Assembly (NCBI RefSeq): GCF_014524565.1 | Contig: NZ_CP060139.1 | Coordinates: forward strand, 3,851,501 to 3,915,500 | Direction of reading: 5' to 3' | Source of the DNA: Croceimicrobium hydrocarbonivorans | GTDB lineage: Bacteria > Bacteroidota > Bacteroidia > Flavobacteriales > Schleiferiaceae | DNA length: 64,000 nt | Part shown: positions 1 through 64,000 of the stretch, one piece after another | Numbering within the stretch: the first letter of the stretch is position 1 | How the letters are laid out: every line of letters begins with the position of its first letter | Translations under genes and position numbers: made by a program | The notes under the pieces: model-generated | What the model was told of the DNA's origin: nothing | Seen by the model: only the letters and a program-made list of their open reading frames with translations | Database searches by the model: none

Positions 1-1230
1 GTACAAGAACTGCTGGAGGATTTCCGAAAGATGAACCAAAAATTACAGGCCAGTTTAACTGAGCTCAAACTAGCGGCCCGTAAATCAGAGCGAACGGCCA
101 AGGTGAAATCCTATTTCCTGGCTAATATGAGTCATGAAATTCGCACTCCACTTAATGGGGTCTTGGGGATGATTCACCTTTTAAAGGACACCCATGATCC
201 TGCCCAGCGCGCGGAATACATGCGAACCATCGAGTTCTCAGCTGAGCATTTGGGGGATCTGGTGAACATGATTTTAGATTTTTCCAAGATCGATGCAGGC
301 AAAATGGAATTGAATCCTCAAAGCATGAATTTGGAGGAGGTGATCCATAATCTGGTACAGATGTTCCGCTTTAAAGCCGAAGAGAACCATAATAAATTGA
401 TTCTCGATCAAGATTCGGCTTTAGAGCATTTAATTATTGCCGATAGCCTGCGTTTGCAACAGATCTTCATTAATCTGATTAGCAATGCCCTGAAGTTTAC
501 CAAGGATGGTGAGGTACGGATCATTATTCGGGAATTATCTACTGATAATGAGGCCACCTGCAAGCTTTACTTCGCTGTTCAAGATTCTGGTATTGGCATT
601 CCTGAAAAGAAGCTTAAAAGCCTGTTTGATGCTTATTCCCAAACGGATCGCAGTATTCAGAAGGAATTCGGAGGAACCGGATTAGGCTTAGCCATCACCC
701 ATGAACTGATCAAATTAATGGGCTCACAATTGGAAGTGAAGAGCCGCATTGCTATTGGCAGTACTTTCTCCTTTAGCCTCGAATTCCCAAAAGGATCTGC
801 CAAATTGAATGATTTGGATAATCCCTACCAGTCACCCTCACATTTAAGTCAGAAGGTTTTAGTGGCCGAAGACAATGAGGTGAACCAAAAGGTACTGGGC
901 TTGCTTTTAGAACGCCAGGGACTTAATGTACACTTGGTTAAAAATGGCAAAGAGGCTCTGGAAGCCTATGTGGGGGAGGATTTCGGATTAATCCTGATGG
1001 ATTTGCAAATGCCCATTATGGATGGCTTGGAGGCCACGCGTGAGATTATTGCCAGCGCTAAATATCAAAGTCGACCTTGTCCTATCGTTGCGGTTACCGC
1101 TAATGCCTTTGAAGAGGATAAACGTGAAGCTTTGCTGATGGGTTGCCAGGACTTTATCCCTAAACCCATTAAACCGGATGAATTACATCGCGTCCTGCGC
1201 AAATATCTTATTCTGAACTCCCTGAGCTAG
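1..1230 (+). CDS. Hybrid sensor histidine kinase/response regulator, 3' part
   Basis: The frame is open from the first base of the window, so this is the C-terminal part of a larger protein whose sensor region is missing. Numbering from the Met at position 31: a HisKA dimerisation domain with the H-box phospho-accepting His35 (SHEIRTPLNG); a HATPase domain with N-box Asn148/Asn152, G1 box DSGIGI at 185-190 and G2 box GGTGLGL at 214-220; then a receiver domain from about 274 to 395 with acidic pocket Glu280/Asp281, phospho-acceptor Asp324 and Lys378. A coiled-coil-like stretch precedes the H-box. It would autophosphorylate and relay phosphate internally to its receiver. No DNA-binding output domain follows, so a separate Hpt protein or partner regulator is likely. 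Its last 23 bases overlap the convergent permease gene. The signal sensed cannot be judged. Confidence 0.9.
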   Translation, partial: VQELLEDFRKMNQKLQASLTELKLAARKSERTAKVKSYFLANMSHEIRTPLNGVLGMIHLLKDTHDPAQRAEYMRTIEFSAEHLGDLVNMILDFSKIDAGKMELNPQSMNLEEVIHNLVQMFRFKAEENHNKLILDQDSALEHLIIADSLRLQQIFINLISNALKFTKDGEVRIIIRELSTDNEATCKLYFAVQDSGIGIPEKKLKSLFDAYSQTDRSIQKEFGGTGLGLAITHELIKLMGSQLEVKSRIAIGSTFSFSLEFPKGSAKLNDLDNPYQSPSHLSQKVLVAEDNEVNQKVLGLLLERQGLNVHLVKNGKEALEAYVGEDFGLILMDLQMPIMDGLEATREIIASAKYQSRPCPIVAVTANAFEEDKREALLMGCQDFIPKPIKPDELHRVLRKYLILNSLS

Positions 1231-2362
1231 CAGGAAACCATTGCGGTAGTATAAAACGCTTTAGGTATATCAAGCCTAAGCTGGTTAAGGGTATGCCAAT
1301 CAAAACGCCGGTAAAGTCTAATAAGTAAGTCCAGAAACTCAGCCCCAGTACCATTATTACAGGGTTTAATCCAATATGGCGTTCCATGATTTTCGGGATT
1401 AAAAGGGCTTCTTCTAGAATAGATCCCAAGATGAAAACCCCGACAATGATGCTCATCACCATCCAATATGGCCAGGTTAATTCCATGCTCAGGACTAATC
1501 CGGATAGAGCCATGGGGATCAGTAGTAGGTAATGTAAATAAGGAATATAGAGTAGGAGGACGATGAGAATTAAATAAAGATAAGTTCCGGGTAAATCCAG
1601 AATTAGGAAGGCTACTAAAAAGAGCAGGCTTTCCCAAAGAACAATGCGAGTCCTCAACTTGAAGTACCGCACAAAACTCTGATTGAAGTCGGTCCAGAAC
1701 TGTTGCCAATTGCGGGATAAGCCCGGATTATGATAACGTTCGCGCAGCGATTCGAAATAGGGATAGTAAAAAAGGATGAGTACAAAATAGAGCAGGAAGG
1801 AACCGAATTGATACCAAAAACCGAATTGAGGTAATTGAAAACCTTTATCTGCCTCAGTCGGCTTTGATTTAAAAAAGGACTGCAGTTTACTAAAGCCGGC
1901 ACTGATATTTTCCATGCTTAGCGATAAACCGCTTTTTGCACTATCGCCAGAAGAGAAACTAGCTATTTGTTGACGAATCTTTTGTTCCAGATCGGTGCTA
2001 TCTACAAATTCACTCATCCAAGCCTGAACCTTTTGCGCTCCAGCATCCAGTTGACTTTGATTTTCCTCCAGAAGGAGACTAAAACTTTGATTAAAGCGCT
2101 GCATGTCACGAGCAATAAAACCGGCGCTAATACTGAGGAATAGCACCAAGACTAAGCCTAAGCTCAGTAGAAATAGACCTACACTAAGCTCCCAATTCCG
2201 AAAGAGTTTTTGCCATTTCTGAATAATGGGTCCAATACCATAGGCTAAAGCCAGGGCCAGAAAAAAGGGGAGGAATATGCCATAAAAGTAGAGGAGTAGA
2301 AGGCCTCCGGCTAAAAGACTTATTTCGGGGATTCGGGCAATGATTCGATCCTGTAATTTCAT
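1208..2362 (-). CDS. AI-2E family transporter (PerM/TqsA-like permease)
   Basis: A 384-residue integral membrane protein. Hydrophobic segments lie at about 13-45 and 60-85. A hydrophilic region of about 90 residues follows (about 90-180), then five or six more segments to the C-terminus. This two-part layout, with a long extracytoplasmic loop after the second or third helix and a C-terminal motif region rich in Gly/Pro (LTGVLIGIPLTSLGLIYL-like end), is typical of the AI-2E/PerM family. Characterised members export autoinducer-2 or exchange Na+ and H+; the substrate here is unknown. ATG start at 2362. The 3' end overlaps the kinase gene convergently. Confidence 0.8.
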   Translation of the reverse strand: MKLQDRIIARIPEISLLAGGLLLLYFYGIFLPFFLALALAYGIGPIIQKWQKLFRNWELSVGLFLLSLGLVLVLFLSISAGFIARDMQRFNQSFSLLLEENQSQLDAGAQKVQAWMSEFVDSTDLEQKIRQQIASFSSGDSAKSGLSLSMENISAGFSKLQSFFKSKPTEADKGFQLPQFGFWYQFGSFLLYFVLILFYYPYFESLRERYHNPGLSRNWQQFWTDFNQSFVRYFKLRTRIVLWESLLFLVAFLILDLPGTYLYLILIVLLLYIPYLHYLLLIPMALSGLVLSMELTWPYWMVMSIIVGVFILGSILEEALLIPKIMERHIGLNPVIMVLGLSFWTYLLDFTGVLIGIPLTSLGLIYLKRFILPQWFPASSGSSE

Positions 2363-2419
2363 GAAAGCGGCTTAGGCTGGCAATTTGCTCATTTTTTTGA
2401 TGGGAAGGGAAATAAATAT

Positions 2420-3130
2420 TTAGCGTAACCAGCTATGACGCTTGAAAAATAGGACACTCACACCATTTACATTTTTCAATTGCAAATGTTCCGCATCCAC
2501 CATTTTATAGGAACGAACTTCTTTTAGCTTTTCGAAAAACTGCTCTTCTAATTCCATGGATTCGCAAAAGAGCAGCGTGCTATGAATCTGCTTAAACTCC
2601 ATTTGACTGGGTTCTTTTAAAATCAATTCGCCGCCATAGCTATTACAGCTGGCAAATCCACCGAATAAAGTATCGCCTTGAGTAAATAAGGTTATTGGTT
2701 CTTTACTGGATAGCACATCATGGAAACCTTCCATCAGATTTAGGTCCCATTGTCTTTCATTGATTTGATAATGTGATTGCACATCATTCCAGTAAAAATC
2801 CGGCCAGTGCTCATTGCCGGTATTATGCATTCCAGAATCAATATGAAATACAGCATCCCCCCAGTTTATTTGCAAGCTACCTTTAGGGTCAATGCTGGCA
2901 ATAGTACTGTATTCCTCTAGTTTTCGAAATCGCCAATCATAAGCTGCGATTTTAACCTGAGCATCGGCAGAAATCTTTATCTCCATACTGTAAAACAGTG
3001 TGTCCTGATGGATAAAGGCTTCATACTGACCAGCCCAATAAGAGCTATCTGTGGATCCATTATTTAGAAGTCCACAGGAGCCAAATAAGGCAAGGGCAAA
3101 TAGGAAAAAGAGCTTGACTGGATTTCGCAT
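2420..3130 (-). CDS. META domain lipoprotein
   Basis: A 236-residue predicted lipoprotein: signal peptide with lipobox ending in Cys19 (LFGSC), then a domain of unknown function (about 30-140). The C-terminal part (about 145-230) resembles the META/HslJ domain, with the GxASCNSYGGEL core, a later Cys (LLFCESM) and an EEQFFEKLKEVRSYK helix before the last strands. META domains are found in envelope-stress and surface proteins; no enzymatic role is established. It sits between fabH and the permease on the same strand but is separated from fabH by a strong terminator at 3144-3174, so it is probably its own transcript. Confidence 0.7.
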   Translation of the reverse strand: MRNPVKLFFLFALALFGSCGLLNNGSTDSSYWAGQYEAFIHQDTLFYSMEIKISADAQVKIAAYDWRFRKLEEYSTIASIDPKGSLQINWGDAVFHIDSGMHNTGNEHWPDFYWNDVQSHYQINERQWDLNLMEGFHDVLSSKEPITLFTQGDTLFGGFASCNSYGGELILKEPSQMEFKQIHSTLLFCESMELEEQFFEKLKEVRSYKMVDAEHLQLKNVNGVSVLFFKRHSWLR

Positions 3131-3143
3131 CAGCCCAAGCTAT

Positions 3144-3174
3144 AAAAAAAGCCCGACATAATTTGCCGGGCTTT
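3144..3174 (-). terminator. Rho-independent terminator after fabH
   Basis: Perfect 8-bp inverted repeat AAAGCCCG/CGGGCTTT with a 11-base loop. On the minus strand it is followed by a run of seven T, as expected for a terminator of the fabH transcript. Confidence 0.8.
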
Positions 3175-3193
3175 GATTATCAGATTTTTAATC

Positions 3194-4201
3194 TTAAAAC
3201 TGGATCAGGGCACTGCCCCAGGTAAATCCACTACCAAAGGCTGCCAGGCAGAGGAGATCGCCTTCTTTGAGTCGACCTTCCGCTTTAGCTTCACTTAAGG
3301 CAATCGGAATGGAAGCAGCGGTGGTATTACCGTACTTCATGATATTGTTAAATACCTTATCGGCTCCCAAGCCCATTTTAGCTTGCACATATTGGGAGAT
3401 GCGCAAATTAGCTTGATGTGGAATTAAAAGGTCCAGATCTTCGGGGCTTTTGCCCGCTTCATTTAAGGCCTCGTGAATAACCTCCTGGAAACGAGTAACG
3501 GCATGCTTAAACACGAAGTTCCCGTTCATATAAGGGTAATAGCTTAAATCTTCAGGATTATTTTCTTCAATGATACGATCTACCCAATGGGAGGTAGAAG
3601 GACCTAATAAGGCTAATTCCTTGGCATGCTTGCCTTCCGAATGCAATTTGGTAGTTAATACTCCTTTGCTATGATCATCACTGGCTTGTAAAACAACTGC
3701 TCCGGCACCATCACCAAAGATCACGGATACACCACGACCACGAGTTGTTTTATCCAAACCACCGCTATGCAGTTCAGAGCCAATTAGCAGCACATTTTTA
3801 TACATGCCAGTTTTGATAAACTGATCGGCAACGGAAAGTCCGTAAATAAAGCCACTACACTGATTACGTACGTCTAATGCCCCTACAGTGTCGATCCCTA
3901 AATTCTCTTGCACTTGCACCCCAGGTCCTGGGAAATAATAATCCGGAGACAAGGTGGCAAAAACGATAAAGTCGATATCATTGGGCTCCAATCCTGCATC
4001 GGCAATCGCTCTTTGCGCAGCGATAGTGCCCATGCTGGAAGTGGTTTCATCGCCATCGGAGCGAACCCAACGACGTTCTTTAATACCGGTACGCTCCTGA
4101 ATCCATTCGTCAGAAGTGTCCATAATTTGAGAGAGGTCGAGGTTGGTTACTACATTTTCTGGAACATAGTGTCCAACCCCGGCTATAATTGTTCTTTTCA
4201 T
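3194..4201 (-). CDS. fabH: 3-oxoacyl-[acyl-carrier-protein] synthase III (KAS III)
   Basis: Thiolase-fold condensing enzyme of 335 residues that starts fatty acid synthesis by joining an acyl-CoA primer to malonyl-ACP in the cytoplasm. The catalytic triad is visible: Cys115 (RNQCSGF), His262 (IPHQAN) and Asn292 (YGNTTAAS). Length matches the family. The usual Bacteroidota partners plsX and rpmF are not adjacent, so this may be a second FabH copy or one of the FabH-like enzymes used for other ketide-type condensations. The downstream side carries a strong terminator. The upstream CoA-transferase gene on the same strand ends 65 bases before the start, so the two could be co-transcribed. Confidence 0.9.
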   Translation of the reverse strand: MKRTIIAGVGHYVPENVVTNLDLSQIMDTSDEWIQERTGIKERRWVRSDGDETTSSMGTIAAQRAIADAGLEPNDIDFIVFATLSPDYYFPGPGVQVQENLGIDTVGALDVRNQCSGFIYGLSVADQFIKTGMYKNVLLIGSELHSGGLDKTTRGRGVSVIFGDGAGAVVLQASDDHSKGVLTTKLHSEGKHAKELALLGPSTSHWVDRIIEENNPEDLSYYPYMNGNFVFKHAVTRFQEVIHEALNEAGKSPEDLDLLIPHQANLRISQYVQAKMGLGADKVFNNIMKYGNTTAASIPIALSEAKAEGRLKEGDLLCLAAFGSGFTWGSALIQF

Positions 4202-4266
4202 GTCTGAATTTTCAATCCTAAAGCGAAAGCAAAGAAATGAAAAAGGAACGAGAGACTTTGGTGACC

Positions 4267-5532
4267 TTAGTGGATCGCGTCGTGGTACTCTCGAAGAATA
4301 TTTTCACGATGATCAGGATGGGCAATGCCCGCTAAAGCCTCTGCTCTTTGTTTCAAAGTTTTGCCATAGAGGTCCGCAATTCCGTATTCTGTTACAATAT
4401 AATGAACATGAGAACGTGTGGTTACAACTCCGGCTCCTTCTTTTAAGAAAGGAACAATACGAGTAAGGCCTTTGCGAGTGGTAGAAGGCAAAGCAATGAT
4501 AGGTTTACCACCTTTAGAGAGCATGGCACCGCGAATAAAGTCCATTTGGCCACCCACACCACTGTACATATGGGCACCAATACTATCGGCACATACCTGA
4601 CCGGTTAAATCGATTTCTACGGCCGAATTGATACTGATCGCTTTCGGGTTCTTGCGGATTACGGCCGTATCATTTACATAGCCGATATCCAGCAGGTTAA
4701 CCTGTGGGTTATCATCTATAAAGTCGTACAAACGCTGAGATCCCATTACAAAGCCACTGATAATTTTACCAGGGTGGGTTTTCTTTTCGGATCCATTGAT
4801 GATGCCTTTTTCGACTAAATCCAGAATTCCATCAGAAAACATCTCGGTGTGAATACCCAGGTTTTTCAAGTGCCCCATCTGGCTTAAAGCTGCATTGGGA
4901 ATGGCACCAATACCCATTTGTAAGCAGGATCCGTCTTCTACCAATGAAGCTACATGCCGACCGATTTCCATTTCTACATCGGTAGGAGTGCCAGGTTCAT
5001 GAGAAGGGATTGGCTCATTCACTTCTACCAAAGAATCGAATTTGGATACGTGAATTAAGCTATCACCATGGGTACGGGGAACTCGAGGATTTACCTGAGC
5101 AATAACGTGATCAGCGGCATGGGCAGCGGCTAAACTCGCATCCACGGAAGTGCCCAAAGAGCAAAAACCGTGTTTGTCGGGTGGCGAAACTTGCATTAAA
5201 GCCACATTAATAGGCAATACTCTTTTACGGAATAAATAAGGAATCTCAGACAGGAAAACCGGGGTATAGGAACCGTTTCCGGCTTTGAGGGTATGGCGAA
5301 CATTGGCTCCAATAAACAAAGAGTTTACATGGAAGCTTTGGGCATATTCAGGATTGGCATAAGGAGCATCGCCTTCAATATGCAAATGCACTACTTCTAC
5401 ATTGCGTAATTCGGCGTGGCGAGCAGTCATGGCCTTAATAAGTTGCTGGGGGGCCATAGAAACGGAGTGTACATAAACGCGATCATTGCTTTGGATCACT
5501 TTTACGGCTTCTTCAGCGCTGCAATAGTTCAT
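4267..5532 (-). CDS. Acetyl-CoA hydrolase/transferase family protein (class I CoA-transferase)
   Basis: A 421-residue cytoplasmic enzyme of the acetyl-CoA hydrolase/4-hydroxybutyrate CoA-transferase family. Family landmarks include the N-terminal half ending in LQMGIGAIPNAAL and the catalytic-glutamate region SAVEIDLTGQVCADSIG. A C-terminal GGQMDFIRGA...GLTRIVP core and TEYGIADLYGKT follow. It would move CoA between acetate or another short acid and an acyl-CoA, or hydrolyse acyl-CoA. Substrate choice cannot be read from the sequence. It lies directly upstream of fabH on the same strand, and an acyl-CoA dehydrogenase-type enzyme (Hbd) lies 6 kb away, so short-chain acyl-CoA metabolism is plausible. 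It is divergent from htpG. Confidence 0.88.
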   Translation of the reverse strand: MNYCSAEEAVKVIQSNDRVYVHSVSMAPQQLIKAMTARHAELRNVEVVHLHIEGDAPYANPEYAQSFHVNSLFIGANVRHTLKAGNGSYTPVFLSEIPYLFRKRVLPINVALMQVSPPDKHGFCSLGTSVDASLAAAHAADHVIAQVNPRVPRTHGDSLIHVSKFDSLVEVNEPIPSHEPGTPTDVEMEIGRHVASLVEDGSCLQMGIGAIPNAALSQMGHLKNLGIHTEMFSDGILDLVEKGIINGSEKKTHPGKIISGFVMGSQRLYDFIDDNPQVNLLDIGYVNDTAVIRKNPKAISINSAVEIDLTGQVCADSIGAHMYSGVGGQMDFIRGAMLSKGGKPIIALPSTTRKGLTRIVPFLKEGAGVVTTRSHVHYIVTEYGIADLYGKTLKQRAEALAGIAHPDHRENILREYHDAIH

Positions 5533-5589
5533 GGTGTTTTCAAATTTTATACAAGATTACGACGGCCCGAAAGGCGAAACTATGATGCT

Positions 5590-5637
5590 TGTCAGGGTTT
5601 ACAGAGCTTTTCTGACAGCAAGCTGATAAGATGTCAG
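5590..5637 (+). promoter_or_regulatory. Three TGTCAG half-sites upstream of htpG (putative activator sites)
   Basis: TGTCAG at 5590-5595, its inverse CTGACA at 5612-5617 and TGTCAG at 5632-5637. Centre-to-centre spacings are 22 and 20 bases, about two helical turns each, so all would face the same side of the DNA. They lie about 42, 62 and 84 bases before the inferred transcription start, the usual place for an enhancer-binding activator of a sigma-54 promoter. Which protein binds is unknown. Confidence 0.5.
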
Positions 5638-5649
5638 TTTAGCGTCCCT

Positions 5650-5666
5650 CGGCACAGCCTTTGCCT
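5650..5666 (+). promoter_or_regulatory. Probable sigma-54 (-24/-12) promoter of htpG
   Basis: The sequence CGGCACAGCCTTTGC carries the invariant GG (5651-5652) and GC (5663-5664) exactly ten bases apart, and matches TGGCAC-N5-TTGC at all but the first base. Transcription would start near 5676, giving an 18-base leader before the ATG at 5694. No TAnnTTTG box was seen in this gap. Confidence 0.6.
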
Positions 5667-5693
5667 TTCGATGGATGACCAAAAAATAAAATT

Positions 5694-7580
5694 ATGAGTA
5701 CCGGTAAAATAAACGTTACAGCCGACAATATTTTCCCGATCATCAAGAAATTCCTGTACAGTGATCATGAAATCTTCTTACGGGAATTAGTTTCCAATGC
5801 GGTGGATGCCACCCAGAAGCTTAAGACCTTAAGTCGTATTGGTGAGTCAAAGGCCGAATTAGGTGATCTGACTATCCAGGTGAAAGTGGATAAGGAAAAT
5901 AAAACCTTAACCATCTCCGATAAAGGTATTGGCATGAGCCCAGAGGAAATTGATAAATACATCAATCAATTAGCCTTCTCTGGAGCCGAGGAGTTTGTGC
6001 AGAAGTATGAGGATAAAGCCGATGGAGCGGCCATTATTGGTCACTTCGGATTAGGATTCTATTCCAGCTTTATGGTAGCCTCCAAAGTGGAAATCTTCTC
6101 ACGTTCGCATCGCGATGGCGAAAAGGGAGCCTACTGGTCTTGTGATGGTTCGCCTGAATTTACCTTGGAGGAAAGCGATCAACGTCAAGAGCGCGGTACT
6201 GATATCGTTCTGCATATCAATGAAGATTCTACCGAGTTTTTAGAAGAAGGTCGTATTCGCGATTTGCTCAAAAAATACTGCCGTTTCTTACCGGTGGCCA
6301 TTCAATTTGGTGAAAAGGAAATTACCGAAACCGAAGGTGATGGCGAGGATAAGAAGGAAACCAAGCGTACCGTTCCCGATATTATTAATGTAACTGAACC
6401 TGCCTGGGCCAAAGCTCCGGCCGATTTGGAAGCAGAAGATTATAAAGAGTTCTACCGTCAGTTATACCCCATGACTTTCGAAGAGCCCTTGTTCCATATT
6501 CACCTAAATGTGGATTATCCTTTCGACCTGAATGGTATTCTCTTCTTCCCGCGAATTAAGCCCAATATGGACTTACAGCGCAATAAAATTCAGTTATACC
6601 AAAACCAGGTTTTCGTAACTGATAATTTGGAAGGTATTGTACCTGACTTCCTGACTTTTTTACACGGGGTAATTGATTCTAAGGACATTCCGCTAAACGT
6701 ATCACGTTCCTATTTACAGGCCGATGGAGCAGTGAAAAAGATTAGTGGCCACATTACCAAAAAGGTAGCCGATAAACTGAGCAGCCTCTTTAAGAAGGAT
6801 CGTGCCGACTTCGAAAGCAAGTGGAACGATATCAAAATGATCATCGAGTACGGTATGTTGAGCGATGATAAGTTCTTTGAGAAAGCTCAGAAATTTGCTC
6901 TTTACCAGTCGGTGGATGAAAGCTATGCCACCTTTGAAGAGTACTTAGAAAAGATCAAGGCTAGCCAAACTGATAAGGATGGTAATTTGGTAGTTCTTTA
7001 TGCTGCGCATAAGGAAGGCCAGCATGCTTACATCAAAAAGGCCCAGAATAAAGGCTATGATGTGCTCTTGATGGAAGGTCCATTGGTGAGCCATTTAATG
7101 CAAAAGCTGGAAGGTGGTGATCAGAAAGTGAAATTTGCTCGTGTAGATAGCGATAGCATCGATAAACTGATTGCCAAAGATGAAGAGCAGGTATCCCTTT
7201 TAAGTGAAGAGCAAAAAGAAAAGCTGAAGCCCATTATTGAAGGAGAAGTAGATAAAGGGACTTATACCGTGGTCCTCGAATCATTGGATAGCAGCGAAGT
7301 ACCCTTCAATATTACCGTTCCTGAATTCATGCGTCGTATGAAGGAAATGAGTGCTACCGGTGGTGGCATGATGGGAATGGGGGATATGCCTGATATGTAC
7401 AATTTGGTGGTAAATACCAATCACCCTTTGATTTCTTCGATTTTAGATGAGAAGGATGAAGCCAAACAGAAAGAGCTGATTAAGCAAGGTAAAGATCTGG
7501 CAATGCTAGCCCAGAACCTGTTACACGGTGAAGCTCTTACCAATTTTGTAGAGAAGCAGTTTGAAGCCTTAAAAGGCTAA
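5694..7580 (+). CDS. htpG: Molecular chaperone HtpG (Hsp90)
   Basis: A 628-residue ATP-dependent cytoplasmic chaperone. The N-terminal GHKL ATPase domain shows LRELVSNAVDATQKLK, DKGIGM and GHFGLGFYSSFMV. A charged linker (KEITETEGDGEDKKETKR) at about 215-232 leads to the middle domain, with the conserved NVSRSYLQ catalytic-loop region. The C-terminal dimerisation domain carries a Met/Gly-rich stretch (GGGMMGMGDMPDMY). The length is normal. It is divergent from the CoA-transferase gene, has a probable sigma-54 promoter with upstream half-sites, and ends in a strong terminator, so it is a single-gene, probably stress-induced unit. Confidence 0.97.
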   Translation: MSTGKINVTADNIFPIIKKFLYSDHEIFLRELVSNAVDATQKLKTLSRIGESKAELGDLTIQVKVDKENKTLTISDKGIGMSPEEIDKYINQLAFSGAEEFVQKYEDKADGAAIIGHFGLGFYSSFMVASKVEIFSRSHRDGEKGAYWSCDGSPEFTLEESDQRQERGTDIVLHINEDSTEFLEEGRIRDLLKKYCRFLPVAIQFGEKEITETEGDGEDKKETKRTVPDIINVTEPAWAKAPADLEAEDYKEFYRQLYPMTFEEPLFHIHLNVDYPFDLNGILFFPRIKPNMDLQRNKIQLYQNQVFVTDNLEGIVPDFLTFLHGVIDSKDIPLNVSRSYLQADGAVKKISGHITKKVADKLSSLFKKDRADFESKWNDIKMIIEYGMLSDDKFFEKAQKFALYQSVDESYATFEEYLEKIKASQTDKDGNLVVLYAAHKEGQHAYIKKAQNKGYDVLLMEGPLVSHLMQKLEGGDQKVKFARVDSDSIDKLIAKDEEQVSLLSEEQKEKLKPIIEGEVDKGTYTVVLESLDSSEVPFNITVPEFMRRMKEMSATGGGMMGMGDMPDMYNLVVNTNHPLISSILDEKDEAKQKELIKQGKDLAMLAQNLLHGEALTNFVEKQFEALKG

Positions 7581-7596
7581 GAAATAGAGATAAGAG

Positions 7597-7625
7597 AAAG
7601 CCCTCCATTTGGAGGGCTTTTTTTG
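7597..7625 (+). terminator. Rho-independent terminator after htpG
   Basis: Perfect 10-bp stem AAAGCCCTCC/GGAGGGCTTT with an ATTT loop and a following T run. Confidence 0.9.
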
Positions 7626-7716
7626 TGCCCTGGAAGGAATACTGTCAATTAGTACAGCGCTGAAGATTATTAATTTGTGAAAGCCCGCGCCAGACTTCTA
7701 CAAATAGCGCTGATAC

Positions 7717-7729
7717 CTTAACTTAGCGG
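7717..7729 (+). promoter_or_regulatory. CTTAACTTAGCGG motif, possible promoter -7 region
   Basis: This exact 13-mer ends 13 bases before the start of the DUF2807 lipoprotein gene. It is repeated at 23947-23959 before another lipoprotein gene. TAACTTAG differs by one base from the Bacteroidota -7 box TAnnTTTG. No clear -33 TTTG at normal spacing was found. Confidence 0.35.
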
Positions 7730-7742
7730 GAAATTGACCCTT

Positions 7743-8441
7743 ATGAAAAGCATTTTATCCTTTATAGCGGTATTGGTCCTCACTACTTCCTGCATGGTTG
7801 GTGTTACCGGCAGTGGTAAGGTGGTTGAAGAAAACCGCAATGTGGAAGAATTTGATGGAATTGATGCCAGCGGTATGTTCGAGATTCATCTGGTACAAGC
7901 TGATATTCACCGACTTAAAGTAGTGGCTGACGATAATCTAATGGAATTGATCGAAACCTATGTAGAGGGTGGAGTTCTCCATATCCGCAGCCGCAAGAGT
8001 ATTGGTAAAGCCAAGGAATTGGATGTGTATATCAGCAGTCCTAATTATGAATCCATTCAGCTTTCCGGTGCGGTGACTATCGACAACAAAGGAACTTTGG
8101 ATATCAATGATCTGGATATTGAATCCAGTGGAGCGGCTCAAATCAATTTGAGCGTAGATGCTGATGATATTAAAATGGAATTAAGCGGAGCTACGGAACT
8201 CAATATGAGTGGTACCGCCGATAAAGTGAGCATTGAGGGTAGCGGCGCTTCTGAATGCAAGATGTTTGATCTCAATTGCCGTAAAATGCGCATCGACGTA
8301 AGTGGTGCCTCCGAACTAGAAGTTAATGTAAGTGAAGAGCTGGAAATTGAAGCTTCCGGTGCTTCTGATATTCGCTACCGTGGTAATGGCCGTATTGTTC
8401 GCCAAAACCTCAGTGGCGCTTCCAATGTAGTAAAAGACTAA
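7743..8441 (+). CDS. DUF2807 (putative auto-transporter adhesin head GIN domain) lipoprotein
   Basis: Start set at the ATG at 7743, which opens a signal peptide with a lipobox ending in Cys17 (LTTSC). An in-frame TTG nine bases earlier only adds three residues. The mature part is a DUF2807 domain: a right-handed beta-helix built from short repeats in which S-G-A/SGASE recurs at nearly every turn (SGAVTID, SSGAAQIN, LSGATELN, GSGASECK, VSGASELE, ASGASDIR, LSGASNVV). Such proteins are abundant in Bacteroidota envelopes and have no defined enzymatic role. The phosphohexomutase gene follows after 19 bases and may be co-transcribed. Confidence 0.85.
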   Translation: MKSILSFIAVLVLTTSCMVGVTGSGKVVEENRNVEEFDGIDASGMFEIHLVQADIHRLKVVADDNLMELIETYVEGGVLHIRSRKSIGKAKELDVYISSPNYESIQLSGAVTIDNKGTLDINDLDIESSGAAQINLSVDADDIKMELSGATELNMSGTADKVSIEGSGASECKMFDLNCRKMRIDVSGASELEVNVSEELEIEASGASDIRYRGNGRIVRQNLSGASNVVKD

Positions 8442-8460
8442 CCTAAGCCCCTTAAAACAA

Positions 8461-10170
8461 ATGACTCAAGCAGCAGAAAGAGCCCAAGCCTGGCTTAAAG
8501 CTCCTTATGATACTGAAACCCAAAAAGCTACCCAGGCCTTGATTGATGCCGGTGGTGATGCCTTAAATGATGCTTTTTACCAAGACCTCGACTTCGGAAC
8601 AGGTGGTTTACGCGGAATCATGGGGGTTGGGACCAACCGAATTAATAAATACACCTTAGGTGCTGCGACTCAGGGATTAGCGAATTACCTGAATAAGCAG
8701 TTTCCTGATATTCAAATTAAAGTGGCGATTGCGCATGACAGTCGCCATAATTCCAAACCTTTTGCCCGTCAAGTGGCAGAAGTACTTTCGGCCAATGGTA
8801 TTAAGGTTTTCCTTTATGAGGATTTACGTCCAACTCCGGCTTTATCCTTTGCTATTCGCCATTTAGACTGTCAAAGTGGAATCGTTTTAACCGCTTCCCA
8901 TAATCCACCTGCCTACAATGGTTATAAGGTATATTGGAGTGATGGCGGTCAATTAGTTCCTCCTCATGATAAGGCTGTAATTACTGAGGTTCGTGCGGTT
9001 AAAGCCGATGAAATTCGCTACGATGCCAATCCGGATCTGATTGAAATGATTGGCGATGCTGTAGATCAGGCCTATCTCGCCAAAGTGCAAGAACTAAGCT
9101 TGAGCAATCAAGGTAAAGAAGACCTTTCGGTAGTATTCACCAGCATCCATGGTACCAGTATTACTTTGGTACCACCTGCTTTGGAAAATGCCGGTTTCAA
9201 AAAGGTTTCTATAGTGGAAGAGCAAGCTACTCCAGATGGAGATTTCCCTACCGTAGCTTCTCCAAACCCAGAAGAAGCAGAAGCCCTAACCATGGCCCTT
9301 AAACAAGCTGAGAAGCTAGGTGCGGACATGGTAATTGGTACCGATCCCGATGCGGATCGAGTAGGGATTGCAGTTCGTAATCTTGAAGGTGAAATGGAAT
9401 TGCTCAATGGTAATCAAGCTGCTTCGGTATTGATTTACTATCTCCTTGAACGTTGGAAGGAAAATGGCAAATTGACCGGTAATGAATATGTAGCCAAAAC
9501 CATTGTTACTACAGACCTCATTGCAGATATCGCTAAGGCCTACGATGTGCCTTGCCCCGAATGTTTAACCGGTTTTAAATGGATTGCCGATATCATTCGC
9601 AAGCGCGAAGGTGAAGCCACCTTTATTGGTGGTGGTGAAGAAAGCTACGGGTATATGATTGGCGATTTCGTGCGTGATAAGGATGCGGTAGCTTCTGCAG
9701 TAATGCTAGCAGAAACTGCTGCTTATGCTAAATCACTAGGCTCCAGCTTCTATGAGATGATGGTAGAAGTTTACCACAAATTTGGTTTCTACCTCGAAAA
9801 ACTGGTTTCCTTGAAGCGTGAAGGCATGAAAGGTCAGCAGGAAATTGCCCAAATGATGGAAGACTTCCGCACCAAAACCCCCGCTACCATTGCAGGGGAG
9901 AAAATTGTGGAAGTATTGGATTATCAAAGTTCCGAGCATCGCTATGTAGCGGATAATCGTACGGAAGTTATCGACTTACCTAAAAGCAATGTGGTGCAGT
10001 TTGTTACGGATCAGGGCACCAAAATTACTGCACGTCCTAGTGGAACCGAACCTAAGATTAAGTTCTATGTAAGCGTAAAAGGAAATTTAGCCGATACTTC
10101 TGAATTTGCTGTCAGGAAAGCAGAACTCGAAGGTCGATTAGAGGCAATTACCAAAGAATTAGGATTATGA
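8461..10170 (+). CDS. Phospho-sugar mutase (phosphoglucomutase/phosphomannomutase)
   Basis: Alpha-D-phosphohexomutase of 569 residues that interconverts hexose 1- and 6-phosphates in the cytoplasm. The four family signatures are present in order: the phosphoserine loop TASHNPPAYNGYK with Ser146; the metal-binding loop GTDPDADRVG at about 294-303; the sugar-recognition loop GGEESYGY; and the C-terminal phosphate-binding loop RPSGTEPKIKFY. Length and the N-terminal FGTGGLRG motif match the long PgcA-like subfamily common in Bacteroidota and Firmicutes. The stop codon overlaps the next gene's start (ATGA), which suggests translational coupling. Confidence 0.93.
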   Translation: MTQAAERAQAWLKAPYDTETQKATQALIDAGGDALNDAFYQDLDFGTGGLRGIMGVGTNRINKYTLGAATQGLANYLNKQFPDIQIKVAIAHDSRHNSKPFARQVAEVLSANGIKVFLYEDLRPTPALSFAIRHLDCQSGIVLTASHNPPAYNGYKVYWSDGGQLVPPHDKAVITEVRAVKADEIRYDANPDLIEMIGDAVDQAYLAKVQELSLSNQGKEDLSVVFTSIHGTSITLVPPALENAGFKKVSIVEEQATPDGDFPTVASPNPEEAEALTMALKQAEKLGADMVIGTDPDADRVGIAVRNLEGEMELLNGNQAASVLIYYLLERWKENGKLTGNEYVAKTIVTTDLIADIAKAYDVPCPECLTGFKWIADIIRKREGEATFIGGGEESYGYMIGDFVRDKDAVASAVMLAETAAYAKSLGSSFYEMMVEVYHKFGFYLEKLVSLKREGMKGQQEIAQMMEDFRTKTPATIAGEKIVEVLDYQSSEHRYVADNRTEVIDLPKSNVVQFVTDQGTKITARPSGTEPKIKFYVSVKGNLADTSEFAVRKAELEGRLEAITKELGL

Positions 10171-11408
10171 TAAAAAGAGCCACAGGGATTCTGCTTTTAG
10201 GCTTGAGTCTCGGAGCTTGTCAGAATTCGGCTCCCAAGCCAGATGGTAGCAATGCCGACTCCCAATTAGCAGAAGGAATTTGGCAGGCTGTGATCGCGCA
10301 AAACGATAGTACCAACTTAAAGTTCAACTTCAACTTAGAATCCTTAAGTGATTCTGAATATGTGGCACATATTAAAAATGCGGAGGAGATTATCGATGCT
10401 AAAGTAATTCGCTTAGCGGCCGATAGTTTCAAAATTGAAATGCCCGTTTTTGCCAATTATTTCTTGGTTAAAAAGGAGGGAAATCAGCTAAAAGGTCAGT
10501 ATATCAATCCCGATGCTGAGGACTATTATCTACCTTTTAACGCTACCGCCGGAGTTTCTGAACGCTATGAAAATGCCCAGCATCTTTATCCTTTGCCAGG
10601 ATATTGGAAAGTGGTATTTAATCCGGGTACCGAAGATGAAAGCTTTGGCAAAGCTTATTTCGAATGGGATCAGGAGAAAGGGGTTTATGGTACCATCATG
10701 ACAGCTACTGGCGATTACCGCTATTTGGAAGGTTCGGGCGCTGCAGGTAAATTATACCTCTCTGCCTTTGATGGAGCGCATCTCTTTTACCTGGAAGCCG
10801 AATTGCATGATACACTGCAAGGGCATTTCTATTCCGGTCGTAGCTATCATGCTACCTGGATTGCTTATCGCGACAGTACCTTTGAATTGCCCGACCCGGA
10901 TACCCTAACTTATTTGAAGGAGGGCTATTCTAAAATGGAATTTGCCTTTCCTAATTTGGAAGGGGATACCATTGCTTTAAGTGATCCTCGCTTTGCCGAT
11001 AAGGCGGTAATCATCCAAATTAGCGGCTCTTGGTGTCCTAACTGCTATGATGAAAGTCGTTACCTCTCAAAGGTCTATGAACAATACAAAGATCAGGGCC
11101 TAGAAATCGTTTGCCTGAGCTTTGAGCGCACACGCGATTATGCTACCGCTCAAGAGCGCTTAGCTAAAATGCAGAAGGATCTTAGTATTCCTTATACTGT
11201 GCTGCTGGCGGGAGCCACTCGCGATGATAAAGCGGCGGAGAAATTGCCGATGCTCAATCATATAATGAGCTATCCAACGGCCATTTATCTGGACAAGGAG
11301 CATAAGCTGCGAAAGATCCATACCGGCTTTTCCGGACCAGGAACTCCGGTTTGGGAAGACTTTGTGAGCGAAAATGATGCATTTTTGCAAAAATTACTCA
11401 ACGAATAA
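10167..11408 (+). CDS. TlpA-like thioredoxin-domain lipoprotein
   Basis: A 413-residue predicted lipoprotein (lipobox Cys18, SLGAC). Residues about 25-260 form a domain of unknown function seen in Bacteroidota thiol proteins. A TlpA/ResA-type thioredoxin domain follows with redox motif WCPNC (Cys290, Cys293) and the cis-proline region YPTAIYLD. It would act in the periplasm on disulfides of envelope proteins or cytochrome maturation substrates. Its start overlaps the stop of the phosphohexomutase gene by 4 bases. The function of the N-terminal half is unknown. Confidence 0.85.
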   Translation: MIKRATGILLLGLSLGACQNSAPKPDGSNADSQLAEGIWQAVIAQNDSTNLKFNFNLESLSDSEYVAHIKNAEEIIDAKVIRLAADSFKIEMPVFANYFLVKKEGNQLKGQYINPDAEDYYLPFNATAGVSERYENAQHLYPLPGYWKVVFNPGTEDESFGKAYFEWDQEKGVYGTIMTATGDYRYLEGSGAAGKLYLSAFDGAHLFYLEAELHDTLQGHFYSGRSYHATWIAYRDSTFELPDPDTLTYLKEGYSKMEFAFPNLEGDTIALSDPRFADKAVIIQISGSWCPNCYDESRYLSKVYEQYKDQGLEIVCLSFERTRDYATAQERLAKMQKDLSIPYTVLLAGATRDDKAAEKLPMLNHIMSYPTAIYLDKEHKLRKIHTGFSGPGTPVWEDFVSENDAFLQKLLNE

Positions 11409-11430
11409 TTACCTCTCTTAAAATTATAAC

Positions 11431-12318
11431 ATGCAGAAAGTAGCAGTGATCGGAGCGGGAACCATGGGAAATGGAATTGCCCATGTTTTTGCTCAAAATG
11501 ACTTTGAAGTAAATCTGGTTGATATTTCTGACGAAGCCCTCGATCGCGGATTAAACACTATCAGCAAAAACCTGGATCGTCAGGTTTCTAAAGGAATTAT
11601 CGACGAAGCGAAAAAGGAAGCTACCCTCACCAATTTGAGTGGTTCTACCGATATGGCGACCGCCTTAAGCGATGCCGATTTGGTAGTGGAAGCCGCAACG
11701 GAGAACGTAGACCTTAAATTGAAGATTTTTGGCGATATGGATCGCTATTCTAAGCCAGAAGCAATTTTGGCCTCGAATACCTCTTCCATTTCCTTAACTC
11801 AAATTGCCGCCGTTACCTCTCGTCCCGATAAGGTGATTGGTATGCACTTTATGAATCCGGTACCGGTAATGAAACTGGTAGAAGTGATTCGCGGTTATGC
11901 CACCTCCGATGAAACTACCAAAACCATTATGGAATTGTCTGAGAAATTAGGCAAGGTACCTACCGAATGTAATGACTACCCAGGTTTCGTTTCCAACCGT
12001 ATCCTGATGCCCATGATTAATGAGGCCATCATCACCCTATTTGAAGGTGTAGCAGGAGTGAAGGAAATCGATACCATTATGAAATTAGGTATGGCACATC
12101 CAATGGGACCTTTGAAATTAGCTGATTTCATTGGCCTCGACGTTTGTCTTTCCATCCTGAATGTATTGTACGAGGGCTTTGGTAATCCTAAATATGCTCC
12201 CTGTCCCTTATTAGTAAATATGGTGCGTGCCGGAAAATTAGGAGCAAAATCAGGCGAAGGTTTTTACGATTACAGTGAAGGCCCTAAAAGCGAAACTGTT
12301 TCTTCTCAGTTTAGCTAA
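11431..12318 (+). CDS. 3-hydroxybutyryl-CoA dehydrogenase (3-hydroxyacyl-CoA dehydrogenase family)
   Basis: A 295-residue NAD(P)-dependent enzyme that oxidises 3-hydroxyacyl-CoA to 3-oxoacyl-CoA or the reverse. The Rossmann motif GAGTMGNGIA is at the N-terminus. The catalytic His-Glu dyad lies in GMHFMNPVPVMKLVEVI, and the C-terminal dimerisation domain has GFVSNRILMPMINEA and MGPLKLADFIGLDV. It is the stand-alone short form (PaaH/Hbd type), not the FadB fusion. It could act in short-chain acyl-CoA metabolism together with the CoA-transferase at 4.3-5.5 kb. A terminator follows. Confidence 0.93.
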   Translation: MQKVAVIGAGTMGNGIAHVFAQNDFEVNLVDISDEALDRGLNTISKNLDRQVSKGIIDEAKKEATLTNLSGSTDMATALSDADLVVEAATENVDLKLKIFGDMDRYSKPEAILASNTSSISLTQIAAVTSRPDKVIGMHFMNPVPVMKLVEVIRGYATSDETTKTIMELSEKLGKVPTECNDYPGFVSNRILMPMINEAIITLFEGVAGVKEIDTIMKLGMAHPMGPLKLADFIGLDVCLSILNVLYEGFGNPKYAPCPLLVNMVRAGKLGAKSGEGFYDYSEGPKSETVSSQFS

Positions 12319-12337
12319 GTCTAGCAAACAGCATTGA

Positions 12338-12370
12338 AAGGCCTCCCATTGTGGAGGCCTTTATTGTTTT
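12338..12370 (+). terminator. Rho-independent terminator after the hydroxyacyl-CoA dehydrogenase gene
   Basis: 10-bp stem AAAGGCCTCC/GGAGGCCTTT with a 6-base loop, followed by an imperfect T run (ATTGTTTT). Confidence 0.8.
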
Positions 12371-12468
12371 ATCGATAGGAACTATATTTTCATAGAGCTT
12401 TTGGTGCCTTTTGTCATAGTACAGCGATGGCTTCGTCTATACCTTGCAAACCGAAAAAATAATAGACC

Positions 12469-13053
12469 ATGTCTGATACAGCAACAGAACGCAAATCCTA
12501 TACTTACACTGAATACCGCGATTTAATTAAGCAAATGCGCTACCAAGGCCAAGCTACTGGCGGCTCTGAATCGGATGATTTCCTACGATACACCGACTTG
12601 AATATGGCCCGCATGGACAAGTGGGACAAGCGCTATGAGTTTAGCGATGAATTGAAGTCCACTCTCGATAATTTGAATCGCAAGGAAAAGTGGGTAGTGC
12701 TAAGCGAAGGCTGGTGTGGCGATGCAGCTCACTCAGTACCCGTATTGGCTAAAATCGCAGAATACAGTCCTAATATAGAATTAAGCATTCTCCTTCGCGA
12801 TGAAAATCTGGACCTAATGGATCAACATCTTACGAATGGAGGTCGATCTATTCCTAAATTAATTCGTTACAGCGAAAGTGGCGAAGTATTAGGAGAATGG
12901 GGACCTAGACCGGAAGCCGCGCAACAAATTCATTTGGATGGCAAAGCAGAAGGAAGAGCTAAAGCGGATGTGACCATCGACCTGCAAAAATGGTATGCTC
13001 GCGATCGTGGTGAAAGCCTCAGCAAGGAAATTGCCGATTTCTTAAAAGACTAA
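12469..13053 (+). CDS. Thioredoxin family protein with single-Cys WCGDA motif
   Basis: A 194-residue cytoplasmic protein with a thioredoxin fold from about residue 60. The active-site position reads WCGDAAHSVP, so Cys83 is present but the second cysteine of CxxC is Ala86. A conserved downstream segment GGRSIPKLI supplies the cis-proline. This WCGDA type is common to one thioredoxin-like family (Thioredoxin_9) in Bacteroidota, so it is a family trait and not a mutation here. Possible roles are monothiol chemistry or binding; the substrate is unknown. No signal peptide is visible. Confidence 0.75.
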   Translation: MSDTATERKSYTYTEYRDLIKQMRYQGQATGGSESDDFLRYTDLNMARMDKWDKRYEFSDELKSTLDNLNRKEKWVVLSEGWCGDAAHSVPVLAKIAEYSPNIELSILLRDENLDLMDQHLTNGGRSIPKLIRYSESGEVLGEWGPRPEAAQQIHLDGKAEGRAKADVTIDLQKWYARDRGESLSKEIADFLKD

Positions 13054-13060
13054 AATTTGG

Positions 13061-13315
13061 CTAGGAGGGATTTTCGAGGTTCCGATCTGCAGAAGCCTTG
13101 TAATTACGATACATCGCTTCAAAAATGCGATAGGTTTCCTCGCTAAATTCCTCATCCAGCCACTTTTGTACTTCTGCCTGACTGGCAGCCCGGGCTTTTG
13201 GAACCTTAAAACATTGTTTCATGGGCCCGGTTTCTATTTCGACATACCAGTGCTGCTCCTGCGCATAGAGCACCACTTTGAACTTTGGATGGGGCAGAGG
13301 TCCCACTATTCTCAT
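13061..13315 (-). CDS. Small conserved protein of unknown function
   Basis: 84 residues, no signal peptide, with one beta-rich half (MRIVGPLPHPKFKVVLYAQEQ-like opening, WYVEIE) and one helical half (AEVQKWLDEEFSEETYRIFEAMYRNY). I do not recognise a named family. It is probably real because its start overlaps the stop of the upstream oxidoreductase gene in the ATGA arrangement, forming the last member of a three-gene coupled group with the BNR protein. Confidence 0.6.
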   Translation of the reverse strand: MRIVGPLPHPKFKVVLYAQEQHWYVEIETGPMKQCFKVPKARAASQAEVQKWLDEEFSEETYRIFEAMYRNYKASADRNLENPS

Positions 13316-14559
13316 GAGGCTTGATGGTTTAAAATGAGGGCCTTAGCGGCCAATTCACCGCTTAGCATAGCGGCATTTAATGAGGGGTTCAAGATATGAT
13401 CTCCAGCCAGGTAAATTCCATCTAAAACCCTACTTTCTTCAAAGGACCGGCTATAAACCACTTGATCGATACGAGGCAGGGAGCGATTGACCTTATAGGT
13501 TCGAATCAATTTCCATTGGCTGGCTTGAGTTCCTAATAAGGGAGCCAGCTCCGACTGAATTTTCGCCTCCAATTGATTTTCGGATAAACCGGGATCCTGT
13601 TTTAAGCTTACTGAATACAAATGTTTGCCTTTAGGAGCATAGGCGGGCTGCACCTTCGATAAGCAAGCCACATTGCTGATTAGGCCTTCAGGATCTGAAT
13701 TCAGCCCAATCAGGCTTTTCGCCAATTTGCCAGCCGTACCTTCAAAATAGGCTTGCAGGGTGGGATTCCATTCAGTGCTATCTGCCAATTGGGGCAATAG
13801 AGCACCCGGTTCACAAGCAATAATGATTTGCTTTGCTTCCAAACTGCTGCCGTCTTTTAGATGTACTTGCCCCTTTTCGACTTTCAATACTTCGGTATTT
13901 AAACGAAACTCGGTAGAACGCAGTCCTGCTTTGATTTGCTGGGCAACTGAGGCGATACCTTTTTTAGGAAGACAGGCTTCGCCTTCCGCAAACATCTTAA
14001 ATACAAAGAGGCATTGACGATTGGAGGTTTCCAGGTCATTTTCCAGAAAAATCCCGCTAAAGAAGGGGCGGAAAAAGCGCTCAATAATCTTGCGTGAAAA
14101 ACCATAGCCACGTAAATAGTCATAGGTGCTTTCTTCTTTAATCTCAAAAATATCCTCGACGGATTGCTCCAATACCCATTTACGGAGCTTAGCCATTTTT
14201 AATTTATCCCAAATACTGCCTACCGGACTAAAAAACATGGAAATGGCTGCGGCCGGATTTCGTTTCACATCACTAACAGTAAAGGATTTGGCTCCATTAA
14301 AGATAAAGGCACCGGGGTCAAAAGCCTTGCATTCCAAAGCCTTTAAATCCAAATGCTTCTTTACCATGGGATAAGCACTCAGGATAACCTGAAAACCCTG
14401 ATCCAGCGTAAAGCCTTCAAAGAAATCGGTTTTTAATCGACCACCCACCTGTGGAGACTGATCGATGATCAGCGTTTTTAAATTATACGATTCCAGTTCT
14501 TTCGCAGCGATCAGGCCCGAAACTCCGGCGCCTACTACAATCGCATCGTAATTTGCCAT
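13312..14559 (-). CDS. NAD(P)/FAD-dependent oxidoreductase (amine oxidase/phytoene desaturase-like)
   Basis: A 415-residue flavoprotein of the amine-oxidase superfamily. The FAD-binding Rossmann motif GAGVSGLIAAKELE lies at residues 11-24, followed by the GG-doublet-type stretch VGGRLKTD. A second conserved glycine-rich segment is at the C-terminus (GIYLAGDHILNPSLNAAMLSGE), where the FAD ribityl chain is held. The family includes protoporphyrinogen oxidase, carotenoid desaturases and monoamine oxidases; the exact substrate is not readable. It overlaps both neighbours by one (upstream, TAATG) and four bases (downstream, ATGA), so translation of the three is probably coupled. Confidence 0.85.
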   Translation of the reverse strand: MANYDAIVVGAGVSGLIAAKELESYNLKTLIIDQSPQVGGRLKTDFFEGFTLDQGFQVILSAYPMVKKHLDLKALECKAFDPGAFIFNGAKSFTVSDVKRNPAAAISMFFSPVGSIWDKLKMAKLRKWVLEQSVEDIFEIKEESTYDYLRGYGFSRKIIERFFRPFFSGIFLENDLETSNRQCLFVFKMFAEGEACLPKKGIASVAQQIKAGLRSTEFRLNTEVLKVEKGQVHLKDGSSLEAKQIIIACEPGALLPQLADSTEWNPTLQAYFEGTAGKLAKSLIGLNSDPEGLISNVACLSKVQPAYAPKGKHLYSVSLKQDPGLSENQLEAKIQSELAPLLGTQASQWKLIRTYKVNRSLPRIDQVVYSRSFEESRVLDGIYLAGDHILNPSLNAAMLSGELAAKALILNHQAS

Positions 14560-17500
14560 TATCCTTTTAGGTTTAAATTGAATTGCTGACGAAGGCTTTC
14601 AAATTTGGGCCAGTCATTTTGCTTAAAAGCTTTCCATTCTTCCAGGAAAGCCTGTTCCGATTTTCGGTATTTATCCTCTAAAATTTGGGCTTGGGATGGG
14701 ACTTCCGCCCAATTGCCCCAGAAGTACATTAAGATCGCATTGTACTGACTTTGCAGGGTTTCCGGCTGATCGTAATAGCCATCTACCACCTTGCCAAATA
14801 TCTTTTCTTCCAGCTCTTTTAAGCCTTTCTCCAAGCTTTTCAAGGAGTCTTGGTAGGCTTTCGCCTGATCTGCCTTCAAGCTCAATTGTGCTAATTCCTT
14901 ACTGATCTGGATTTTCATTTTGGCCTCTTTTAACCAATCGCTTGCCAGATGCAATGAATCTAAAGAAGCATCTAATTTCTGTCGATAATGGAAACTAGAT
15001 TCCAGATCTTCCAGAGAGATTTGGTCGCTCAAACGCGGATCCAGTCGATACACAAAGCTTTGATCGGCCTTCTGGCCAGCATAGCTCAGTTCTAGGCGAT
15101 AATAGCCACAGGGCAGGGGAGTTGGGGCTTGTTCTGTGGTATCATTCAAACTTCGATTTTTATCAGGGAAACCTAAACCTTTGCCCTGCATAGCTAGGCG
15201 GTATTTATGCAAACCTTCTTTGGGATCGAGGTACCAGGTTCTTTGAAGCTTATTTTGAGCATCGAATAAATTCAATTGGAGCTTTTTGCTTTTTACCGAA
15301 TCTTCCTTCTCAAAACCATTGTAAACAAAGACTTCCAATCCTGAATTACGATTCTCCCCCTTGAAAATTCCATCCGCTGGAAAGCGAGAGCCATCCGCTC
15401 TTTTGGTGGCATGCTTCCAAGGGTCATTTACCGTGTATAGTTGCAGCTTAGGATTTTCATTACGGCGATGTAATGCAATACTCTCCCTTAATTGCTCTAA
15501 AGGATCCAGAATATAAGCGGCTCTTCCAAAGGTGCCTACAATGAGGTCATGCTCACGGGGATGAATCTTAAGGTCATTAACGGGCACAGTAGGGAAGTCC
15601 TTAGTCCATTTTTGCCAGTGTAGACCCATATCCCAAGTAAAGAAAAGACCTCTTTGGGTGCCGGCAAATAATAAATTGGGATCAACCGGATCTTGAACCA
15701 CCGATAGCACATAGGCGGGGAGGTCCATACCAATATTGCGGAAGCTCTTGCCGTAATTATCGGTATAATAGAGATAGGGCTTTTCATTTCCTCGGCGGTA
15801 ATCGTTGGCTACTACAAAGGCCGCTCCTTTTTGATGGGCAGAATGCACAATCTGGGGAATCCAAGCTCCTTCAGGCAGAGCCTTCATTTTAGCACTTAAT
15901 TCCTGCCAATTTTTACCCGAATCACGACTTAAATGTAAAAGGCCATCATCACTGCTCACCCAAAGCTCTCCGGGCGATAAGCCGGGCTCAATACAGAGTA
16001 AAGTGGTATAATTTTCAGCTCCGGTTACATCATAAGTTAAACCGCCACTTTCATCAAAATGCTGCTTGCTGGTATCATTAGTAGTGAGATCAGGAGAAAT
16101 CACTTCCCAACTTTGACCTTGATCTTTAGACTTAAACACAAATTGAGCTCCGAAGTAAATGCAAGTGCTATCAAAGGGATCTTGAGCAATGGGGGCATTC
16201 CAATTGTAACGCAGTTTTATATGCTCTGGATGCACCGGGCGAATCATTTGGGTATACCCAGTATTTACATCTACCCGACCTACAAAGCCCTCTTGACTCA
16301 TCGCATACACATAGCGATTGTTATTAGGATCGGGTAAAACATCAAAGCCATCGCCAAAGAAGAGCTCTTCCCAATAATCATTGCGAATGCCATCGGCACG
16401 CCATACATAGGCCGGACCTTTCCAGGAACCATTGTCCTGCATACCGCCATAAACATTATAGGGCATTTCCATATCGTAGCTGATATGATAGAATTGGGCT
16501 AGGGGTAGATTATTCACAAATCGCCAGCTACGACCACGATCCCGGCTGATGTTCAAGCCACCATCATTACCATTAATAATATAGTTGGGATCCTGTGGGT
16601 GAATGTAAAAAGCATGATGATCCGGGTGGATATAGTCGTAAGGAGCAATCACCTCCCAATTTTTGCCTCCGTCTTCGGAACGACTCAGCACTGACCAAAT
16701 GCTATATACCCGATTTTCATTTTCAGGATCCACATAGATTTCAGCATAGTAGAAGGGGCGATTGCCAATATTAGGGTCCACCGAAATCTTCTGCCATTTC
16801 GAACCGCCATCATCACTGCGGTAGAGGGCGTTCTTTTCTTTGTTTTCAATCAAGGCATAAATGCGATTGGGCTGGGAGGGGGCAATCGCAATACCCATGC
16901 GGCCTAATTCTCCTTTGGGTAAACCATCTTTCTCGCTTTTTTGGCTCCAGCTGGCACCACCATCATAGGTGATATATAAACCACTACCGGGACCACCCGA
17001 TTTAAAGAACCAGGGATTACGGCGGTGCTCCCATATATTTACAATCAGCTTATCCGGATTTTGAGGATCCATAACCATTTCAGCCGCACCAGTTCGTTCA
17101 TTATTGTAGAGAATGAGTTCCCAGTTCTTACCGCCATCAATACTCTTATATACCCCGCGATCTTTGGAGTCTGCCCAGGGATTACCAATCGCAGCTACAT
17201 AGATAATATTGGGGTCATAGGGATGCACCAAAATGCGATGGATATGTCGGCTTTCCTCCAATCCCATCAGCTTCCAGCTTTTACCACCATCGGGAGAGCG
17301 ATAGATACCAGCCCCACCTGTATTGGAATTCCGAGGATTACCTTCTCCGGTACCCAGCCAAATTACATCCGGGTTTTGTGGATCCAGAGCTATAGAGCCT
17401 ACGCTGCTAACCGCTTCATTATTAAAAATGCATGACCAGGAGGTGCCTCCATTTTCGCTGCGCCACAGTCCACCCGAGGCCGAACCTGCATAGATCCGAT

Positions 17501-17666
17501 TATCATCACGCGGATCAACCTTAATGGCGGTTATCCTACCGCTCATCCCGGCCGGGCCGATAGAACGGAAATTGAGATCACTTAAAAGTTTTTGGGGAAT
17601 ACTGTCTTGAGCAAAGCCCAGAACGGAAAATAAGAGAAGAATGGCAACGAATAAAGGTCGTTTCAT
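14559..17666 (-). CDS. Secreted BNR/VPS10-type beta-propeller protein
   Basis: About 1,035 residues. The start is set at the ATG at 17666, which opens a clear signal peptide (MKRPLFVAILLLFSVLGFAQ); an in-frame codon 36 bases upstream would spoil it. The mature part carries many BNR/Asp-box repeats (for example SENGGTSW, SPDGGKSW, SIDGGKNW, SDDGGSKW, SEDGGKNW, SRDRGRSW, SKDQGQSW) that build two large beta-propellers similar to sortilin or xyloglucanase folds. The C-terminal about 250 residues are helical and charged. No catalytic residues can be assigned. Such proteins are common in Bacteroidota and are probably periplasmic or surface-bound; no type IX sorting domain is obvious at the C-terminus. 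Confidence 0.85.
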   Translation of the reverse strand: MKRPLFVAILLLFSVLGFAQDSIPQKLLSDLNFRSIGPAGMSGRITAIKVDPRDDNRIYAGSASGGLWRSENGGTSWSCIFNNEAVSSVGSIALDPQNPDVIWLGTGEGNPRNSNTGGAGIYRSPDGGKSWKLMGLEESRHIHRILVHPYDPNIIYVAAIGNPWADSKDRGVYKSIDGGKNWELILYNNERTGAAEMVMDPQNPDKLIVNIWEHRRNPWFFKSGGPGSGLYITYDGGASWSQKSEKDGLPKGELGRMGIAIAPSQPNRIYALIENKEKNALYRSDDGGSKWQKISVDPNIGNRPFYYAEIYVDPENENRVYSIWSVLSRSEDGGKNWEVIAPYDYIHPDHHAFYIHPQDPNYIINGNDGGLNISRDRGRSWRFVNNLPLAQFYHISYDMEMPYNVYGGMQDNGSWKGPAYVWRADGIRNDYWEELFFGDGFDVLPDPNNNRYVYAMSQEGFVGRVDVNTGYTQMIRPVHPEHIKLRYNWNAPIAQDPFDSTCIYFGAQFVFKSKDQGQSWEVISPDLTTNDTSKQHFDESGGLTYDVTGAENYTTLLCIEPGLSPGELWVSSDDGLLHLSRDSGKNWQELSAKMKALPEGAWIPQIVHSAHQKGAAFVVANDYRRGNEKPYLYYTDNYGKSFRNIGMDLPAYVLSVVQDPVDPNLLFAGTQRGLFFTWDMGLHWQKWTKDFPTVPVNDLKIHPREHDLIVGTFGRAAYILDPLEQLRESIALHRRNENPKLQLYTVNDPWKHATKRADGSRFPADGIFKGENRNSGLEVFVYNGFEKEDSVKSKKLQLNLFDAQNKLQRTWYLDPKEGLHKYRLAMQGKGLGFPDKNRSLNDTTEQAPTPLPCGYYRLELSYAGQKADQSFVYRLDPRLSDQISLEDLESSFHYRQKLDASLDSLHLASDWLKEAKMKIQISKELAQLSLKADQAKAYQDSLKSLEKGLKELEEKIFGKVVDGYYDQPETLQSQYNAILMYFWGNWAEVPSQAQILEDKYRKSEQAFLEEWKAFKQNDWPKFESLRQQFNLNLKG

Positions 17667-17797
17667 AATAGCTTGTTTGGTCTTATCCTCGAAAATAGTC
17701 ATTAATCGGCAGGATGCAGAGCTACAATAAAACTCTGGCTCCCTACTTTGGTTCAGTACAAGCTTGAAAATGTTTAAACAATAGCTAAATTGGAGCT

Positions 17798-20460
<2,663 letters not shown>

Positions 20461-20589
20461 TTAATTTTTTGAGGCCGCAAATTTAGTGTTTTAAGAGGGG
20501 AGGGCTAGGCCAGATCAGAATTATTTAAATCTTTAGGACCGCAGGCCCTTATTTGCGTAATTCGCGCCTCAGATTTTTCGTGCAAAACC

Positions 20590-20841
20590 GTGAATTCAAA
20601 AGAGATTAAATGTCCACAGTGTCATTGGAAACCCGAGCCAGGGCCGCATTGGCATTGCCTGGAATGTGGCAGCGACCTCGATCATTTCGCCAATGTAGGG
20701 CGCTGCGATCATTGTGGTTACAGTCATGATAAAACCTATTGCCCAGAGGAACTAGGCGGCTGCGGTCAGAGTTCACCGCATTTAGATTGGTACGGCAGCT
20801 TTGATCAGGATTTAGCGGAAATCGACATTTTCAATTCCTAG
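20590..20841 (+). CDS. Small zinc-ribbon protein
   Basis: 83 residues, read from a GTG start because no ATG lies in frame upstream. It carries three or four paired metal-binding knuckles: CPQC (residues 8-11), CLEC (23-26), CDHC (39-42) and a later Cys pair (CPEE...GCGQ), enough for two zinc ribbons. A C-terminal acidic tail follows. It resembles zinc-ribbon adaptors in Bacteroidota, but the function is unknown. The last four bases overlap the convergent AlbA_2 gene. Confidence 0.65.
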   Translation: MNSKEIKCPQCHWKPEPGPHWHCLECGSDLDHFANVGRCDHCGYSHDKTYCPEELGGCGQSSPHLDWYGSFDQDLAEIDIFNS

Positions 20842-21530
20842 TCCTCTTCTTTTAAGCGAAAACGAATGCCTTTATCACTGGCATAAAAGTCGACTACCTC
20901 CCATTTAAGGAAAAGAGCCAGTATTTTTTCTGCTCTATACATGGGGATCTTAGCGATGCGACTGAATTTGCTCACTGAGATCTCTGGATTTTCACTGAGA
21001 TAATCAAAGAGCATTCTTTCTGCCGGACCATAGGCCACCAGGTTTTTCCTTTGAGTATCCGGATTGCGATCACTCATAAAGCGCAGTAAAACCTTATTCG
21101 CCACGAAATTTTCGTCATCCTGACGGATATAGGCTAAAGCCGGACCTTGCTTTTCCTTCACCTTATGTGGCCTTTCGGCGGATGGAGCTACCTCAATTCG
21201 CAGTACAATTTTCCCATCTATATCATACAATTTGTATTGAAAGGGAACCGGTGGATCGCAATAAACATCTGCGGCTCCTTCAATCATAAAGTACTCTTCC
21301 TCGGGATCAATGCCGGCAATTCGGCCATTGTCTTTTACACCGATAAGTAGCCTGCCGCCATCGGTATTAGCGAAAGCAGACAAAGTTCTAGCAATCTTTA
21401 AATTGCTGTCTATCCGAAACTTAAAGTCTTGTTCTTGATGTTCTCCTTCACGAATCAAAGCATAAAGTTCCTCCGGATCACCTTCGGCCCGCTCCAGATT
21501 ACGATGATCTGCTCCGGACTGAAAATCCAT
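20838..21530 (-). CDS. AlbA_2 (Schlafen-like) domain protein with C-terminal winged helix
   Basis: Start chosen at the ATG at 21530; the preceding in-frame codon is TTG. About 230 residues. The AlbA_2 domain spans about 25-150, with the signature E-x-QDFKFRID...ARTLSAFANTDGGRLLIGVKDNGRIAGI. The remaining part (about 160-230) looks like a winged helix (PEISVSKFSRIAKIPMYRAEKILALFLKWEVVDF). AlbA_2 proteins bind nucleic acid or nucleotides and often act as regulators or in defence; here the housekeeping context suggests regulation. The start overlaps the stop of the PhzF-like gene by one base (TGATG). Confidence 0.75.
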   Translation of the reverse strand: MDFQSGADHRNLERAEGDPEELYALIREGEHQEQDFKFRIDSNLKIARTLSAFANTDGGRLLIGVKDNGRIAGIDPEEEYFMIEGAADVYCDPPVPFQYKLYDIDGKIVLRIEVAPSAERPHKVKEKQGPALAYIRQDDENFVANKVLLRFMSDRNPDTQRKNLVAYGPAERMLFDYLSENPEISVSKFSRIAKIPMYRAEKILALFLKWEVVDFYASDKGIRFRLKEED

Positions 21531-22321
21531 CAAGCCTTAGCTTTAGATTGCCCCTGCACCCAAATTTGCGCCTTACCCTTCAGTAAAACCTGGTTCATGT
21601 GCATTTCGCAGTGAAAGCGGCCTCCGCGTGGACTTAATTGCAAGGCTTCCATTTCATTCTTTAAAAGACGTTCGCTCCAGAAGGGGCTGAGGATAGCATG
21701 TGAAGAACCAGTGGCATGGTCTTCCAATTGTTGTACCTTAGGAACCAGAGTGCGGGACACGAAATCAACCGAATCGCCCGGTGCAGTTACGGTGTAGCCG
21801 AAGGGCTCCAATTGAGCCAGGGCCTTAAAATCGGGTTTCATATCTCGTACTGCTTGCTCTGATTTAAGGAGCACCAAATCTTTATTGGAAGTGCTGAAAT
21901 AATCGTGTACTTCTTGACCTAAGGCCGCTTCCAGTCCGTCAGGCATTTTCCCGTGATCGATCACTTCAATTGGTTCTATCCACAGGAAATAATCCGAATC
22001 ATCGAAACCTATTTTCACAAAGCCATCAGCATAATGCAGCACCGCTTTAGATTCGCCTTTAATTTGATGCAGATAGGCCGCAGCGGCTAAGGAACCATGC
22101 CCACAGAGACCAATTTCAGAGTCGGGTGCAAACCACCAAACCTTATAATGACCGGGCTTAGTGGCTTGTAAATAGGTGGTCGCGGGCTGTTGCATTTCTT
22201 GAGCCATAGCCGCCATTTCTTCATGACTCCAGCTTTCGCTGATTTCGATTACAGCGGCGGTATTTCCCCTATAGCCATTATCGCGATCGTGAAAAACGGT
22301 GCAGATGCAAAAATTATCCAT
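21530..22321 (-). CDS. PhzF family protein (isomerase-like), catalytic Glu position is Ala
   Basis: A 263-residue cytoplasmic protein of the PhzF/diaminopimelate-epimerase-like fold. Family hallmarks are the opening F-C-I-C-TVF...GNTAAVI, WFAPDSEIGLCGHGSLAAA at about 63-81 (His75 matches the PhzF active-site histidine) and DHATGSSHAI in the second lobe. The usual S-E-T motif that carries the catalytic glutamate reads QQPATTYL, so the acid is replaced by Ala47. The protein may belong to a PAT-type subfamily with a different mechanism, or may not be an isomerase. It is translationally coupled to the AlbA_2 gene. Confidence 0.8.
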   Translation of the reverse strand: MDNFCICTVFHDRDNGYRGNTAAVIEISESWSHEEMAAMAQEMQQPATTYLQATKPGHYKVWWFAPDSEIGLCGHGSLAAAAYLHQIKGESKAVLHYADGFVKIGFDDSDYFLWIEPIEVIDHGKMPDGLEAALGQEVHDYFSTSNKDLVLLKSEQAVRDMKPDFKALAQLEPFGYTVTAPGDSVDFVSRTLVPKVQQLEDHATGSSHAILSPFWSERLLKNEMEALQLSPRGGRFHCEMHMNQVLLKGKAQIWVQGQSKAKA

Positions 22322-22415
22322 GGTATTTTAAAAGGGCCTAAAGTCTTGCTATTTAGGGTTTAACCCTGCATGTTCAGGCAAGTCAGAGTTCAGTGAATAG
22401 GCCTAAGCCTTTAAT

Positions 22416-23792
22416 TTAAGAATCGGTTTTAGGTTTGGAATTGGAGTCCGAATTGGGTTTCGGTCGGCGTTTATTAAAGCGTCGTTTGGGTTTAGAAGCA
22501 TTGTCCGGACGGGATCCATCCTCAGCTTTGGGGCCGTTTCCAGCTTTTTTATGCTGGGGCTTACGCGATTTATTGCCACCTTTTTGTGGAGGTCGATTCC
22601 CTTGGCTACGACCACGAGAATTACGAGAACGGCGCTCGGGTTCCTTCCATTCCGGGGCCTTGCCTAAGTCTTCTGGCGGACTAAGCTTTTCATAGTCCCG
22701 TTCTACGAAAGTTTCAATGCGCTTGAATTTATAAATCTCCTCTCCACTAATAAAGGTAATCGCCATGCCCTTTGCAGCAGCGCGGGCCGTTCGCCCTACA
22801 CGGTGCACATAATCTTCGGCATCATTGGGTACATCGTAATTAATAACCAGGTCGATATCCTTGATATCAATACCACGGCTCAATACATCGGTGGCTACTA
22901 AAATGCGGGTTTTACGTGCCTTGAATTGCAGGAGAATCTTTTCCCTTTCGCTTTGCTCATAATCACTGGAAATGCCTTCTACATTAAGCCCTTTACGCTG
23001 TAAAGAAGCAACCAGCTTTTGAATTTTCTTCTTAGTAGAGCAGAAGATGATTATGCTTTTAAAGTCGGGATACTGCGCAATAATATGGCGCGCCAAGCCT
23101 TGCTTTTGCTCTTCATGGGCCATATAGACCATTTGGGTAACCCCTTCGGCTGGTTTGGAAACGGCTAAATTCACTTCCGCCGGATCCTGCAGAATTTCCT
23201 TAGCCAATTTGCGAATCTTAGGGGCCATGGTGGCGGAGAACATCAGAGATTGGCGTTGGGGCGGGCATTCCTGAATAATCCGCTTAATATCATCATAAAA
23301 GCCGATGTCTAGCATTCTATCGGCCTCATCTAAAATGAGGTATTGCAATTGATCCAGCTTCACATATTCATTGCGGATATGGGCTAAAAGCCGACCGGGA
23401 GTAGCAATAATAATATCGGTTCCTTCGCTTAGGGCGCGACGTTCAGCTTCCCATTCTGGGCCCGTACCGCCGCCATAAACAGCATAGGAGGTAAGGTCGG
23501 AAAAGTAGGCCAGACCTTGGATTTGTTGTTCAATTTGAATCGCTAATTCGCGAGTGGGGCAAAGAATCAAGCTGTCTATTACTCCTTTTTTACGCTGATC
23601 TACCAGCTTATGCAGGACAGGCAAAACAAAGGCCGCGGTTTTTCCGGTACCGGTTTGTGCGCATCCGATTATATCCTTACCCTCCAAAATTAATGGAATG
23701 GCTTGCTCCTGAATAGGGGTCGCTTCCTCAAAGTTCATATAGGATAGCGATTCCAGAAGGTCAGGATTTAAATTAAAATCTGAAAATTTCAT
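22416..23792 (-). CDS. DEAD-box RNA helicase (RhlE-like)
   Basis: A 458-residue ATP-dependent RNA helicase. The Q motif (EATPIQEQAIP) is at 23-33, Walker A AQTGTGKT at 45-52, then PTRELAIQ, DEAD in LILDEADRMLDIGF, SAT, and motif VI HRVGRTARA. The last about 80 residues are a basic Arg/Lys/Pro/Asn-rich tail (RRSRNSRGRSQ, NKSRKPQHKK, KPKRRFNKRRPKP) that probably binds RNA. Roles are ribosome assembly or RNA turnover, and such helicases are often cold-induced. No partner genes flank it. Confidence 0.93.
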   Translation of the reverse strand: MKFSDFNLNPDLLESLSYMNFEEATPIQEQAIPLILEGKDIIGCAQTGTGKTAAFVLPVLHKLVDQRKKGVIDSLILCPTRELAIQIEQQIQGLAYFSDLTSYAVYGGGTGPEWEAERRALSEGTDIIIATPGRLLAHIRNEYVKLDQLQYLILDEADRMLDIGFYDDIKRIIQECPPQRQSLMFSATMAPKIRKLAKEILQDPAEVNLAVSKPAEGVTQMVYMAHEEQKQGLARHIIAQYPDFKSIIIFCSTKKKIQKLVASLQRKGLNVEGISSDYEQSEREKILLQFKARKTRILVATDVLSRGIDIKDIDLVINYDVPNDAEDYVHRVGRTARAAAKGMAITFISGEEIYKFKRIETFVERDYEKLSPPEDLGKAPEWKEPERRSRNSRGRSQGNRPPQKGGNKSRKPQHKKAGNGPKAEDGSRPDNASKPKRRFNKRRPKPNSDSNSKPKTDS

Positions 23793-23946
23793 AGTATATC
23801 AACTGCCTCGATTTCGGCATCGAGGGCTAAGGTCTTAAATAATCAGCGTATTGCGATTGTGGGAATGGAAATTCATGAAAGGTAGATTGTTAACAAAGTA
23901 GAAGCTCTTCTGTTTTGGAAAATATTTCCGGCTTAAGCTTTCAGCA

Positions 23947-23959
23947 CTTAACTTAGCGG
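23947..23959 (+). promoter_or_regulatory. CTTAACTTAGCGG motif, second copy
   Basis: Identical to 7717-7729 and lies 21 bases before the start of a lipoprotein gene. It contains TAACTTAG (23949-23956), one base from the TAnnTTTG -7 box. Confidence 0.35.
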
Positions 23960-23980
23960 CAAAGCCAAATTCAATTTTAG

Positions 23981-24478
23981 ATGCGTAAATACCTTCTTTG
24001 GGCCCTAGTGCCTTTATTTATGGCCTGTCAGAATACCGTTCAGGATAAGGGCCAGAAACTATCTTTTGCCATGTCGGGTGATATGCTTTTTGCTGGATCC
24101 AACACTTTACAAGGTGCAGGAGAAATCAATCTGCAAAACCTGGCCGAGAATATTGATGTTAAGGTCGATGCAATTAAATCGGTGAAAGTATCAGCTGCCA
24201 AGGTGGGCCTCAGTCCGGATCATCAGAAATTCACTGAGAGCGTTCTTTTACAGGTGCTCAGCAATAATGTGGAAATGGCTTCCATTGGTACCTTAAATCC
24301 TGTACCAGAATCCGGAACATTAGAGCTTAGCTTAGCGGAAGATGTGGATTTAAAGCCTTATTTGGAAGATGATGGTATGACCTGGGTTTTGGATATCAAT
24401 ATCAGCGAAGACTATATGGATGTGATGCCAGCAAAAGGTGAAGTTCAATTAATTATCGATTATATAGACTCTAAATAA
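23981..24478 (+). CDS. Small lipoprotein of unknown function
   Basis: 165 residues with a signal peptide and lipobox ending in Cys16 (LFMAC). The mature part is beta-rich (SFAMSGDMLFAGSNTLQGAGEINL, then NIDVKVDAIKSVKVSAAKVGLS), acidic, with no catalytic motif that I recognise. It is probably an outer-membrane lipoprotein. The DUF2147 gene starts 7 bases after its stop, so they form an operon with a shared terminator. Confidence 0.7.
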   Translation: MRKYLLWALVPLFMACQNTVQDKGQKLSFAMSGDMLFAGSNTLQGAGEINLQNLAENIDVKVDAIKSVKVSAAKVGLSPDHQKFTESVLLQVLSNNVEMASIGTLNPVPESGTLELSLAEDVDLKPYLEDDGMTWVLDINISEDYMDVMPAKGEVQLIIDYIDSK

Positions 24479-24485
24479 TAAAGCC

Positions 24486-24938
24486 ATGAGAAACTTGATG
24501 TACAGCCTCTTAGTGAGCATTTTTAGCATTGGATTAGCCAGTGCGCAGGAAGATGGTGATCGCCTGATTGGAGTTTGGCAACCCAGTGCTGGCAATGCCT
24601 ATGTGAAGATTGAGAAGATTGGCAATAAGTACTACGGTCGTATTGTTTGGTTAAAGGAGCCTAATGATGAAGAGGGTAAGCCTAAAACCGATGTTAATAA
24701 TCCGGATGAATCACTGCGCAGCACTCCTTTAAAGGGCTATCGTATGCTTAAGGATTTTGTATGGGATGCAGAGGAGAAGATCTGGAAAGATGGAACTATT
24801 TACGATCCTAAAAATGGAACCACCTATAGCTGTAAGATCGAATTAACCGAAGAAAATAAAATTGAAGTACGTGGTTTTGTGGGTACTGCCGTGTTTGGAC
24901 GTACCGATGTTTGGACCCGTCTGGTGAAAAAGAAATAA
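24486..24938 (+). CDS. DUF2147 domain secreted protein
   Basis: 150 residues. A signal peptide (to about Ala20, GLASAQ) precedes a DUF2147 domain: LIGVWQPSAGNAYVKIEKIGNKYYGRIVWL-type start, PLKGYRMLKDF in the middle, IYDPKNGTTYSCKI, and VRGFVGTAVFGRTDVWTR at the end. The family forms a small lipocalin-like beta barrel in the periplasm of many proteobacteria and Bacteroidota. Its function is unknown. Second gene of a two-gene operon. Confidence 0.85.
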   Translation: MRNLMYSLLVSIFSIGLASAQEDGDRLIGVWQPSAGNAYVKIEKIGNKYYGRIVWLKEPNDEEGKPKTDVNNPDESLRSTPLKGYRMLKDFVWDAEEKIWKDGTIYDPKNGTTYSCKIELTEENKIEVRGFVGTAVFGRTDVWTRLVKKK

Positions 24939-24958
24939 AGCTTTTATTCTTTGCAACA

Positions 24959-24993
24959 AAAAAGCCGCTTCGGATTTTTCGAGGCGGCTTTTT
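24959..24993. terminator. Bidirectional terminator
   Basis: Stem AAAGCCGC/GCGGCTTT with an extra inner TCG/CGA pairing, flanked by A runs on the left and T runs on the right. It can serve both the DUF2147 operon and the convergent barrel gene. Confidence 0.8.
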
Positions 24994-25013
24994 GCATTTA
25001 AATAAGTTATAAA

Positions 25014-26098
25014 CTAAGGACTTACATAGGAAAGTCCAATGGTGAAGTAGGGGGTATTGGCAGGGCTATTCTCAATGAAATATGGATCATCGCTACCAAA
25101 GAGGCGCACAAAGTCGCCGCCACTATCTACATTAAAGCTGTAATTGATACGATAACCAATTTCGGCCGACATCCAGAAGAAACCGTGCACTTGACGGCTG
25201 TACGAAAGTCCCGCTCTAATTTCAGAACGACGCCATTCCAATTCTTGAGCATCGTAATAAGAGGGAACTGCAGGCATAATTCCAGGAGCAGTAGCATCTT
25301 TCAGGCTAAAGCTGGCGCCATTCACATTAAAACCTAAGCCCATATAACTTAAGCTATTGAAGCGATAGCGTAGCATAGCGCGAGCAGGCAGTAAAGCCTC
25401 TACACCCCATTTTTGGTTTTTATAAGTGTGATAATAATACACCACCGGAACATAATTAAGTGCGCCACCCAAATAGGTTCTGGATAAACCAAAAGCGTAC
25501 ATCAGGCGATCACTGGGCTTCCAGCCATATAAAACCGCTAGAGGGAATTTCAGCTGTCCAAAATCAATGCTATTGAAATCGTAATTGCCATTTAATTCTG
25601 TTTGCAATTGAGCCAGAATGAAATTCTTCTCATTGAAAGGCTTGAAAAGGGTAGCGGTGATATTCGCACGGTGGAAGTAGATTCGTCCAATACCTGAGTA
25701 AAGGGATGATTATAAGGATCTTCGATCTGATAATTTAAGAGCTGATAATTGACTCCTAGATTGATCAAGATGTTATTGCGGGAGATAATGGGGAAATTAC
25801 TTACCAGAGAAAACTGTTGGGCCAAGGCAACTTGAACATCTTCCTCAGGGTGGAGAATGGAATTGGCCGCAGGGCCTACATTTAGGTTATGAGGCAATTG
25901 CTGGTTGTAAAAAACACCAATCAGGCTGGTGGGACTTTGGCCCAAAACCTTGTTTGTGCAATAGGCTTTGGCAGGAGGGGCGGCCAGTTCAAAATCTGAA
26001 AAGTCGAAATCATCTTCATCGGTAGAAGTGCTATCTTCTTGAGCGAGAACAGGTAGACTTAAAAAACAGGCAAGGAAAAACATTCCGATTTGCTTCAT
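25014..26098 (-). pseudogene. Frameshifted outer-membrane beta-barrel protein (DUF6268-like)
   Basis: Two overlapping frames together make one protein. The 5' part starts at the ATG at 26098 with a signal peptide (MKQIGMFFLACFLSLPVLAQ). It reads in frame to about 25703-25705, where the sequence on the + strand is a GGG run. After that point the frame used by the downstream half (GIGRIYFHRANITATL...ILAQLQTELNG) begins. Adding one G restores 1,086 bases, exactly 362 codons including the stop, and the joined protein is continuous with alternating aromatic beta strands. The family is a trimmed porin-like barrel of Bacteroidota outer membranes with unknown cargo. Either the gene is truly broken, the frame is restored by slippage, or the read lost one base of a homopolymer. 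Confidence 0.75.
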
Positions 26099-26167
26099 TC
26101 CGAATAATTTTAGATCACTAAAATAATCAGGGAAGTGAATCTTCCTACATTTCAACAAAATCCAAAC

Positions 26168-26632
26168 ATGAAAAAACTAGCTATTCTCTTCAGTTTAATC
26201 CTCACAGCCGGCTATGTTCAGGCTCAAAAAGCAGAAATAAAAATGCTTAACAGCTTAATGGATGATTGGCATAAGGCCGCCGCTCAGGCCAATTCGGAGG
26301 GTTTTTACGGAAAAATGGCAGAGGAGGGAATATATATCGGTACCGATGCATCAGAACGCTGGTTGCGCGACGAATTAAAAGCCTGGGCAAAACAAGCCTT
26401 TGAGCGCGATGTAGCTTGGGACTTCAAGCCCATTGAGCGCAATTGGCATTTTTTAGGGGATGATATTGCTATTGGCGATGAAAAGCTGGAAACCTGGATG
26501 GGGATTTGCCGTGCTACCGTGGTTTTAAAAAAGGTAGATGGTCAATGGCTAATCTATCATTACCACTTGGCGGTAACGGTGCCCAATGAGCAAATAGCAG
26601 ACTTCAAAAAACTGCTCTATCCTGAGAATTAA
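26168..26632 (+). CDS. Secreted SnoaL/NTF2-like protein
   Basis: Start set at the ATG at 26168, which opens a signal peptide (MKKLAILFSLILTAGYVQAQ). About 154 residues. The mature part has the cone-shaped NTF2/SnoaL pattern: N-terminal helix with DDWHKAAAQAN, GMAEEGIYIGTD-type strand, a helix with LKAWAKQAF, and the C-terminal strands RATVVLKKVDGQWLIYHYHLAV. Such proteins act as ketosteroid isomerase-like enzymes or binding folds; no function is assignable. It is divergent from the barrel gene with a 69-base gap. Confidence 0.7.
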   Translation: MKKLAILFSLILTAGYVQAQKAEIKMLNSLMDDWHKAAAQANSEGFYGKMAEEGIYIGTDASERWLRDELKAWAKQAFERDVAWDFKPIERNWHFLGDDIAIGDEKLETWMGICRATVVLKKVDGQWLIYHYHLAVTVPNEQIADFKKLLYPEN

Positions 26633-26734
26633 GCAAATCTTGCCTAAATTAATAGTCAGCACAGGCATAATTTGCCAGCGCAATTTTTTACTTAAACGTT
26701 TATTTTGAGGCTATAACCAATAAATAAACCAAAC

Positions 26735-27100
26735 ATGAGAAATTGCTTAGCCTGTGATGGGATGATTGTGGGACGCATCGACAAAAAATTCTGCGATCAC
26801 AATTGCCGCAATGCATATCACAATGATCGTAATCGATCCAGCCGAAATTATGTTCAGAAGGTTAACCGAAATTTAGCGCGTAACTATCGGATTCTGGAGG
26901 ATTTAACTGAAAATGAAGTGGCTGAAGTTACACTTCCGGTATTAAAAGCCATGGGTTTTGATCCTCAGTATTTTACCTCCTTTGTGGATGATGATTCGGA
27001 AGGTGCTATTTTCTTTATTTATGATCTCAGTTATCAACAAATCGCCAACAATCTTGTTATACGCATTAAAGAATTGGAAACCTACCGGAATTCTGCATGA
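26735..27100 (+). CDS. Small N-terminal zinc-finger protein
   Basis: 121 residues. A treble-clef-like finger opens the protein: CLACDGMIVGRIDKKFCDHNCRNAYHNDRN, with Cys4/Cys7 and Cys19/Cys23 as probable ligands. A helical segment and a short C-terminal domain (LPVLKAMGFDPQYFT) follow. Such proteins are found in many Bacteroidota, but I know of no assigned role. A terminator follows at 27168. Confidence 0.65.
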   Translation: MRNCLACDGMIVGRIDKKFCDHNCRNAYHNDRNRSSRNYVQKVNRNLARNYRILEDLTENEVAEVTLPVLKAMGFDPQYFTSFVDDDSEGAIFFIYDLSYQQIANNLVIRIKELETYRNSA

Positions 27101-27167
27101 CAATCAAGATTGTAAAAGCTTCTGAATCAATGGTATTCATCATAAGATGCTTTCACTTTAATTGTAG

Positions 27168-27195
27168 AACCCTGGTCTAGCGGCCGGGGTTTTTG
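27168..27195 (+). terminator. Rho-independent terminator after the zinc-finger gene
   Basis: Stem AACCC-T-GG/CC-G-GGGTT with one wobble pair and an 8-base loop, followed by TTTTTG. Confidence 0.75.
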
Positions 27196-27215
27196 TTGGC
27201 AGCATATTGACTGAA

Positions 27216-27926
27216 ATGGCGCAATACATCCGACTTAGCTTTTTTTATTTCGATTCACCCAGGCAAAAATGGTGGGCCTTTAAGCAGATGCGATTGGCGC
27301 ATAAATCCTTGCGTAGACAAAAAGGACTAAGCTTTTACAAGCTTATGGGCAGTGGCGCTGGTGAAGGTTTTAGTACCAAGCCGGATTGGCGGGTCTATTG
27401 TCTTTTGCAAGTTTGGGATGCCAAAGCTTCTGCGACAGAATTTGAATCTAGTCCTTGGTATCAAGAGCTGCTCAGTCGACAAAAGGGTATTTACCATTTT
27501 GAATTGAGTCCCTATCAATCTAAAGGCACTTGGAATGGCTTAAATCCCTTTGAATTGCAGCCGGAGCAAGATTTTCAATATATGGCAGTGCTTACCAGAG
27601 CCTCTATTAAACTGTCCTATTTAAGGGCCTTTTGGCGTTCGGTTCCTGCGGTTTCCCGGATTATTAAGGATCAAAGATCCCTTCTCTTTCAAAAGGGAAT
27701 AGGTGAATGGCCCTTAATTGAGCAGGCGACCTTTAGCATTTGGAATCGTGAGGAAGCCATGCGGGATTTTGCCTATCAACAAAAAGAGCATCGGGCAGTG
27801 GTACAGAAAACCCGTAAATTGAACTGGTACCGCGAAGAGCAGTTTAGTCGCTTTGGACTGCTCAAGCACTATGGCCACTGGCCTGATCAAACATTTTCTA
27901 ACTTAAAAAAAGAACAAACTGAATGA
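27216..27926 (+). CDS. Spheroidene monooxygenase (CrtA)-like protein
   Basis: Start set at the ATG at 27216; the TTG nine bases earlier is less likely. About 236 residues. The pattern FYKLMGSGAGEGFSTKPDWRVYCLLQVWD, followed by FELSPYQSKGTWNGLNPFE, matches the spheroidene monooxygenase (CrtA)-like family of heme-type oxygenases. True CrtA acts on carotenoids. No carotenoid gene lies nearby, so the substrate is unknown. It overlaps nhaA by four bases (ATGA), which suggests co-translation. Confidence 0.6.
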   Translation: MAQYIRLSFFYFDSPRQKWWAFKQMRLAHKSLRRQKGLSFYKLMGSGAGEGFSTKPDWRVYCLLQVWDAKASATEFESSPWYQELLSRQKGIYHFELSPYQSKGTWNGLNPFELQPEQDFQYMAVLTRASIKLSYLRAFWRSVPAVSRIIKDQRSLLFQKGIGEWPLIEQATFSIWNREEAMRDFAYQQKEHRAVVQKTRKLNWYREEQFSRFGLLKHYGHWPDQTFSNLKKEQTE

Positions 27927-29260
27927 TTCAAGAGCGAGAATCGATCGAACCTATTGACCACTTTCATGAAAAAGTTGAAAAACTAATTGGGAATGATACC
28001 AGTATTGGTATCGTGCTCTTTTTAAGTGCCTTAGCAGCTCTAATTGTAGCAAACTCCAGTTGGGGCGGCGAATGGTACCATCATATTTGGGAGACCAATA
28101 TTGCCCTTTCTTTTGGAGACAAGAGCTTCGATATGAGCTTGCATCACCTGATTAATGATGGATTAATGGCCATCTTCTTCTTTATGGTGGGCCTCGAGAT
28201 AAAACGCGAGTTTCTAATTGGTAGCCTAAATTCTTGGAAAAAGGCCTCTTTACCCATAGGAGCAGCCATAGGTGGTATGATGGCGCCCGCCTTGATTTAT
28301 TTAATTTTCACCAGCGGTGAAGCCCAGAATGGTTGGGGGATCCCGATGGCTACCGACATTGCCTTTACCCTGGGACTTATCAATTTAGTGCGGAATCGAA
28401 TTGTTAGATCCTTAAAGGTTTTCGTTACCTCTTTGGCGGTGGTAGATGATATTGGCGCCGTATTAGTGATCGCTCTTTTTTATACTTCAGAATTACACTT
28501 GGAACAGCTTTATTATGCCGGAGGCGTTTTAGCCTTTTTGCTGATTGCTAATCAATTAGGGGTTCGTTCTGTGCTCTTTTACACCTTCTTTGGAATTATG
28601 GGAATTTGGTCGGCTTTCTTCTATGCTGGTATTCACCCTACCATCGCTGGTATCCTCTTGGCTTTTACCATTCCCGCTCGAACCAAAATCACCCGTCGAA
28701 GTTTTATCCACTACGGTAGAAAGCTTTTTAATGCCTATGATCGCACTAAGAGTTTAGACGATCGACATAATAGCAGCCGTGAGGATCAACTCTTGGAGGA
28801 AATGGAAAATTTGGGCGATGAAGCCCGGGCTCCTTTGCAGAAAATAGAGTCTGGCTTGCACCATTTCGTATACTTTATCATTATGCCCTTATTCGCCTTT
28901 GCTAATGCCGGGGTAAGCCTGAGTGGTGATTTTTTCAGCATTATTGGCAGTGGTATCGGATTAGGGATTATCGCCGGACTGATTCTGGGAAAAATGATAG
29001 GCATTAGTGTTTTCAGTCGATTATTGGTGGCTCTGAAAATTGCTGAAATGCCCAAAGGAGCAGATTGGCGCCAGGTGATAGGGGTGGCCTTTTTAGCGGG
29101 AATTGGATTTACGATGTCTCTCTTTATTTCAGATCTCGCCTTCGAAAATCCGGAGCAAATTGGACAAGCCAAGATGGCCGTGCTTGTGGCTAGTTCTCTG
29201 GCAGCCCTTTTTGGACTTACGATTCTGGGAACGGGGAAGAAGCAAATGCCAAGCCCTTAA
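27923..29260 (+). CDS. nhaA: Na+/H+ antiporter NhaA
   Basis: A 445-residue inner-membrane antiporter that exports Na+ in exchange for H+, important in salty and alkaline conditions. The ion-binding aspartate pair lies in SLAVVDDIGAVLVIALFY. ATDIAFTLG marks the assembly region with the TDxxxx motif, and MVGLEIKREFLIG is the conserved early segment. About twelve membrane helices are expected. A charged cytoplasmic loop (about 255-300) is longer than in E. coli NhaA. The start overlaps the CrtA-like gene. Confidence 0.95.
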   Translation: MIQERESIEPIDHFHEKVEKLIGNDTSIGIVLFLSALAALIVANSSWGGEWYHHIWETNIALSFGDKSFDMSLHHLINDGLMAIFFFMVGLEIKREFLIGSLNSWKKASLPIGAAIGGMMAPALIYLIFTSGEAQNGWGIPMATDIAFTLGLINLVRNRIVRSLKVFVTSLAVVDDIGAVLVIALFYTSELHLEQLYYAGGVLAFLLIANQLGVRSVLFYTFFGIMGIWSAFFYAGIHPTIAGILLAFTIPARTKITRRSFIHYGRKLFNAYDRTKSLDDRHNSSREDQLLEEMENLGDEARAPLQKIESGLHHFVYFIIMPLFAFANAGVSLSGDFFSIIGSGIGLGIIAGLILGKMIGISVFSRLLVALKIAEMPKGADWRQVIGVAFLAGIGFTMSLFISDLAFENPEQIGQAKMAVLVASSLAALFGLTILGTGKKQMPSP

Positions 29261-29283
29261 GTCAGCCTTATTTAATGTCATTT

Positions 29284-29318
29284 TTTGCAGGTGAATAGGG
29301 CTTTATGCCTTATTTTCG
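29284..29318 (+). promoter_or_regulatory. Candidate promoter of sucD
   Basis: TTTG at 29284-29287 and TATTTTCG at 29311-29318 (TAnnTTTG with one change), separated by 23 bases. The start codon follows at 29352. Spacing is at the long end for the Bacteroidota consensus. Confidence 0.35.
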
Positions 29319-29351
29319 CGACCAAATAATGGCAAATTCAAATTCGCAATA

Positions 29352-30221
29352 ATGAGCGTACTTGTAAATAAAGATTCGAAAGTTATCGTACAGGGTTTTA
29401 CCGGAAGCGAAGGCACCTTCCACGCCGGTCAAATGATTGAAGCCGGAACCAACGTTGTAGGTGGTGTTACTCCGGGAAAAGGTGGTCAAAAACACCTGGA
29501 TCGCCCTGTGTTTAACACTGTAGCCGATGCAGTAAAAGAAACCGGAGCCAATGTTTCCATCATCTTCGTTCCACCTGCATTTGCAGCGGATGCAATTATG
29601 GAAGCAGCTGAAGCCGGAATCGGTGTAATCGTAGCCATTACAGAAGGTATTCCAGTGAAAGATATGATCACTGTTAAGGAATACATTCAAGATAAAGATT
29701 GTCGTTTAGTAGGACCTAACTGTCCTGGTGTTATGACTCCCGGTGGAGCGAAAGTAGGTATCATGCCTGCCTTTATCTTCAATCCTGGTCGTATCGGTAT
29801 CGTATCTAAATCCGGTACCTTAACCTACGAAGCAGTAGATCAAATTACCAAAGCGGGTATGGGTCAAAGTACTGCCATTGGTATTGGTGGAGACCCCATT
29901 ATCGGTACTTCTATGAAGGATGCCATCGAATTATTGATGAACGATCCTGAAACTGACGGTATTGTAATGATCGGTGAGATTGGTGGTCAGATGGAAGCTG
30001 AAGCCGCTCGTTGGATCAAAGAAAACGGAACTAAGCCAGTAGTTGGTTTTATTGCCGGTGAAACTGCTCCTAAAGGTCGTACCATGGGTCACGCCGGTGC
30101 AATTGTAGGTGGTAGCGAAGATACTGCCCAAGCTAAAAAAGCCATTATGCGCGAATGTGGAATCCACGTGGTTGATTCTCCTGCAAATATTGGTAGCAAA
30201 ATGACTGAAGTATTGGCCTAA
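29352..30221 (+). CDS. sucD: Succinyl-CoA ligase (ADP-forming) subunit alpha
   Basis: A 289-residue TCA-cycle enzyme subunit. CoA binds at the N-terminal [14 protein letters not shown] segment. The phosphohistidine is His247 ([13 protein letters not shown]), equivalent to E. coli His246. The ATP-grasp partner SucC is not adjacent; separated sucC and sucD are common in Bacteroidota. It converts succinyl-CoA to succinate with substrate-level phosphorylation. A terminator follows. Confidence 0.96.
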
Positions 30222-30240
30222 GTCCAATTCACAATATTTA

Positions 30241-30276
30241 AAATCCCAATGGTATCTTACCCTTGGGATTTTTTTA
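30241..30276 (+). terminator. Rho-independent terminator after sucD
   Basis: 9-bp stem AAATCCCAA/TTGGGATTT with a 13-base loop and a T run. It overlaps the short gap before prmC. Confidence 0.85.
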
Positions 30277-30298
30277 TGCCCAAAATTTAAATTCCGCT

Positions 30299-31123
30299 AT
30301 GGCAGATCTGGCAGCACTTAAACGTAGCTTTCTTCAAGCTTTGGATTCAGAATTACAATCTGAATATGAAGCGCGCTTCTTCAAGCTATTGGCTGATAAA
30401 TACCAATACAGTCGCTTGGATTATCTCAGTCAGAAGGAATGGCCAGAAAGCAATTTGAATACTTTGAAGCAGGATTTAGCGCAATTGGAAGCAGGCTATC
30501 CGGTTCAATACCTAATCGGCTGGACCGACTTTGCCGGAATGCAAATTGGAGTGAGTCCGGCTGTCTTGATTCCTCGTCCGGAAACGGAAGAATTAGTAAA
30601 GCTTGCTTTTCAGTATAAACCGGATGCCCAAAGAGCTATTGATTTGGGAACGGGTAGTGGTTGTATCGCCCTCGCTTTGGCGCAGAAAATTGAACAGGTC
30701 TATGCTCTGGATAAAAGTGAGGATGCTTTGATGCAGGCCCACGCCAATGCAAGATCTTTAAATCTCTCAGTAGAATTTATAGAAGGAGACATGTTGGGCG
30801 ACTCATCAAATTGGCCTCAAAATCTTGATCTGATTATCAGCAATCCGCCCTATGTGCGAGAATTGGAAAAAGCGGAGATGGAAGCGGGGGTTTATGAGAA
30901 GGAGCCCGAAATGGCTCTCTTTGTCCCTGATGATGATGCCTTACGCTTTTATAAGGCTATCGTGAACTATGCTCTAAAGGCCTTAAGTCAGAAGGGATTG
31001 CTAGCCTTGGAGATCAATCAATATCTGGGGCCGGAAATGCGTGCCTTGCTTGAAGCAAATTTTGAGAAGGTAGAGATCCTACAGGATCAATTTGGAAATG
31101 ATCGTTTTGCTCTGGCGCAATAG
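30299..31123 (+). CDS. prmC: Peptide chain release factor N5-glutamine methyltransferase
   Basis: Start set at the ATG at 30299; an in-frame TTG at 30263 falls inside the sucD terminator. About 274 residues. The N-terminal helical domain recognises release factors. The SAM-binding motif IDLGTGSGCIALALA and the catalytic NPPYV motif are present. The enzyme methylates the Gln of the GGQ motif of RF1 and RF2. A shared bidirectional terminator follows. Confidence 0.93.
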   Translation: MADLAALKRSFLQALDSELQSEYEARFFKLLADKYQYSRLDYLSQKEWPESNLNTLKQDLAQLEAGYPVQYLIGWTDFAGMQIGVSPAVLIPRPETEELVKLAFQYKPDAQRAIDLGTGSGCIALALAQKIEQVYALDKSEDALMQAHANARSLNLSVEFIEGDMLGDSSNWPQNLDLIISNPPYVRELEKAEMEAGVYEKEPEMALFVPDDDALRFYKAIVNYALKALSQKGLLALEINQYLGPEMRALLEANFEKVEILQDQFGNDRFALAQ

Positions 31124-31130
31124 GGCATAA

Positions 31131-31163
31131 AAAAAAGACCCATCCAAAAGGACGGGTCTTTTC
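31131..31163. terminator. Bidirectional terminator between prmC and the HU gene
   Basis: Stem AAAAGACCCATCC/GGACGGGTCTTTT with one mismatch and an AAAA loop. A tracts on the left and T tracts on the right fit termination in both directions. Confidence 0.85.
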
Positions 31164-31181
31164 AGTTGAAAATATTGTTTC

Positions 31182-31451
31182 TTAAAGCTTAGCGTTAAGC
31201 TCAGAACCAGCTTTAAATTTAGCAACAGTTTTAGCTGGAATTTGAATCGTTTGACCAGTCTGAGGGTTACGACCTTCGCGAGCTGAACGCTCAGAAGTAG
31301 AGAAGGTACCGAATCCAACTAAGGATACGCGACCACCGCCAGCCAAAGTTTCAGTCACTTTATCAGTGAAAGCGTCAAGGGCTTTTTTTGCAGCAGCTTT
31401 AGAGATACCTGCCTCAGCAGCCATAGCGTCAATAAGATCAGCTTTGTTCAT
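31182..31451 (-). CDS. hup: HU family DNA-binding protein
   Basis: An 89-residue histone-like nucleoid protein. The opening [11 protein letters not shown], the core [23 protein letters not shown] and the arm-tip motif RNPQTGQTI (proline at the kink site) are all standard. It binds DNA as a dimer and bends it. A promoter with TTTG and TATTTTTG boxes lies upstream. Confidence 0.95.
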
Positions 31452-31491
31452 TTCTTTAAATTTTGGTTAGACATTGTGATTCGAACACCAA

Positions 31492-31525
31492 CAAAAATAA
31501 CCGAAACCCGCTATCTACCAACAAA
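31492..31525 (-). promoter_or_regulatory. Promoter of the HU gene
   Basis: On the minus strand, TTTG (31522-31525) and TATTTTTG (31492-31499), an exact TAnnTTTG box, are 22 bases apart. Transcription would start near 31485, about 34 bases before the ATG. Confidence 0.55.
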
Positions 31526-31608
31526 TCAGGCTAAAAAAGCCAAGTATTGTTAAAAATTCAGAATCACTGTTAATAACATTGAAGCCTTACGCGTTAGTAA
31601 TCAGCTAC

Positions 31609-32547
31609 TTAATAAAAACGGCTCTCAGTATCAATCTCCTGTCCATTTAGGAAATCCAAGGCTTTCAGGCGTTTTTTGCCCTGTACTTGCAGGCTTAGGA
31701 GCTCCAAATCTTCACTATCGGTGGCCATAAAGAGCCTTTTTCCTTCACGAATCAGGCTTCCCGCTTGGGCATTCGATTTCCGATCGGTAAGGGCAGTTTC
31801 TAATATTTTGCAGGTTCCCTCAAAGCCAGGCACGGATAAATTGGCCCAGGCTGCAGGAAATGGCGACATACCACGTACCAGATTATGGATTTCTTGGGCT
31901 GGTCTATTGACCTCGACTTTTAAGTCTTCTTTGAAAATTTTAGGGGCATCCTTTAAAGGGCCTTCTAATGCTTGACTTTCGGCTTTCGCCTGATCTGTCT
32001 CAATTAAGTCCAGAGTCTCCAATACCAGTCCCTGACCTTCAATCATCATTCGATCGTGTAAGGATCCTGCATTTTCATTAGGACCTATGGGCATCTTTTT
32101 TTGAAGTATCACCGCACCGGTATCGATCTTTTCATCAATAAAGAAGGTGCTCAGGCCACTCTCGGTTTCGCCATTCACAATGGCCCAATTAATTGGCGCT
32201 GCTCCTCGGTATTGTGGCAGGAGAGAGGCGTGTAAGTTAAAGGTGCCTTTGGCGGGCATTTTCCAAACTTGCTCCGGTAACATTCTAAAGGCTACCACCA
32301 CAAATACATCAGCCTGATAGCTTTCCAGTTCTTTTAGGAAGTCGGGATTTTTCAGCTTTTCAGGCTGTAATACCGGAACCCCTAATTGAAGGGCCGTTTC
32401 TTTTACAGCGGAGGCTTTTAAACTACGGCCGCGGCCTGCAGGCTTGTCTACCGCCGTAACCACCGCTACCAGTTCATGTTTGGATTGATGAATAGCTTCT
32501 AAAATAGACGCCGCAAAAGGCGGAGTCCCCATGAAAATTACACGCAT
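31609..32547 (-). CDS. fmt: Methionyl-tRNA formyltransferase
   Basis: A 312-residue enzyme that formylates initiator Met-tRNA. Family features: N-terminal Rossmann formyltransferase domain with MGTPPFAASIL, the folate/catalytic core FNLHASLLPQYRGAAPINWAI, and a C-terminal OB-like domain. The His of LHASLLPQYRG and the later Asp of DTGAVI are the expected active-site residues. It lies 6 bases downstream of the DUF6588 gene's stop and is transcribed with it. Confidence 0.95.
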   Translation of the reverse strand: MRVIFMGTPPFAASILEAIHQSKHELVAVVTAVDKPAGRGRSLKASAVKETALQLGVPVLQPEKLKNPDFLKELESYQADVFVVVAFRMLPEQVWKMPAKGTFNLHASLLPQYRGAAPINWAIVNGETESGLSTFFIDEKIDTGAVILQKKMPIGPNENAGSLHDRMMIEGQGLVLETLDLIETDQAKAESQALEGPLKDAPKIFKEDLKVEVNRPAQEIHNLVRGMSPFPAAWANLSVPGFEGTCKILETALTDRKSNAQAGSLIREGKRLFMATDSEDLELLSLQVQGKKRLKALDFLNGQEIDTESRFY

Positions 32548-32553
32548 AAGTTC

Positions 32554-33573
32554 TTAGATATCCCAGCTAAAACCAAGACTTAGGTTAGCTCCATTATAAA
32601 CGCCAAAGGTATAATCTGCGCTCACGTATCCGAATACTAAGAACTTAAATCGTAAACCTAAATTTCCGGCCCATCCGCTACCACCAGTGCTGGAAATACT
32701 GATTGGGTCTGTAATGCTTTGCTCTGGGTTTAATGGATTACCCGGATTGATATAGTCATAAGTGCCTGAAACATCAATAGATGAGTTCAAGAAATTATAA
32801 CCCACACCACCGTAAATAGTAATGAATAAGAGTTTTTTACTGACTAACAAACGAGTCACAAAAGCACTGGCTTCCATGTCGATTCGCTTATCATTATTGG
32901 CATCGGGCTCAATATCCTGACCCAAGTTTAATTGGGAATAAGATGCAAAGGCCGCAATACTAAAGGGAATCAAACCTCCTTTGGGGATATAATTGGTGAT
33001 ATCATTTTTAAGACCCACACCCCAAATGCCTATTTCGGAACCGGTTAGGAAAGGCACACTGGTGGTAGGTAAATAACGTCCGCTTAATTCAAAATCGAAA
33101 GGCAAGCCAATTCCAGCGTGAATAGCCATCATAGGGGCAATGGAAACGCCTAAACCACTGGGCATATTAAATTCGGCATTGGCCAAACCCTGCAAATTGG
33201 GATCTGAATAACGTAAGCGCACCCCTGCATTATCTTCACCAAATACGGTTGGGGTCACATTGTCGGATGGATTTACTAATTCCAGTTCCTCCAGTTTAGT
33301 GGGATCAATTGTAAAGGATTGAAATTCGGAAGGCACAATCGCCACCGATGGGGTAAAGCCTAATTCGAAACGAAAGGTCTTCTTCACTTTGGCCGTATTG
33401 TACCAACCCTGTGTTAAGCCAAAGGCCATGGCTTCGCCGAAAGGCTGCAAATATCCACCACCTAAATAGTTGATATCATTCTGAGTTCCGGCGATAGAAG
33501 GACCAAAAGAAATTTGTGCATTTAGCTGCAAAGTCAGAGCAGCAAAGAGAAAGAGAGTAGCTATTTTTTTCAT
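32554..33573 (-). CDS. DUF6588 family outer-membrane protein
   Basis: 339 residues. A signal peptide (MKKIATLFLFAALTLQLNAQ) is followed by a helical segment (NYLGGGYLQPFGEAMAFGLTQGWYNTAKVKKTFRFELGF), a region with long loops, and alternating aromatic strands ending in the barrel-type terminus YNGANLSLGFSWDI. This is the DUF6588 pattern of Bacteroidota outer-membrane barrels; no function is known. It precedes fmt on the same strand. Confidence 0.75.
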   Translation of the reverse strand: MKKIATLFLFAALTLQLNAQISFGPSIAGTQNDINYLGGGYLQPFGEAMAFGLTQGWYNTAKVKKTFRFELGFTPSVAIVPSEFQSFTIDPTKLEELELVNPSDNVTPTVFGEDNAGVRLRYSDPNLQGLANAEFNMPSGLGVSIAPMMAIHAGIGLPFDFELSGRYLPTTSVPFLTGSEIGIWGVGLKNDITNYIPKGGLIPFSIAAFASYSQLNLGQDIEPDANNDKRIDMEASAFVTRLLVSKKLLFITIYGGVGYNFLNSSIDVSGTYDYINPGNPLNPEQSITDPISISSTGGSGWAGNLGLRFKFLVFGYVSADYTFGVYNGANLSLGFSWDI

Positions 33574-33612
33574 CTGAGGCTTTTTTCAAAAATAGAAAAT
33601 TCCTCGGCGCCC

Positions 33613-35502
33613 TCAGCTTAGCTTTAGTTTTTCTCCTTCCAAAGCCAAAACTTCCCATGCCAATAGCTCTCGGATCAAGGCTTTCGCCTGATTTGGATTT
33701 TCAAATAGTTTCTCCAATTCAGCATAGCTTTTTGGACCGGTTTCCAAGGCCTTTCGGATAATAGCTATGGCATTGGGCTTATTAAGCGGGGATTTCTGAC
33801 GTCTGCAAACATCACAAATGCCGCAATCCTCATTCAGGTTCTCACCAAAATAGGAGAGTAGGTTTTTCAAACGGCAGAGATCATCAATTTCCACAAAGTC
33901 TATTACCGCTTGTAATTGCTCTAAAAGCTCTGCCTTGCGCTTTTCGATAAACTGATCGCTCAATTGTAGATCCTTAAAATGCTGTCGGTCCTGCATTAAG
34001 GCCAGGCTGCCATGATCAGAGGCAGGGAGGTAATCAATCAATTCATGACTGTGCATCTGCTGCAAGGCCGCCTTAATCTTATAGGCGCTGGTATCCAGTC
34101 TTTGCGCTAAAAGGTTTTCATTGATGCGACCATAATCAATATCCAATCCGCCGTAAGAGCGTAAGAGTACCTTAAGGATTTTATCCAGCTGAGGATTCCG
34201 CAATTGATAATCGTATAAGGTGCGCCGATCTGCTTTTAAATGGAGGAGGGAGAAGCTGCGACCCTGACTGTTGAATTCCAAAATCGCTTCCTTATTCAAG
34301 ATGTTTAAAGCCTGTAAAGCCATATTGGGCCTGAATCGATAGCGTTCGGCAAAGGCCTTAAAATCGAATTCATAGGAACTGCCTTCTGCACTACCAATTC
34401 CGATTTGCAAGAAATTGATGAGCGCGCGATATACTCGAATCACTTCCTTACGATCTGGGAACGAGGCTAGAAACTTCTGCCTTAATTGAACCACATCCGA
34501 AGGGCCAACCAATACAAAAGACCAGGCTTTCTTGCCATCACGGGCCGCCCGACCCGCTTCCTGAAAATAGGCCTCCAGGGAATCCGGTAAATCCAAATGA
34601 ATCACCAAACGAACATCGGGTTTGTCAATACCCATCCCAAAGGCATTGGTGCATACCATCACGCGACAGCGATTTTGAACCCAATCCTTTTGCTTGCTTT
34701 GTCGTTCTTCCACACTGAGACCGGCATGGTAAAAATCAGCGGTATAGCCCGTTTGCTTTAACCATTGCGCTACTTCTACCGTTCCCCGGCGATTGCGAAG
34801 GTAGATTAAGGCCGTTCCCGGAATTTTATCCAGTAACTCCTTGCAGCGGCCCCATTTGTCCTCCGTTTTTAAAACATTATAAGCCAGTTCCGGACGGGCA
34901 AAGCTCTTTTTAAATACCTGTGCTGTTTTATTGAATTGCAGCTTTTGCTGAATATCCTCAACCACTTTAGGGGTGGCGGTGGCGGTTAAAGCCATCATGG
35001 GGATATCCGGGAAAAGCTCACGCAGCTTATATATTTCTAGATAGGGCGGTCGGAAATCATAACCCCATTGACTGATACAATGTGCCTCATCCACCACCAG
35101 AAAGTTCACCTTAACAAAGCTGAGGCGATGCATTAGTTTCTCCGACTGCAGGCTTTCGGGGGATAGGTATATGAATTTGTAATAGCCATTGCTGGCATTG
35201 TGTAGGGCTAATTCCTTTTGACTGCTATTTAAAGAAGAGTTTAAGGCTATGGCCTGAATGCCCACTCGCTTTAGGTTTTCCACCTGATCCGTCATGAGGG
35301 CGATTAAAGGTGATATCACTAAAGCACAGCCTTCACGAGCTAGTGTCGGGACCTGAAAACAAAGGGATTTACCTCCACCCGTAGGTAGCAAGGCCAGGGT
35401 ATCCTTATCCTCCAAAAGGGATTGAATAATGGATTCCTGCATGGGCCGAAACTCCGAATAGCCCCAATATTGCTTTAATATTTGGTGGATGTCTTTATCC
35501 AT
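33613..35502 (-). CDS. recQ: ATP-dependent DNA helicase, RecQ family
   Basis: A 629-residue 3'-5' DNA helicase. Motif I LLPTGGGKS (Lys45), DEAH in VVDEAHCISQWGYDFRPPY, motif VI EAGRAARDG, and the zinc-binding region with CRLKNLL...CGICDVC are all present. It acts in recombination repair and fork restart. It lacks a clear C-terminal HRDC domain. Many Bacteroidota carry two RecQ proteins; this is the shorter type. It overlaps the AAA_28 gene by 8 bases. Confidence 0.9.
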   Translation of the reverse strand: MDKDIHQILKQYWGYSEFRPMQESIIQSLLEDKDTLALLPTGGGKSLCFQVPTLAREGCALVISPLIALMTDQVENLKRVGIQAIALNSSLNSSQKELALHNASNGYYKFIYLSPESLQSEKLMHRLSFVKVNFLVVDEAHCISQWGYDFRPPYLEIYKLRELFPDIPMMALTATATPKVVEDIQQKLQFNKTAQVFKKSFARPELAYNVLKTEDKWGRCKELLDKIPGTALIYLRNRRGTVEVAQWLKQTGYTADFYHAGLSVEERQSKQKDWVQNRCRVMVCTNAFGMGIDKPDVRLVIHLDLPDSLEAYFQEAGRAARDGKKAWSFVLVGPSDVVQLRQKFLASFPDRKEVIRVYRALINFLQIGIGSAEGSSYEFDFKAFAERYRFRPNMALQALNILNKEAILEFNSQGRSFSLLHLKADRRTLYDYQLRNPQLDKILKVLLRSYGGLDIDYGRINENLLAQRLDTSAYKIKAALQQMHSHELIDYLPASDHGSLALMQDRQHFKDLQLSDQFIEKRKAELLEQLQAVIDFVEIDDLCRLKNLLSYFGENLNEDCGICDVCRRQKSPLNKPNAIAIIRKALETGPKSYAELEKLFENPNQAKALIRELLAWEVLALEGEKLKLS

Positions 35503-36034
35503 CCAAGCCTAAATGCTCTAGAATATAATTTACCCTTTCGGGTGGACTTATTTTGGGAACTTCCAAAACCGTATAACCCATTTCAGAATACATTTCGCGT
35601 AAAGCACGGTCGATGTCTAACATCAAATCCAAACCTTCCCAGCGCACTTCATCGGTATCGTAAATATCTTCCCAAGGCGGCATTAAGAAAATTTCAGGAT
35701 GGTAAGGATAGGCGCGGGAGGCTTCTTCTAGCTCACTGTTCTGCAGACCATCACGACGCAGATAAGCTAGATTATCCAAAATTCCACGATCGTAAAAAGT
35801 GATGCCATCCCGGGCTAAATCAAACTGATTTACCTGACGATCGAATAATTCAATGCCAAAACTGGCGTGATCTTTCCAGGGAACCCGGTCGCTATCTAGG
35901 GCTTGCTCTTCTGCAATTAATTGACGAGCCATTTCCGGAATCACCAAATAACCTTTGAGTTCCAAAAGATTAAGGACCGTGCTTTTACCGGTTCCGGGAG
36001 CGCCGGTTACAATAACGCGTTGTTTTCGGGGCAT
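35495..36034 (-). CDS. AAA_28 family ATPase (NadR/Ttd14-like)
   Basis: Start set at the ATG at 36034; the in-frame TTG 18 bases earlier is within the previous gene. About 179 residues. A Walker A GAPGTGKST lies near residue 11, and the lid region has FYDRGILDNLAYLRRDGL. The family resembles nucleotide kinases and NadR-type ATPases, and in Bacteroidota is often annotated only as ATP-binding. Substrate unknown. The stop overlaps the recQ start by 8 bases. Confidence 0.75.
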   Translation of the reverse strand: MPRKQRVIVTGAPGTGKSTVLNLLELKGYLVIPEMARQLIAEEQALDSDRVPWKDHASFGIELFDRQVNQFDLARDGITFYDRGILDNLAYLRRDGLQNSELEEASRAYPYHPEIFLMPPWEDIYDTDEVRWEGLDLMLDIDRALREMYSEMGYTVLEVPKISPPERVNYILEHLGLDG

Positions 36035-36035
36035 A

Positions 36036-36515
36036 TCAGTAATTGAGCCCAAATTTTCGGTAGATAAAACCTAAAATCCAAGCCGGACCGATTAATAAAA
36101 ATTGAAGATCTTTTAAAAAGGAAGGTTTGGCTCCTTCGATATGGTGTCCGATGAACTGACCAATCCAGGCCACTGCAAAGATGAGCAGGCTACTTTGCCA
36201 TAGTGGAAGAGGACCGAGCATTAATAATTTAGTAAGGTATAGGCATAAGGCCGAAAATAGAGCAATGCCAATGAAAAGCGGAAAGGATAAGCGCAGGTAA
36301 AAAAGCAGGCCGAAAATGATTAAAACCGTCCCGAAATGTAGATAGGGCTGCCAGCCTTCCGCGGCCCAGCTATTCAGGAAATCATGAGGTATAGCGGCCA
36401 ATAACGCGATAATGCTGAAGAAGATTGAAGGCACGCAAATAAAGTGAATCAGTTTATTGGTAGGGTTTTGATGACTTACCGCATATTCATCAAACCAAGT
36501 TTGAATACTTTTCAT
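36036..36515 (-). CDS. DUF962/Mpo1-like membrane protein
   Basis: 159 residues with four hydrophobic segments. The N-terminal motif WFDEYAVSHQNPTNKLIHFICVP is the signature of the Mpo1-like (DUF962/YGL010w) family; the histidines of SHQNPxNxxIHFICVP would bind iron. Yeast Mpo1 oxidises 2-hydroxy fatty acids. Whether the bacterial protein does the same is unknown. Another motif, IGQFIGHHIEGAKPS, matches the family end. Confidence 0.8.
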   Translation of the reverse strand: MKSIQTWFDEYAVSHQNPTNKLIHFICVPSIFFSIIALLAAIPHDFLNSWAAEGWQPYLHFGTVLIIFGLLFYLRLSFPLFIGIALFSALCLYLTKLLMLGPLPLWQSSLLIFAVAWIGQFIGHHIEGAKPSFLKDLQFLLIGPAWILGFIYRKFGLNY

Positions 36516-36565
36516 GGTCGATATTTAGTATTGCCTAAGTTAATTAAGTTTTCAACTTTTGCGGA

Positions 36566-36847
36566 ATGGACCCGCGCAAGGAAAAATACATGAAACTGAT
36601 GGGGCAGCTCACGGAAGGTTTTGATTGGCCTTCAGTGTACATGTTCAAATTTATTGTCCCCGCCGATAATTCGAAGATCGCTCAGGTTGAGAGTCTTTTC
36701 AATAGCAAAGAAGCACAGATCAGCATCCGCAATTCCCGTAAAGGAAATTTTGTGAGCATCACCGCCAAGGAGCTGATGATGAGCCCCGAAAAGGTGATTG
36801 AGCGCTATTTGGAAGCAGAAGGTATAGAAGGCCTAATCTCTCTCTAA
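36566..36847 (+). CDS. DUF493 family protein (YbeD-like)
   Basis: A 93-residue protein with the ferredoxin-like fold of the YbeD/DUF493 family: TEGFDWPSVYMFKFIVPADNSK, then the RKGNFVSITAKELMMSPEKVIERYLEAEGI core. It is cytoplasmic, with a regulatory or ligand-binding role in E. coli only inferred. It stands alone between divergent and convergent neighbours. Confidence 0.85.
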   Translation: MDPRKEKYMKLMGQLTEGFDWPSVYMFKFIVPADNSKIAQVESLFNSKEAQISIRNSRKGNFVSITAKELMMSPEKVIERYLEAEGIEGLISL

Positions 36848-37030
36848 TTACTGGCCAATAGCTTCGGCATTAAAAGATACGAGCTCTGAGTTTTCAATTT
36901 GGAGACTAAATTCTATGGGATTGCAGCAACGCTCGCAGTCCTCAATATAGCTTTGTTCCCTCACCGATAGGTCTACCAGTACCGATACCTCAGAAAAACA
37001 ATAGGGACAGGTATAGAATACTTCCTCCAT
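36848..37030 (-). CDS. CPXCG motif cysteine-rich protein
   Basis: Start set at the ATG at 37030 because the earlier in-frame start codon is a TTG inside the fpg gene. About 60 residues. The motif FYTCPYCFSEVSVLVDLS followed by YIEDCERCCNPI defines the family; four cysteines plus a further Cys form a probable zinc site. Function unknown. Confidence 0.8.
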   Translation of the reverse strand: MEEVFYTCPYCFSEVSVLVDLSVREQSYIEDCERCCNPIEFSLQIENSELVSFNAEAIGQ

Positions 37031-37034
37031 TAGC

Positions 37035-37826
37035 TTAAACGAGCTTTTGTTTTTCGGGTACAATAAAGGTTCCGCGTCCGCCCACTACCAGGCGTTCTAC
37101 CGGACTATTAGGATGATCTGGATGTATGGCCTTCTCCTTGCGGTAATTCACAAAGAAATGGGCCGGGAAATCACCATAATGAGTATCCTTTTGAATGGCT
37201 TCCCGCACTACTTTTTGGGCATCTAAAAGCAGTTCTTCCAATTTAGCCTCGCTAAGATTTTGGCAAGATGTATTGGGATGCACGCCACAATTAAAGAGTA
37301 CTTCATCGGCAATCCAATTGCCAATACCAGCATAGTGCTTTTGATCTAAGAGGGCGGTCTTTATAGCGATCTTTCGATTGGAAATTGATTTTATAAAATC
37401 CTCTTTTGCAACATTTAAGAGGTCTTTACCTAAATTGGAACTTAATCGATAAGCTTCCGGACTTTCTACAATTTCAATCACCCCGAATTTGCGTAAATCG
37501 CGGTAAGCCAGTTTATCGCCATCCTCAAATTGAATCACAAAGCGGGTGTATTTCGGCAGTTCATTATGCCGGAATAATTCCAGGTCGCCGGTCATGCCAA
37601 AATGAAGGTGCAACCAATTGCCTCCTGAAATTTGAGCAAAGAGGTATTTGCCAATCCGCTCGGTTTTTAGGAAAGCTTGACCAATCAAAGCCTTTTCCAG
37701 CTCTTCGGGGCTGGTTTTAAACACTTTGAAGAGGGGATCGTGAAATTCGAGAGCGCTAATTGTTTTATGCATAGCCGCCTTTTCAAAATATTGGCGCATG
37801 ATCTCTACTTCGGGTAATTCCGGCAT
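37035..37826 (-). CDS. mutM: Fpg/Nei family DNA glycosylase with zinc-less finger
   Basis: A 263-residue base-excision-repair enzyme. The catalytic N-terminus MPELPEVE gives Pro2 and Glu3, the beta-strand Lys60 (RIGKYLF) is present, and the helix-two-turn-helix has GIGNWIADE. The C-terminal finger keeps the catalytic arginine in VVGGRGT, but the four cysteine zinc ligands are missing. The segment reads IHPDHPNSPVERL in place of the first CxxC and GTFIVPEKQK in place of the second. Such zinc-less fingers are known from NEIL1 and plant Fpg. It would still excise oxidised purines or pyrimidines. It is divergent from the exonuclease gene. Confidence 0.88.
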   Translation of the reverse strand: MPELPEVEIMRQYFEKAAMHKTISALEFHDPLFKVFKTSPEELEKALIGQAFLKTERIGKYLFAQISGGNWLHLHFGMTGDLELFRHNELPKYTRFVIQFEDGDKLAYRDLRKFGVIEIVESPEAYRLSSNLGKDLLNVAKEDFIKSISNRKIAIKTALLDQKHYAGIGNWIADEVLFNCGVHPNTSCQNLSEAKLEELLLDAQKVVREAIQKDTHYGDFPAHFFVNYRKEKAIHPDHPNSPVERLVVGGRGTFIVPEKQKLV

Positions 37827-37873
37827 CTTTATCTTTGCTTTTAGAGTCTCAATAATACCATCTTTTTAGCGCA

Positions 37874-39223
37874 TTGTTTGCAGTAGTCGACATTGAAACC
37901 ACCGGATCTTATGCCCGCGGAAATGGCATCACGGAGATTGCTATATACATCACTGATGGTCTGGAAATTAAGGACACTTATAGCACACTCTTGAATCCGG
38001 GGCAGTCGATTCCTTTTGCCATCCAACAACTTACCGGTATTGATGATTCGATGGTAGCGGATGCCCCAACTTTTGCTGAAAAGGCGGAGGAAATTCGCGA
38101 ATTCCTGGCCGATCATGTCTTTGTGGCCCATAATGTGAGTTTCGATTTGGGCTTTGTGCAAGCCGCATTTAAGGAAGTGGGAGTAAATTACAATCCGCGA
38201 CGATTGTGCACCGTGCGCTATTCGCGTCGCATTATTCCAGGTTTACGCTCTTATAGTTTATCCTCCCTTTGCAAGCATTTTAATTACAACAATCAAAGTG
38301 CACACCGGGCTTGGGCCGATACGGAGGTAACTACCAAGATTCTGCATCAATTATTGGCGGCCGATACCGCTGGGATTTGGCAGAATATGATAAAGCTCAA
38401 TCAAGGGGAGTTGAATTTGCCCGCCAATCTTCCGGCTGATGAATTTCACAATTTACCCATGGCGGCCGGGGTTTATTATTTCTATAATGAAAAAGGGGAG
38501 ATCCTTTATATCGGCAAGGCCAGTCGCCTGAAATCTCGCGTAGCCTCTCATTTTACAGCGGATAAGAGTAGTGCCCGTAGTGCTGCTTTTAAGCGTGATA
38601 TTGCGCATATACATTATCGCTTATGTGGGAACATTCTGGTAGCCGGACTTCTGGAAGACCATGAAATTCGTCGCTATTGGCCTCCTCATAATCGAGCCCA
38701 AAAGAGTCCCAAACTACGATTTGGAGTTTTCGCCTATCGCAATCAAAATGCGGATTGGTGTTTGGGCATCAATCGAATCGGTGGACAGCAAGCCTTTATT
38801 GCCAAATTCCATAGTTTGGAAAAGGCTCGTACTTGGCTAGCAGAGATTGTAGAAGAGCGCAATTTGGACCCAAATCGTTGTGGATTCCCCAAAGGAAGTG
38901 GCGATACGGCCGATGATCACAATGCCAAGGTGGAGGCTTTAATGGCAGAGATGCAGTCGGTTCAAAGCGCTATGCTATGGATTGGTGCCGGTAGAACGGA
39001 GGAGGAGCAGAGCTTTGTGTATATGGATAGTCAGGGTTTCCAAGGCATTGGCTTTGTACCTCGAGAGCAAAGTATTGAGCGAGCCGAGCATATTGAGCCT
39101 TATCTGGAACGCTTGAATAAAAGTGCCAGTACGGAAGGAATCCTAAAAGAAGGTTGGAAAAAGCTTACACTTAAGCAGATAGAACTTCCTGAAGAAATTC
39201 AATCGAACGGTTTACTTTTTTAA
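37874..39223 (+). CDS. DEDD exonuclease fused to GIY-YIG nuclease domain (DnaQ/UvrC-Cho-like)
   Basis: Starts at TTG (37874); the frame is closed just upstream and no ATG is available before the exonuclease core. 449 residues. The N-terminal 170 residues form a DnaQ-like 3'-5' exonuclease with DIETTG (Asp6/Glu8), HNVSFDLGF and HRAWADT (His144, Asp149). A GIY-YIG domain follows (GVYYFY at 199-204, ILYIGKA at 210-216), as in UvrC and Cho, which cut DNA at damage. The remaining about 170 residues resemble UvrC-like linker sequence. This fusion is found in several bacterial groups and probably acts in DNA repair. The 3' end overlaps the convergent hydrolase gene by 53 bases. Confidence 0.85.
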   Translation: MFAVVDIETTGSYARGNGITEIAIYITDGLEIKDTYSTLLNPGQSIPFAIQQLTGIDDSMVADAPTFAEKAEEIREFLADHVFVAHNVSFDLGFVQAAFKEVGVNYNPRRLCTVRYSRRIIPGLRSYSLSSLCKHFNYNNQSAHRAWADTEVTTKILHQLLAADTAGIWQNMIKLNQGELNLPANLPADEFHNLPMAAGVYYFYNEKGEILYIGKASRLKSRVASHFTADKSSARSAAFKRDIAHIHYRLCGNILVAGLLEDHEIRRYWPPHNRAQKSPKLRFGVFAYRNQNADWCLGINRIGGQQAFIAKFHSLEKARTWLAEIVEERNLDPNRCGFPKGSGDTADDHNAKVEALMAEMQSVQSAMLWIGAGRTEEEQSFVYMDSQGFQGIGFVPREQSIERAEHIEPYLERLNKSASTEGILKEGWKKLTLKQIELPEEIQSNGLLF

Positions 39224-40040
39224 GGCTGGCTTCGGGTAATTCTGTGGTATTCCAAGGATGTTGACGATCGAAGGTATGACCAGTTTCCGGAATAACCGCA
39301 ACTCTCGCTTCAGGCTGCCATTGCTTAAGATCGTAGGCATGCTTAATAAATACCGCCTCATCTTCTTCACCATGAATAATCAGCCAAGGAGCCTTAATGG
39401 CGCGAGCAGCGGCTTCTACATCCAAATCCGCTTTATGGGCCTTATACTCTTCATAAAGGCTATAGCCAATCGGTAAATCCTGAGCGGTTCTACCATTCTT
39501 ACGTGTGAAATATCCTTGCTCAGCCCAGTCCTTAATTTCCTCCGGCGAAAGTTGATCCCAGGGGGTACGTGCGTGGGAAACGGCGGCCCAGGTGATCAGG
39601 GCTTTGATGCGAGCATCTTTGGCTGTGGCCAGAATGGCATCCGCGCCACCACGACTATGACCGATTAAGAATATGTTTTCGGAATCCAGCTCCAATTCGG
39701 GATGTGGGGATTCTACAAATTTGAGAATGCGCTCCAAATCCTTTTGCCGTTTCAGATAGCTATCCTCCTTATAGGCCTCCAGATCGAAGAACTCAGTAGG
39801 ACGGGCAGGAGTGGTGCCATTATGCGAAAAATTGAATTTTAGGAAGGCGAAACCTGCTTCAGCAAATTTTTGGGCGATTAAATCCATACCACCCCAATCT
39901 TTAAAGCCATTAATGCCATGCGCGTAAATCACTACCGGCAAAGCTTTAGCGCTCTTAGGGAAGCTGATGTCCACGCTCATAGGGATTGAGTTTGATCCTG
40001 CTACATGATATTCTTGATGATAAATCTCCACGTCTTCCAA
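39171..40040 (-). CDS. Alpha/beta hydrolase (dienelactone hydrolase-like)
   Basis: Read from a TTG start; the nearest in-frame ATG would drop 20 residues of the first strand. 289 residues. The nucleophile elbow GHSRGGAD carries the catalytic serine. The strand VIYAHGINGFKDWGG supplies the oxyanion region, HGEEDEAVF includes the catalytic Asp, and ETGHTFD contains the His. It is cytoplasmic and could act on esters or peptides. It overlaps the convergent exonuclease gene end by 53 bases. Confidence 0.8.
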   Translation of the reverse strand: MEDVEIYHQEYHVAGSNSIPMSVDISFPKSAKALPVVIYAHGINGFKDWGGMDLIAQKFAEAGFAFLKFNFSHNGTTPARPTEFFDLEAYKEDSYLKRQKDLERILKFVESPHPELELDSENIFLIGHSRGGADAILATAKDARIKALITWAAVSHARTPWDQLSPEEIKDWAEQGYFTRKNGRTAQDLPIGYSLYEEYKAHKADLDVEAAARAIKAPWLIIHGEEDEAVFIKHAYDLKQWQPEARVAVIPETGHTFDRQHPWNTTELPEASLKKVNRSIEFLQEVLSA

Positions 40041-40061
40041 TTTTAAGTGGGCAATACTACT

Positions 40062-40109
40062 ATAAAAAGAATCCTGACACCCTTGAGGATTTTCCTAAAG
40101 GGGTCAGGA
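40062..40109 (-). terminator. Terminator after the DUF2911 gene
   Basis: Stem with TCCTGAC/GTCAGGA (40072-40078 with 40103-40109) plus CCC/GGG, with one bulged A. On the minus strand a TTCTTTTT tract follows. Confidence 0.7.
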
Positions 40110-40142
40110 CTTTCAGCTTAATTGCAAGCGGTGAGCTGAAAT

Positions 40143-41003
40143 TTATTTAGAGGACCATTTTTCCATGGCTTCTTCTAACATCGCTCCGTAAGCAAATTCC
40201 TTGCTGGCTTGATTGGCTTCTTCAGTGCCAACTTCCATTGCTTTCTCAGCAGCTTTCACAGCTTTTTTGTTTTCGCCTAAAGCGTATAAAATCTCACCGT
40301 GAACGTAATGTGCATACCAGTTGTCGGCCTTCAATTTCAAAGACTTCTCAATGTATTCCAAGGCTGCTTTCTGATCAATATTATTACGGGTATAGTAAAT
40401 AGCCGCATTGCGGTTTACTTTCCATAAATCATCTTCATTGGAATTGGCTAAGGCTGCTTTGATATTAGCAATCGCTTTGGCCTGTACGTCTACTTCAATT
40501 GGTAGTGACAACACCTTATTAGCCCAACGAATCACTAATTCAGCTTTACCACCATCGATAGATTGGAAGTCGATCGTTAAAGTTTCAGTGCTTTCCTGAG
40601 TAGTTAGGGCTGCAACATCAGCACGAAGCACATCTTGTTTTTCATCATAACCATCTGCACCCCATAATTCGGTATTCTTATTCAGAATAACAGTCCAGGT
40701 ATCTTGATTAGGAATTGTGAATAAGCTGTATTTCCCGGCAGGAACCAATTGACCCGCGAAGGTAACGGGCGTATTAAACTCAATTGCCGTGGCCTTATTA
40801 GCACCGGTACGCCATACTTTTCCATCAGGAACTAAGTCTCCAAAAACTTCGCGCCCCTTAACACCAGGGCGGCTGTATTCTACGGTAAAATCAGTTAAAC
40901 CAACACGTTGCTCTAAAGTAGAGAAGGGGCTAGGCGCTGGTAAATCCTGGGCGTTCATGGCAAAACTGGCAAAGGCCAGCATAGCTAGTACTGTTTTTTT
41001 CAT
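40143..41003 (-). CDS. DUF2911 domain protein with C-terminal TPR-like helices
   Basis: 286 residues. A signal peptide (MKKTVLAMLAFASFAMNAQ) precedes a DUF2911 domain, recognised by YSRPGVKGREVFGDLVPDGKVWRTGANKATAIEF and GKYSLFTIP. The C-terminal part (about 190-280) has tetratricopeptide-like helices (AALEYIEKSLKLKADNWYAHYVHGEILYALG). It is periplasmic, and functions in an unknown way. Family members are common in Bacteroidota. Confidence 0.85.
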   Translation of the reverse strand: MKKTVLAMLAFASFAMNAQDLPAPSPFSTLEQRVGLTDFTVEYSRPGVKGREVFGDLVPDGKVWRTGANKATAIEFNTPVTFAGQLVPAGKYSLFTIPNQDTWTVILNKNTELWGADGYDEKQDVLRADVAALTTQESTETLTIDFQSIDGGKAELVIRWANKVLSLPIEVDVQAKAIANIKAALANSNEDDLWKVNRNAAIYYTRNNIDQKAALEYIEKSLKLKADNWYAHYVHGEILYALGENKKAVKAAEKAMEVGTEEANQASKEFAYGAMLEEAMEKWSSK

Positions 41004-41048
41004 TTTGGTATTTTAATTAAGGTTCAAACATAGAAAAAGCAATTCGGT

Positions 41049-41753
41049 TTAAAGGCGTTCAAATTTCCCTGATTTGAATTCCCAGGATTGCATTTCAATT
41101 TGAGCGGCAGCCTCCTTGAATTGAGCATAATGATTTTGCTCAGATATAAACTCCTGAACCACTTCTGTGTAATTATCCATTAAGCCTAAAATGAGCTCCG
41201 TTACTTCACGTACGGCATGTTCATCACCCTGACTAGCAGTAATATAATCAGCTAAATCAGATCCGGCTACCAAGCCTAAAAAGAGGGGATTAGCCAATCG
41301 GCCTACACAAAAACGCAGACCCACTTCACGGGCTACGGCCAGGTCTAATACATCATCAAAAACATAGCAAATTTCTTCGGCCTTAAGCTCGTAATGCTCC
41401 ATAAAATGCCGCAGGGCTTCACCTTTGCGAATAGCCCGCTGGTACACCACATTAGCCTGATGATTTTGCATTAATTCACGAGCCACCGGATTTGCCGCTC
41501 CGGTAATCACTCCTAAATAGGGAATGCTGCCATATTTTTTGAAATGCCCATAACGAAGCATGCGTAAACCGGCGGAGTCGACCTCACTAAAGCGACTGCC
41601 TTCACTGCCCAGCTTGGAGCCATCATTAAAAACGCCATCCCAATCAAAGAGATAGGCCTTGATTTTGGGGAGATGCTCACGAAGGTCATAAGCACTGCGT
41701 AAAAACTGCCCACCGATGTCGGTAAAACTATCTTCTAATTCCAGTAAGTCCAT
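41049..41753 (-). CDS. HAD superfamily hydrolase, KdsC-like
   Basis: A 234-residue HAD-fold phosphatase. The nucleophile motif is LFDWDGVFNDG, with Asp37 and Asp39. Motif II is TGAAN, the Lys lies in RAIRKGEAL, and motif III DDVLDLAVARE supplies the last acidic pair. This resembles 3-deoxy-D-manno-octulosonate 8-phosphate phosphatase (KdsC) of the LPS pathway, but the N-terminal 30 residues and C-terminal tail are longer than in KdsC. No Kdo gene is adjacent, although an LpxH-like gene follows divergently. Confidence 0.75.
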   Translation of the reverse strand: MDLLELEDSFTDIGGQFLRSAYDLREHLPKIKAYLFDWDGVFNDGSKLGSEGSRFSEVDSAGLRMLRYGHFKKYGSIPYLGVITGAANPVARELMQNHQANVVYQRAIRKGEALRHFMEHYELKAEEICYVFDDVLDLAVAREVGLRFCVGRLANPLFLGLVAGSDLADYITASQGDEHAVREVTELILGLMDNYTEVVQEFISEQNHYAQFKEAAAQIEMQSWEFKSGKFERL

Positions 41754-41897
41754 AATTCAAATTCTAGAGCTAAGGTACCAAATAGGCGAGGGGAGAAAGG
41801 CTTATAAACATCTTAAAGTGAAAAGAATCTTTGAATTAACCTGTCATTAAGATTGACTTCATACTTGCAATGAAGCTTTGCCCTCAAATAGAATAAT

Positions 41898-42740
41898 ATG
41901 GCCAAACGTGAACTTCCTTTGGTGGTAATATCCGACACACACTTAGGTACTTACGGATGTAGAGCAGAAGAGTTGTATCGTTATTTGAAGTCGATTAAGC
42001 CTGAAACTCTGGTTTTAAATGGTGATATTATCGACATCTGGCAATTCCGGAAACGTTATTTCCCCAAGGCTCACCTTAAGGTGCTTAAGCAGATTATCTC
42101 CATGGCTTCCAAAGGCACGAAGGTGTATTATTTAACCGGAAATCACGATGAGGCTTTGCGCCGATTCAGTGACTTCACCTTAGGGAATATCACCCTAGCT
42201 GATAAATTGATTTTAGACTTACCGGATGGTAAAGCTTGGATTTTTCACGGGGATATTTTTGATGCTTCGATCCAAAATGCCAAGTGGCTGGCCAAGCTTG
42301 GGGGCTGGGGTTATGATTTGTTGATCATGATTAACAGCCTGCTTAATTGGGCTTTGGAGAAAATGGGAAGAGAGCGTTACAGCTTATCCAAAAAGATAAA
42401 GAACAGCGTAAAAAAGGCGGTGACCTACATTCAGAGTTTTGAGGATACTGCCGCAGAATTGGCCATAGATCAGGGTTACAAATATGTAATTTGCGGCCAT
42501 ATTCATCAGCCCCAGCAGCGCGAAATAAAAAGCGAAAAAGGCAGTTGTACTTATCTCAATTCCGGCGATTGGATTGAGAATCTTTGCGCTTTGGAGTTTA
42601 ATGGTGAAGCCTGGGAGCTTTATCAGTACGATACTAAGCCACCCCTTACGGTGGAGTCGGAAGATGAGGAATTGAACGATCTGGATCTGCAACGCATTAT
42701 TCAAAAGGTAACTTTCGATGAAAGAACACTGGCCTCCTGA
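41898..42740 (+). CDS. Metallophosphoesterase, LpxH-like (UDP-2,3-diacylglucosamine diphosphatase)
   Basis: A 280-residue calcineurin-like phosphatase. Metal ligands are in SDTHLG (Asp13, His15), NGDIID (Asp43) and GNHDE (Asn82-His83-Asp84), with later FHGDIFD and GHIHQP. The layout matches LpxH, which cleaves UDP-2,3-diacylglucosamine in lipid A synthesis, and its relatives in Bacteroidota. It overlaps the following glycosyltransferase gene by 23 bases, so the two act together, perhaps on a cell-surface glycolipid. Confidence 0.85.
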   Translation: MAKRELPLVVISDTHLGTYGCRAEELYRYLKSIKPETLVLNGDIIDIWQFRKRYFPKAHLKVLKQIISMASKGTKVYYLTGNHDEALRRFSDFTLGNITLADKLILDLPDGKAWIFHGDIFDASIQNAKWLAKLGGWGYDLLIMINSLLNWALEKMGRERYSLSKKIKNSVKKAVTYIQSFEDTAAELAIDQGYKYVICGHIHQPQQREIKSEKGSCTYLNSGDWIENLCALEFNGEAWELYQYDTKPPLTVESEDEELNDLDLQRIIQKVTFDERTLAS

Positions 42741-43755
42741 GCCACGCATACTTTACGCTTTTCAAGGAACGGGCAATGGTCATGCCTCTCGGGCAGCGGA
42801 ATTAGTGCCCTTATTAAAGAAATACGCCCGGGTAGAGGTATTGTGCTCGGGACATAATCGTCAGCTTTCGCTGGATTTTCCTGTAGATTTTCAACTAAAT
42901 GGTATCAGCTTTAGCTACAATAGCAAAGGCGGTTTAAGCTATCTGCAAACCGCTTTAAAGGCCAATTTCCTGCGGTTTAAAAAGGAAGTCAAAGCTTTGG
43001 ATCTAAGTGCTTATGATCTGGTCCTTAATGATTTTGAACCGGTATCAGCTTATGCAGCCAAGCGCCAAGCTGTAAAACTGATTGCCTTGAGTCATCAAGC
43101 TTCATTTCTCAGTGAGAACAGTCCTCGTCCCCAAGGCAAACACCCTATAGCCGAGTGGATATTTAAACACTATGCCCCGGCAAAAGAGGCGATGGCTTTT
43201 CATTTTAAGCGCTACGATAACTTCATCCATCCTCCGGTATTACGTCGCGAAATTCAAGATTTGGAAAGCATCAATATGGGGCATTATCTGGTTTACCTAC
43301 CAGCTTATAGCGATGCAGTAATTCGCAATATCCTCAAGCAAATGAGTAATAAGGAGTGGATTGTATTTAGCAAGGAATGCCAAAAAACCTATACGGATCA
43401 CAATCTCCGCTTTGAGCCCATCCAAGGTGAGGCCTTCTTAAAATACCTGGCTACTTGCGAAGGATTACTCTGTTCGGCAGGATTTGAAGCCCCAGCGGAA
43501 GCCTTATATCTGGGTAAAAAACTTTTCGTGATTCCTATTAAAGGTCAGTATGAGCAATTCTGCAATGCCGCGGCTTTGGAACAAATGGGGGTGCCCGTAA
43601 GCAAGGATCTCAATGCTCGTAGCCTACAGCTCTTGCAAGATTGGGTATATCAGGAGAATGCGAATCCCCCTTTGGAAGTAGCCGATCCGGAAAGCTTAGT
43701 GCTGAAATTACTAGAACAAGAGGGACTCTTGAAAAATAGAGTACTTCTGGCCTAA
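42718..43755 (+). CDS. Glycosyltransferase, GT-B fold (MJ1255/VC2487-like)
   Basis: 345 residues. The opening ILYAFQGTGNGHASRAAELVPLLKK has the Gly-rich loop typical of GT-B enzymes, and the C-terminal half has the nucleotide-sugar site LLCSAGFEAPAEALYLGKKLFVIPIKGQYEQFCNAAALEQMG, seen in UDP-glycosyltransferases of the MurG/UGT type. Coupled to the LpxH-like gene upstream by 23 bases of overlap. Acceptor unknown; a lipid acceptor is plausible. Confidence 0.8.
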   Translation: MKEHWPPEPRILYAFQGTGNGHASRAAELVPLLKKYARVEVLCSGHNRQLSLDFPVDFQLNGISFSYNSKGGLSYLQTALKANFLRFKKEVKALDLSAYDLVLNDFEPVSAYAAKRQAVKLIALSHQASFLSENSPRPQGKHPIAEWIFKHYAPAKEAMAFHFKRYDNFIHPPVLRREIQDLESINMGHYLVYLPAYSDAVIRNILKQMSNKEWIVFSKECQKTYTDHNLRFEPIQGEAFLKYLATCEGLLCSAGFEAPAEALYLGKKLFVIPIKGQYEQFCNAAALEQMGVPVSKDLNARSLQLLQDWVYQENANPPLEVADPESLVLKLLEQEGLLKNRVLLA

Positions 43756-43798
43756 AAAACACTAAAGACTCAATCCTGCGTTATTCCATTGGAATTCG

Positions 43799-43806
43799 TA
43801 ATTTTG
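43799..43806 (+). promoter_or_regulatory. -7 box before bamD
   Basis: TAATTTTG matches TAnnTTTG exactly and lies 11 bases before the bamD start. No matching -33 TTTG at the usual distance was found, so this is a candidate only. Confidence 0.35.
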
Positions 43807-43817
43807 CCAGCTGATTT

Positions 43818-44627
43818 ATGAGGAAAAGACTTGTCATCCTATTAAGTGGCTTCTTGCTTTTGGCAGGAAGTGCCTGTAATGAATATCAAAAAGTATTGAA
43901 GAGTCCTAATGTGGACTTTAAATACGAGAAGGCGGTGGAGTACTACAATGAAGGTGAGTACGACAAAGCCTATCCACTTTTTGATGAGTTATTGGTTTTA
44001 TACCGCGGTTCTGAAAAGGCGGCAGATGTGTATTACTACTATGCCATGTGTAGCTTTGAGCTGAAGGATTTCATCTTGGCCGCTTATCACTTCAAGAACT
44101 TCGCGAAAACTTTCCCTACCCATCCTAAGACCGAAATGGCTTATTATATGGTAGGCTATTGCCATTATCTGGAGTCACCCGATTATAGCTTGGATCAAGA
44201 CTATACTTTTAAGGCGATCAATGATTTACAGCTTTTTGCCAATTTGTATCCAAACAGTGATAAATTATTGAGCACCAATGAGCTGATCGATGAATTGAGA
44301 GCGAAATTGGAGCGTAAATCCTTTGAGCGCGCCATGCAATATTTCCACATGGAATATTATCAATCGGCAGTAGTGAGCTTTAATAATGTGATGGATGATT
44401 ATCCGGATACAGAATACCGCGAAGAGGCCATGTTCCACAAATGTGTAGCCGCCTATCGTTTTGCCGATAATAGTATTTCTGAAAAGCAATTTCAGCGCTA
44501 TATTGAAAGTCGTACCGCTTACCTGGATTTCAAAGAGTATTTCCCAGAAAGCGATTACAATAAAACATTGGACAAGTTATTTGCCAATATTGATCAGCAG
44601 ATCAGCGAGCTTAAACCACAATCCTAA
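43818..44627 (+). CDS. bamD: Outer membrane protein assembly factor BamD
   Basis: A 269-residue outer-membrane lipoprotein with lipobox Cys20 (LLLAGSAC). It is built of five tetratricopeptide-like repeats (for example KAVEYYNEGEYDKAYPLFDELLVLYRG, DVYYYYAMCSFELKDFILAAYHFKNFAKTFP, AMQYFHMEYYQSAVVSFNNVMDDYPDTEYREEA). With BamA it folds beta-barrel proteins into the outer membrane. First gene of the conserved bamD-rpoZ-coaBC-PorD-recN run. Confidence 0.95.
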   Translation: MRKRLVILLSGFLLLAGSACNEYQKVLKSPNVDFKYEKAVEYYNEGEYDKAYPLFDELLVLYRGSEKAADVYYYYAMCSFELKDFILAAYHFKNFAKTFPTHPKTEMAYYMVGYCHYLESPDYSLDQDYTFKAINDLQLFANLYPNSDKLLSTNELIDELRAKLERKSFERAMQYFHMEYYQSAVVSFNNVMDDYPDTEYREEAMFHKCVAAYRFADNSISEKQFQRYIESRTAYLDFKEYFPESDYNKTLDKLFANIDQQISELKPQS

Positions 44628-44640
44628 TAAATTCTCGTAG

Positions 44641-44973
44641 ATGGATTTTAAAAAAGTAGATGCCCCAAGAAACACCGTAACCCGCGACCATAACGATTTG
44701 GATCGCCCTACTGGTAATGTTTATGAGGCGGTTTCCATTTTAGCTAAACGCGCCGATCAGATCGCGGAAGACATGAAAGTGGAATTGCACGAGAAACTGA
44801 ATGAGTTTGCTACTCATAACGAATCTTTGGAAGAAATTTTCGAAAACAAAGAGCAGATTGAAGTTTCTCGTTTTTACGAAAGTCTCCCCAAGCCACATCA
44901 CATTGCGGCTACCGAATGGGAGAGAGATGAAGTGTATTTCCGTCGTCCTGCCGAAGAGCAAAAGGAAGACTAA
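44641..44973 (+). CDS. rpoZ: DNA-directed RNA polymerase subunit omega
   Basis: 110 residues of the Bacteroidota type of omega. The core matches the family's helical fold with GNVYEAVSILAKRADQIAEDMKVEL; omega helps assemble the beta' subunit. Its position between bamD and coaBC is typical for the phylum. Confidence 0.85.
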   Translation: MDFKKVDAPRNTVTRDHNDLDRPTGNVYEAVSILAKRADQIAEDMKVELHEKLNEFATHNESLEEIFENKEQIEVSRFYESLPKPHHIAATEWERDEVYFRRPAEEQKED

Positions 44974-44976
44974 ATT

Positions 44977-46188
44977 ATGTTGAGCGGAAAAAAAATACTA
45001 CTGGGAGTAACCGGTGGTATTGCCGCCTATAAGACGACGTACCTCGTGCGACTGCTTATCAAGGCAGGGGCCGAGGTACGTGTTGTTTTAAGCCCGGCGG
45101 CCCGCGATTTTGTGACGCCACTTAGCCTGGCTACCCTCAGTAAAAATCCTGTTTACTGGGAATATTTCGATCGGGAGTCTGAAACAGGGACCTGGAATAA
45201 TCATGTAGAATTAGGCCTTTGGGCCGATCTCATGATTTTGGCACCACTTACCGCCAATACCATGGCCAAGATTGCTCAAGGGCAGTCAGACAATTTTCTA
45301 ATGGCCGTTTACCTTTCTGCGAAATGCCCGGTATATTTTGCCCCGGCCATGGATCTGGATATGTATAAACATCCAGCCACCCGCGAGAATATCCAAAAAT
45401 TAGAGTCCTTTGGTCATATCCTTATCCCAGCTGAAAAAGGCGAATTAGCCAGTGGCTTGGAAGGTGAGGGGCGCATGGCTGAACCCGAAACTATTGTTGG
45501 AGCTGTAATTTCAGACCTCGAGTCCAAGGCACCTTTGCGCAATAAGCTAATCGTGATAAATGCTGGCCCAACTTATGAGGCTATCGATCCGGTGCGTTTT
45601 ATCGGCAATCGCTCTTCTGGTAAAATGGGGATGGCCTTGGCTGAAGCCGCCGCGAATTATGGTGCTCGGGTACAATTGATATTGGGCCCAAGTAGTCAGG
45701 ATTCTAATAATCCTGCTATCAATATTAAAAGGGTGGAGAGCACTCAAGAAATGTTTGAGGCCACCACTGCTGCAGCTCAAAATGCAGATTGGATTATCCT
45801 AAGTGCCGCGGTATCGGATTACCGTCCGAAAAACCCAGCTAATCAAAAGATAAAGAAGAGTGATGGCGGCATGCTGCACCTAGATTTGGTGGAAAACCCG
45901 GATATCCTGAAAAGTATTGGACAGGCGAAAAAGGACTATCAATTAGTGGTAGGTTTCGCCCTTGAAACAGAGAATGCTGAGGCGAATGCCCAAAAGAAAC
46001 TAGATACCAAGAACTGTGATTGGATCGTTCTGAATCAGGCTGACGATAAGGCCAGAGGTTTCGGACACGATACGAATGAGGTCTTAATGATCAGCCGTAA
46101 AGGCCAACGCGAAAAACTTGAATTAAAACCTAAGAAGGAATTAGCCTATGAAATTTTGGATCGGCTTATTAAGCATCATACTGCTTAG
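44977..46188 (+). CDS. coaBC: Bifunctional phosphopantothenoylcysteine decarboxylase/phosphopantothenate-cysteine ligase
   Basis: A 403-residue enzyme of coenzyme A synthesis. The N-terminal CoaC flavodoxin-like domain has GVTGGIAAYKTTYLVR, the active-site His in NHVELGLWADLMILAPLTANTMAK and the PAMDLDMY motif. The CoaB part has NAGPTYEAIDPVRFIGNRSSGKMG and the Asn of SAAVSDYRP. It starts 4 bases after the rpoZ stop and overlaps the next gene by 41 bases. Confidence 0.96.
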   Translation: MLSGKKILLGVTGGIAAYKTTYLVRLLIKAGAEVRVVLSPAARDFVTPLSLATLSKNPVYWEYFDRESETGTWNNHVELGLWADLMILAPLTANTMAKIAQGQSDNFLMAVYLSAKCPVYFAPAMDLDMYKHPATRENIQKLESFGHILIPAEKGELASGLEGEGRMAEPETIVGAVISDLESKAPLRNKLIVINAGPTYEAIDPVRFIGNRSSGKMGMALAEAAANYGARVQLILGPSSQDSNNPAINIKRVESTQEMFEATTAAAQNADWIILSAAVSDYRPKNPANQKIKKSDGGMLHLDLVENPDILKSIGQAKKDYQLVVGFALETENAEANAQKKLDTKNCDWIVLNQADDKARGFGHDTNEVLMISRKGQREKLELKPKKELAYEILDRLIKHHTA

Positions 46189-47053
46189 CCCCAGCCTGCA
46201 AGCCCAGGAATTGAATGCCCGGGTACAAGTGCTTACTCCAAATATTCAAGCCACGAATAAACAGCTGTATACCACTTTGGAAACAGCAATTCGGGAATTT
46301 CTGAATAACCGTAAATGGACCGAAGAAAGCTATTCATTGGAAGAGCGTATCGACTGCCAGTTCGTATTAACTATTAATTCGCGCAGCAATAATACCTTCA
46401 GTGGTCATTTGCAGATTTTTTACAGTCGACCCATTTTCAATTCAGATTATGCTTCTCCGATTTTAGTGCATCGCGATAATGATGTGAATTTCGAATACCT
46501 GGAATTCGATCGTCTGGATTTTGCACCCAATAGCTTTATCTCGAATCTCACCAGTATTTTGGCCTATTATGCCTATATCGTAATTGGCTTGGATCATGAT
46601 AGTTATGCGCCCATGAGTGGTACTGATTATTACAATAAGGCTCAGAATATTGTAGGAAATGCTCAAACCAGTAATTACGGAGGTTGGGACAGCTTTGGGG
46701 GCAGTAATAAAAACCGCTACTGGCTGGTAGACAACTTGATTAGTCCAGCCTTCGATAATTTCCGTACCTGTTTGTACACCTATCACCGTCAAGGTTTAGA
46801 CCTGATGAATGATGCCTCCAAAATTCGCACGGCGAAAATGAATATCAAGGAAGCATTAAAGAGCTTAAAAAAGGTGAATGACCAAAGACGTAACAGTTTT
46901 CTGCTGCAATTATGGTTTGATGCCAAGCAAGCGGAAATCGTGAAAATCTTTAGTGACGGGGCTTCCATACCAACAGCCGACCTCAAAGAAGTGCTGATTG
47001 AGTTAGACCCTAATAATGCTTCGGAATATCAGAAAGTAGGTCAGGGCGGTTAA
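46148..47053 (+). CDS. DUF4835 family protein (PorD-like type IX secretion protein)
   Basis: 301 residues with a signal peptide (MKFWIGLLSIILLSPSLQAQ). The DUF4835 family of Bacteroidota begins ELNARVQVLTPNIQATNKQLYTTLE; later landmarks are DRLDFAPNSFISNLTSILAYYAYIVIGLDHDSY and WLVDNLISPAFDNFRTCLYTYHRQGLDLM. Family members are linked to the type IX secretion system under the name PorD; this follows from the name only, not from visible motifs. It overlaps coaBC by 41 bases and precedes recN. Confidence 0.8.
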   Translation: MKFWIGLLSIILLSPSLQAQELNARVQVLTPNIQATNKQLYTTLETAIREFLNNRKWTEESYSLEERIDCQFVLTINSRSNNTFSGHLQIFYSRPIFNSDYASPILVHRDNDVNFEYLEFDRLDFAPNSFISNLTSILAYYAYIVIGLDHDSYAPMSGTDYYNKAQNIVGNAQTSNYGGWDSFGGSNKNRYWLVDNLISPAFDNFRTCLYTYHRQGLDLMNDASKIRTAKMNIKEALKSLKKVNDQRRNSFLLQLWFDAKQAEIVKIFSDGASIPTADLKEVLIELDPNNASEYQKVGQGG

Positions 47054-47066
47054 GTATTTTAGCGGC

Positions 47067-48725
47067 ATGTTACAGCACCTCAGGATTTCCAATTTTGCCT
47101 TGATTGAGAAACTCGATCTGGATTGGCAAACAGGCTTTACCACAATTACCGGCGAAACCGGCGCTGGAAAATCAATTCTTTTAGGAGCTTTAAACCATTT
47201 GCTGGGACAGAGAGCAGATTTGAAAGCCCTGAAAGATCCTGAGCAAAAATGTGTGATTGAAGGTCTCTTTCAGATTCCGGATCCATCCTATAAAAGCCTT
47301 TTCGAAAGTCTGGATTTGGACTATGAGGCTGAAACAATTATCCGTCGTGAGATTTTACCCAGCGGTAAATCCCGGGCCTTTGTAAATGATAGTCCGGTGC
47401 GTTTGGAAAGCCTGTCCCAATTGGCTCAACGCCTGATAGATATCCACAGTCAACACGATACTTTATTATTGAATGATGCTAATTTCCAGCTCGATCTCAT
47501 CGATAGTTTTGGATCGCATCAATCTTTATTGCAAGAATATCAGCAGGCTTTTAAGAATTGGCGCAAAGGCCAAAAGCGAATTGCTGAACTCGAAGCACAA
47601 AACCGGGAAGAGGGCGGAGATTTGGATTATCTGGAATTTCTACACCAAGAATTGGTGGATGCCAAATTAGTCCCTGGTGAAGTGACAGATATTGAAGCGC
47701 GTCTGGAAATTCTGGAGCATTCTGGAAAAATTGAATCGGCCCTGGCTTCGGTTCAAGAAATGGCGGATGCCAATCCCTTGGGATTAAGTGAAATGCTCCG
47801 GCAAATGCGCCAGGAATTGCGATCCATTGCCAATTTGGATAAAAAGTTAGGCAGCTTTTCGGAGCGCGCTGAAAGCCTCTTTATCGAATTTGAAGATTTG
47901 CGTCAGGAATTGGAGCTCTACCAATCTGAAGGCAATTTCGATCCCCGCGAAAAAGAACAATTGGATGAGCGCTTAAGTCAGTTGATCCATTTGCAACGCA
48001 AGCATCAAGCGGAAAGCGCAGAAGAGCTAATCGAAAAACGTGATGCTCTGGAAGCTAAGATGAGTGCCGCCGCCGATCGGGATATTGCTTTGGAAAAGGA
48101 AAAGGCCGAAGCAAGCCAATGGCAGGCTAAAACCGAATCTTTGGCTCAAGATTTACATGAGGAGCGCCAGAAATTGAAAGCTCCCTTGGAAACGCAGGTG
48201 TTGGACTTATTAGCAGAATTAAACCTGGCTAATGCCCGATTTGATATTTCCATTGAAGTGCAGGAGACATGCGACAATAATGGCCATGACCGAGTGAATT
48301 TCCTTTTTTCGGCCAATCCTGGTCAAAAAGTGCAGTCCTTACAAAAGGTAGCCTCCGGTGGTGAATTATCGCGGGTAATGCTAGCCCTTAAAGCGATCTT
48401 AGCGCGTTCTCGCAGTTTGCCCACCATCATCTTTGATGAGATCGATACCGGAGTAAGTGGTGAAACGGCACATAAGATTGGGGAGATTTTAAAAGGCATG
48501 GGTAGCTTTATGCAAGTTATTGCCATCAGCCACTTGGCCCAAATCGCCTCTAAAGGCAGTCAGCATTATTTAGTGCGCAAAGAAAGTGAGGCGGATAATA
48601 CGCGCACAGAGATACGACCACTCAATGAACAGGAGCGTTTGAACGAAATTGCCCGCTTATTGGGAGGGGATAAATTGACTGATGCGACCTTGGCCAATGC
48701 GCGGGAACTCATTCAAGGTGCCTGA
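47067..48725 (+). CDS. recN: DNA repair protein RecN
   Basis: A 552-residue SMC-like ATPase that acts in double-strand-break repair. Walker A GETGAGKS lies at about 31-38, the middle is a long coiled coil (about 160-370), and the C-terminal ATPase half has VASGGELSRVMLALKAIL and the Walker B IIFDEIDTGVSG. Length is normal. Last gene of the conserved block. Confidence 0.95.
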   Translation: MLQHLRISNFALIEKLDLDWQTGFTTITGETGAGKSILLGALNHLLGQRADLKALKDPEQKCVIEGLFQIPDPSYKSLFESLDLDYEAETIIRREILPSGKSRAFVNDSPVRLESLSQLAQRLIDIHSQHDTLLLNDANFQLDLIDSFGSHQSLLQEYQQAFKNWRKGQKRIAELEAQNREEGGDLDYLEFLHQELVDAKLVPGEVTDIEARLEILEHSGKIESALASVQEMADANPLGLSEMLRQMRQELRSIANLDKKLGSFSERAESLFIEFEDLRQELELYQSEGNFDPREKEQLDERLSQLIHLQRKHQAESAEELIEKRDALEAKMSAAADRDIALEKEKAEASQWQAKTESLAQDLHEERQKLKAPLETQVLDLLAELNLANARFDISIEVQETCDNNGHDRVNFLFSANPGQKVQSLQKVASGGELSRVMLALKAILARSRSLPTIIFDEIDTGVSGETAHKIGEILKGMGSFMQVIAISHLAQIASKGSQHYLVRKESEADNTRTEIRPLNEQERLNEIARLLGGDKLTDATLANARELIQGA

Positions 48726-48780
48726 GCCCTTGTAATATCGAGGCATTCGCTTATTTTTAACCTCCTGTAATGAAGAACGC

Positions 48781-49899
48781 ATGAAGAAAATTGCACTTTT
48801 AGGCTTGAGCCTCCTGCTGATAGGCGCCTGTAAAAAGGATTCAGACACTGATGGTACTGATGGCGGTAATGGAGGAGGTAGCTCTTCTGGAATGCAAGCC
48901 TATATTGGGATTGAAGGAACTTCTCCCAATGGAATCAGTAGTTTGGCGATGTACAATGTGACCAATCAAACGATTGAGAACAATGTATTCCGCAAGGCCA
49001 ATATCAATCCTATGGGATCACAATTAAGTGATATGATGTTGGATAAGTCTCGTAATCAATTGGTTTTAATCGTACCGGGCTCCAATAAAATCGTATTTGT
49101 GGATGCCAAGACTTTGAAGATTAAATTCCAAACTCGAGATCTACTGCAAATCCGGAAAGTAGCTAAGGTTTCTGACAATCTCTATTATGTTACCTGTCCC
49201 GAATTACCTGGTTATTATGTGATTAACGCTAATAATGGTAATGTAGTGGATGAAATTACCTTCGATGTAGGGGTTAATCAAACTGAAATTGCGGTTTGGG
49301 AAGACTTAGCCTTCATTTGCAATAATGGGAGCCCGATGTCAAAAGACAGTACCGTGAGTATTGTGCGTACAACCGAAGATACTTTGGTAACTAATTTAAT
49401 CGTGGGCCATTCACCCAACAGTTTTGTAATCGATGCGTCTAATCATTTGTGGATTCTTTGCAGTGGTGATTTAAATGTTGCCGATCCTACCCAAAGTGGT
49501 ACCGGTTCTTTGTGGAAGTACAATTTGGATACTATGTACCGTGACATTGATTCCGGTTGGGCGATTACAGCCGATACAGTGATGTACTTTGTTGACAATC
49601 AATTACGTCCGCATTACCTTACCCATGATGAGGCAGGGGGTAATTTGTACTATATCACCAATTTACCGACCGGAGATATTGCGGTTACTAATACCAGTAT
49701 TAAAGCTTTGAATGAGAACCCAATAGTAGAGGATAACTTCTATGCGCTGGCTTTCGATCCCATTAATTTGGAATTATACGGAATGCGCACCCCTGATGAT
49801 ATTGAGAAGAACGGGGCCCTACAGATCTTTGATCCGGTAGGTAACAAGAAGACCAGCATTACCATTGGGGTAAAACCCAACAATGTCGTCTTTAAATAA
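48781..49899 (+). CDS. Beta-propeller lipoprotein, YncE/DUF5074-like (possible BtuG-type)
   Basis: 372 residues. Lipobox Cys17 (LIGAC) is followed by an acidic linker of Asp/Gly/Ser. The mature protein is made of repeats of about 40 residues (QLVLIVPGSNKIVFVDAKTLKIKF, LYYVTCPELPGYYVINANNGNVVDEI, NSFVIDASNHLWILCSGDL) as in YncE-type seven-bladed propellers. In Bacteroides, BtuG is such a lipoprotein and binds vitamin B12 on the cell surface. The next gene, overlapping by 17 bases, encodes a CobT-like protein, so a B12 link is plausible but not shown. No B12 riboswitch fits in the 55-base gap upstream. Confidence 0.7.
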   Translation: MKKIALLGLSLLLIGACKKDSDTDGTDGGNGGGSSSGMQAYIGIEGTSPNGISSLAMYNVTNQTIENNVFRKANINPMGSQLSDMMLDKSRNQLVLIVPGSNKIVFVDAKTLKIKFQTRDLLQIRKVAKVSDNLYYVTCPELPGYYVINANNGNVVDEITFDVGVNQTEIAVWEDLAFICNNGSPMSKDSTVSIVRTTEDTLVTNLIVGHSPNSFVIDASNHLWILCSGDLNVADPTQSGTGSLWKYNLDTMYRDIDSGWAITADTVMYFVDNQLRPHYLTHDEAGGNLYYITNLPTGDIAVTNTSIKALNENPIVEDNFYALAFDPINLELYGMRTPDDIEKNGALQIFDPVGNKKTSITIGVKPNNVVFK

Positions 49900-50896
49900 T
49901 CTCAGTTTTGATTTAAAACCTTTAAAACCGCTTAAGGCGGAGCTAAAGGAAAAGATACAAGCAGAAAAGTCCGGGCAGAAATTAAACTTTCAGCCCAGGG
50001 CTTTTTTTCAGTTTTTCACTTGGCTAAATCGAGTTCAGGGGAAAAAGCAGGCTCAATTGCTGAATATTGATATTCTCAGCTTTGCCGGTGATCATGGTAT
50101 AAATGCTGAATTCTCAACACCTCGTTTTCGCAGTGGTGAATTTTTAATGGATGCCATGCGGCAAGAAACCATGCCCGAATTATGGAAGGGGAATTTGAGC
50201 CTTCAACATTTTTGGGTAGATCTGGGAGTTGATTATGCCTTTGAGTCGAATATCAGCTATTGGCTAAATCACAATAACAAATTAATTAATAGTAAGATAA
50301 AAGCTAGAACCGAAAGTTTTAGTTCATATCCTGCAATGACCGATGATGAGCTCGCCGAAGCCTTTTACAGCGGTCGGAAATTAGTGGATAGAGCCCATTA
50401 TCAAGAAAAGGATCTGCTGGTTTTACACAGTTTAGGGGAAGGGCAAATCTTTAGTGTTTATGCTTTGGCCTGGGCTTTAAGTATTAGTGATGCCAAAGCC
50501 TGGACTAAGTATTTACCAGCTTGGTTAGGTCAGGAGGTAGAACAGGAAATTCAGCGTCTGGCCAAAAAACATCCTATTAGTCATAATCCCTTTACCAATC
50601 TCTGCTTTTACGGAGGATTTGAAACCGTGGCCCTTTGTGGGGCGATTATCCGAGCGGCAGAAAAAGGTATTCCCTTTCTGCTAGCGGATCCTATGGCGAT
50701 TATTGCCTGGCAGTATGCGGCTAAGATTGTTCCTGGAGTAGAGCAATATGGCTATGCTGTGGGAAACTTCGCAGAGCATTTAAGCAAAGACTACGGTTCC
50801 TTTAAGGAAAACATGAGCTATACCGCTAGTGGGAGGGAATGGTATCCCTTTATTTGGAAGATGCAGCAGGAATTGCGCCAGTTTAATGCTCAATAA
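49883..50896 (+). CDS. CobT-like phosphoribosyltransferase, divergent
   Basis: 337 residues. Matches to nicotinate-nucleotide-dimethylbenzimidazole phosphoribosyltransferase are SFAGDHGINAEFSTPR (GDH at 69-71), a LGEG segment at about 183-186, and NPFTNLCFYGGFETVALCGAIIRAAEKGIPFLLADPMAI. The usual GEMGIGNTT motif reads LGEGQIFSVYALA, and the C-terminal GEGTGA with the catalytic glutamate is not recognisable. It may be a degenerate CobT or a related binding protein. True CobT makes alpha-ribazole phosphate for the lower ligand of cobamides. The overlap with the propeller gene and the convergent DUF6580 gene suggest cobalamin salvage. Confidence 0.65.
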   Translation: MSSLNNLSFDLKPLKPLKAELKEKIQAEKSGQKLNFQPRAFFQFFTWLNRVQGKKQAQLLNIDILSFAGDHGINAEFSTPRFRSGEFLMDAMRQETMPELWKGNLSLQHFWVDLGVDYAFESNISYWLNHNNKLINSKIKARTESFSSYPAMTDDELAEAFYSGRKLVDRAHYQEKDLLVLHSLGEGQIFSVYALAWALSISDAKAWTKYLPAWLGQEVEQEIQRLAKKHPISHNPFTNLCFYGGFETVALCGAIIRAAEKGIPFLLADPMAIIAWQYAAKIVPGVEQYGYAVGNFAEHLSKDYGSFKENMSYTASGREWYPFIWKMQQELRQFNAQ

Positions 50897-50921
50897 AAAA
50901 AGCACCCCTAAGAGGTGCTTT
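50893..50921 (-). terminator. Terminator between the CobT-like and DUF6580 genes
   Basis: 8-bp stem AAAGCACC/GGTGCTTT with a 7-base loop; a run of T follows on the minus strand. The + strand T run is weak, but the stem may serve both genes. Confidence 0.7.
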
Positions 50922-50950
50922 CAATATTCTTTATCGATATAATCTGGATA

Positions 50951-51496
50951 CTAAGCTCTAATGCGCTCCAGGATAGGCTTGCCTTCGGTTAAACGATAGG
51001 CTGCTACGATTACTATTCCGTAAAATACGGTTCCCATTACTTGATTGAATAAGAAAGGTAAACCTGCAACATAAGAGCCTATTAGGCCATTAACATTTTG
51101 TGGGTAAGCAGGGTTTCCTAACCATACACCGAAATTGGTAAGCAAGAAGAATAATAAAGTTCCGCTAATACCACCTACAATTACGTGAGCCCATTTAGAG
51201 CTACCAAAATTTAATACGCCTAAGAGGGCGATTAATAAGTAAGAGCTGTATAACCATCCAGCGCCCTGGGTGATTAAAGTGAAGCCCATATAAGAATAGA
51301 GGGTATTGTTAATGATAAAGTCGCTTACAAATAAGATAAGCATAGGGAAGAGGAGGGCCTGGTAGCGTTTACCAAAGAGCATTCCACCGGTAAAAACAAC
51401 CGCAGTCATAGCGGTGAAATTAGGCCAGGGAGCAATCAAACGGCTGCCAATGGCAAGGACAAATAGGATCGCTAGGTAGATCAGTTGTTTCTTCAT
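50951..51496 (-). CDS. DUF6580 family putative transport protein
   Basis: 181 residues, almost entirely hydrophobic, with five or six membrane segments (LIYLAILFVLAIGSRL, FTAMTAVVFTGGMLFG, ALLFPMLILFVSDFI). The F-T-A-M-T-A-V motif and the size recall S-components of ECF vitamin transporters. In Bacteroidota the family is often near cobalamin genes; here it faces the CobT-like gene. The substrate is inferred, not proven. Confidence 0.65.
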   Translation of the reverse strand: MKKQLIYLAILFVLAIGSRLIAPWPNFTAMTAVVFTGGMLFGKRYQALLFPMLILFVSDFIINNTLYSYMGFTLITQGAGWLYSSYLLIALLGVLNFGSSKWAHVIVGGISGTLLFFLLTNFGVWLGNPAYPQNVNGLIGSYVAGLPFLFNQVMGTVFYGIVIVAAYRLTEGKPILERIRA

Positions 51497-51539
51497 GTTT
51501 TATACTTGAGAGCACAAAGTTAAGAAGCCTAAAGCAAAA

Positions 51540-52130
51540 TCAAGCTTCCGGACGGTATTCTCTAAAGCTTCGATCGCGATAAAAGATGATTATGCGGTCA
51601 ATTTCCTTTTCTGGCACTGGATTAACATTTGTATATACATTTGTTAATTCGGAATCACGCTTTTCTTTTGGGTACTCAGGCTCTTGTTTATCAGTAGGTT
51701 CAGTCTTAGGATTATCAATAGTGTCTTTTACAGCATAAGGAATGGGAGCTCCACTGGGTTCTGATACATAGCGAGCACCAGGAGGTAGGCCAAAAGAGGA
51801 ATAGGCGGCTTCATCCTCACTACTTACTTGCTTAGCTTTATCTACTTCTTTAGGTTCCTTAGGATCTATAGGCACTTTAGGTTCATTGGCTTTATAGTCC
51901 TTTAATTGTTGATCTTCATACATAGAGCCCTTACCATTTAATAAATAATCGAGATTTACATTTGTATATACATTTGTAATCTGTTGAATAAGGTGTAAAG
52001 AAGGGTTATTTCTACCGCTCAATACGTGACTAATGATAGCAGGGGCAACGTCTATGCTTTGAGCGAAGTCCTTATTACTTAAACCCTGATCAGCAATTAA
52101 CTCCTTTATCCTAGCGGCAATTTCTTCCAT
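51540..52130 (-). CDS. XRE family transcriptional regulator
   Basis: 196 residues. The N-terminal helix-turn-helix is clear (LSNKDFAQSIDVAPAIISHV, then LSGRNNPSLHLIQQI) with the Bacteroidota ending LDYLLNGKGSMY. After residue 75 the protein is low-complexity and acidic (PKVPIDPKEPKEVDKAKQ, PKTEPTDKQEPEYPKEK). An eight-residue word, TNVYTNVN, occurs in the helix-turn-helix end and again near the C-terminus, encoded by nearly identical DNA. The ATG at 52130 directly follows a terminator-like hairpin. It may control its own expression; targets are unknown. Confidence 0.75.
   Translation of the reverse strand: MEEIAARIKELIADQGLSNKDFAQSIDVAPAIISHVLSGRNNPSLHLIQQITNVYTNVNLDYLLNGKGSMYEDQQLKDYKANEPKVPIDPKEPKEVDKAKQVSSEDEAAYSSFGLPPGARYVSEPSGAPIPYAVKDTIDNPKTEPTDKQEPEYPKEKRDSELTNVYTNVNPVPEKEIDRIIIFYRDRSFREYRPEA
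51624..51645 (-). repeat. Tandem TACAnnTGTA-like boxes, copy A
   Basis: On the + strand: AACATTTGTA (51624-51633), TA, TACATTTGTT (51636-51645). Two imperfect palindromic boxes 2 bases apart, inside the XRE gene near its 3' end. The same arrangement occurs at 51957-51978. Confidence 0.5.
51957..51978 (-). repeat. Tandem TACAnnTGTA boxes, copy B
   Basis: On the + strand: TACATTTGTA (51957-51966), TA, TACATTTGTA (51969-51978). Each box is a TACA/TGTA inverted repeat with a 2-base spacer. Identical to copy A over 20 bases apart from the outermost base at each end. It encodes the first TNVYTNVN word. Confidence 0.5.
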
Positions 52131-52167
52131 AAAAAAAAGACTTTACTACAAATGTAATAAAGTCTTT
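52131..52167 (-). terminator. Terminator-like hairpin abutting the XRE start codon, with a TACAnnTGTA box in the loop
   Basis: Perfect 10-bp arms AAAGACTTTA (52136-52145) and TAAAGTCTTT (52158-52167); the 12-base loop contains TACAAATGTA (52147-52156). On the minus strand eight T follow and run straight into the ATG of the XRE gene. It can terminate the upstream phoD-like transcript and/or attenuate the XRE gene. Confidence 0.65.
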
Positions 52168-52285
52168 CGAAATGTTAATGTTAAGCTTTTTCGGAAGCTT
52201 AAACTAAGCTTTAATAGATTGGCTTAAAGTTACTGAAAATCAATGCTTAAAAATATGAATTAACAAATGAGAATACTTATGTATA

Positions 52286-53593
52286 TCACTCACTTAGGGA
52301 CCAGGAGTAGATTTGTTCGCCTTCGCTATTGTAATAGATCAGTACCAGCTTACGAGCTTTGCGCTTTCCGCTGATGTTCATTACCGCGAAATTGCGTTCC
52401 TGAATTAAGGAACCTTCCACGCGGTAGTCATTTTCCTCAGTCACCTGATGTGCTGCCCCGCTGGTTAAAGGCGAAACCGTGAACTCATACACCCAATTGC
52501 CATTAGGTAACTGTAATTTATCTACTTCGCTATGGTGACGGTCGCCACTGATGAAGATCACATTCTTAATATCCTCATCATTTAGGCGCTTGAGGATATA
52601 ATCACGCTCTTCTTCGTAATTGCTATGGTTTTCGAATACTTGGGCGGTGTTTAAGAATTGCCCACCGGTTAAAACGAATTTAAAGGGCGCATGACTTTGT
52701 TTTAGGAGGTCAATCATACGATCAATCTGCTGGGTTCCAAAAATCTGCTCAGGATGCTCCTCGCTTGGCTCGGTGCGGTAAAAGCGGTTGTCCATCATTA
52801 CAAAATCACAGTCTCGGTAATTAAAGGCACTAAAGGTGCAAGGCATATCACGGTATCCAAAACTGGGATTGGGCCAAAAGAGCTTAAACATCTCCAGGGC
52901 CAAATCGCGATGGATCCAGGAGCCATTGGCGTCATTTGGGCCGAAATCATGGTCATCCCAAATCGCATAATTATTACAAGAGGCCATTAGCGCCTGCATT
53001 TCCTCAATAGAACGGGTATGGGTGTAGCGGTGGATGTATCCAGAGCGCGTCCACCAATCAGCATCACGTAAATAGATATTATCGCCCAACCAAAGCATGG
53101 CATCCGGCTTTTGCGATTCTATACTCTTGAATATCTGATAATCGCCACCATACGGAGTGCCTGGCCGATCGTAGGCTTCTTCATTAATATAGGTACAGCT
53201 TCCCATGGCAATAGAGAAGGCAGGAGGATCAGTGCGATAATCCCATAAGGGTTCGGTATCGAACTCCAGGGGGAATTTAAATTTTTGGTTTTCATCGTCG
53301 ACCATCACTTCGTATTCGTAAATGGTGCCGGGCTCCAAATTGCGGAGGTAGAGTTTGGCGGTATTCCCGGTATTTGCAGAGGTGCTCACCAAGTCGGTTT
53401 CTTGCTTTTGTTCGGGACTGTTTTGGGGCCAGTAATTGAGTTTAACTGAGCCTTTATCGCGGAGCTGTACCCAAATTAGGGCTTCTTTCATTTCCGCATA
53501 ACCTAATAGTGGTCCGCTTAAAACCTTATTAGATTGAGCCACAATAGTTAAGGATAGTATACTTAAAGCTATACTAAATGCTAATCGTTTCAT
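52286..53593 (-). CDS. PhoD-like alkaline phosphatase
   Basis: 435 residues with a signal peptide (MKRLAFSIALSILSLTIVAQ). An N-terminal fibronectin-like domain precedes the PhoD phosphatase core: GSCTYINE, WLGDNIYLRD, YAIWDDHDFGPNDAN and SGDRHHSEVDKL hold the metal site. Family members cleave phosphomonoesters or diesters outside the cytoplasm. On the minus strand, TATTTTCG at 53614-53621 is a possible -7 box. A terminator hairpin lies at 52136-52167. Confidence 0.85.
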   Translation of the reverse strand: MKRLAFSIALSILSLTIVAQSNKVLSGPLLGYAEMKEALIWVQLRDKGSVKLNYWPQNSPEQKQETDLVSTSANTGNTAKLYLRNLEPGTIYEYEVMVDDENQKFKFPLEFDTEPLWDYRTDPPAFSIAMGSCTYINEEAYDRPGTPYGGDYQIFKSIESQKPDAMLWLGDNIYLRDADWWTRSGYIHRYTHTRSIEEMQALMASCNNYAIWDDHDFGPNDANGSWIHRDLALEMFKLFWPNPSFGYRDMPCTFSAFNYRDCDFVMMDNRFYRTEPSEEHPEQIFGTQQIDRMIDLLKQSHAPFKFVLTGGQFLNTAQVFENHSNYEEERDYILKRLNDEDIKNVIFISGDRHHSEVDKLQLPNGNWVYEFTVSPLTSGAAHQVTEENDYRVEGSLIQERNFAVMNISGKRKARKLVLIYYNSEGEQIYSWSLSE

Positions 53594-53716
53594 TTTATAA
53601 CGGTTTAAGTGACCGAAAATAAGCGTAAAAAGCGGATTGGCTTAAGCTTTAACTTAATCTTAATCCCGTTATTTGTAAGAGTGCGAGTTTACAGCCCTTT
53701 TTGATAGATTTCTACT

Positions 53717-54874
53717 ATGCAATTCTCTACTCAAAACTCTAATAATACTAGCCTAAAATCTTTGGTTCCGGAGCGACGATGGTTGCGCCTGGAGCACCTG
53801 AATGACTTATGGGCTTTTGTGGGAAATCACGAAGATTTTCAAATTGAATCTATTGGCCACAGTGAAGAAGGTCGGGACTTGAAGGTGATTCTCTGGGGGA
53901 AAGGCCCGAAACGAATATTTGCTTGGACCCAAATGCATGGCAATGAGCCTACCGCGACCTTGGCTTGTGCCGATTTGCTACAGGATTTAGTTTCAGATCC
54001 TGAATTAATGGCACTGGAATCCAAAATCGAAGTGGCCTTAGTTTTAATGTTAAATCCGGATGGAGCCGAGCGCTTTCAAAGGCGCAATGCCCTGGGGATT
54101 GATTTAAACCGAGATGCTGTAGCCCGCTGCAGTGCTGAGATTAAGGCCTATTTCAATTTCCTGGAAGCCTTTAAACCTCAGTGGGCTTTTAATCTGCATG
54201 ATCAGCGAAATATTTTTAGTGCCGGAGCCAGTGAGCATTGCGCTACCCTAAGTTTCTTGGCACCTTCAGCGGATGAAGAGCGCAGTATCCGTTTGGAGCG
54301 CAAGGTGAGTATGCAAATGATTGCCGCTATACATCAAAAGCTGGAAGACAGTCTTAGTGGACATTTCGGGCGATATAGCGATGAATTTTATCCTCGTGCT
54401 TTAGGGGATAACCTCATGAAATTGGGTATTCCTAATGTTTTATTTGAAGCCGGTCATTTTCCTGGAGATCGCTTCCGCCGAAAGGCTCGAGAGCTCAATT
54501 ACCGTGGTTTAAAAGAAGCCTTGCATTTGGTTGCCACTGATGCCTGGGAATTGGTAGATCCCGCCTTATATCATCTAATTCCTGAAAACAAAAGCCATTT
54601 GCGCGACCTTATATTTAGAGATCTGCAATTTGGTAATTGCCGTTTAGACCTGGCTCTGATGGAGCAAGAGGTGCCGAATAAAGAAAGTGGGGAACTGGAG
54701 ATTAAATTTCGCATTGATGATATTGGCGATCTCAGTCATCTCCATGGTATTCAAGAATATAAAGGCGGAATATTGGCATTTGAAGGGGATTTCAATCAGG
54801 ATGCCTTAGCCAATGGTCGGATCCAAAGTGAACGTGAATTTGTATTTAAACATGGCTATTTACAAGAGCATTAA
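53717..54874 (+). CDS. M14-type zinc carboxypeptidase-like protein
   Basis: 385 residues, no signal peptide. Zinc ligands are His74 and Glu77 in MHGNEPT and His161 in FNLHDQRN. The substrate arginine region is IDLNRDA, and the catalytic Glu244 is in LFEAGHFPGD. This is the pattern of M14 peptidases in the succinylglutamate desuccinylase/amidase branch. Its last about 90 residues are unlike carboxypeptidase A. It overlaps the aldehyde dehydrogenase gene by 23 bases. Substrate unknown. Confidence 0.8.
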   Translation: MQFSTQNSNNTSLKSLVPERRWLRLEHLNDLWAFVGNHEDFQIESIGHSEEGRDLKVILWGKGPKRIFAWTQMHGNEPTATLACADLLQDLVSDPELMALESKIEVALVLMLNPDGAERFQRRNALGIDLNRDAVARCSAEIKAYFNFLEAFKPQWAFNLHDQRNIFSAGASEHCATLSFLAPSADEERSIRLERKVSMQMIAAIHQKLEDSLSGHFGRYSDEFYPRALGDNLMKLGIPNVLFEAGHFPGDRFRRKARELNYRGLKEALHLVATDAWELVDPALYHLIPENKSHLRDLIFRDLQFGNCRLDLALMEQEVPNKESGELEIKFRIDDIGDLSHLHGIQEYKGGILAFEGDFNQDALANGRIQSEREFVFKHGYLQEH

Positions 54875-56216
54875 TCCTTATAATCAAGAACTTATAGGGG
54901 AATTCCCCGAAGATTTATCGACAGAGCTGGAAGCCAAAATCGCAGCCGCCCACAGTCTAAGTCCTTTAGAGGATCATTATTCATTTCCCATCCGCCGAAA
55001 GGCCGTCCAAAATTTAGCTGGCCTCTTGCGTGAGCGTAAAACTGAATTGGCCGTGCATATTTGCGATGAAATGGGCAAGGTGCTTAAGGAAGCGGAGGCC
55101 GAAGTGGAAAAATGTGCCTGGCTTTGTGACTATTATTATGAAAAGAGCCCCGAATTTTTAGCCGATCAAAAGCTGGATTTAGGCGATGCCCAGGCGATTC
55201 GTCGCTATGAAGCCTTAGGAGTGATTTTAGGCATTATGCCCTGGAACTTCCCACTGTGGCAGGTTTTCCGCTTTGCGGTGCCAGCTATTTTAGCGGGAAA
55301 TCGGGTTTTATTGAAGCATGCTCCCAATTGCAATTTAAGTGCAGATGATCTCCAGAGCATATTTGATGATGCAGGCTTGCCTGTGGCTGCTTATTCTGCT
55401 GTGCGACTATCCAATGAAACGGTAGCCGAATTGCTCACAGATGCACGCATTAAAGGTGTAAGCCTTACCGGTAGTGAAAAAGCTGGGCGTACGGTAGCTG
55501 AGATTGCAGGCCGTGAGTTAAAGCCTCAGGTTTTGGAATTAGGTGGATCCAATGCCTTTATCCTTCATTCCAGTGCTAAGGTGAAAGCCGCGGCTCAACT
55601 GGCTTCCAGCGCTCTTTTATTAAATGCCGGGCAAAGCTGTATTGCTGCTAAGCGCTTTTTGGTGCATGAATCCTTGTATACCGAGTTTATCCAAGAATTG
55701 AAAGCAGTGTTTTCTAATTATAGCATTGGTGATCCCAAGGCATCCAGTACTAGTATTGGTCCTTTGGCACGCCCCGATTTAAAAGCCAATGCCCTGCGTC
55801 AAATTGAAGAAAGTCTGGCTCAAGGTGCGAAATTGGAGCTAGGAGGGAAGGGTGATGGCAATCTTTTGGAGCCCACCATTTTAAGTGGGGTAAATCCGGA
55901 TATGACCGTTTTTAAAGAAGAGGTATTTGCGCCCATCGCCTCAATCATGAGCTATGCCGATTTTGAGGAAGCGATTGCCATTAGCAACAGCAGTCGCTAT
56001 GGTTTAGGGGTGAGCCTTATTGGTGAGGACCGCGATTTTATGCTTAGTCAGGCTTCCCGATTTGAGGAAGGCGCGGTATTTATCAATGACCTGGTAAAAA
56101 GTGATCCGCGCTTGCCTTTTGGAGGCGTGAAGAATTCCGGTTATGGTCGCGAATTAGGTCCGGAGGGCATCCATTCCTTCTGCAACCTGAAAACCATTTA
56201 CCTGAAAGGGGATTAA
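54852..56216 (+). CDS. NAD-dependent aldehyde dehydrogenase (succinate-semialdehyde dehydrogenase-like)
   Basis: Start set at the ATG at 54852; a longer in-frame start would run deep inside the preceding peptidase gene. About 454 residues. Catalytic Cys is in NAGQSCIAAKRF and the general-base Glu in LELGGSNAF; the Asn of MPWNFPLWQ is also present. This short family branch is the GabD/Sad type, acting on succinate semialdehyde or a similar substrate. It is coupled to the M14 gene by 23 bases of overlap. Confidence 0.9.
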   Translation: MAIYKSINPYNQELIGEFPEDLSTELEAKIAAAHSLSPLEDHYSFPIRRKAVQNLAGLLRERKTELAVHICDEMGKVLKEAEAEVEKCAWLCDYYYEKSPEFLADQKLDLGDAQAIRRYEALGVILGIMPWNFPLWQVFRFAVPAILAGNRVLLKHAPNCNLSADDLQSIFDDAGLPVAAYSAVRLSNETVAELLTDARIKGVSLTGSEKAGRTVAEIAGRELKPQVLELGGSNAFILHSSAKVKAAAQLASSALLLNAGQSCIAAKRFLVHESLYTEFIQELKAVFSNYSIGDPKASSTSIGPLARPDLKANALRQIEESLAQGAKLELGGKGDGNLLEPTILSGVNPDMTVFKEEVFAPIASIMSYADFEEAIAISNSSRYGLGVSLIGEDRDFMLSQASRFEEGAVFINDLVKSDPRLPFGGVKNSGYGRELGPEGIHSFCNLKTIYLKGD

Positions 56217-56401
56217 AGGATACGCTTGAAAATATAGAACAAGAAGAGAATCAGGATAATACCGATTAAAACATAGATACTACCATTGTAATGGAGTTTA
56301 TGCAATTTGAGATCCTTGCGATAGCTCCACACCAGATAGCCAATAAATACGAACATAAAGATGCCGGCGAAAATCCAGTGACCGGTAGTGATATTTTCCA
56401 T
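56213..56401 (-). CDS. Small membrane protein of unknown function
   Basis: Start set at the ATG at 56401, giving 62 residues with two hydrophobic segments (HWIFAGIFMFVFIGYLVWSY and VLIGIILILFLFYIF) joined by a basic loop. No family recognised. Its 3' end overlaps the convergent aldehyde dehydrogenase by 4 bases; it is divergent from the MazG-like gene. Confidence 0.6.
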   Translation of the reverse strand: MENITTGHWIFAGIFMFVFIGYLVWSYRKDLKLHKLHYNGSIYVLIGIILILFLFYIFKRIL

Positions 56402-56428
56402 AAGACTAAATCTTTTGCAAAGTAAACC

Positions 56429-56818
56429 ATGAAAAAGCAAATTTCCGCCGTTGAAGCCTTCCACAATGCTTTTCGCATTGAAAACCGTTATGCACCCACT
56501 GCTGATATTGATGAAAAAACGCAGCTCTTGCGCTATAAATTAATGCGGGAAGAAAATGAAGAATACCTGGAAGCCGCTCAGAATGGGGATTTGGTGGAAA
56601 TTGCCGATGCCCTGGGGGATATGCTCTATATCCTTTGTGGCACCATTTTAAGTCATGGTATGCAGGATAAAATTGAAGAGGTATTCGACGAAATTCAGCG
56701 TAGCAATATGTCGAAATTGGATGCCAATGGCGAACCTATTTACCGGGAAGACGGCAAGGTGCTGAAAAGTGATCAATACTTTAAGCCCAATATTAAGGCT
56801 ATTCTCGATCGGGATTAG
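56429..56818 (+). CDS. MazG-like nucleoside triphosphate pyrophosphohydrolase family protein
   Basis: 129 residues, all helical. Metal-binding motif EENEEYLEA (EExxE) and EIADALGDMLYILCG (ExxD) match the all-alpha NTP-pyrophosphatase superfamily (MazG/phosphoribosyl-ATP pyrophosphohydrolase). It hydrolyses a nucleoside triphosphate to a monophosphate; the substrate is not readable. Typical of house-cleaning enzymes. Confidence 0.8.
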   Translation: MKKQISAVEAFHNAFRIENRYAPTADIDEKTQLLRYKLMREENEEYLEAAQNGDLVEIADALGDMLYILCGTILSHGMQDKIEEVFDEIQRSNMSKLDANGEPIYREDGKVLKSDQYFKPNIKAILDRD

Positions 56819-57837
56819 AGTTTTTGTACTGCATCTACCAGGCGCTGCGCAATAGCGGCTTTGCTGTAGGATGCTTCCATCTTTTGGCGGGCTTTGTGGC
56901 CTAAGGCGCTTAATTCATCGCGATGATCGCGTAGGTATAGAATTTTATCGGCTATGGCTTGCGGATTAGCTTCGGCGGTGAGTACATCTGTACCCGGCTC
57001 AAAAACCTCCCGTAAACCCGGACTGTCTTTAGTGAGGATGGCTTTTCCGGAGGCCGCATAGTGATAGAGTTTATTGGGTACTACCAAATCAGCTTTGAGT
57101 GATTCACCAAAAACGCCGAGGGCCAGATCGAATTTGGCAATTTGCGCAGCTAATTCATCGTAGGGAATCCAGCCTTTGAAAATATCCAGAGATAAACCGC
57201 GATCAGCAGCTAATTGCCGCGCTTCCTCATATTGATGACCGGTTCCTAATAAGGTGAAATTAAGGTCTTTCTCCTCCTTGAGTAGGGCTATGGCCTCTAT
57301 GATGCTTAAAACTCCTTGTAAGGGCACGAAAGTGCCGTAAAATCCCACTTCGAGCGTATCATCCTTTTTGGGGTAATGGGCTGGGAATTCCTCCAAATGC
57401 ACACCCACGGGTACCACGGCCTTAGGCAAGGAGGAGGGGAGTCTCAAGGTTTTCTCGAAATACTGCAGATGGGCAGCGGTATCGGCTAGGAGGAGATCAC
57501 AATTTCTAAAATCCCGAAAATCGATCCACCATTTTTGGGGAGCTTTCCAATAATGGCCATAGTCGACCACCTTGGTAAGGTAGCGGGAAATTAGGGGATC
57601 AAAAACCACTGGGGCCTGGGCATAGCGACGTACAAAGCTCAGGTCGCGATGACGAAAGGGTGGCACCAGAACCACATCAGCCTTTAAACTAAGATCCCGA
57701 AGCACCTGGCCGTATTTCGGCTGGCGTTCGGGAATCTTATAATACTGTACATCATGCCCCAATTCCTTTAAACCTTCGGCCAAAATATAGGTGCGGTTGT
57801 AAGTAAAACCATCCTTGGCGGCGAAGAGGAACTGCAT
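56815..57837 (-). CDS. Glycosyltransferase, GT4 family
   Basis: 340 residues of the GT-B fold. The donor-binding C-terminal half shows VGFYGTFVPLQGVLSIIEA, LLGTGHQYEEA, and the LVVPNKLYHYAASGKAIL motif with the sugar-nucleotide-binding region. It joins a sugar to an unknown acceptor, probably in surface polysaccharide synthesis. It stands alone between the MazG-like and hibernation-factor genes. Confidence 0.85.
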   Translation of the reverse strand: MQFLFAAKDGFTYNRTYILAEGLKELGHDVQYYKIPERQPKYGQVLRDLSLKADVVLVPPFRHRDLSFVRRYAQAPVVFDPLISRYLTKVVDYGHYWKAPQKWWIDFRDFRNCDLLLADTAAHLQYFEKTLRLPSSLPKAVVPVGVHLEEFPAHYPKKDDTLEVGFYGTFVPLQGVLSIIEAIALLKEEKDLNFTLLGTGHQYEEARQLAADRGLSLDIFKGWIPYDELAAQIAKFDLALGVFGESLKADLVVPNKLYHYAASGKAILTKDSPGLREVFEPGTDVLTAEANPQAIADKILYLRDHRDELSALGHKARQKMEASYSKAAIAQRLVDAVQKL

Positions 57838-57850
57838 GAAAGGAGAGAGG

Positions 57851-58150
57851 TTAGTGCTTTTGCATTTTGGTTTTAAGCTTGCGGATTTGTCCTTTAAGCT
57901 TGTCTACTGCATCATGCACGGCTTTTTCGAAAGAAGCATCGTGACTTTCGGCGAAGAGATCATTGCCGGGAATATTCAGCTTGATTTCTGCTTTTTTGTT
58001 TTGATTCGCTTCGTCCTGAATCAGTTTCAGGTAAACTTCCGCACCTACGATTTGATCGTAGTACTTGTGCAATCCACTTACTTTTTCTTCAGTAAAGGAG
58101 AGCAACTCTTCTGTAGCTTTAAAGTCTACAGTTTGGATATCCCATTTCAT
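57851..58150 (-). CDS. hpf: Ribosome hibernation promoting factor (HPF/RaiA family)
   Basis: 99 residues of the short HPF type. Family pattern: a small alpha-beta fold with the VDFKATEELLSFTEEKVSGLHKYYD first helix and the AEIKLNIPGNDLFAESHDASFEKAVHDAVDKLKGQIRKLK end. It binds the 30S decoding centre and inactivates ribosomes in slow growth. Confidence 0.9.
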   Translation of the reverse strand: MKWDIQTVDFKATEELLSFTEEKVSGLHKYYDQIVGAEVYLKLIQDEANQNKKAEIKLNIPGNDLFAESHDASFEKAVHDAVDKLKGQIRKLKTKMQKH

Positions 58151-58230
58151 AGGTATTGTTTTGATTTAAGCCTGCAAAGATAGACTTGGCATTAAATTAG
58201 CACGAAGCCTTTTTAAAATAGTATAAATAC

Positions 58231-58238
58231 TAGTTTTG
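58231..58238 (+). promoter_or_regulatory. -7 box before the TPR gene
   Basis: TAGTTTTG matches TAnnTTTG exactly, 20 bases before the ATG at 58259. No clear -33 TTTG is present. Confidence 0.4.
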
Positions 58239-58258
58239 CATCAAAAGCCAAATTCAAC

Positions 58259-59554
58259 ATGAAACGACTTATTTTTCTAGGAGCGATGTTAATCGGTTTT
58301 TCCGCAATAGCCCAGGAGAAGCCGGTAATTTCCTCAGCCGTAATTGCCATAGACCGTAACAACGATTTAACTGCCGCTAAGGGTTATATCGATGAGGCCC
58401 AGACCATTATCAGTGGTAAATCACTTTCCGAGGTGAAGGAAAAAGACCTGGCCAAGTTCTATTACTACAAAGGTTTGATCAACTATCGGGTGCATATTAA
58501 CGATGACCCAGCGATCCAAAAATTGGATGCCAATGCTTTGGATAAAGCAGTGGAAGGTTTCAGCCAATTGCTCGATTTGGAGAAAAAAATCGGGAAAGAG
58601 CGTTACACTACCGAAGCTAAACAGCAACTAACTGCCTTATCAACCTCTTTTGCGAATCGCGGTATTAAAGCCAGTCAGAATAGTGATTTCGAAGGTGCCT
58701 ACGCTGATTTCTTGAAATCTTACGAGATAAAAAAGAAATTCATGAATAGCATCGATACCAGCATGTACTACAATGCTGCTTTGATGGCCCAGAACATGAA
58801 AGCCAATGAAAAGGCCATTCCTATTTATAAGGACCTTTTAAATATGGATTACCACGGTACTCGTTTTTATGCGGTATCAGTGGAAACAGGGGACACCATG
58901 GATTTTGCCAGCGCCCAACAAATGGAAATGTTTGTGAAAAACGAACAAGTGACTAGTCCCAAATCTGAGGGAGATATTCGTCCTAATCTTTACAAAACCG
59001 TTGCTTATTTATCACTCGCCGAGGGTGATACCGCGGGATATACCAAAACCATCCAGGAAGGACGGGTAAAATTCCCAGAGAACTTAGATTTGATTATTGC
59101 CGAATTACAGTTGTTCTTCGACAATAAAGAATACGACAAAGCTCTTGCTAACTTGGATAAGGCTATTGCCGCGGACCCCAAGAATCCTTTGATGTATTAC
59201 AATAAGGGCGTAATTCTGCAGAATGAGATGAAGCGTACCAACGATGCTTTGGCCGCTTATGAGAAGACTTTGGAAATTGATTCCAATTATACTGATGCTT
59301 TGTATATGACCAGTATCATTTATATCGACAGCGCCAACGCCGTGGTAGCCAAGATGAATGATTTGCCTTACAATGCCACCAAGAAATACAATGCTTACAA
59401 GAAGCAGAAGAATGAAATCTTTAAAACGGCATTACCATATTTAGAGAAAGCCTACAAGAAAAACGAAGAGGATCCGCAAGTGAAGATTGCTCTGAGTCAG
59501 GTTTATCGTTCTTTAGAAATGTACGATAAGGCAAAAGCCGTAATGGGCGAATAA
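58259..59554 (+). CDS. Secreted tetratricopeptide repeat protein
   Basis: 431 residues. A signal peptide (MKRLIFLGAMLIGFSAIAQ) is followed by TPR helices, clearest in the segments YADFLKSYEIKKKFM, YDKALANLDKAIAADPKNPLM and ALAAYEKTLEIDSNYTDAL. It is probably periplasmic and a scaffold for protein interactions. No catalytic residues are seen. It ends the core-type region of the window and has a terminator. Confidence 0.8.
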   Translation: MKRLIFLGAMLIGFSAIAQEKPVISSAVIAIDRNNDLTAAKGYIDEAQTIISGKSLSEVKEKDLAKFYYYKGLINYRVHINDDPAIQKLDANALDKAVEGFSQLLDLEKKIGKERYTTEAKQQLTALSTSFANRGIKASQNSDFEGAYADFLKSYEIKKKFMNSIDTSMYYNAALMAQNMKANEKAIPIYKDLLNMDYHGTRFYAVSVETGDTMDFASAQQMEMFVKNEQVTSPKSEGDIRPNLYKTVAYLSLAEGDTAGYTKTIQEGRVKFPENLDLIIAELQLFFDNKEYDKALANLDKAIAADPKNPLMYYNKGVILQNEMKRTNDALAAYEKTLEIDSNYTDALYMTSIIYIDSANAVVAKMNDLPYNATKKYNAYKKQKNEIFKTALPYLEKAYKKNEEDPQVKIALSQVYRSLEMYDKAKAVMGE

Positions 59555-59564
59555 GAATTCAGGA

Positions 59565-59595
59565 GAGGAGATTTTGATGATCTCCTTTCTTTTTA
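59565..59595 (+). terminator. Rho-independent terminator after the TPR gene
   Basis: Stem AGGAGAT/ATCTCCT with a 7-base loop, followed by TTCTTTTT. Confidence 0.75.
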
Positions 59596-59647
59596 GAAAA
59601 GTTATTTGACATAATATTAATTATAGGGTACATTGTAGTATCAAAAT

Positions 59648-62600
59648 CTACGTTGGTACACCAACTATGCAAGACGCGATTTTAAGATCAATTTCTTCAT
59701 AAACTGGAGCCTCTTCATATATTGCTGTAAGGATCTCAATATTGAAGTCAATTTTTCGGATTTCGTTTGGAGTAATTAAATCATGGAGGTTAAACACCTT
59801 TCTTCTATCCTTATTACGAGATCTCTTATCATCAATGTATGGCTGTAAAAAGTCAATCCAAGTTTTTGAGAATGCTTCAATGTCTATATGGCTTTCATTT
59901 CTATCAAATAGTCGTAATAATTTCTTAATAATAATCCGCTCTTCTTCTGAGATATTTCGTTGTTTGGATCGTTTCTCTAAAATTTGCTCTGCAACCCGTA
60001 TAGCTCTTTTCTTCTTGGGTGAAAGTAACTCTAGCTCATTATCCTTTAAAAGTTGTATGTATTTACTTAAGTAGTGGTCACTCCACTCAATATCAAATTG
60101 TTTTTTGTTTTGGAGGTACTTTTTCAGTAAGTCACAGATAACGGGGAAATCAGTATGAATTGATTGGCTTTGTTTTGGTTCAATGAAATACCATTTTGGT
60201 GAATGATGTTTGTCACCATTCAAGGCTATAAAGCACCACTCTTCCGAGCTATCAACAAAACTGACCCCAGTTTTTAAAGACACATTCACATTTCTTAACT
60301 CATTGTATTCTTGAGTTGTAAGTAAGGCATTCTCGCCTTCTTTTAAATTGACTATTGAACGAAAACTATCTGTTATGCCTTCCCAAGAATCATCAGCTTT
60401 TTCATAGTCCTTAAATTCCTCAATAATTTCTTTAATAGACTCTGATTTTTTAAAATGTTTAAACTTGAGTTGATCGGGTATTTTAAAGTTAGAACCTATG
60501 GTGGAATGCACTAAATCGTTTAACTCCAAGAGCTTCTTATCCCCATTTAAAGAAAACACCTCAGTATCATCAGGCCAGTACATTTCAATCTTCGAGTAAG
60601 GTGTATCCATCCTGTCAACTCGGCCGAATCTCTGTTCAACTATTCGGATTACACTTGGTAAATCCAAAAGAGTGACTGCAGAAGCTTTTTGCAAATCAAC
60701 CCCTTCCGACATTTTATCCGAGCAAAGGGCTATTATTCTTTCTTCATTTTCTGAAAGTAAATGAAATTTATCTAAGACTTCATCTGATTCTCTCTCAGTT
60801 TCCCCGGTCGCTAATAAGACTTTGGTCTTAGGCGAATGCTTTTTAATTAAGTACTTGAGGTAGTTTAGCGTGATCAAGCAACTGTCAAAAGCTATAACTT
60901 TTTGATGTTTATTCAGCTGCTCAATTAGCAGTTTAGCTTTGCCTTTTTCTCTTTCATTTGATAGCTGTTTTGCTAGGTTGGCAATTTGCAAATAAAGAGC
61001 TTTCTCCTCCTTGCACGCTTGAATGTATTCATCAATGTTTGTAAACCAATTCGGGAAATCACAGTTTTTAAAATCATTACTAATCCGAGGCTTAGCATTT
61101 CTATCAATAAAAGAGTCAAGTATCTTGTTTTTTACCTTGTTAAATTGCTTTTTCTTATATTCAAAATTTTCAATTTTTAATGCATCACCTGCGCCTAAAA
61201 TATGCTCAATTAATGCCATTTTAGAGGAACGTAAGCGGTACCTTATCATATAAATGGAAAGATGTTTTGCAGCTAAAAAACGTCTATCTATGTAAGCTTG
61301 CTTTTCGTCCTCTGATATAAAGAAATTGGAATTATTGATTTGTTTGAGATAGCTAATCCCTTTTAAATTAGCGCATAACTCGTTAATTTTCTGAGCTATA
61401 TCCTGGTCCGCTTTAGTTTCGTTGGTTTGATACGGTACTGGAATTTGCTCCGGAAATTTGCATGTATCACCAAGTGCATTTTTGTATAAATGAGGCTCTT
61501 GATCAATTTGTTTATTTATTTCACTCTTTGTTCTTCGAACAGTGAATCTACTAATGAATTGCTTAAGATTTTTAATGTCATCTTCTTGCCTCAAGTCTGG
61601 TCTAGCCTTCAGTTTGCGGAAGGATTCAAAGCTTTCGTCATCTAAATTGTCTACATCTAAGAGCTCAACTATTTTCAAAAGATCATCTATCTTTTTATTA
61701 ATTGGAGTTGCAGTGATCAATACTTTGTAATCGGCATTATTTTTTCTAATTGCTACACTTCTCTTAGACTTAATATTGAGATAGTTGTGAGCTTCATCAA
61801 CGGCGAGAATATTAGCGAGGTTTAAATCTTCTTCAGCATCTCTTAATGATTTAAGTTTACCATTACTCAGCGTACCATTGGAAATTTGATTATTAGAAAT
61901 TGTGGCCAGACCTTTAAATTCCTTCTTCCATTTGTCAATTACGAGGGGAGGACAAACTATGACTGAATTATCCATTTCTTTCCTTCCATTCTCCCAAAGC
62001 CAATTTTTAAGAGCAAGAATAATGGTAGAACACATCTTCGTTTTTCCTGCTCCGGTTGGGTCGGCTATCAGAACATTAGCATTTTCCTGTAAAATGGAGA
62101 GTGCTTGCGCTAACCCTCTTTTTTGAGTAGGCCACAATTTAACATTTTCCAACTTGCTACTGAGCATTCCAAAATCTGACAACCAGCCACCCTCTATTAC
62201 TTCATGAATCGCTCTGGCTAGTGCTTCCTTCCAGCCTACAGGTTTAATCAGGTTTTCAAGAAGGTCAATTATATCATGGTATGGTGTAGCCTTTTTAAAA
62301 TAATTTTCGGCAATAAGCTTGATGTCCTCATGAACACTTGGGTGATCGTCCATAAGGACTCGATAGTTAGCCTCGGTTTGTTTTAATAATCCGTTATTAC
62401 TGAAGTTGGAAGAACCAAGCATTGCCATTTTGTGACTTACATAAATCTTTGCATGGAGCTTGTTGAAAAATCTTACCTGAACTCTGTGGGATTTTATTTT
62501 TTCAATCAGGTTAATAACACTCCCTCCTTGTAAAATAGAAAGTCCTTTTTTTAACCAGTACTCTTTGATCTCTTTGTCAAGTGGCTTAATGTGGTACCGT

Positions 62601-62899
62601 TTTCTACCTCTAAAATTTGGATCAAAGCCGAGTACTATTCGAATTACTCTGATATTGTTATAATCATCTTTTCCGAAAGTGTCTATTAATTGAGAAAGTG
62701 ATGTGTACCCAGTTAGTAAAATAAATTCCTTGGCTACAGTTAAATCTCCCATCAATATATCACCAACTCTTTTGTTTACTTCCTCAATGTTTAATGGGAA
62801 AACCTCTTGTAAGGGCCATCTCGTATATGGCTCAATCGGCTTCTCAAAATCTAAAGTAAATTGAGAGTTTTCTTCTCTTTTATTAGGGGCATCACGCAT
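59648..62899 (-). CDS. PLD-type nuclease fused to SNF2-like helicase (candidate defence protein)
   Basis: A 1,083-residue protein from the ATG at 62899. Residues about 40-200 form a phospholipase D-like domain with a single HxK motif (His149, Lys151) and the downstream GSSNFSNNG (162-170) of nuclease-type PLD domains. A superfamily 2 helicase follows: Walker A PTGAGKTK (Lys286), DEAH at 368-371, TATP at 396-399, and a second RecA-like domain with SEGVDLQKASAV and motif VI QRFGRVDR at 756-763, as in SNF2/Res-type enzymes. The last about 300 residues are not recognised. It lies 44 bases after a UvrD-like helicase gene in the same direction and is AT-rich relative to the rest. PLD and SNF2 domains occur separately in DISARM (DrmC, DrmD); this fused form is not that system. 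Function in defence is inferred. Confidence 0.8.
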   Translation of the reverse strand: MRDAPNKREENSQFTLDFEKPIEPYTRWPLQEVFPLNIEEVNKRVGDILMGDLTVAKEFILLTGYTSLSQLIDTFGKDDYNNIRVIRIVLGFDPNFRGRKRYHIKPLDKEIKEYWLKKGLSILQGGSVINLIEKIKSHRVQVRFFNKLHAKIYVSHKMAMLGSSNFSNNGLLKQTEANYRVLMDDHPSVHEDIKLIAENYFKKATPYHDIIDLLENLIKPVGWKEALARAIHEVIEGGWLSDFGMLSSKLENVKLWPTQKRGLAQALSILQENANVLIADPTGAGKTKMCSTIILALKNWLWENGRKEMDNSVIVCPPLVIDKWKKEFKGLATISNNQISNGTLSNGKLKSLRDAEEDLNLANILAVDEAHNYLNIKSKRSVAIRKNNADYKVLITATPINKKIDDLLKIVELLDVDNLDDESFESFRKLKARPDLRQEDDIKNLKQFISRFTVRRTKSEINKQIDQEPHLYKNALGDTCKFPEQIPVPYQTNETKADQDIAQKINELCANLKGISYLKQINNSNFFISEDEKQAYIDRRFLAAKHLSIYMIRYRLRSSKMALIEHILGAGDALKIENFEYKKKQFNKVKNKILDSFIDRNAKPRISNDFKNCDFPNWFTNIDEYIQACKEEKALYLQIANLAKQLSNEREKGKAKLLIEQLNKHQKVIAFDSCLITLNYLKYLIKKHSPKTKVLLATGETERESDEVLDKFHLLSENEERIIALCSDKMSEGVDLQKASAVTLLDLPSVIRIVEQRFGRVDRMDTPYSKIEMYWPDDTEVFSLNGDKKLLELNDLVHSTIGSNFKIPDQLKFKHFKKSESIKEIIEEFKDYEKADDSWEGITDSFRSIVNLKEGENALLTTQEYNELRNVNVSLKTGVSFVDSSEEWCFIALNGDKHHSPKWYFIEPKQSQSIHTDFPVICDLLKKYLQNKKQFDIEWSDHYLSKYIQLLKDNELELLSPKKKRAIRVAEQILEKRSKQRNISEEERIIIKKLLRLFDRNESHIDIEAFSKTWIDFLQPYIDDKRSRNKDRRKVFNLHDLITPNEIRKIDFNIEILTAIYEEAPVYEEIDLKIASCIVGVPT

Positions 62900-62943
62900 T
62901 TATATGTTCCGATTTTGCTGTACTTTTTCGCTTTTAAGGAGAC

Positions 62944-64000
62944 TCAATGGGTTTCACCTAAGTTGACAACATTCTCCCTCCCGAACCAATCGATGGCTTT
63001 ATCGATGACCGCTTGGCTAGGATCGCAATAATAAACCGCTAGACGTTCTTTAGCTCTTGTGCAACAGACGTAGAAAATCTTCCGACTACGCTCAAGTACG
63101 CTGGCTTTATCCGTTCTGTTTGTGAACAGATACTCAAAATTGTAATTGTTCCATCCCCCATTGTCTAGGATGACCAGGACATTATCAAATTCCGTCCCCT
63201 TAGTTTTATGTTGAGTTGAAAATGGAGTGCGACCTTCCAAATATTCATAAAGTGCTTGTAATTCTTTGAAGGGAACTTTTATCACCTGGTCGTATACGTA
63301 CTTCTGATTTTCAGCGAATCTTTTCAATTTGTCATCTATCAGGCAGATTCCATAATCATTTGCTTCTTGAATGACTTCTTCGATTGTCTTTTCCCCAACA
63401 TTAACGAGACTATCAATTTTATTTTTAAGGTTTCGTTTTTCGGACACCCTACCTAGTTTTCCCTTATAATCAGTAGCCTTTAAAAACTCGTAGTATCGCT
63501 CGTTTTGGTAAAGCCAAATGATTTCTTGTAGACGATATAGATGCCGGATCAGGTTATCCCGTTTGCTGCCTTTTTTGTTTAAGTCGTTTTCGTCCTGTTT
63601 TTTATCATCAAGCAGTTGATCCTTATCTACATAAACCTTTGAAAAAACTTCGAAATTCATATCCATGGCTACCTTATAAAGGTTTTTATTTTTTTTGATA
63701 AAGTCTTGCTGCTTTGGTGCTGGTTCGACCATTTTCAAACCTTTTCCAGTTTTGCCTTCCTTCAATCGTTCAACTACTTCACCAAAGGTCATTTTACTTG
63801 GGTCCCATTCAACAGGATGATTCTTTATATGGTCCTTGATACGCTTCTTGTATTCAAGGATTTTATCCTTGTCATAAATATCCATCAAGGTTTGAAAACT
63901 TGCCTTATTTGCTATCAGGTTATGAGTAAGGTTTAACTCTTTGGTTTCTTTTGAGTTTGTAAAGTCCCAGGCCAAGTGGGCTTTTACATTATCGATATCT
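62944..64000 (-). CDS. UvrD-like helicase, C-terminal part (cut by the window edge)
   Basis: The frame is open through the last base of the window; an in-frame TTG at 63975 is not a real start. About 350 residues are visible, ending at 62944. The C-terminal part has the superfamily 1 motifs STQHKTKGTEFDNVLVI and IFYVCCTRAKERLAVYY. The early portion contains LTHNLIANKASF, also seen in UvrD-like proteins of Gabija type (GajB), but Walker A and B lie outside the window. It is the first visible gene of a two-gene or larger operon with the PLD-helicase. Its partner may be an OLD-family nuclease or another effector beyond 64000. Confidence 0.75.
   Translation of the reverse strand, partial: DIDNVKAHLAWDFTNSKETKELNLTHNLIANKASFQTLMDIYDKDKILEYKKRIKDHIKNHPVEWDPSKMTFGEVVERLKEGKTGKGLKMVEPAPKQQDFIKKNKNLYKVAMDMNFEVFSKVYVDKDQLLDDKKQDENDLNKKGSKRDNLIRHLYRLQEIIWLYQNERYYEFLKATDYKGKLGRVSEKRNLKNKIDSLVNVGEKTIEEVIQEANDYGICLIDDKLKRFAENQKYVYDQVIKVPFKELQALYEYLEGRTPFSTQHKTKGTEFDNVLVILDNGGWNNYNFEYLFTNRTDKASVLERSRKIFYVCCTRAKERLAVYYCDPSQAVIDKAIDWFGRENVVNLGETH

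Follow-up and report, generated by a model that had tools for sequence, protein, structure and literature searches.

The purR gene of Escherichia coli carries an intragenic autoregulatory operator, and the repressors of the CopR-CopY, BlaI and MecI group are winged-helix proteins, of another fold than the regulator described here. Within the LacI family, operators inside coding regions are described in the available part of PMC4052901 for LacI in lacZ and for PurR in purB, such coding sites making up less than 1% of the family's sites. The regulator RcoLS20 of plasmid pLS20, in the available part of PMC4207663, governs its own expression as well as that of a divergent promoter, using two operators joined by a DNA loop. 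Operators in coding DNA, which are rare, and autoregulation by a looping helix-turn-helix regulator are already known; in searches of open PMC text, no title or abstract opening pointed to an intragenic self-operator of the kind proposed below. Two aspects seem to be new: the presence of this regulator's operator in many Bacteroidia families, and the fact that operators have repeatedly been placed in the regulator's own frame. The proposal agrees with the LacI family in that a repressor would have its operator in coding DNA, and differs from the cases named in that excerpt in that those sites are in target genes, whereas here they are in the regulator's own gene and in several copies. With RcoLS20 it shares a helix-turn-helix autoregulator, looping being only proposed here; as far as the cited part goes, the two RcoLS20 operators are 75 bp apart, one of them overlapping the divergent promoters, in another host, and RcoLS20 activates as well as represses its own promoter, unlike the regulator proposed here.

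The window that we analysed is a stretch of 64,000 nucleotides from Croceimicrobium hydrocarbonivorans (NZ_CP060139.1, positions 3,851,501 to 3,915,500), in which an open reading frame on the minus strand (51540..52130) encodes an XRE regulator of 196 amino acids. Its protein scored 32.8 bits against the Pfam HTH_3 cut-off of 23, which identifies an XRE/HTH_3 domain; no specific NCBIfam family was found above the curated cut-offs (8 weak matches, all below). The first-pass annotation had reported five palindromic boxes, as two tandem pairs inside this gene and one single box before it, and all five are present. As it had also stated, a 22-bp arrangement occurs twice in the coding sequence, 333 bases apart, and encodes TNVYTNVN both times: word 1 (51957..51978, minus strand, sense TACAAATGTATATACAAATGTA, residues 52-59) and word 2 (51624..51645, minus strand, sense AACAAATGTATATACAAATGTT, residues 163-170, in the linker), each a putative tandem operator pair. 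The single box is promoter-proximal (52147..52156, minus strand, sense TACATTTGTA, which contains TACATTTG). Exact TACANNTGTA is found in 3 of the 5 boxes, and both boxes of word 2 have one mismatch each, at the outer base; the two words differ from each other in their two outer letters only, where the change is symmetric and the ends retain dyad symmetry. We identified 4 exact boxes in the window, compared to a mean of 0.55 in shuffled sequences, and none of the 100 shuffles reached 4. One-mismatch boxes were unremarkable (23 vs. 15.9 in shuffles, with 6 of 100 shuffles reaching 23). The boxes are genuine and go well beyond chance expectation. Three of the 4 exact boxes are at the XRE gene, and the fourth, an isolated exact TACATCTGTA (56983-56992), is located elsewhere, within a long minus-strand open frame (56818-57903).

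The AlphaFold2 model of the protein (mean pLDDT 74.9, pTM 0.41) has a confident helix-turn-helix domain at residues 1-70 and a beta hairpin at the C-terminus, connected by a linker about 100 residues long with block pLDDT of 51-73; that this modelled hairpin might serve in oligomerisation for looping can only be guessed. The solved XRE relatives DdrO and SinR have the helix-turn-helix domain in common with it, the similarity spanning roughly the first 65-83 profile positions only. Foldseek returned no match at E up to 0.001, and in a phage collection a single weak match was obtained, with 35% identity across 35% of the query.

The gene was found in all 7 genus genomes searched. In the window's family (f1), 63 of the 88 genomes searched had a match, and 30 loci were read (25 of the 30 proteins form set A1, with L027-L029, L035 and L037 left out; the start assigned to L035 is probably too late). 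Of 60 Flavobacteriaceae (f3) genomes, 55 gave a match at E up to 1e-8, with two matches in one genome; from 30 fetched loci, 28 were parsed (L071 and L073 left out; the start of L085 is not ATG). Across the class, 71 of 247 genomes matched at E up to 1e-10, and 40 loci were fetched, of which one, from Flavobacteriaceae, was left out; among the 39 loci from other families, one (f6) is of the same order as the window. A palindrome scan of 256 half-sites with 9 gaps each (0-8), ranked by loci, placed TACA-N2-TGTA first in the window's family (60 sites in 25 of 30 loci; 2.55 per kb vs. 0.04 in flanks). When the genus was left out, it was tied for first with the overlapping TTAC-N4-GTAA (18 of 23 loci each), and in Flavobacteriaceae, with 64 sites in 26 of 28 loci (3.17 vs. 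0.07 per kb in flanks), it ranked just below that palindrome, the margin being a single locus and a single site. Among the remaining families of the class it again ranked first, with 71 sites in 32 of 39 loci and 7 in flanks. Exact boxes were absent from the scanned regions in 5 of 30 loci of the window's family, 2 of 28 Flavobacteriaceae loci and 7 of 39 loci from other families.

The placement of the boxes varies between families. Among the 28 Flavobacteriaceae loci, they are upstream with one exception, typically near -275, -251, -217 and -39. Exact in-gene sites number 11 in 7 of 7 loci in the genus and 16 in 11 of 23 other loci of the window's family, compared to 1 in 1 of 28 Flavobacteriaceae loci and 4 in 3 of 39 loci from other families. 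Judging from these sequences, putative coding operators are mainly a habit of the window's family, upstream ones being the more general state, and we infer that upstream placement is ancestral.

The sigma-70 promoter type does not fit this phylum. The flavobacterial sigma-A -7 consensus is given as TAnnTTTG in the available part of PMC9723704, and start-proximal boxes often contain TACATTTG, which fits it. Exact TACATTTGTA is located at most 60 bp from the start in 5 of 7 genus loci, 4 of 23 other loci of the window's family, 17 of 28 Flavobacteriaceae loci and 17 of 39 other loci. A conserved palindrome thus overlies the regulator's own predicted promoter, as is typical of an autoregulatory operator. 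The conservation of the boxes as DNA, their position over the -7-like element and their recurrence in the non-coding DNA of relatives are all apparent in the sequences; we infer that it is the XRE protein which binds them, that its binding represses transcription and that the sites in coding DNA influence the promoter. Operation as self-operators, with the coding sites auxiliary, is in our judgement the probable explanation. The protein, probably as dimers, would recognise TACANNTGTA (extended, TTTACAWWTGTAAA), and on the site over the -7 element it would occlude RNA polymerase and block its own transcription. The coding tandem pairs may, with less assurance, be auxiliary operators that raise local repressor occupancy through looping to the promoter site, as a roadblock or by titration. 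The earlier proposal of autoregulatory operators is thereby favoured, given that the boxes are kept as DNA and that the same box is found in non-coding DNA at this gene in relatives.

It is unlikely that another regulator, a repressor of the CopY/BlaI type (PF03965) or the MarR type, binds the boxes and controls the XRE gene. According to the available part of PMC7253601, the same 10-base palindrome, TACANNTGTA, is the classical CopR-CopY operator, and BlaI and MecI use TACA/TGTA. PF03965 proteins were found in 7 of 7 genus genomes, and in each of the 7 Flavobacteriaceae loci read, a similar word adjoins a gene that by eye is MarR-like. However, of 50 genomes that were chosen for the XRE gene, not for exact boxes, 16 gave no PF03965 match (14 among the 46 of good quality); these include G438 (L078; 4 boxes, one with a mismatch) and G445 (L082; 5 exact boxes), where many boxes are present and no PF03965 repressor was found. 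The refined CopY 16-mer (RNYKACANNTGTMRNY) is mostly unmatched here, 41 of 237 upstream sites and 6 of 56 in-gene sites fitting it in either orientation, and the boxes stay with the XRE gene in many families.

Quite unlikely is the possibility that the words are promoters or RNA elements, acting either as -7 boxes for antisense transcripts or through RNA structure. On their antisense strand, the boxes in the gene do read TACATTTG or AACATTTG, and directly before the ATG there is a strong terminator-like hairpin with a T tract (52135..52168, minus strand; 15-bp stem, 4-base loop, -16.5 kcal/mol, z -7.9), with the T tract running into the ATG. The single box had been placed in the loop of this hairpin; it is indeed at the apex, but its outer letters pair at the top of the stem, so it is not wholly in the loop. 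The hairpin is kept in 6 of 7 congeners (MFE -13.2 to -17.0 and z -5.0 to -6.9 for 48-nt leaders), with two-sided changes in 2 of the 15 predicted pairs and a slightly unfavourable covariation term (+0.72), so that covariation speaks only weakly for it. It is missing in the seventh congener, G005, yet the coding words persist there. In addition, the Flavobacteriaceae sites upstream of the promoter would be outside the mRNA if transcription starts near the -7-like box, and no Rfam match was obtained at the gathering threshold in 50800-53800. 

Under the self-operator explanation, the hairpin would stop read-through from the PhoD-like phosphatase gene upstream (52286..53593, minus strand), in which case transcription of the XRE gene would depend on the operator-held promoter. 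In G005, a separate terminator-like hairpin was seen further upstream (by eye); promoter box and intrinsic-terminator-like hairpin thus occupy the same bases in 6 of 7 congeners and are apparently separate in the seventh.

That the TNVYTNVN peptide was selected for protein function, with the DNA match following from codon choice, appears very unlikely. Word 1 does fall in the confident domain of the model, at the end of helix 5 and in the loop before the next helix, and 31 of the 32 exact in-gene sites share one common frame, T-x-V. For this frame bias the genetic code offers a simpler cause: with a following A, one of the other frames reads a stop and the third inserts Cys. Word 1 is present in 7 of 7 genus genomes and varies there only in its final letter, which is A or T, so that its sole variable codon is the last Val (GTA or GTT). 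In a comparison of 8 orthologues, the eighth being from a neighbouring genus (G008), 7 of the 8 codons of word 1 were invariant, compared to 4 of the 41 other amino-acid-invariant columns (p = 2.8e-5, Fisher; p = 5.5e-5, Mann-Whitney), and of those 4 columns two (I51 and T167) are beside or in a word. Synonymous positions are thus nearly fixed within the word and free outside it. The first-pass annotation had held that synonymous changes through the boxes, with the peptide kept, would count against operators; in the orthologue alignment, no such synonymous drift was found. Word 2 is in the low-confidence linker, and nothing in the structure there appears to require this same peptide. It is complete in 5 of 7 genus genomes (with one changed letter in G003) and reduced to a partial or single box in G004 and G006, both of which have a full non-coding pair just past the stop codon of the upstream PhoD-like gene. 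At the corresponding place in the window, a degenerate stretch noticed by eye (52260..52289, minus strand) is possibly a decayed copy of the operator pair.

Further in the window's family, nt 164 is a recurrent place for boxes, with FTNVN there in place of the common FPxVN, and boxes are also found in the linker at nt 221, 230, 344 and 362-416, reading T-x-V, some with one outer mismatch; a one-mismatch site at nt 37 of L030 does not read T-x-V. All 44 of the 44 TNV triplets in the 30 orthologues, which are not independent of one another, are ACAAATGT followed by A or T (ACAAATGTA in 33 and ACAAATGTT in 11), compared to about 12% expected from codon use in the other long open frames of the loci (ACA 0.257, AAT 0.683, GTA+GTT 0.68). 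The direct control is small, with 8 TNV in other open frames, of which 2 are ACAAATGTA. The same DNA is also found in non-coding sequence, and because the box recurs outside coding sequence at this gene, neither peptide selection nor duplication explains it.

Internal duplication, which the first-pass annotation had offered as its alternative, or a mobile short repeat, is extremely unlikely: the eight-residue words are identical, but their flanks are unrelated (by eye), the boxes of relatives are at other places, including non-coding DNA of related genomes and of other families, and a search of the 4.04 Mb genome for the 22-bp pair, allowing up to 3 mismatches, gave just three places, two of them words 1 and 2 and the third, with 2 mismatches, elsewhere.

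Self-operators of the XRE protein account for these observations better than internal duplication, peptide selection or a CopY/BlaI repressor. Counting against them are the loci without exact boxes, the low share of loci (4 of 23) in the window's family outside the genus that have the exact -7-type box close to the start, and the identity of the 10-base palindrome with the CopY/BlaI operator. As read from the alignments, the putative sites are flexible in position: the linker places differ, G004 and G006 have non-coding pairs, and in G020 a full pair is within the coding sequence of an M14-like gene (L055 1500-1521), about 1.9 kb from the XRE gene, with no box found at that genome's own XRE gene. 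A fuller account, which we put forward tentatively and at somewhat less than even confidence, is that of a conserved Bacteroidia XRE switch whose nearly private operator migrates between intergenic and coding DNA and in one family lies inside the regulator's own frame, the protein accepting the change from FPxVN to FTNVN and the TNV words in its linker, so that its own feedback circuit would loop or block across the gene body. An uncharacterised regulator of many Bacteroidia families thereby gains a predicted operator and predicted neighbour targets, and the locus would be a clear example from nature in which a protein seems to have been altered by regulatory DNA, residues of the DNA-binding domain and the linker appearing to follow the binding site and not the reverse.

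With regard to neighbour targets, an M14-like gene (by eye) is directly divergent in 8 of 9 annotated Flavobacteriaceae loci (the exception being L100), with start positions between -260 and -309 for 7 of these genes and at -458 for the eighth, and it is likely a second target in that family. In the window, the Peptidase_M14 gene (53717..54874, plus strand) is separated from the XRE gene by the PhoD-like gene; the latter intervenes in all 7 genus loci, and in these the stretch from the PhoD-like gene to the M14 gene yielded neither an exact box nor one with a single outer mismatch.

Exact single boxes TACANNTGTA are not enriched genome-wide (25, of which 3 are at the XRE gene, vs. 38 for the reversed control). 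In seven relatives, TACAWWTGTA occurs 5-15 times per genome, with 1-5 of these sites at the XRE gene. That so few sites lie elsewhere favours self-operators. We considered a wider regulon and rejected it: the seven other TACAWWTGTA sites of the own genome and one TACATCTGTA site (L070) are in contexts without a shared theme, 4 of the 8 being within an open reading frame (L063, L066, L068 and L070) and 4 between or before open reading frames. One of the latter, with the sequence TACATTTGTACCTTTG, immediately precedes a gene that by eye is miaB-like, and this site may simply be a promoter. The word beside the MarR-like genes of Flavobacteriaceae was judged a different site, centred on TTGTATATACAA (by eye): ACAATTGTATATACAAATGT adjoins the MarR-like gene in 7 of 7 loci (L040-L046, by eye) and is probably a separate operator, and the other flank has a thioredoxin-like gene in 5 of these loci and a rhodanese-like gene in L046 (by eye). 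Two other out-of-family word matches (L038 and L039) were set aside, being from genomes of about 0.6 Mb with unrelated neighbours.

Helical phasing between sites was likewise considered and is not claimed. With uncollapsed spacings, none of 500 random sets reached the observed value; when related spacings were collapsed, 56 and 16 of 2000 random sets did so at a preset period of 10.5 bp, and 170 and 330 of 1000 when the period was left free, so that the signal is not robust. A distance of about 178 bp from the promoter box to an auxiliary box recurs, downstream in the genus and upstream in several Flavobacteriaceae loci, and is given no weight.

Downstream of the XRE gene, a DUF6580 gene (50951..51496, minus strand) is possibly co-transcribed with it, and a DUF6580-like neighbour was seen by eye in several other loci of the window's family. 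The DUF6580 gene, a CobT-like phosphoribosyltransferase gene (PF02277) and a gene without Pfam matches (beta-propeller-like by eye) adjoin one another in 48781-51496. A cobalamin link for DUF6580 is possible, and genes like the CobT-like and propeller-like neighbours are found near DUF6580 in some relatives.
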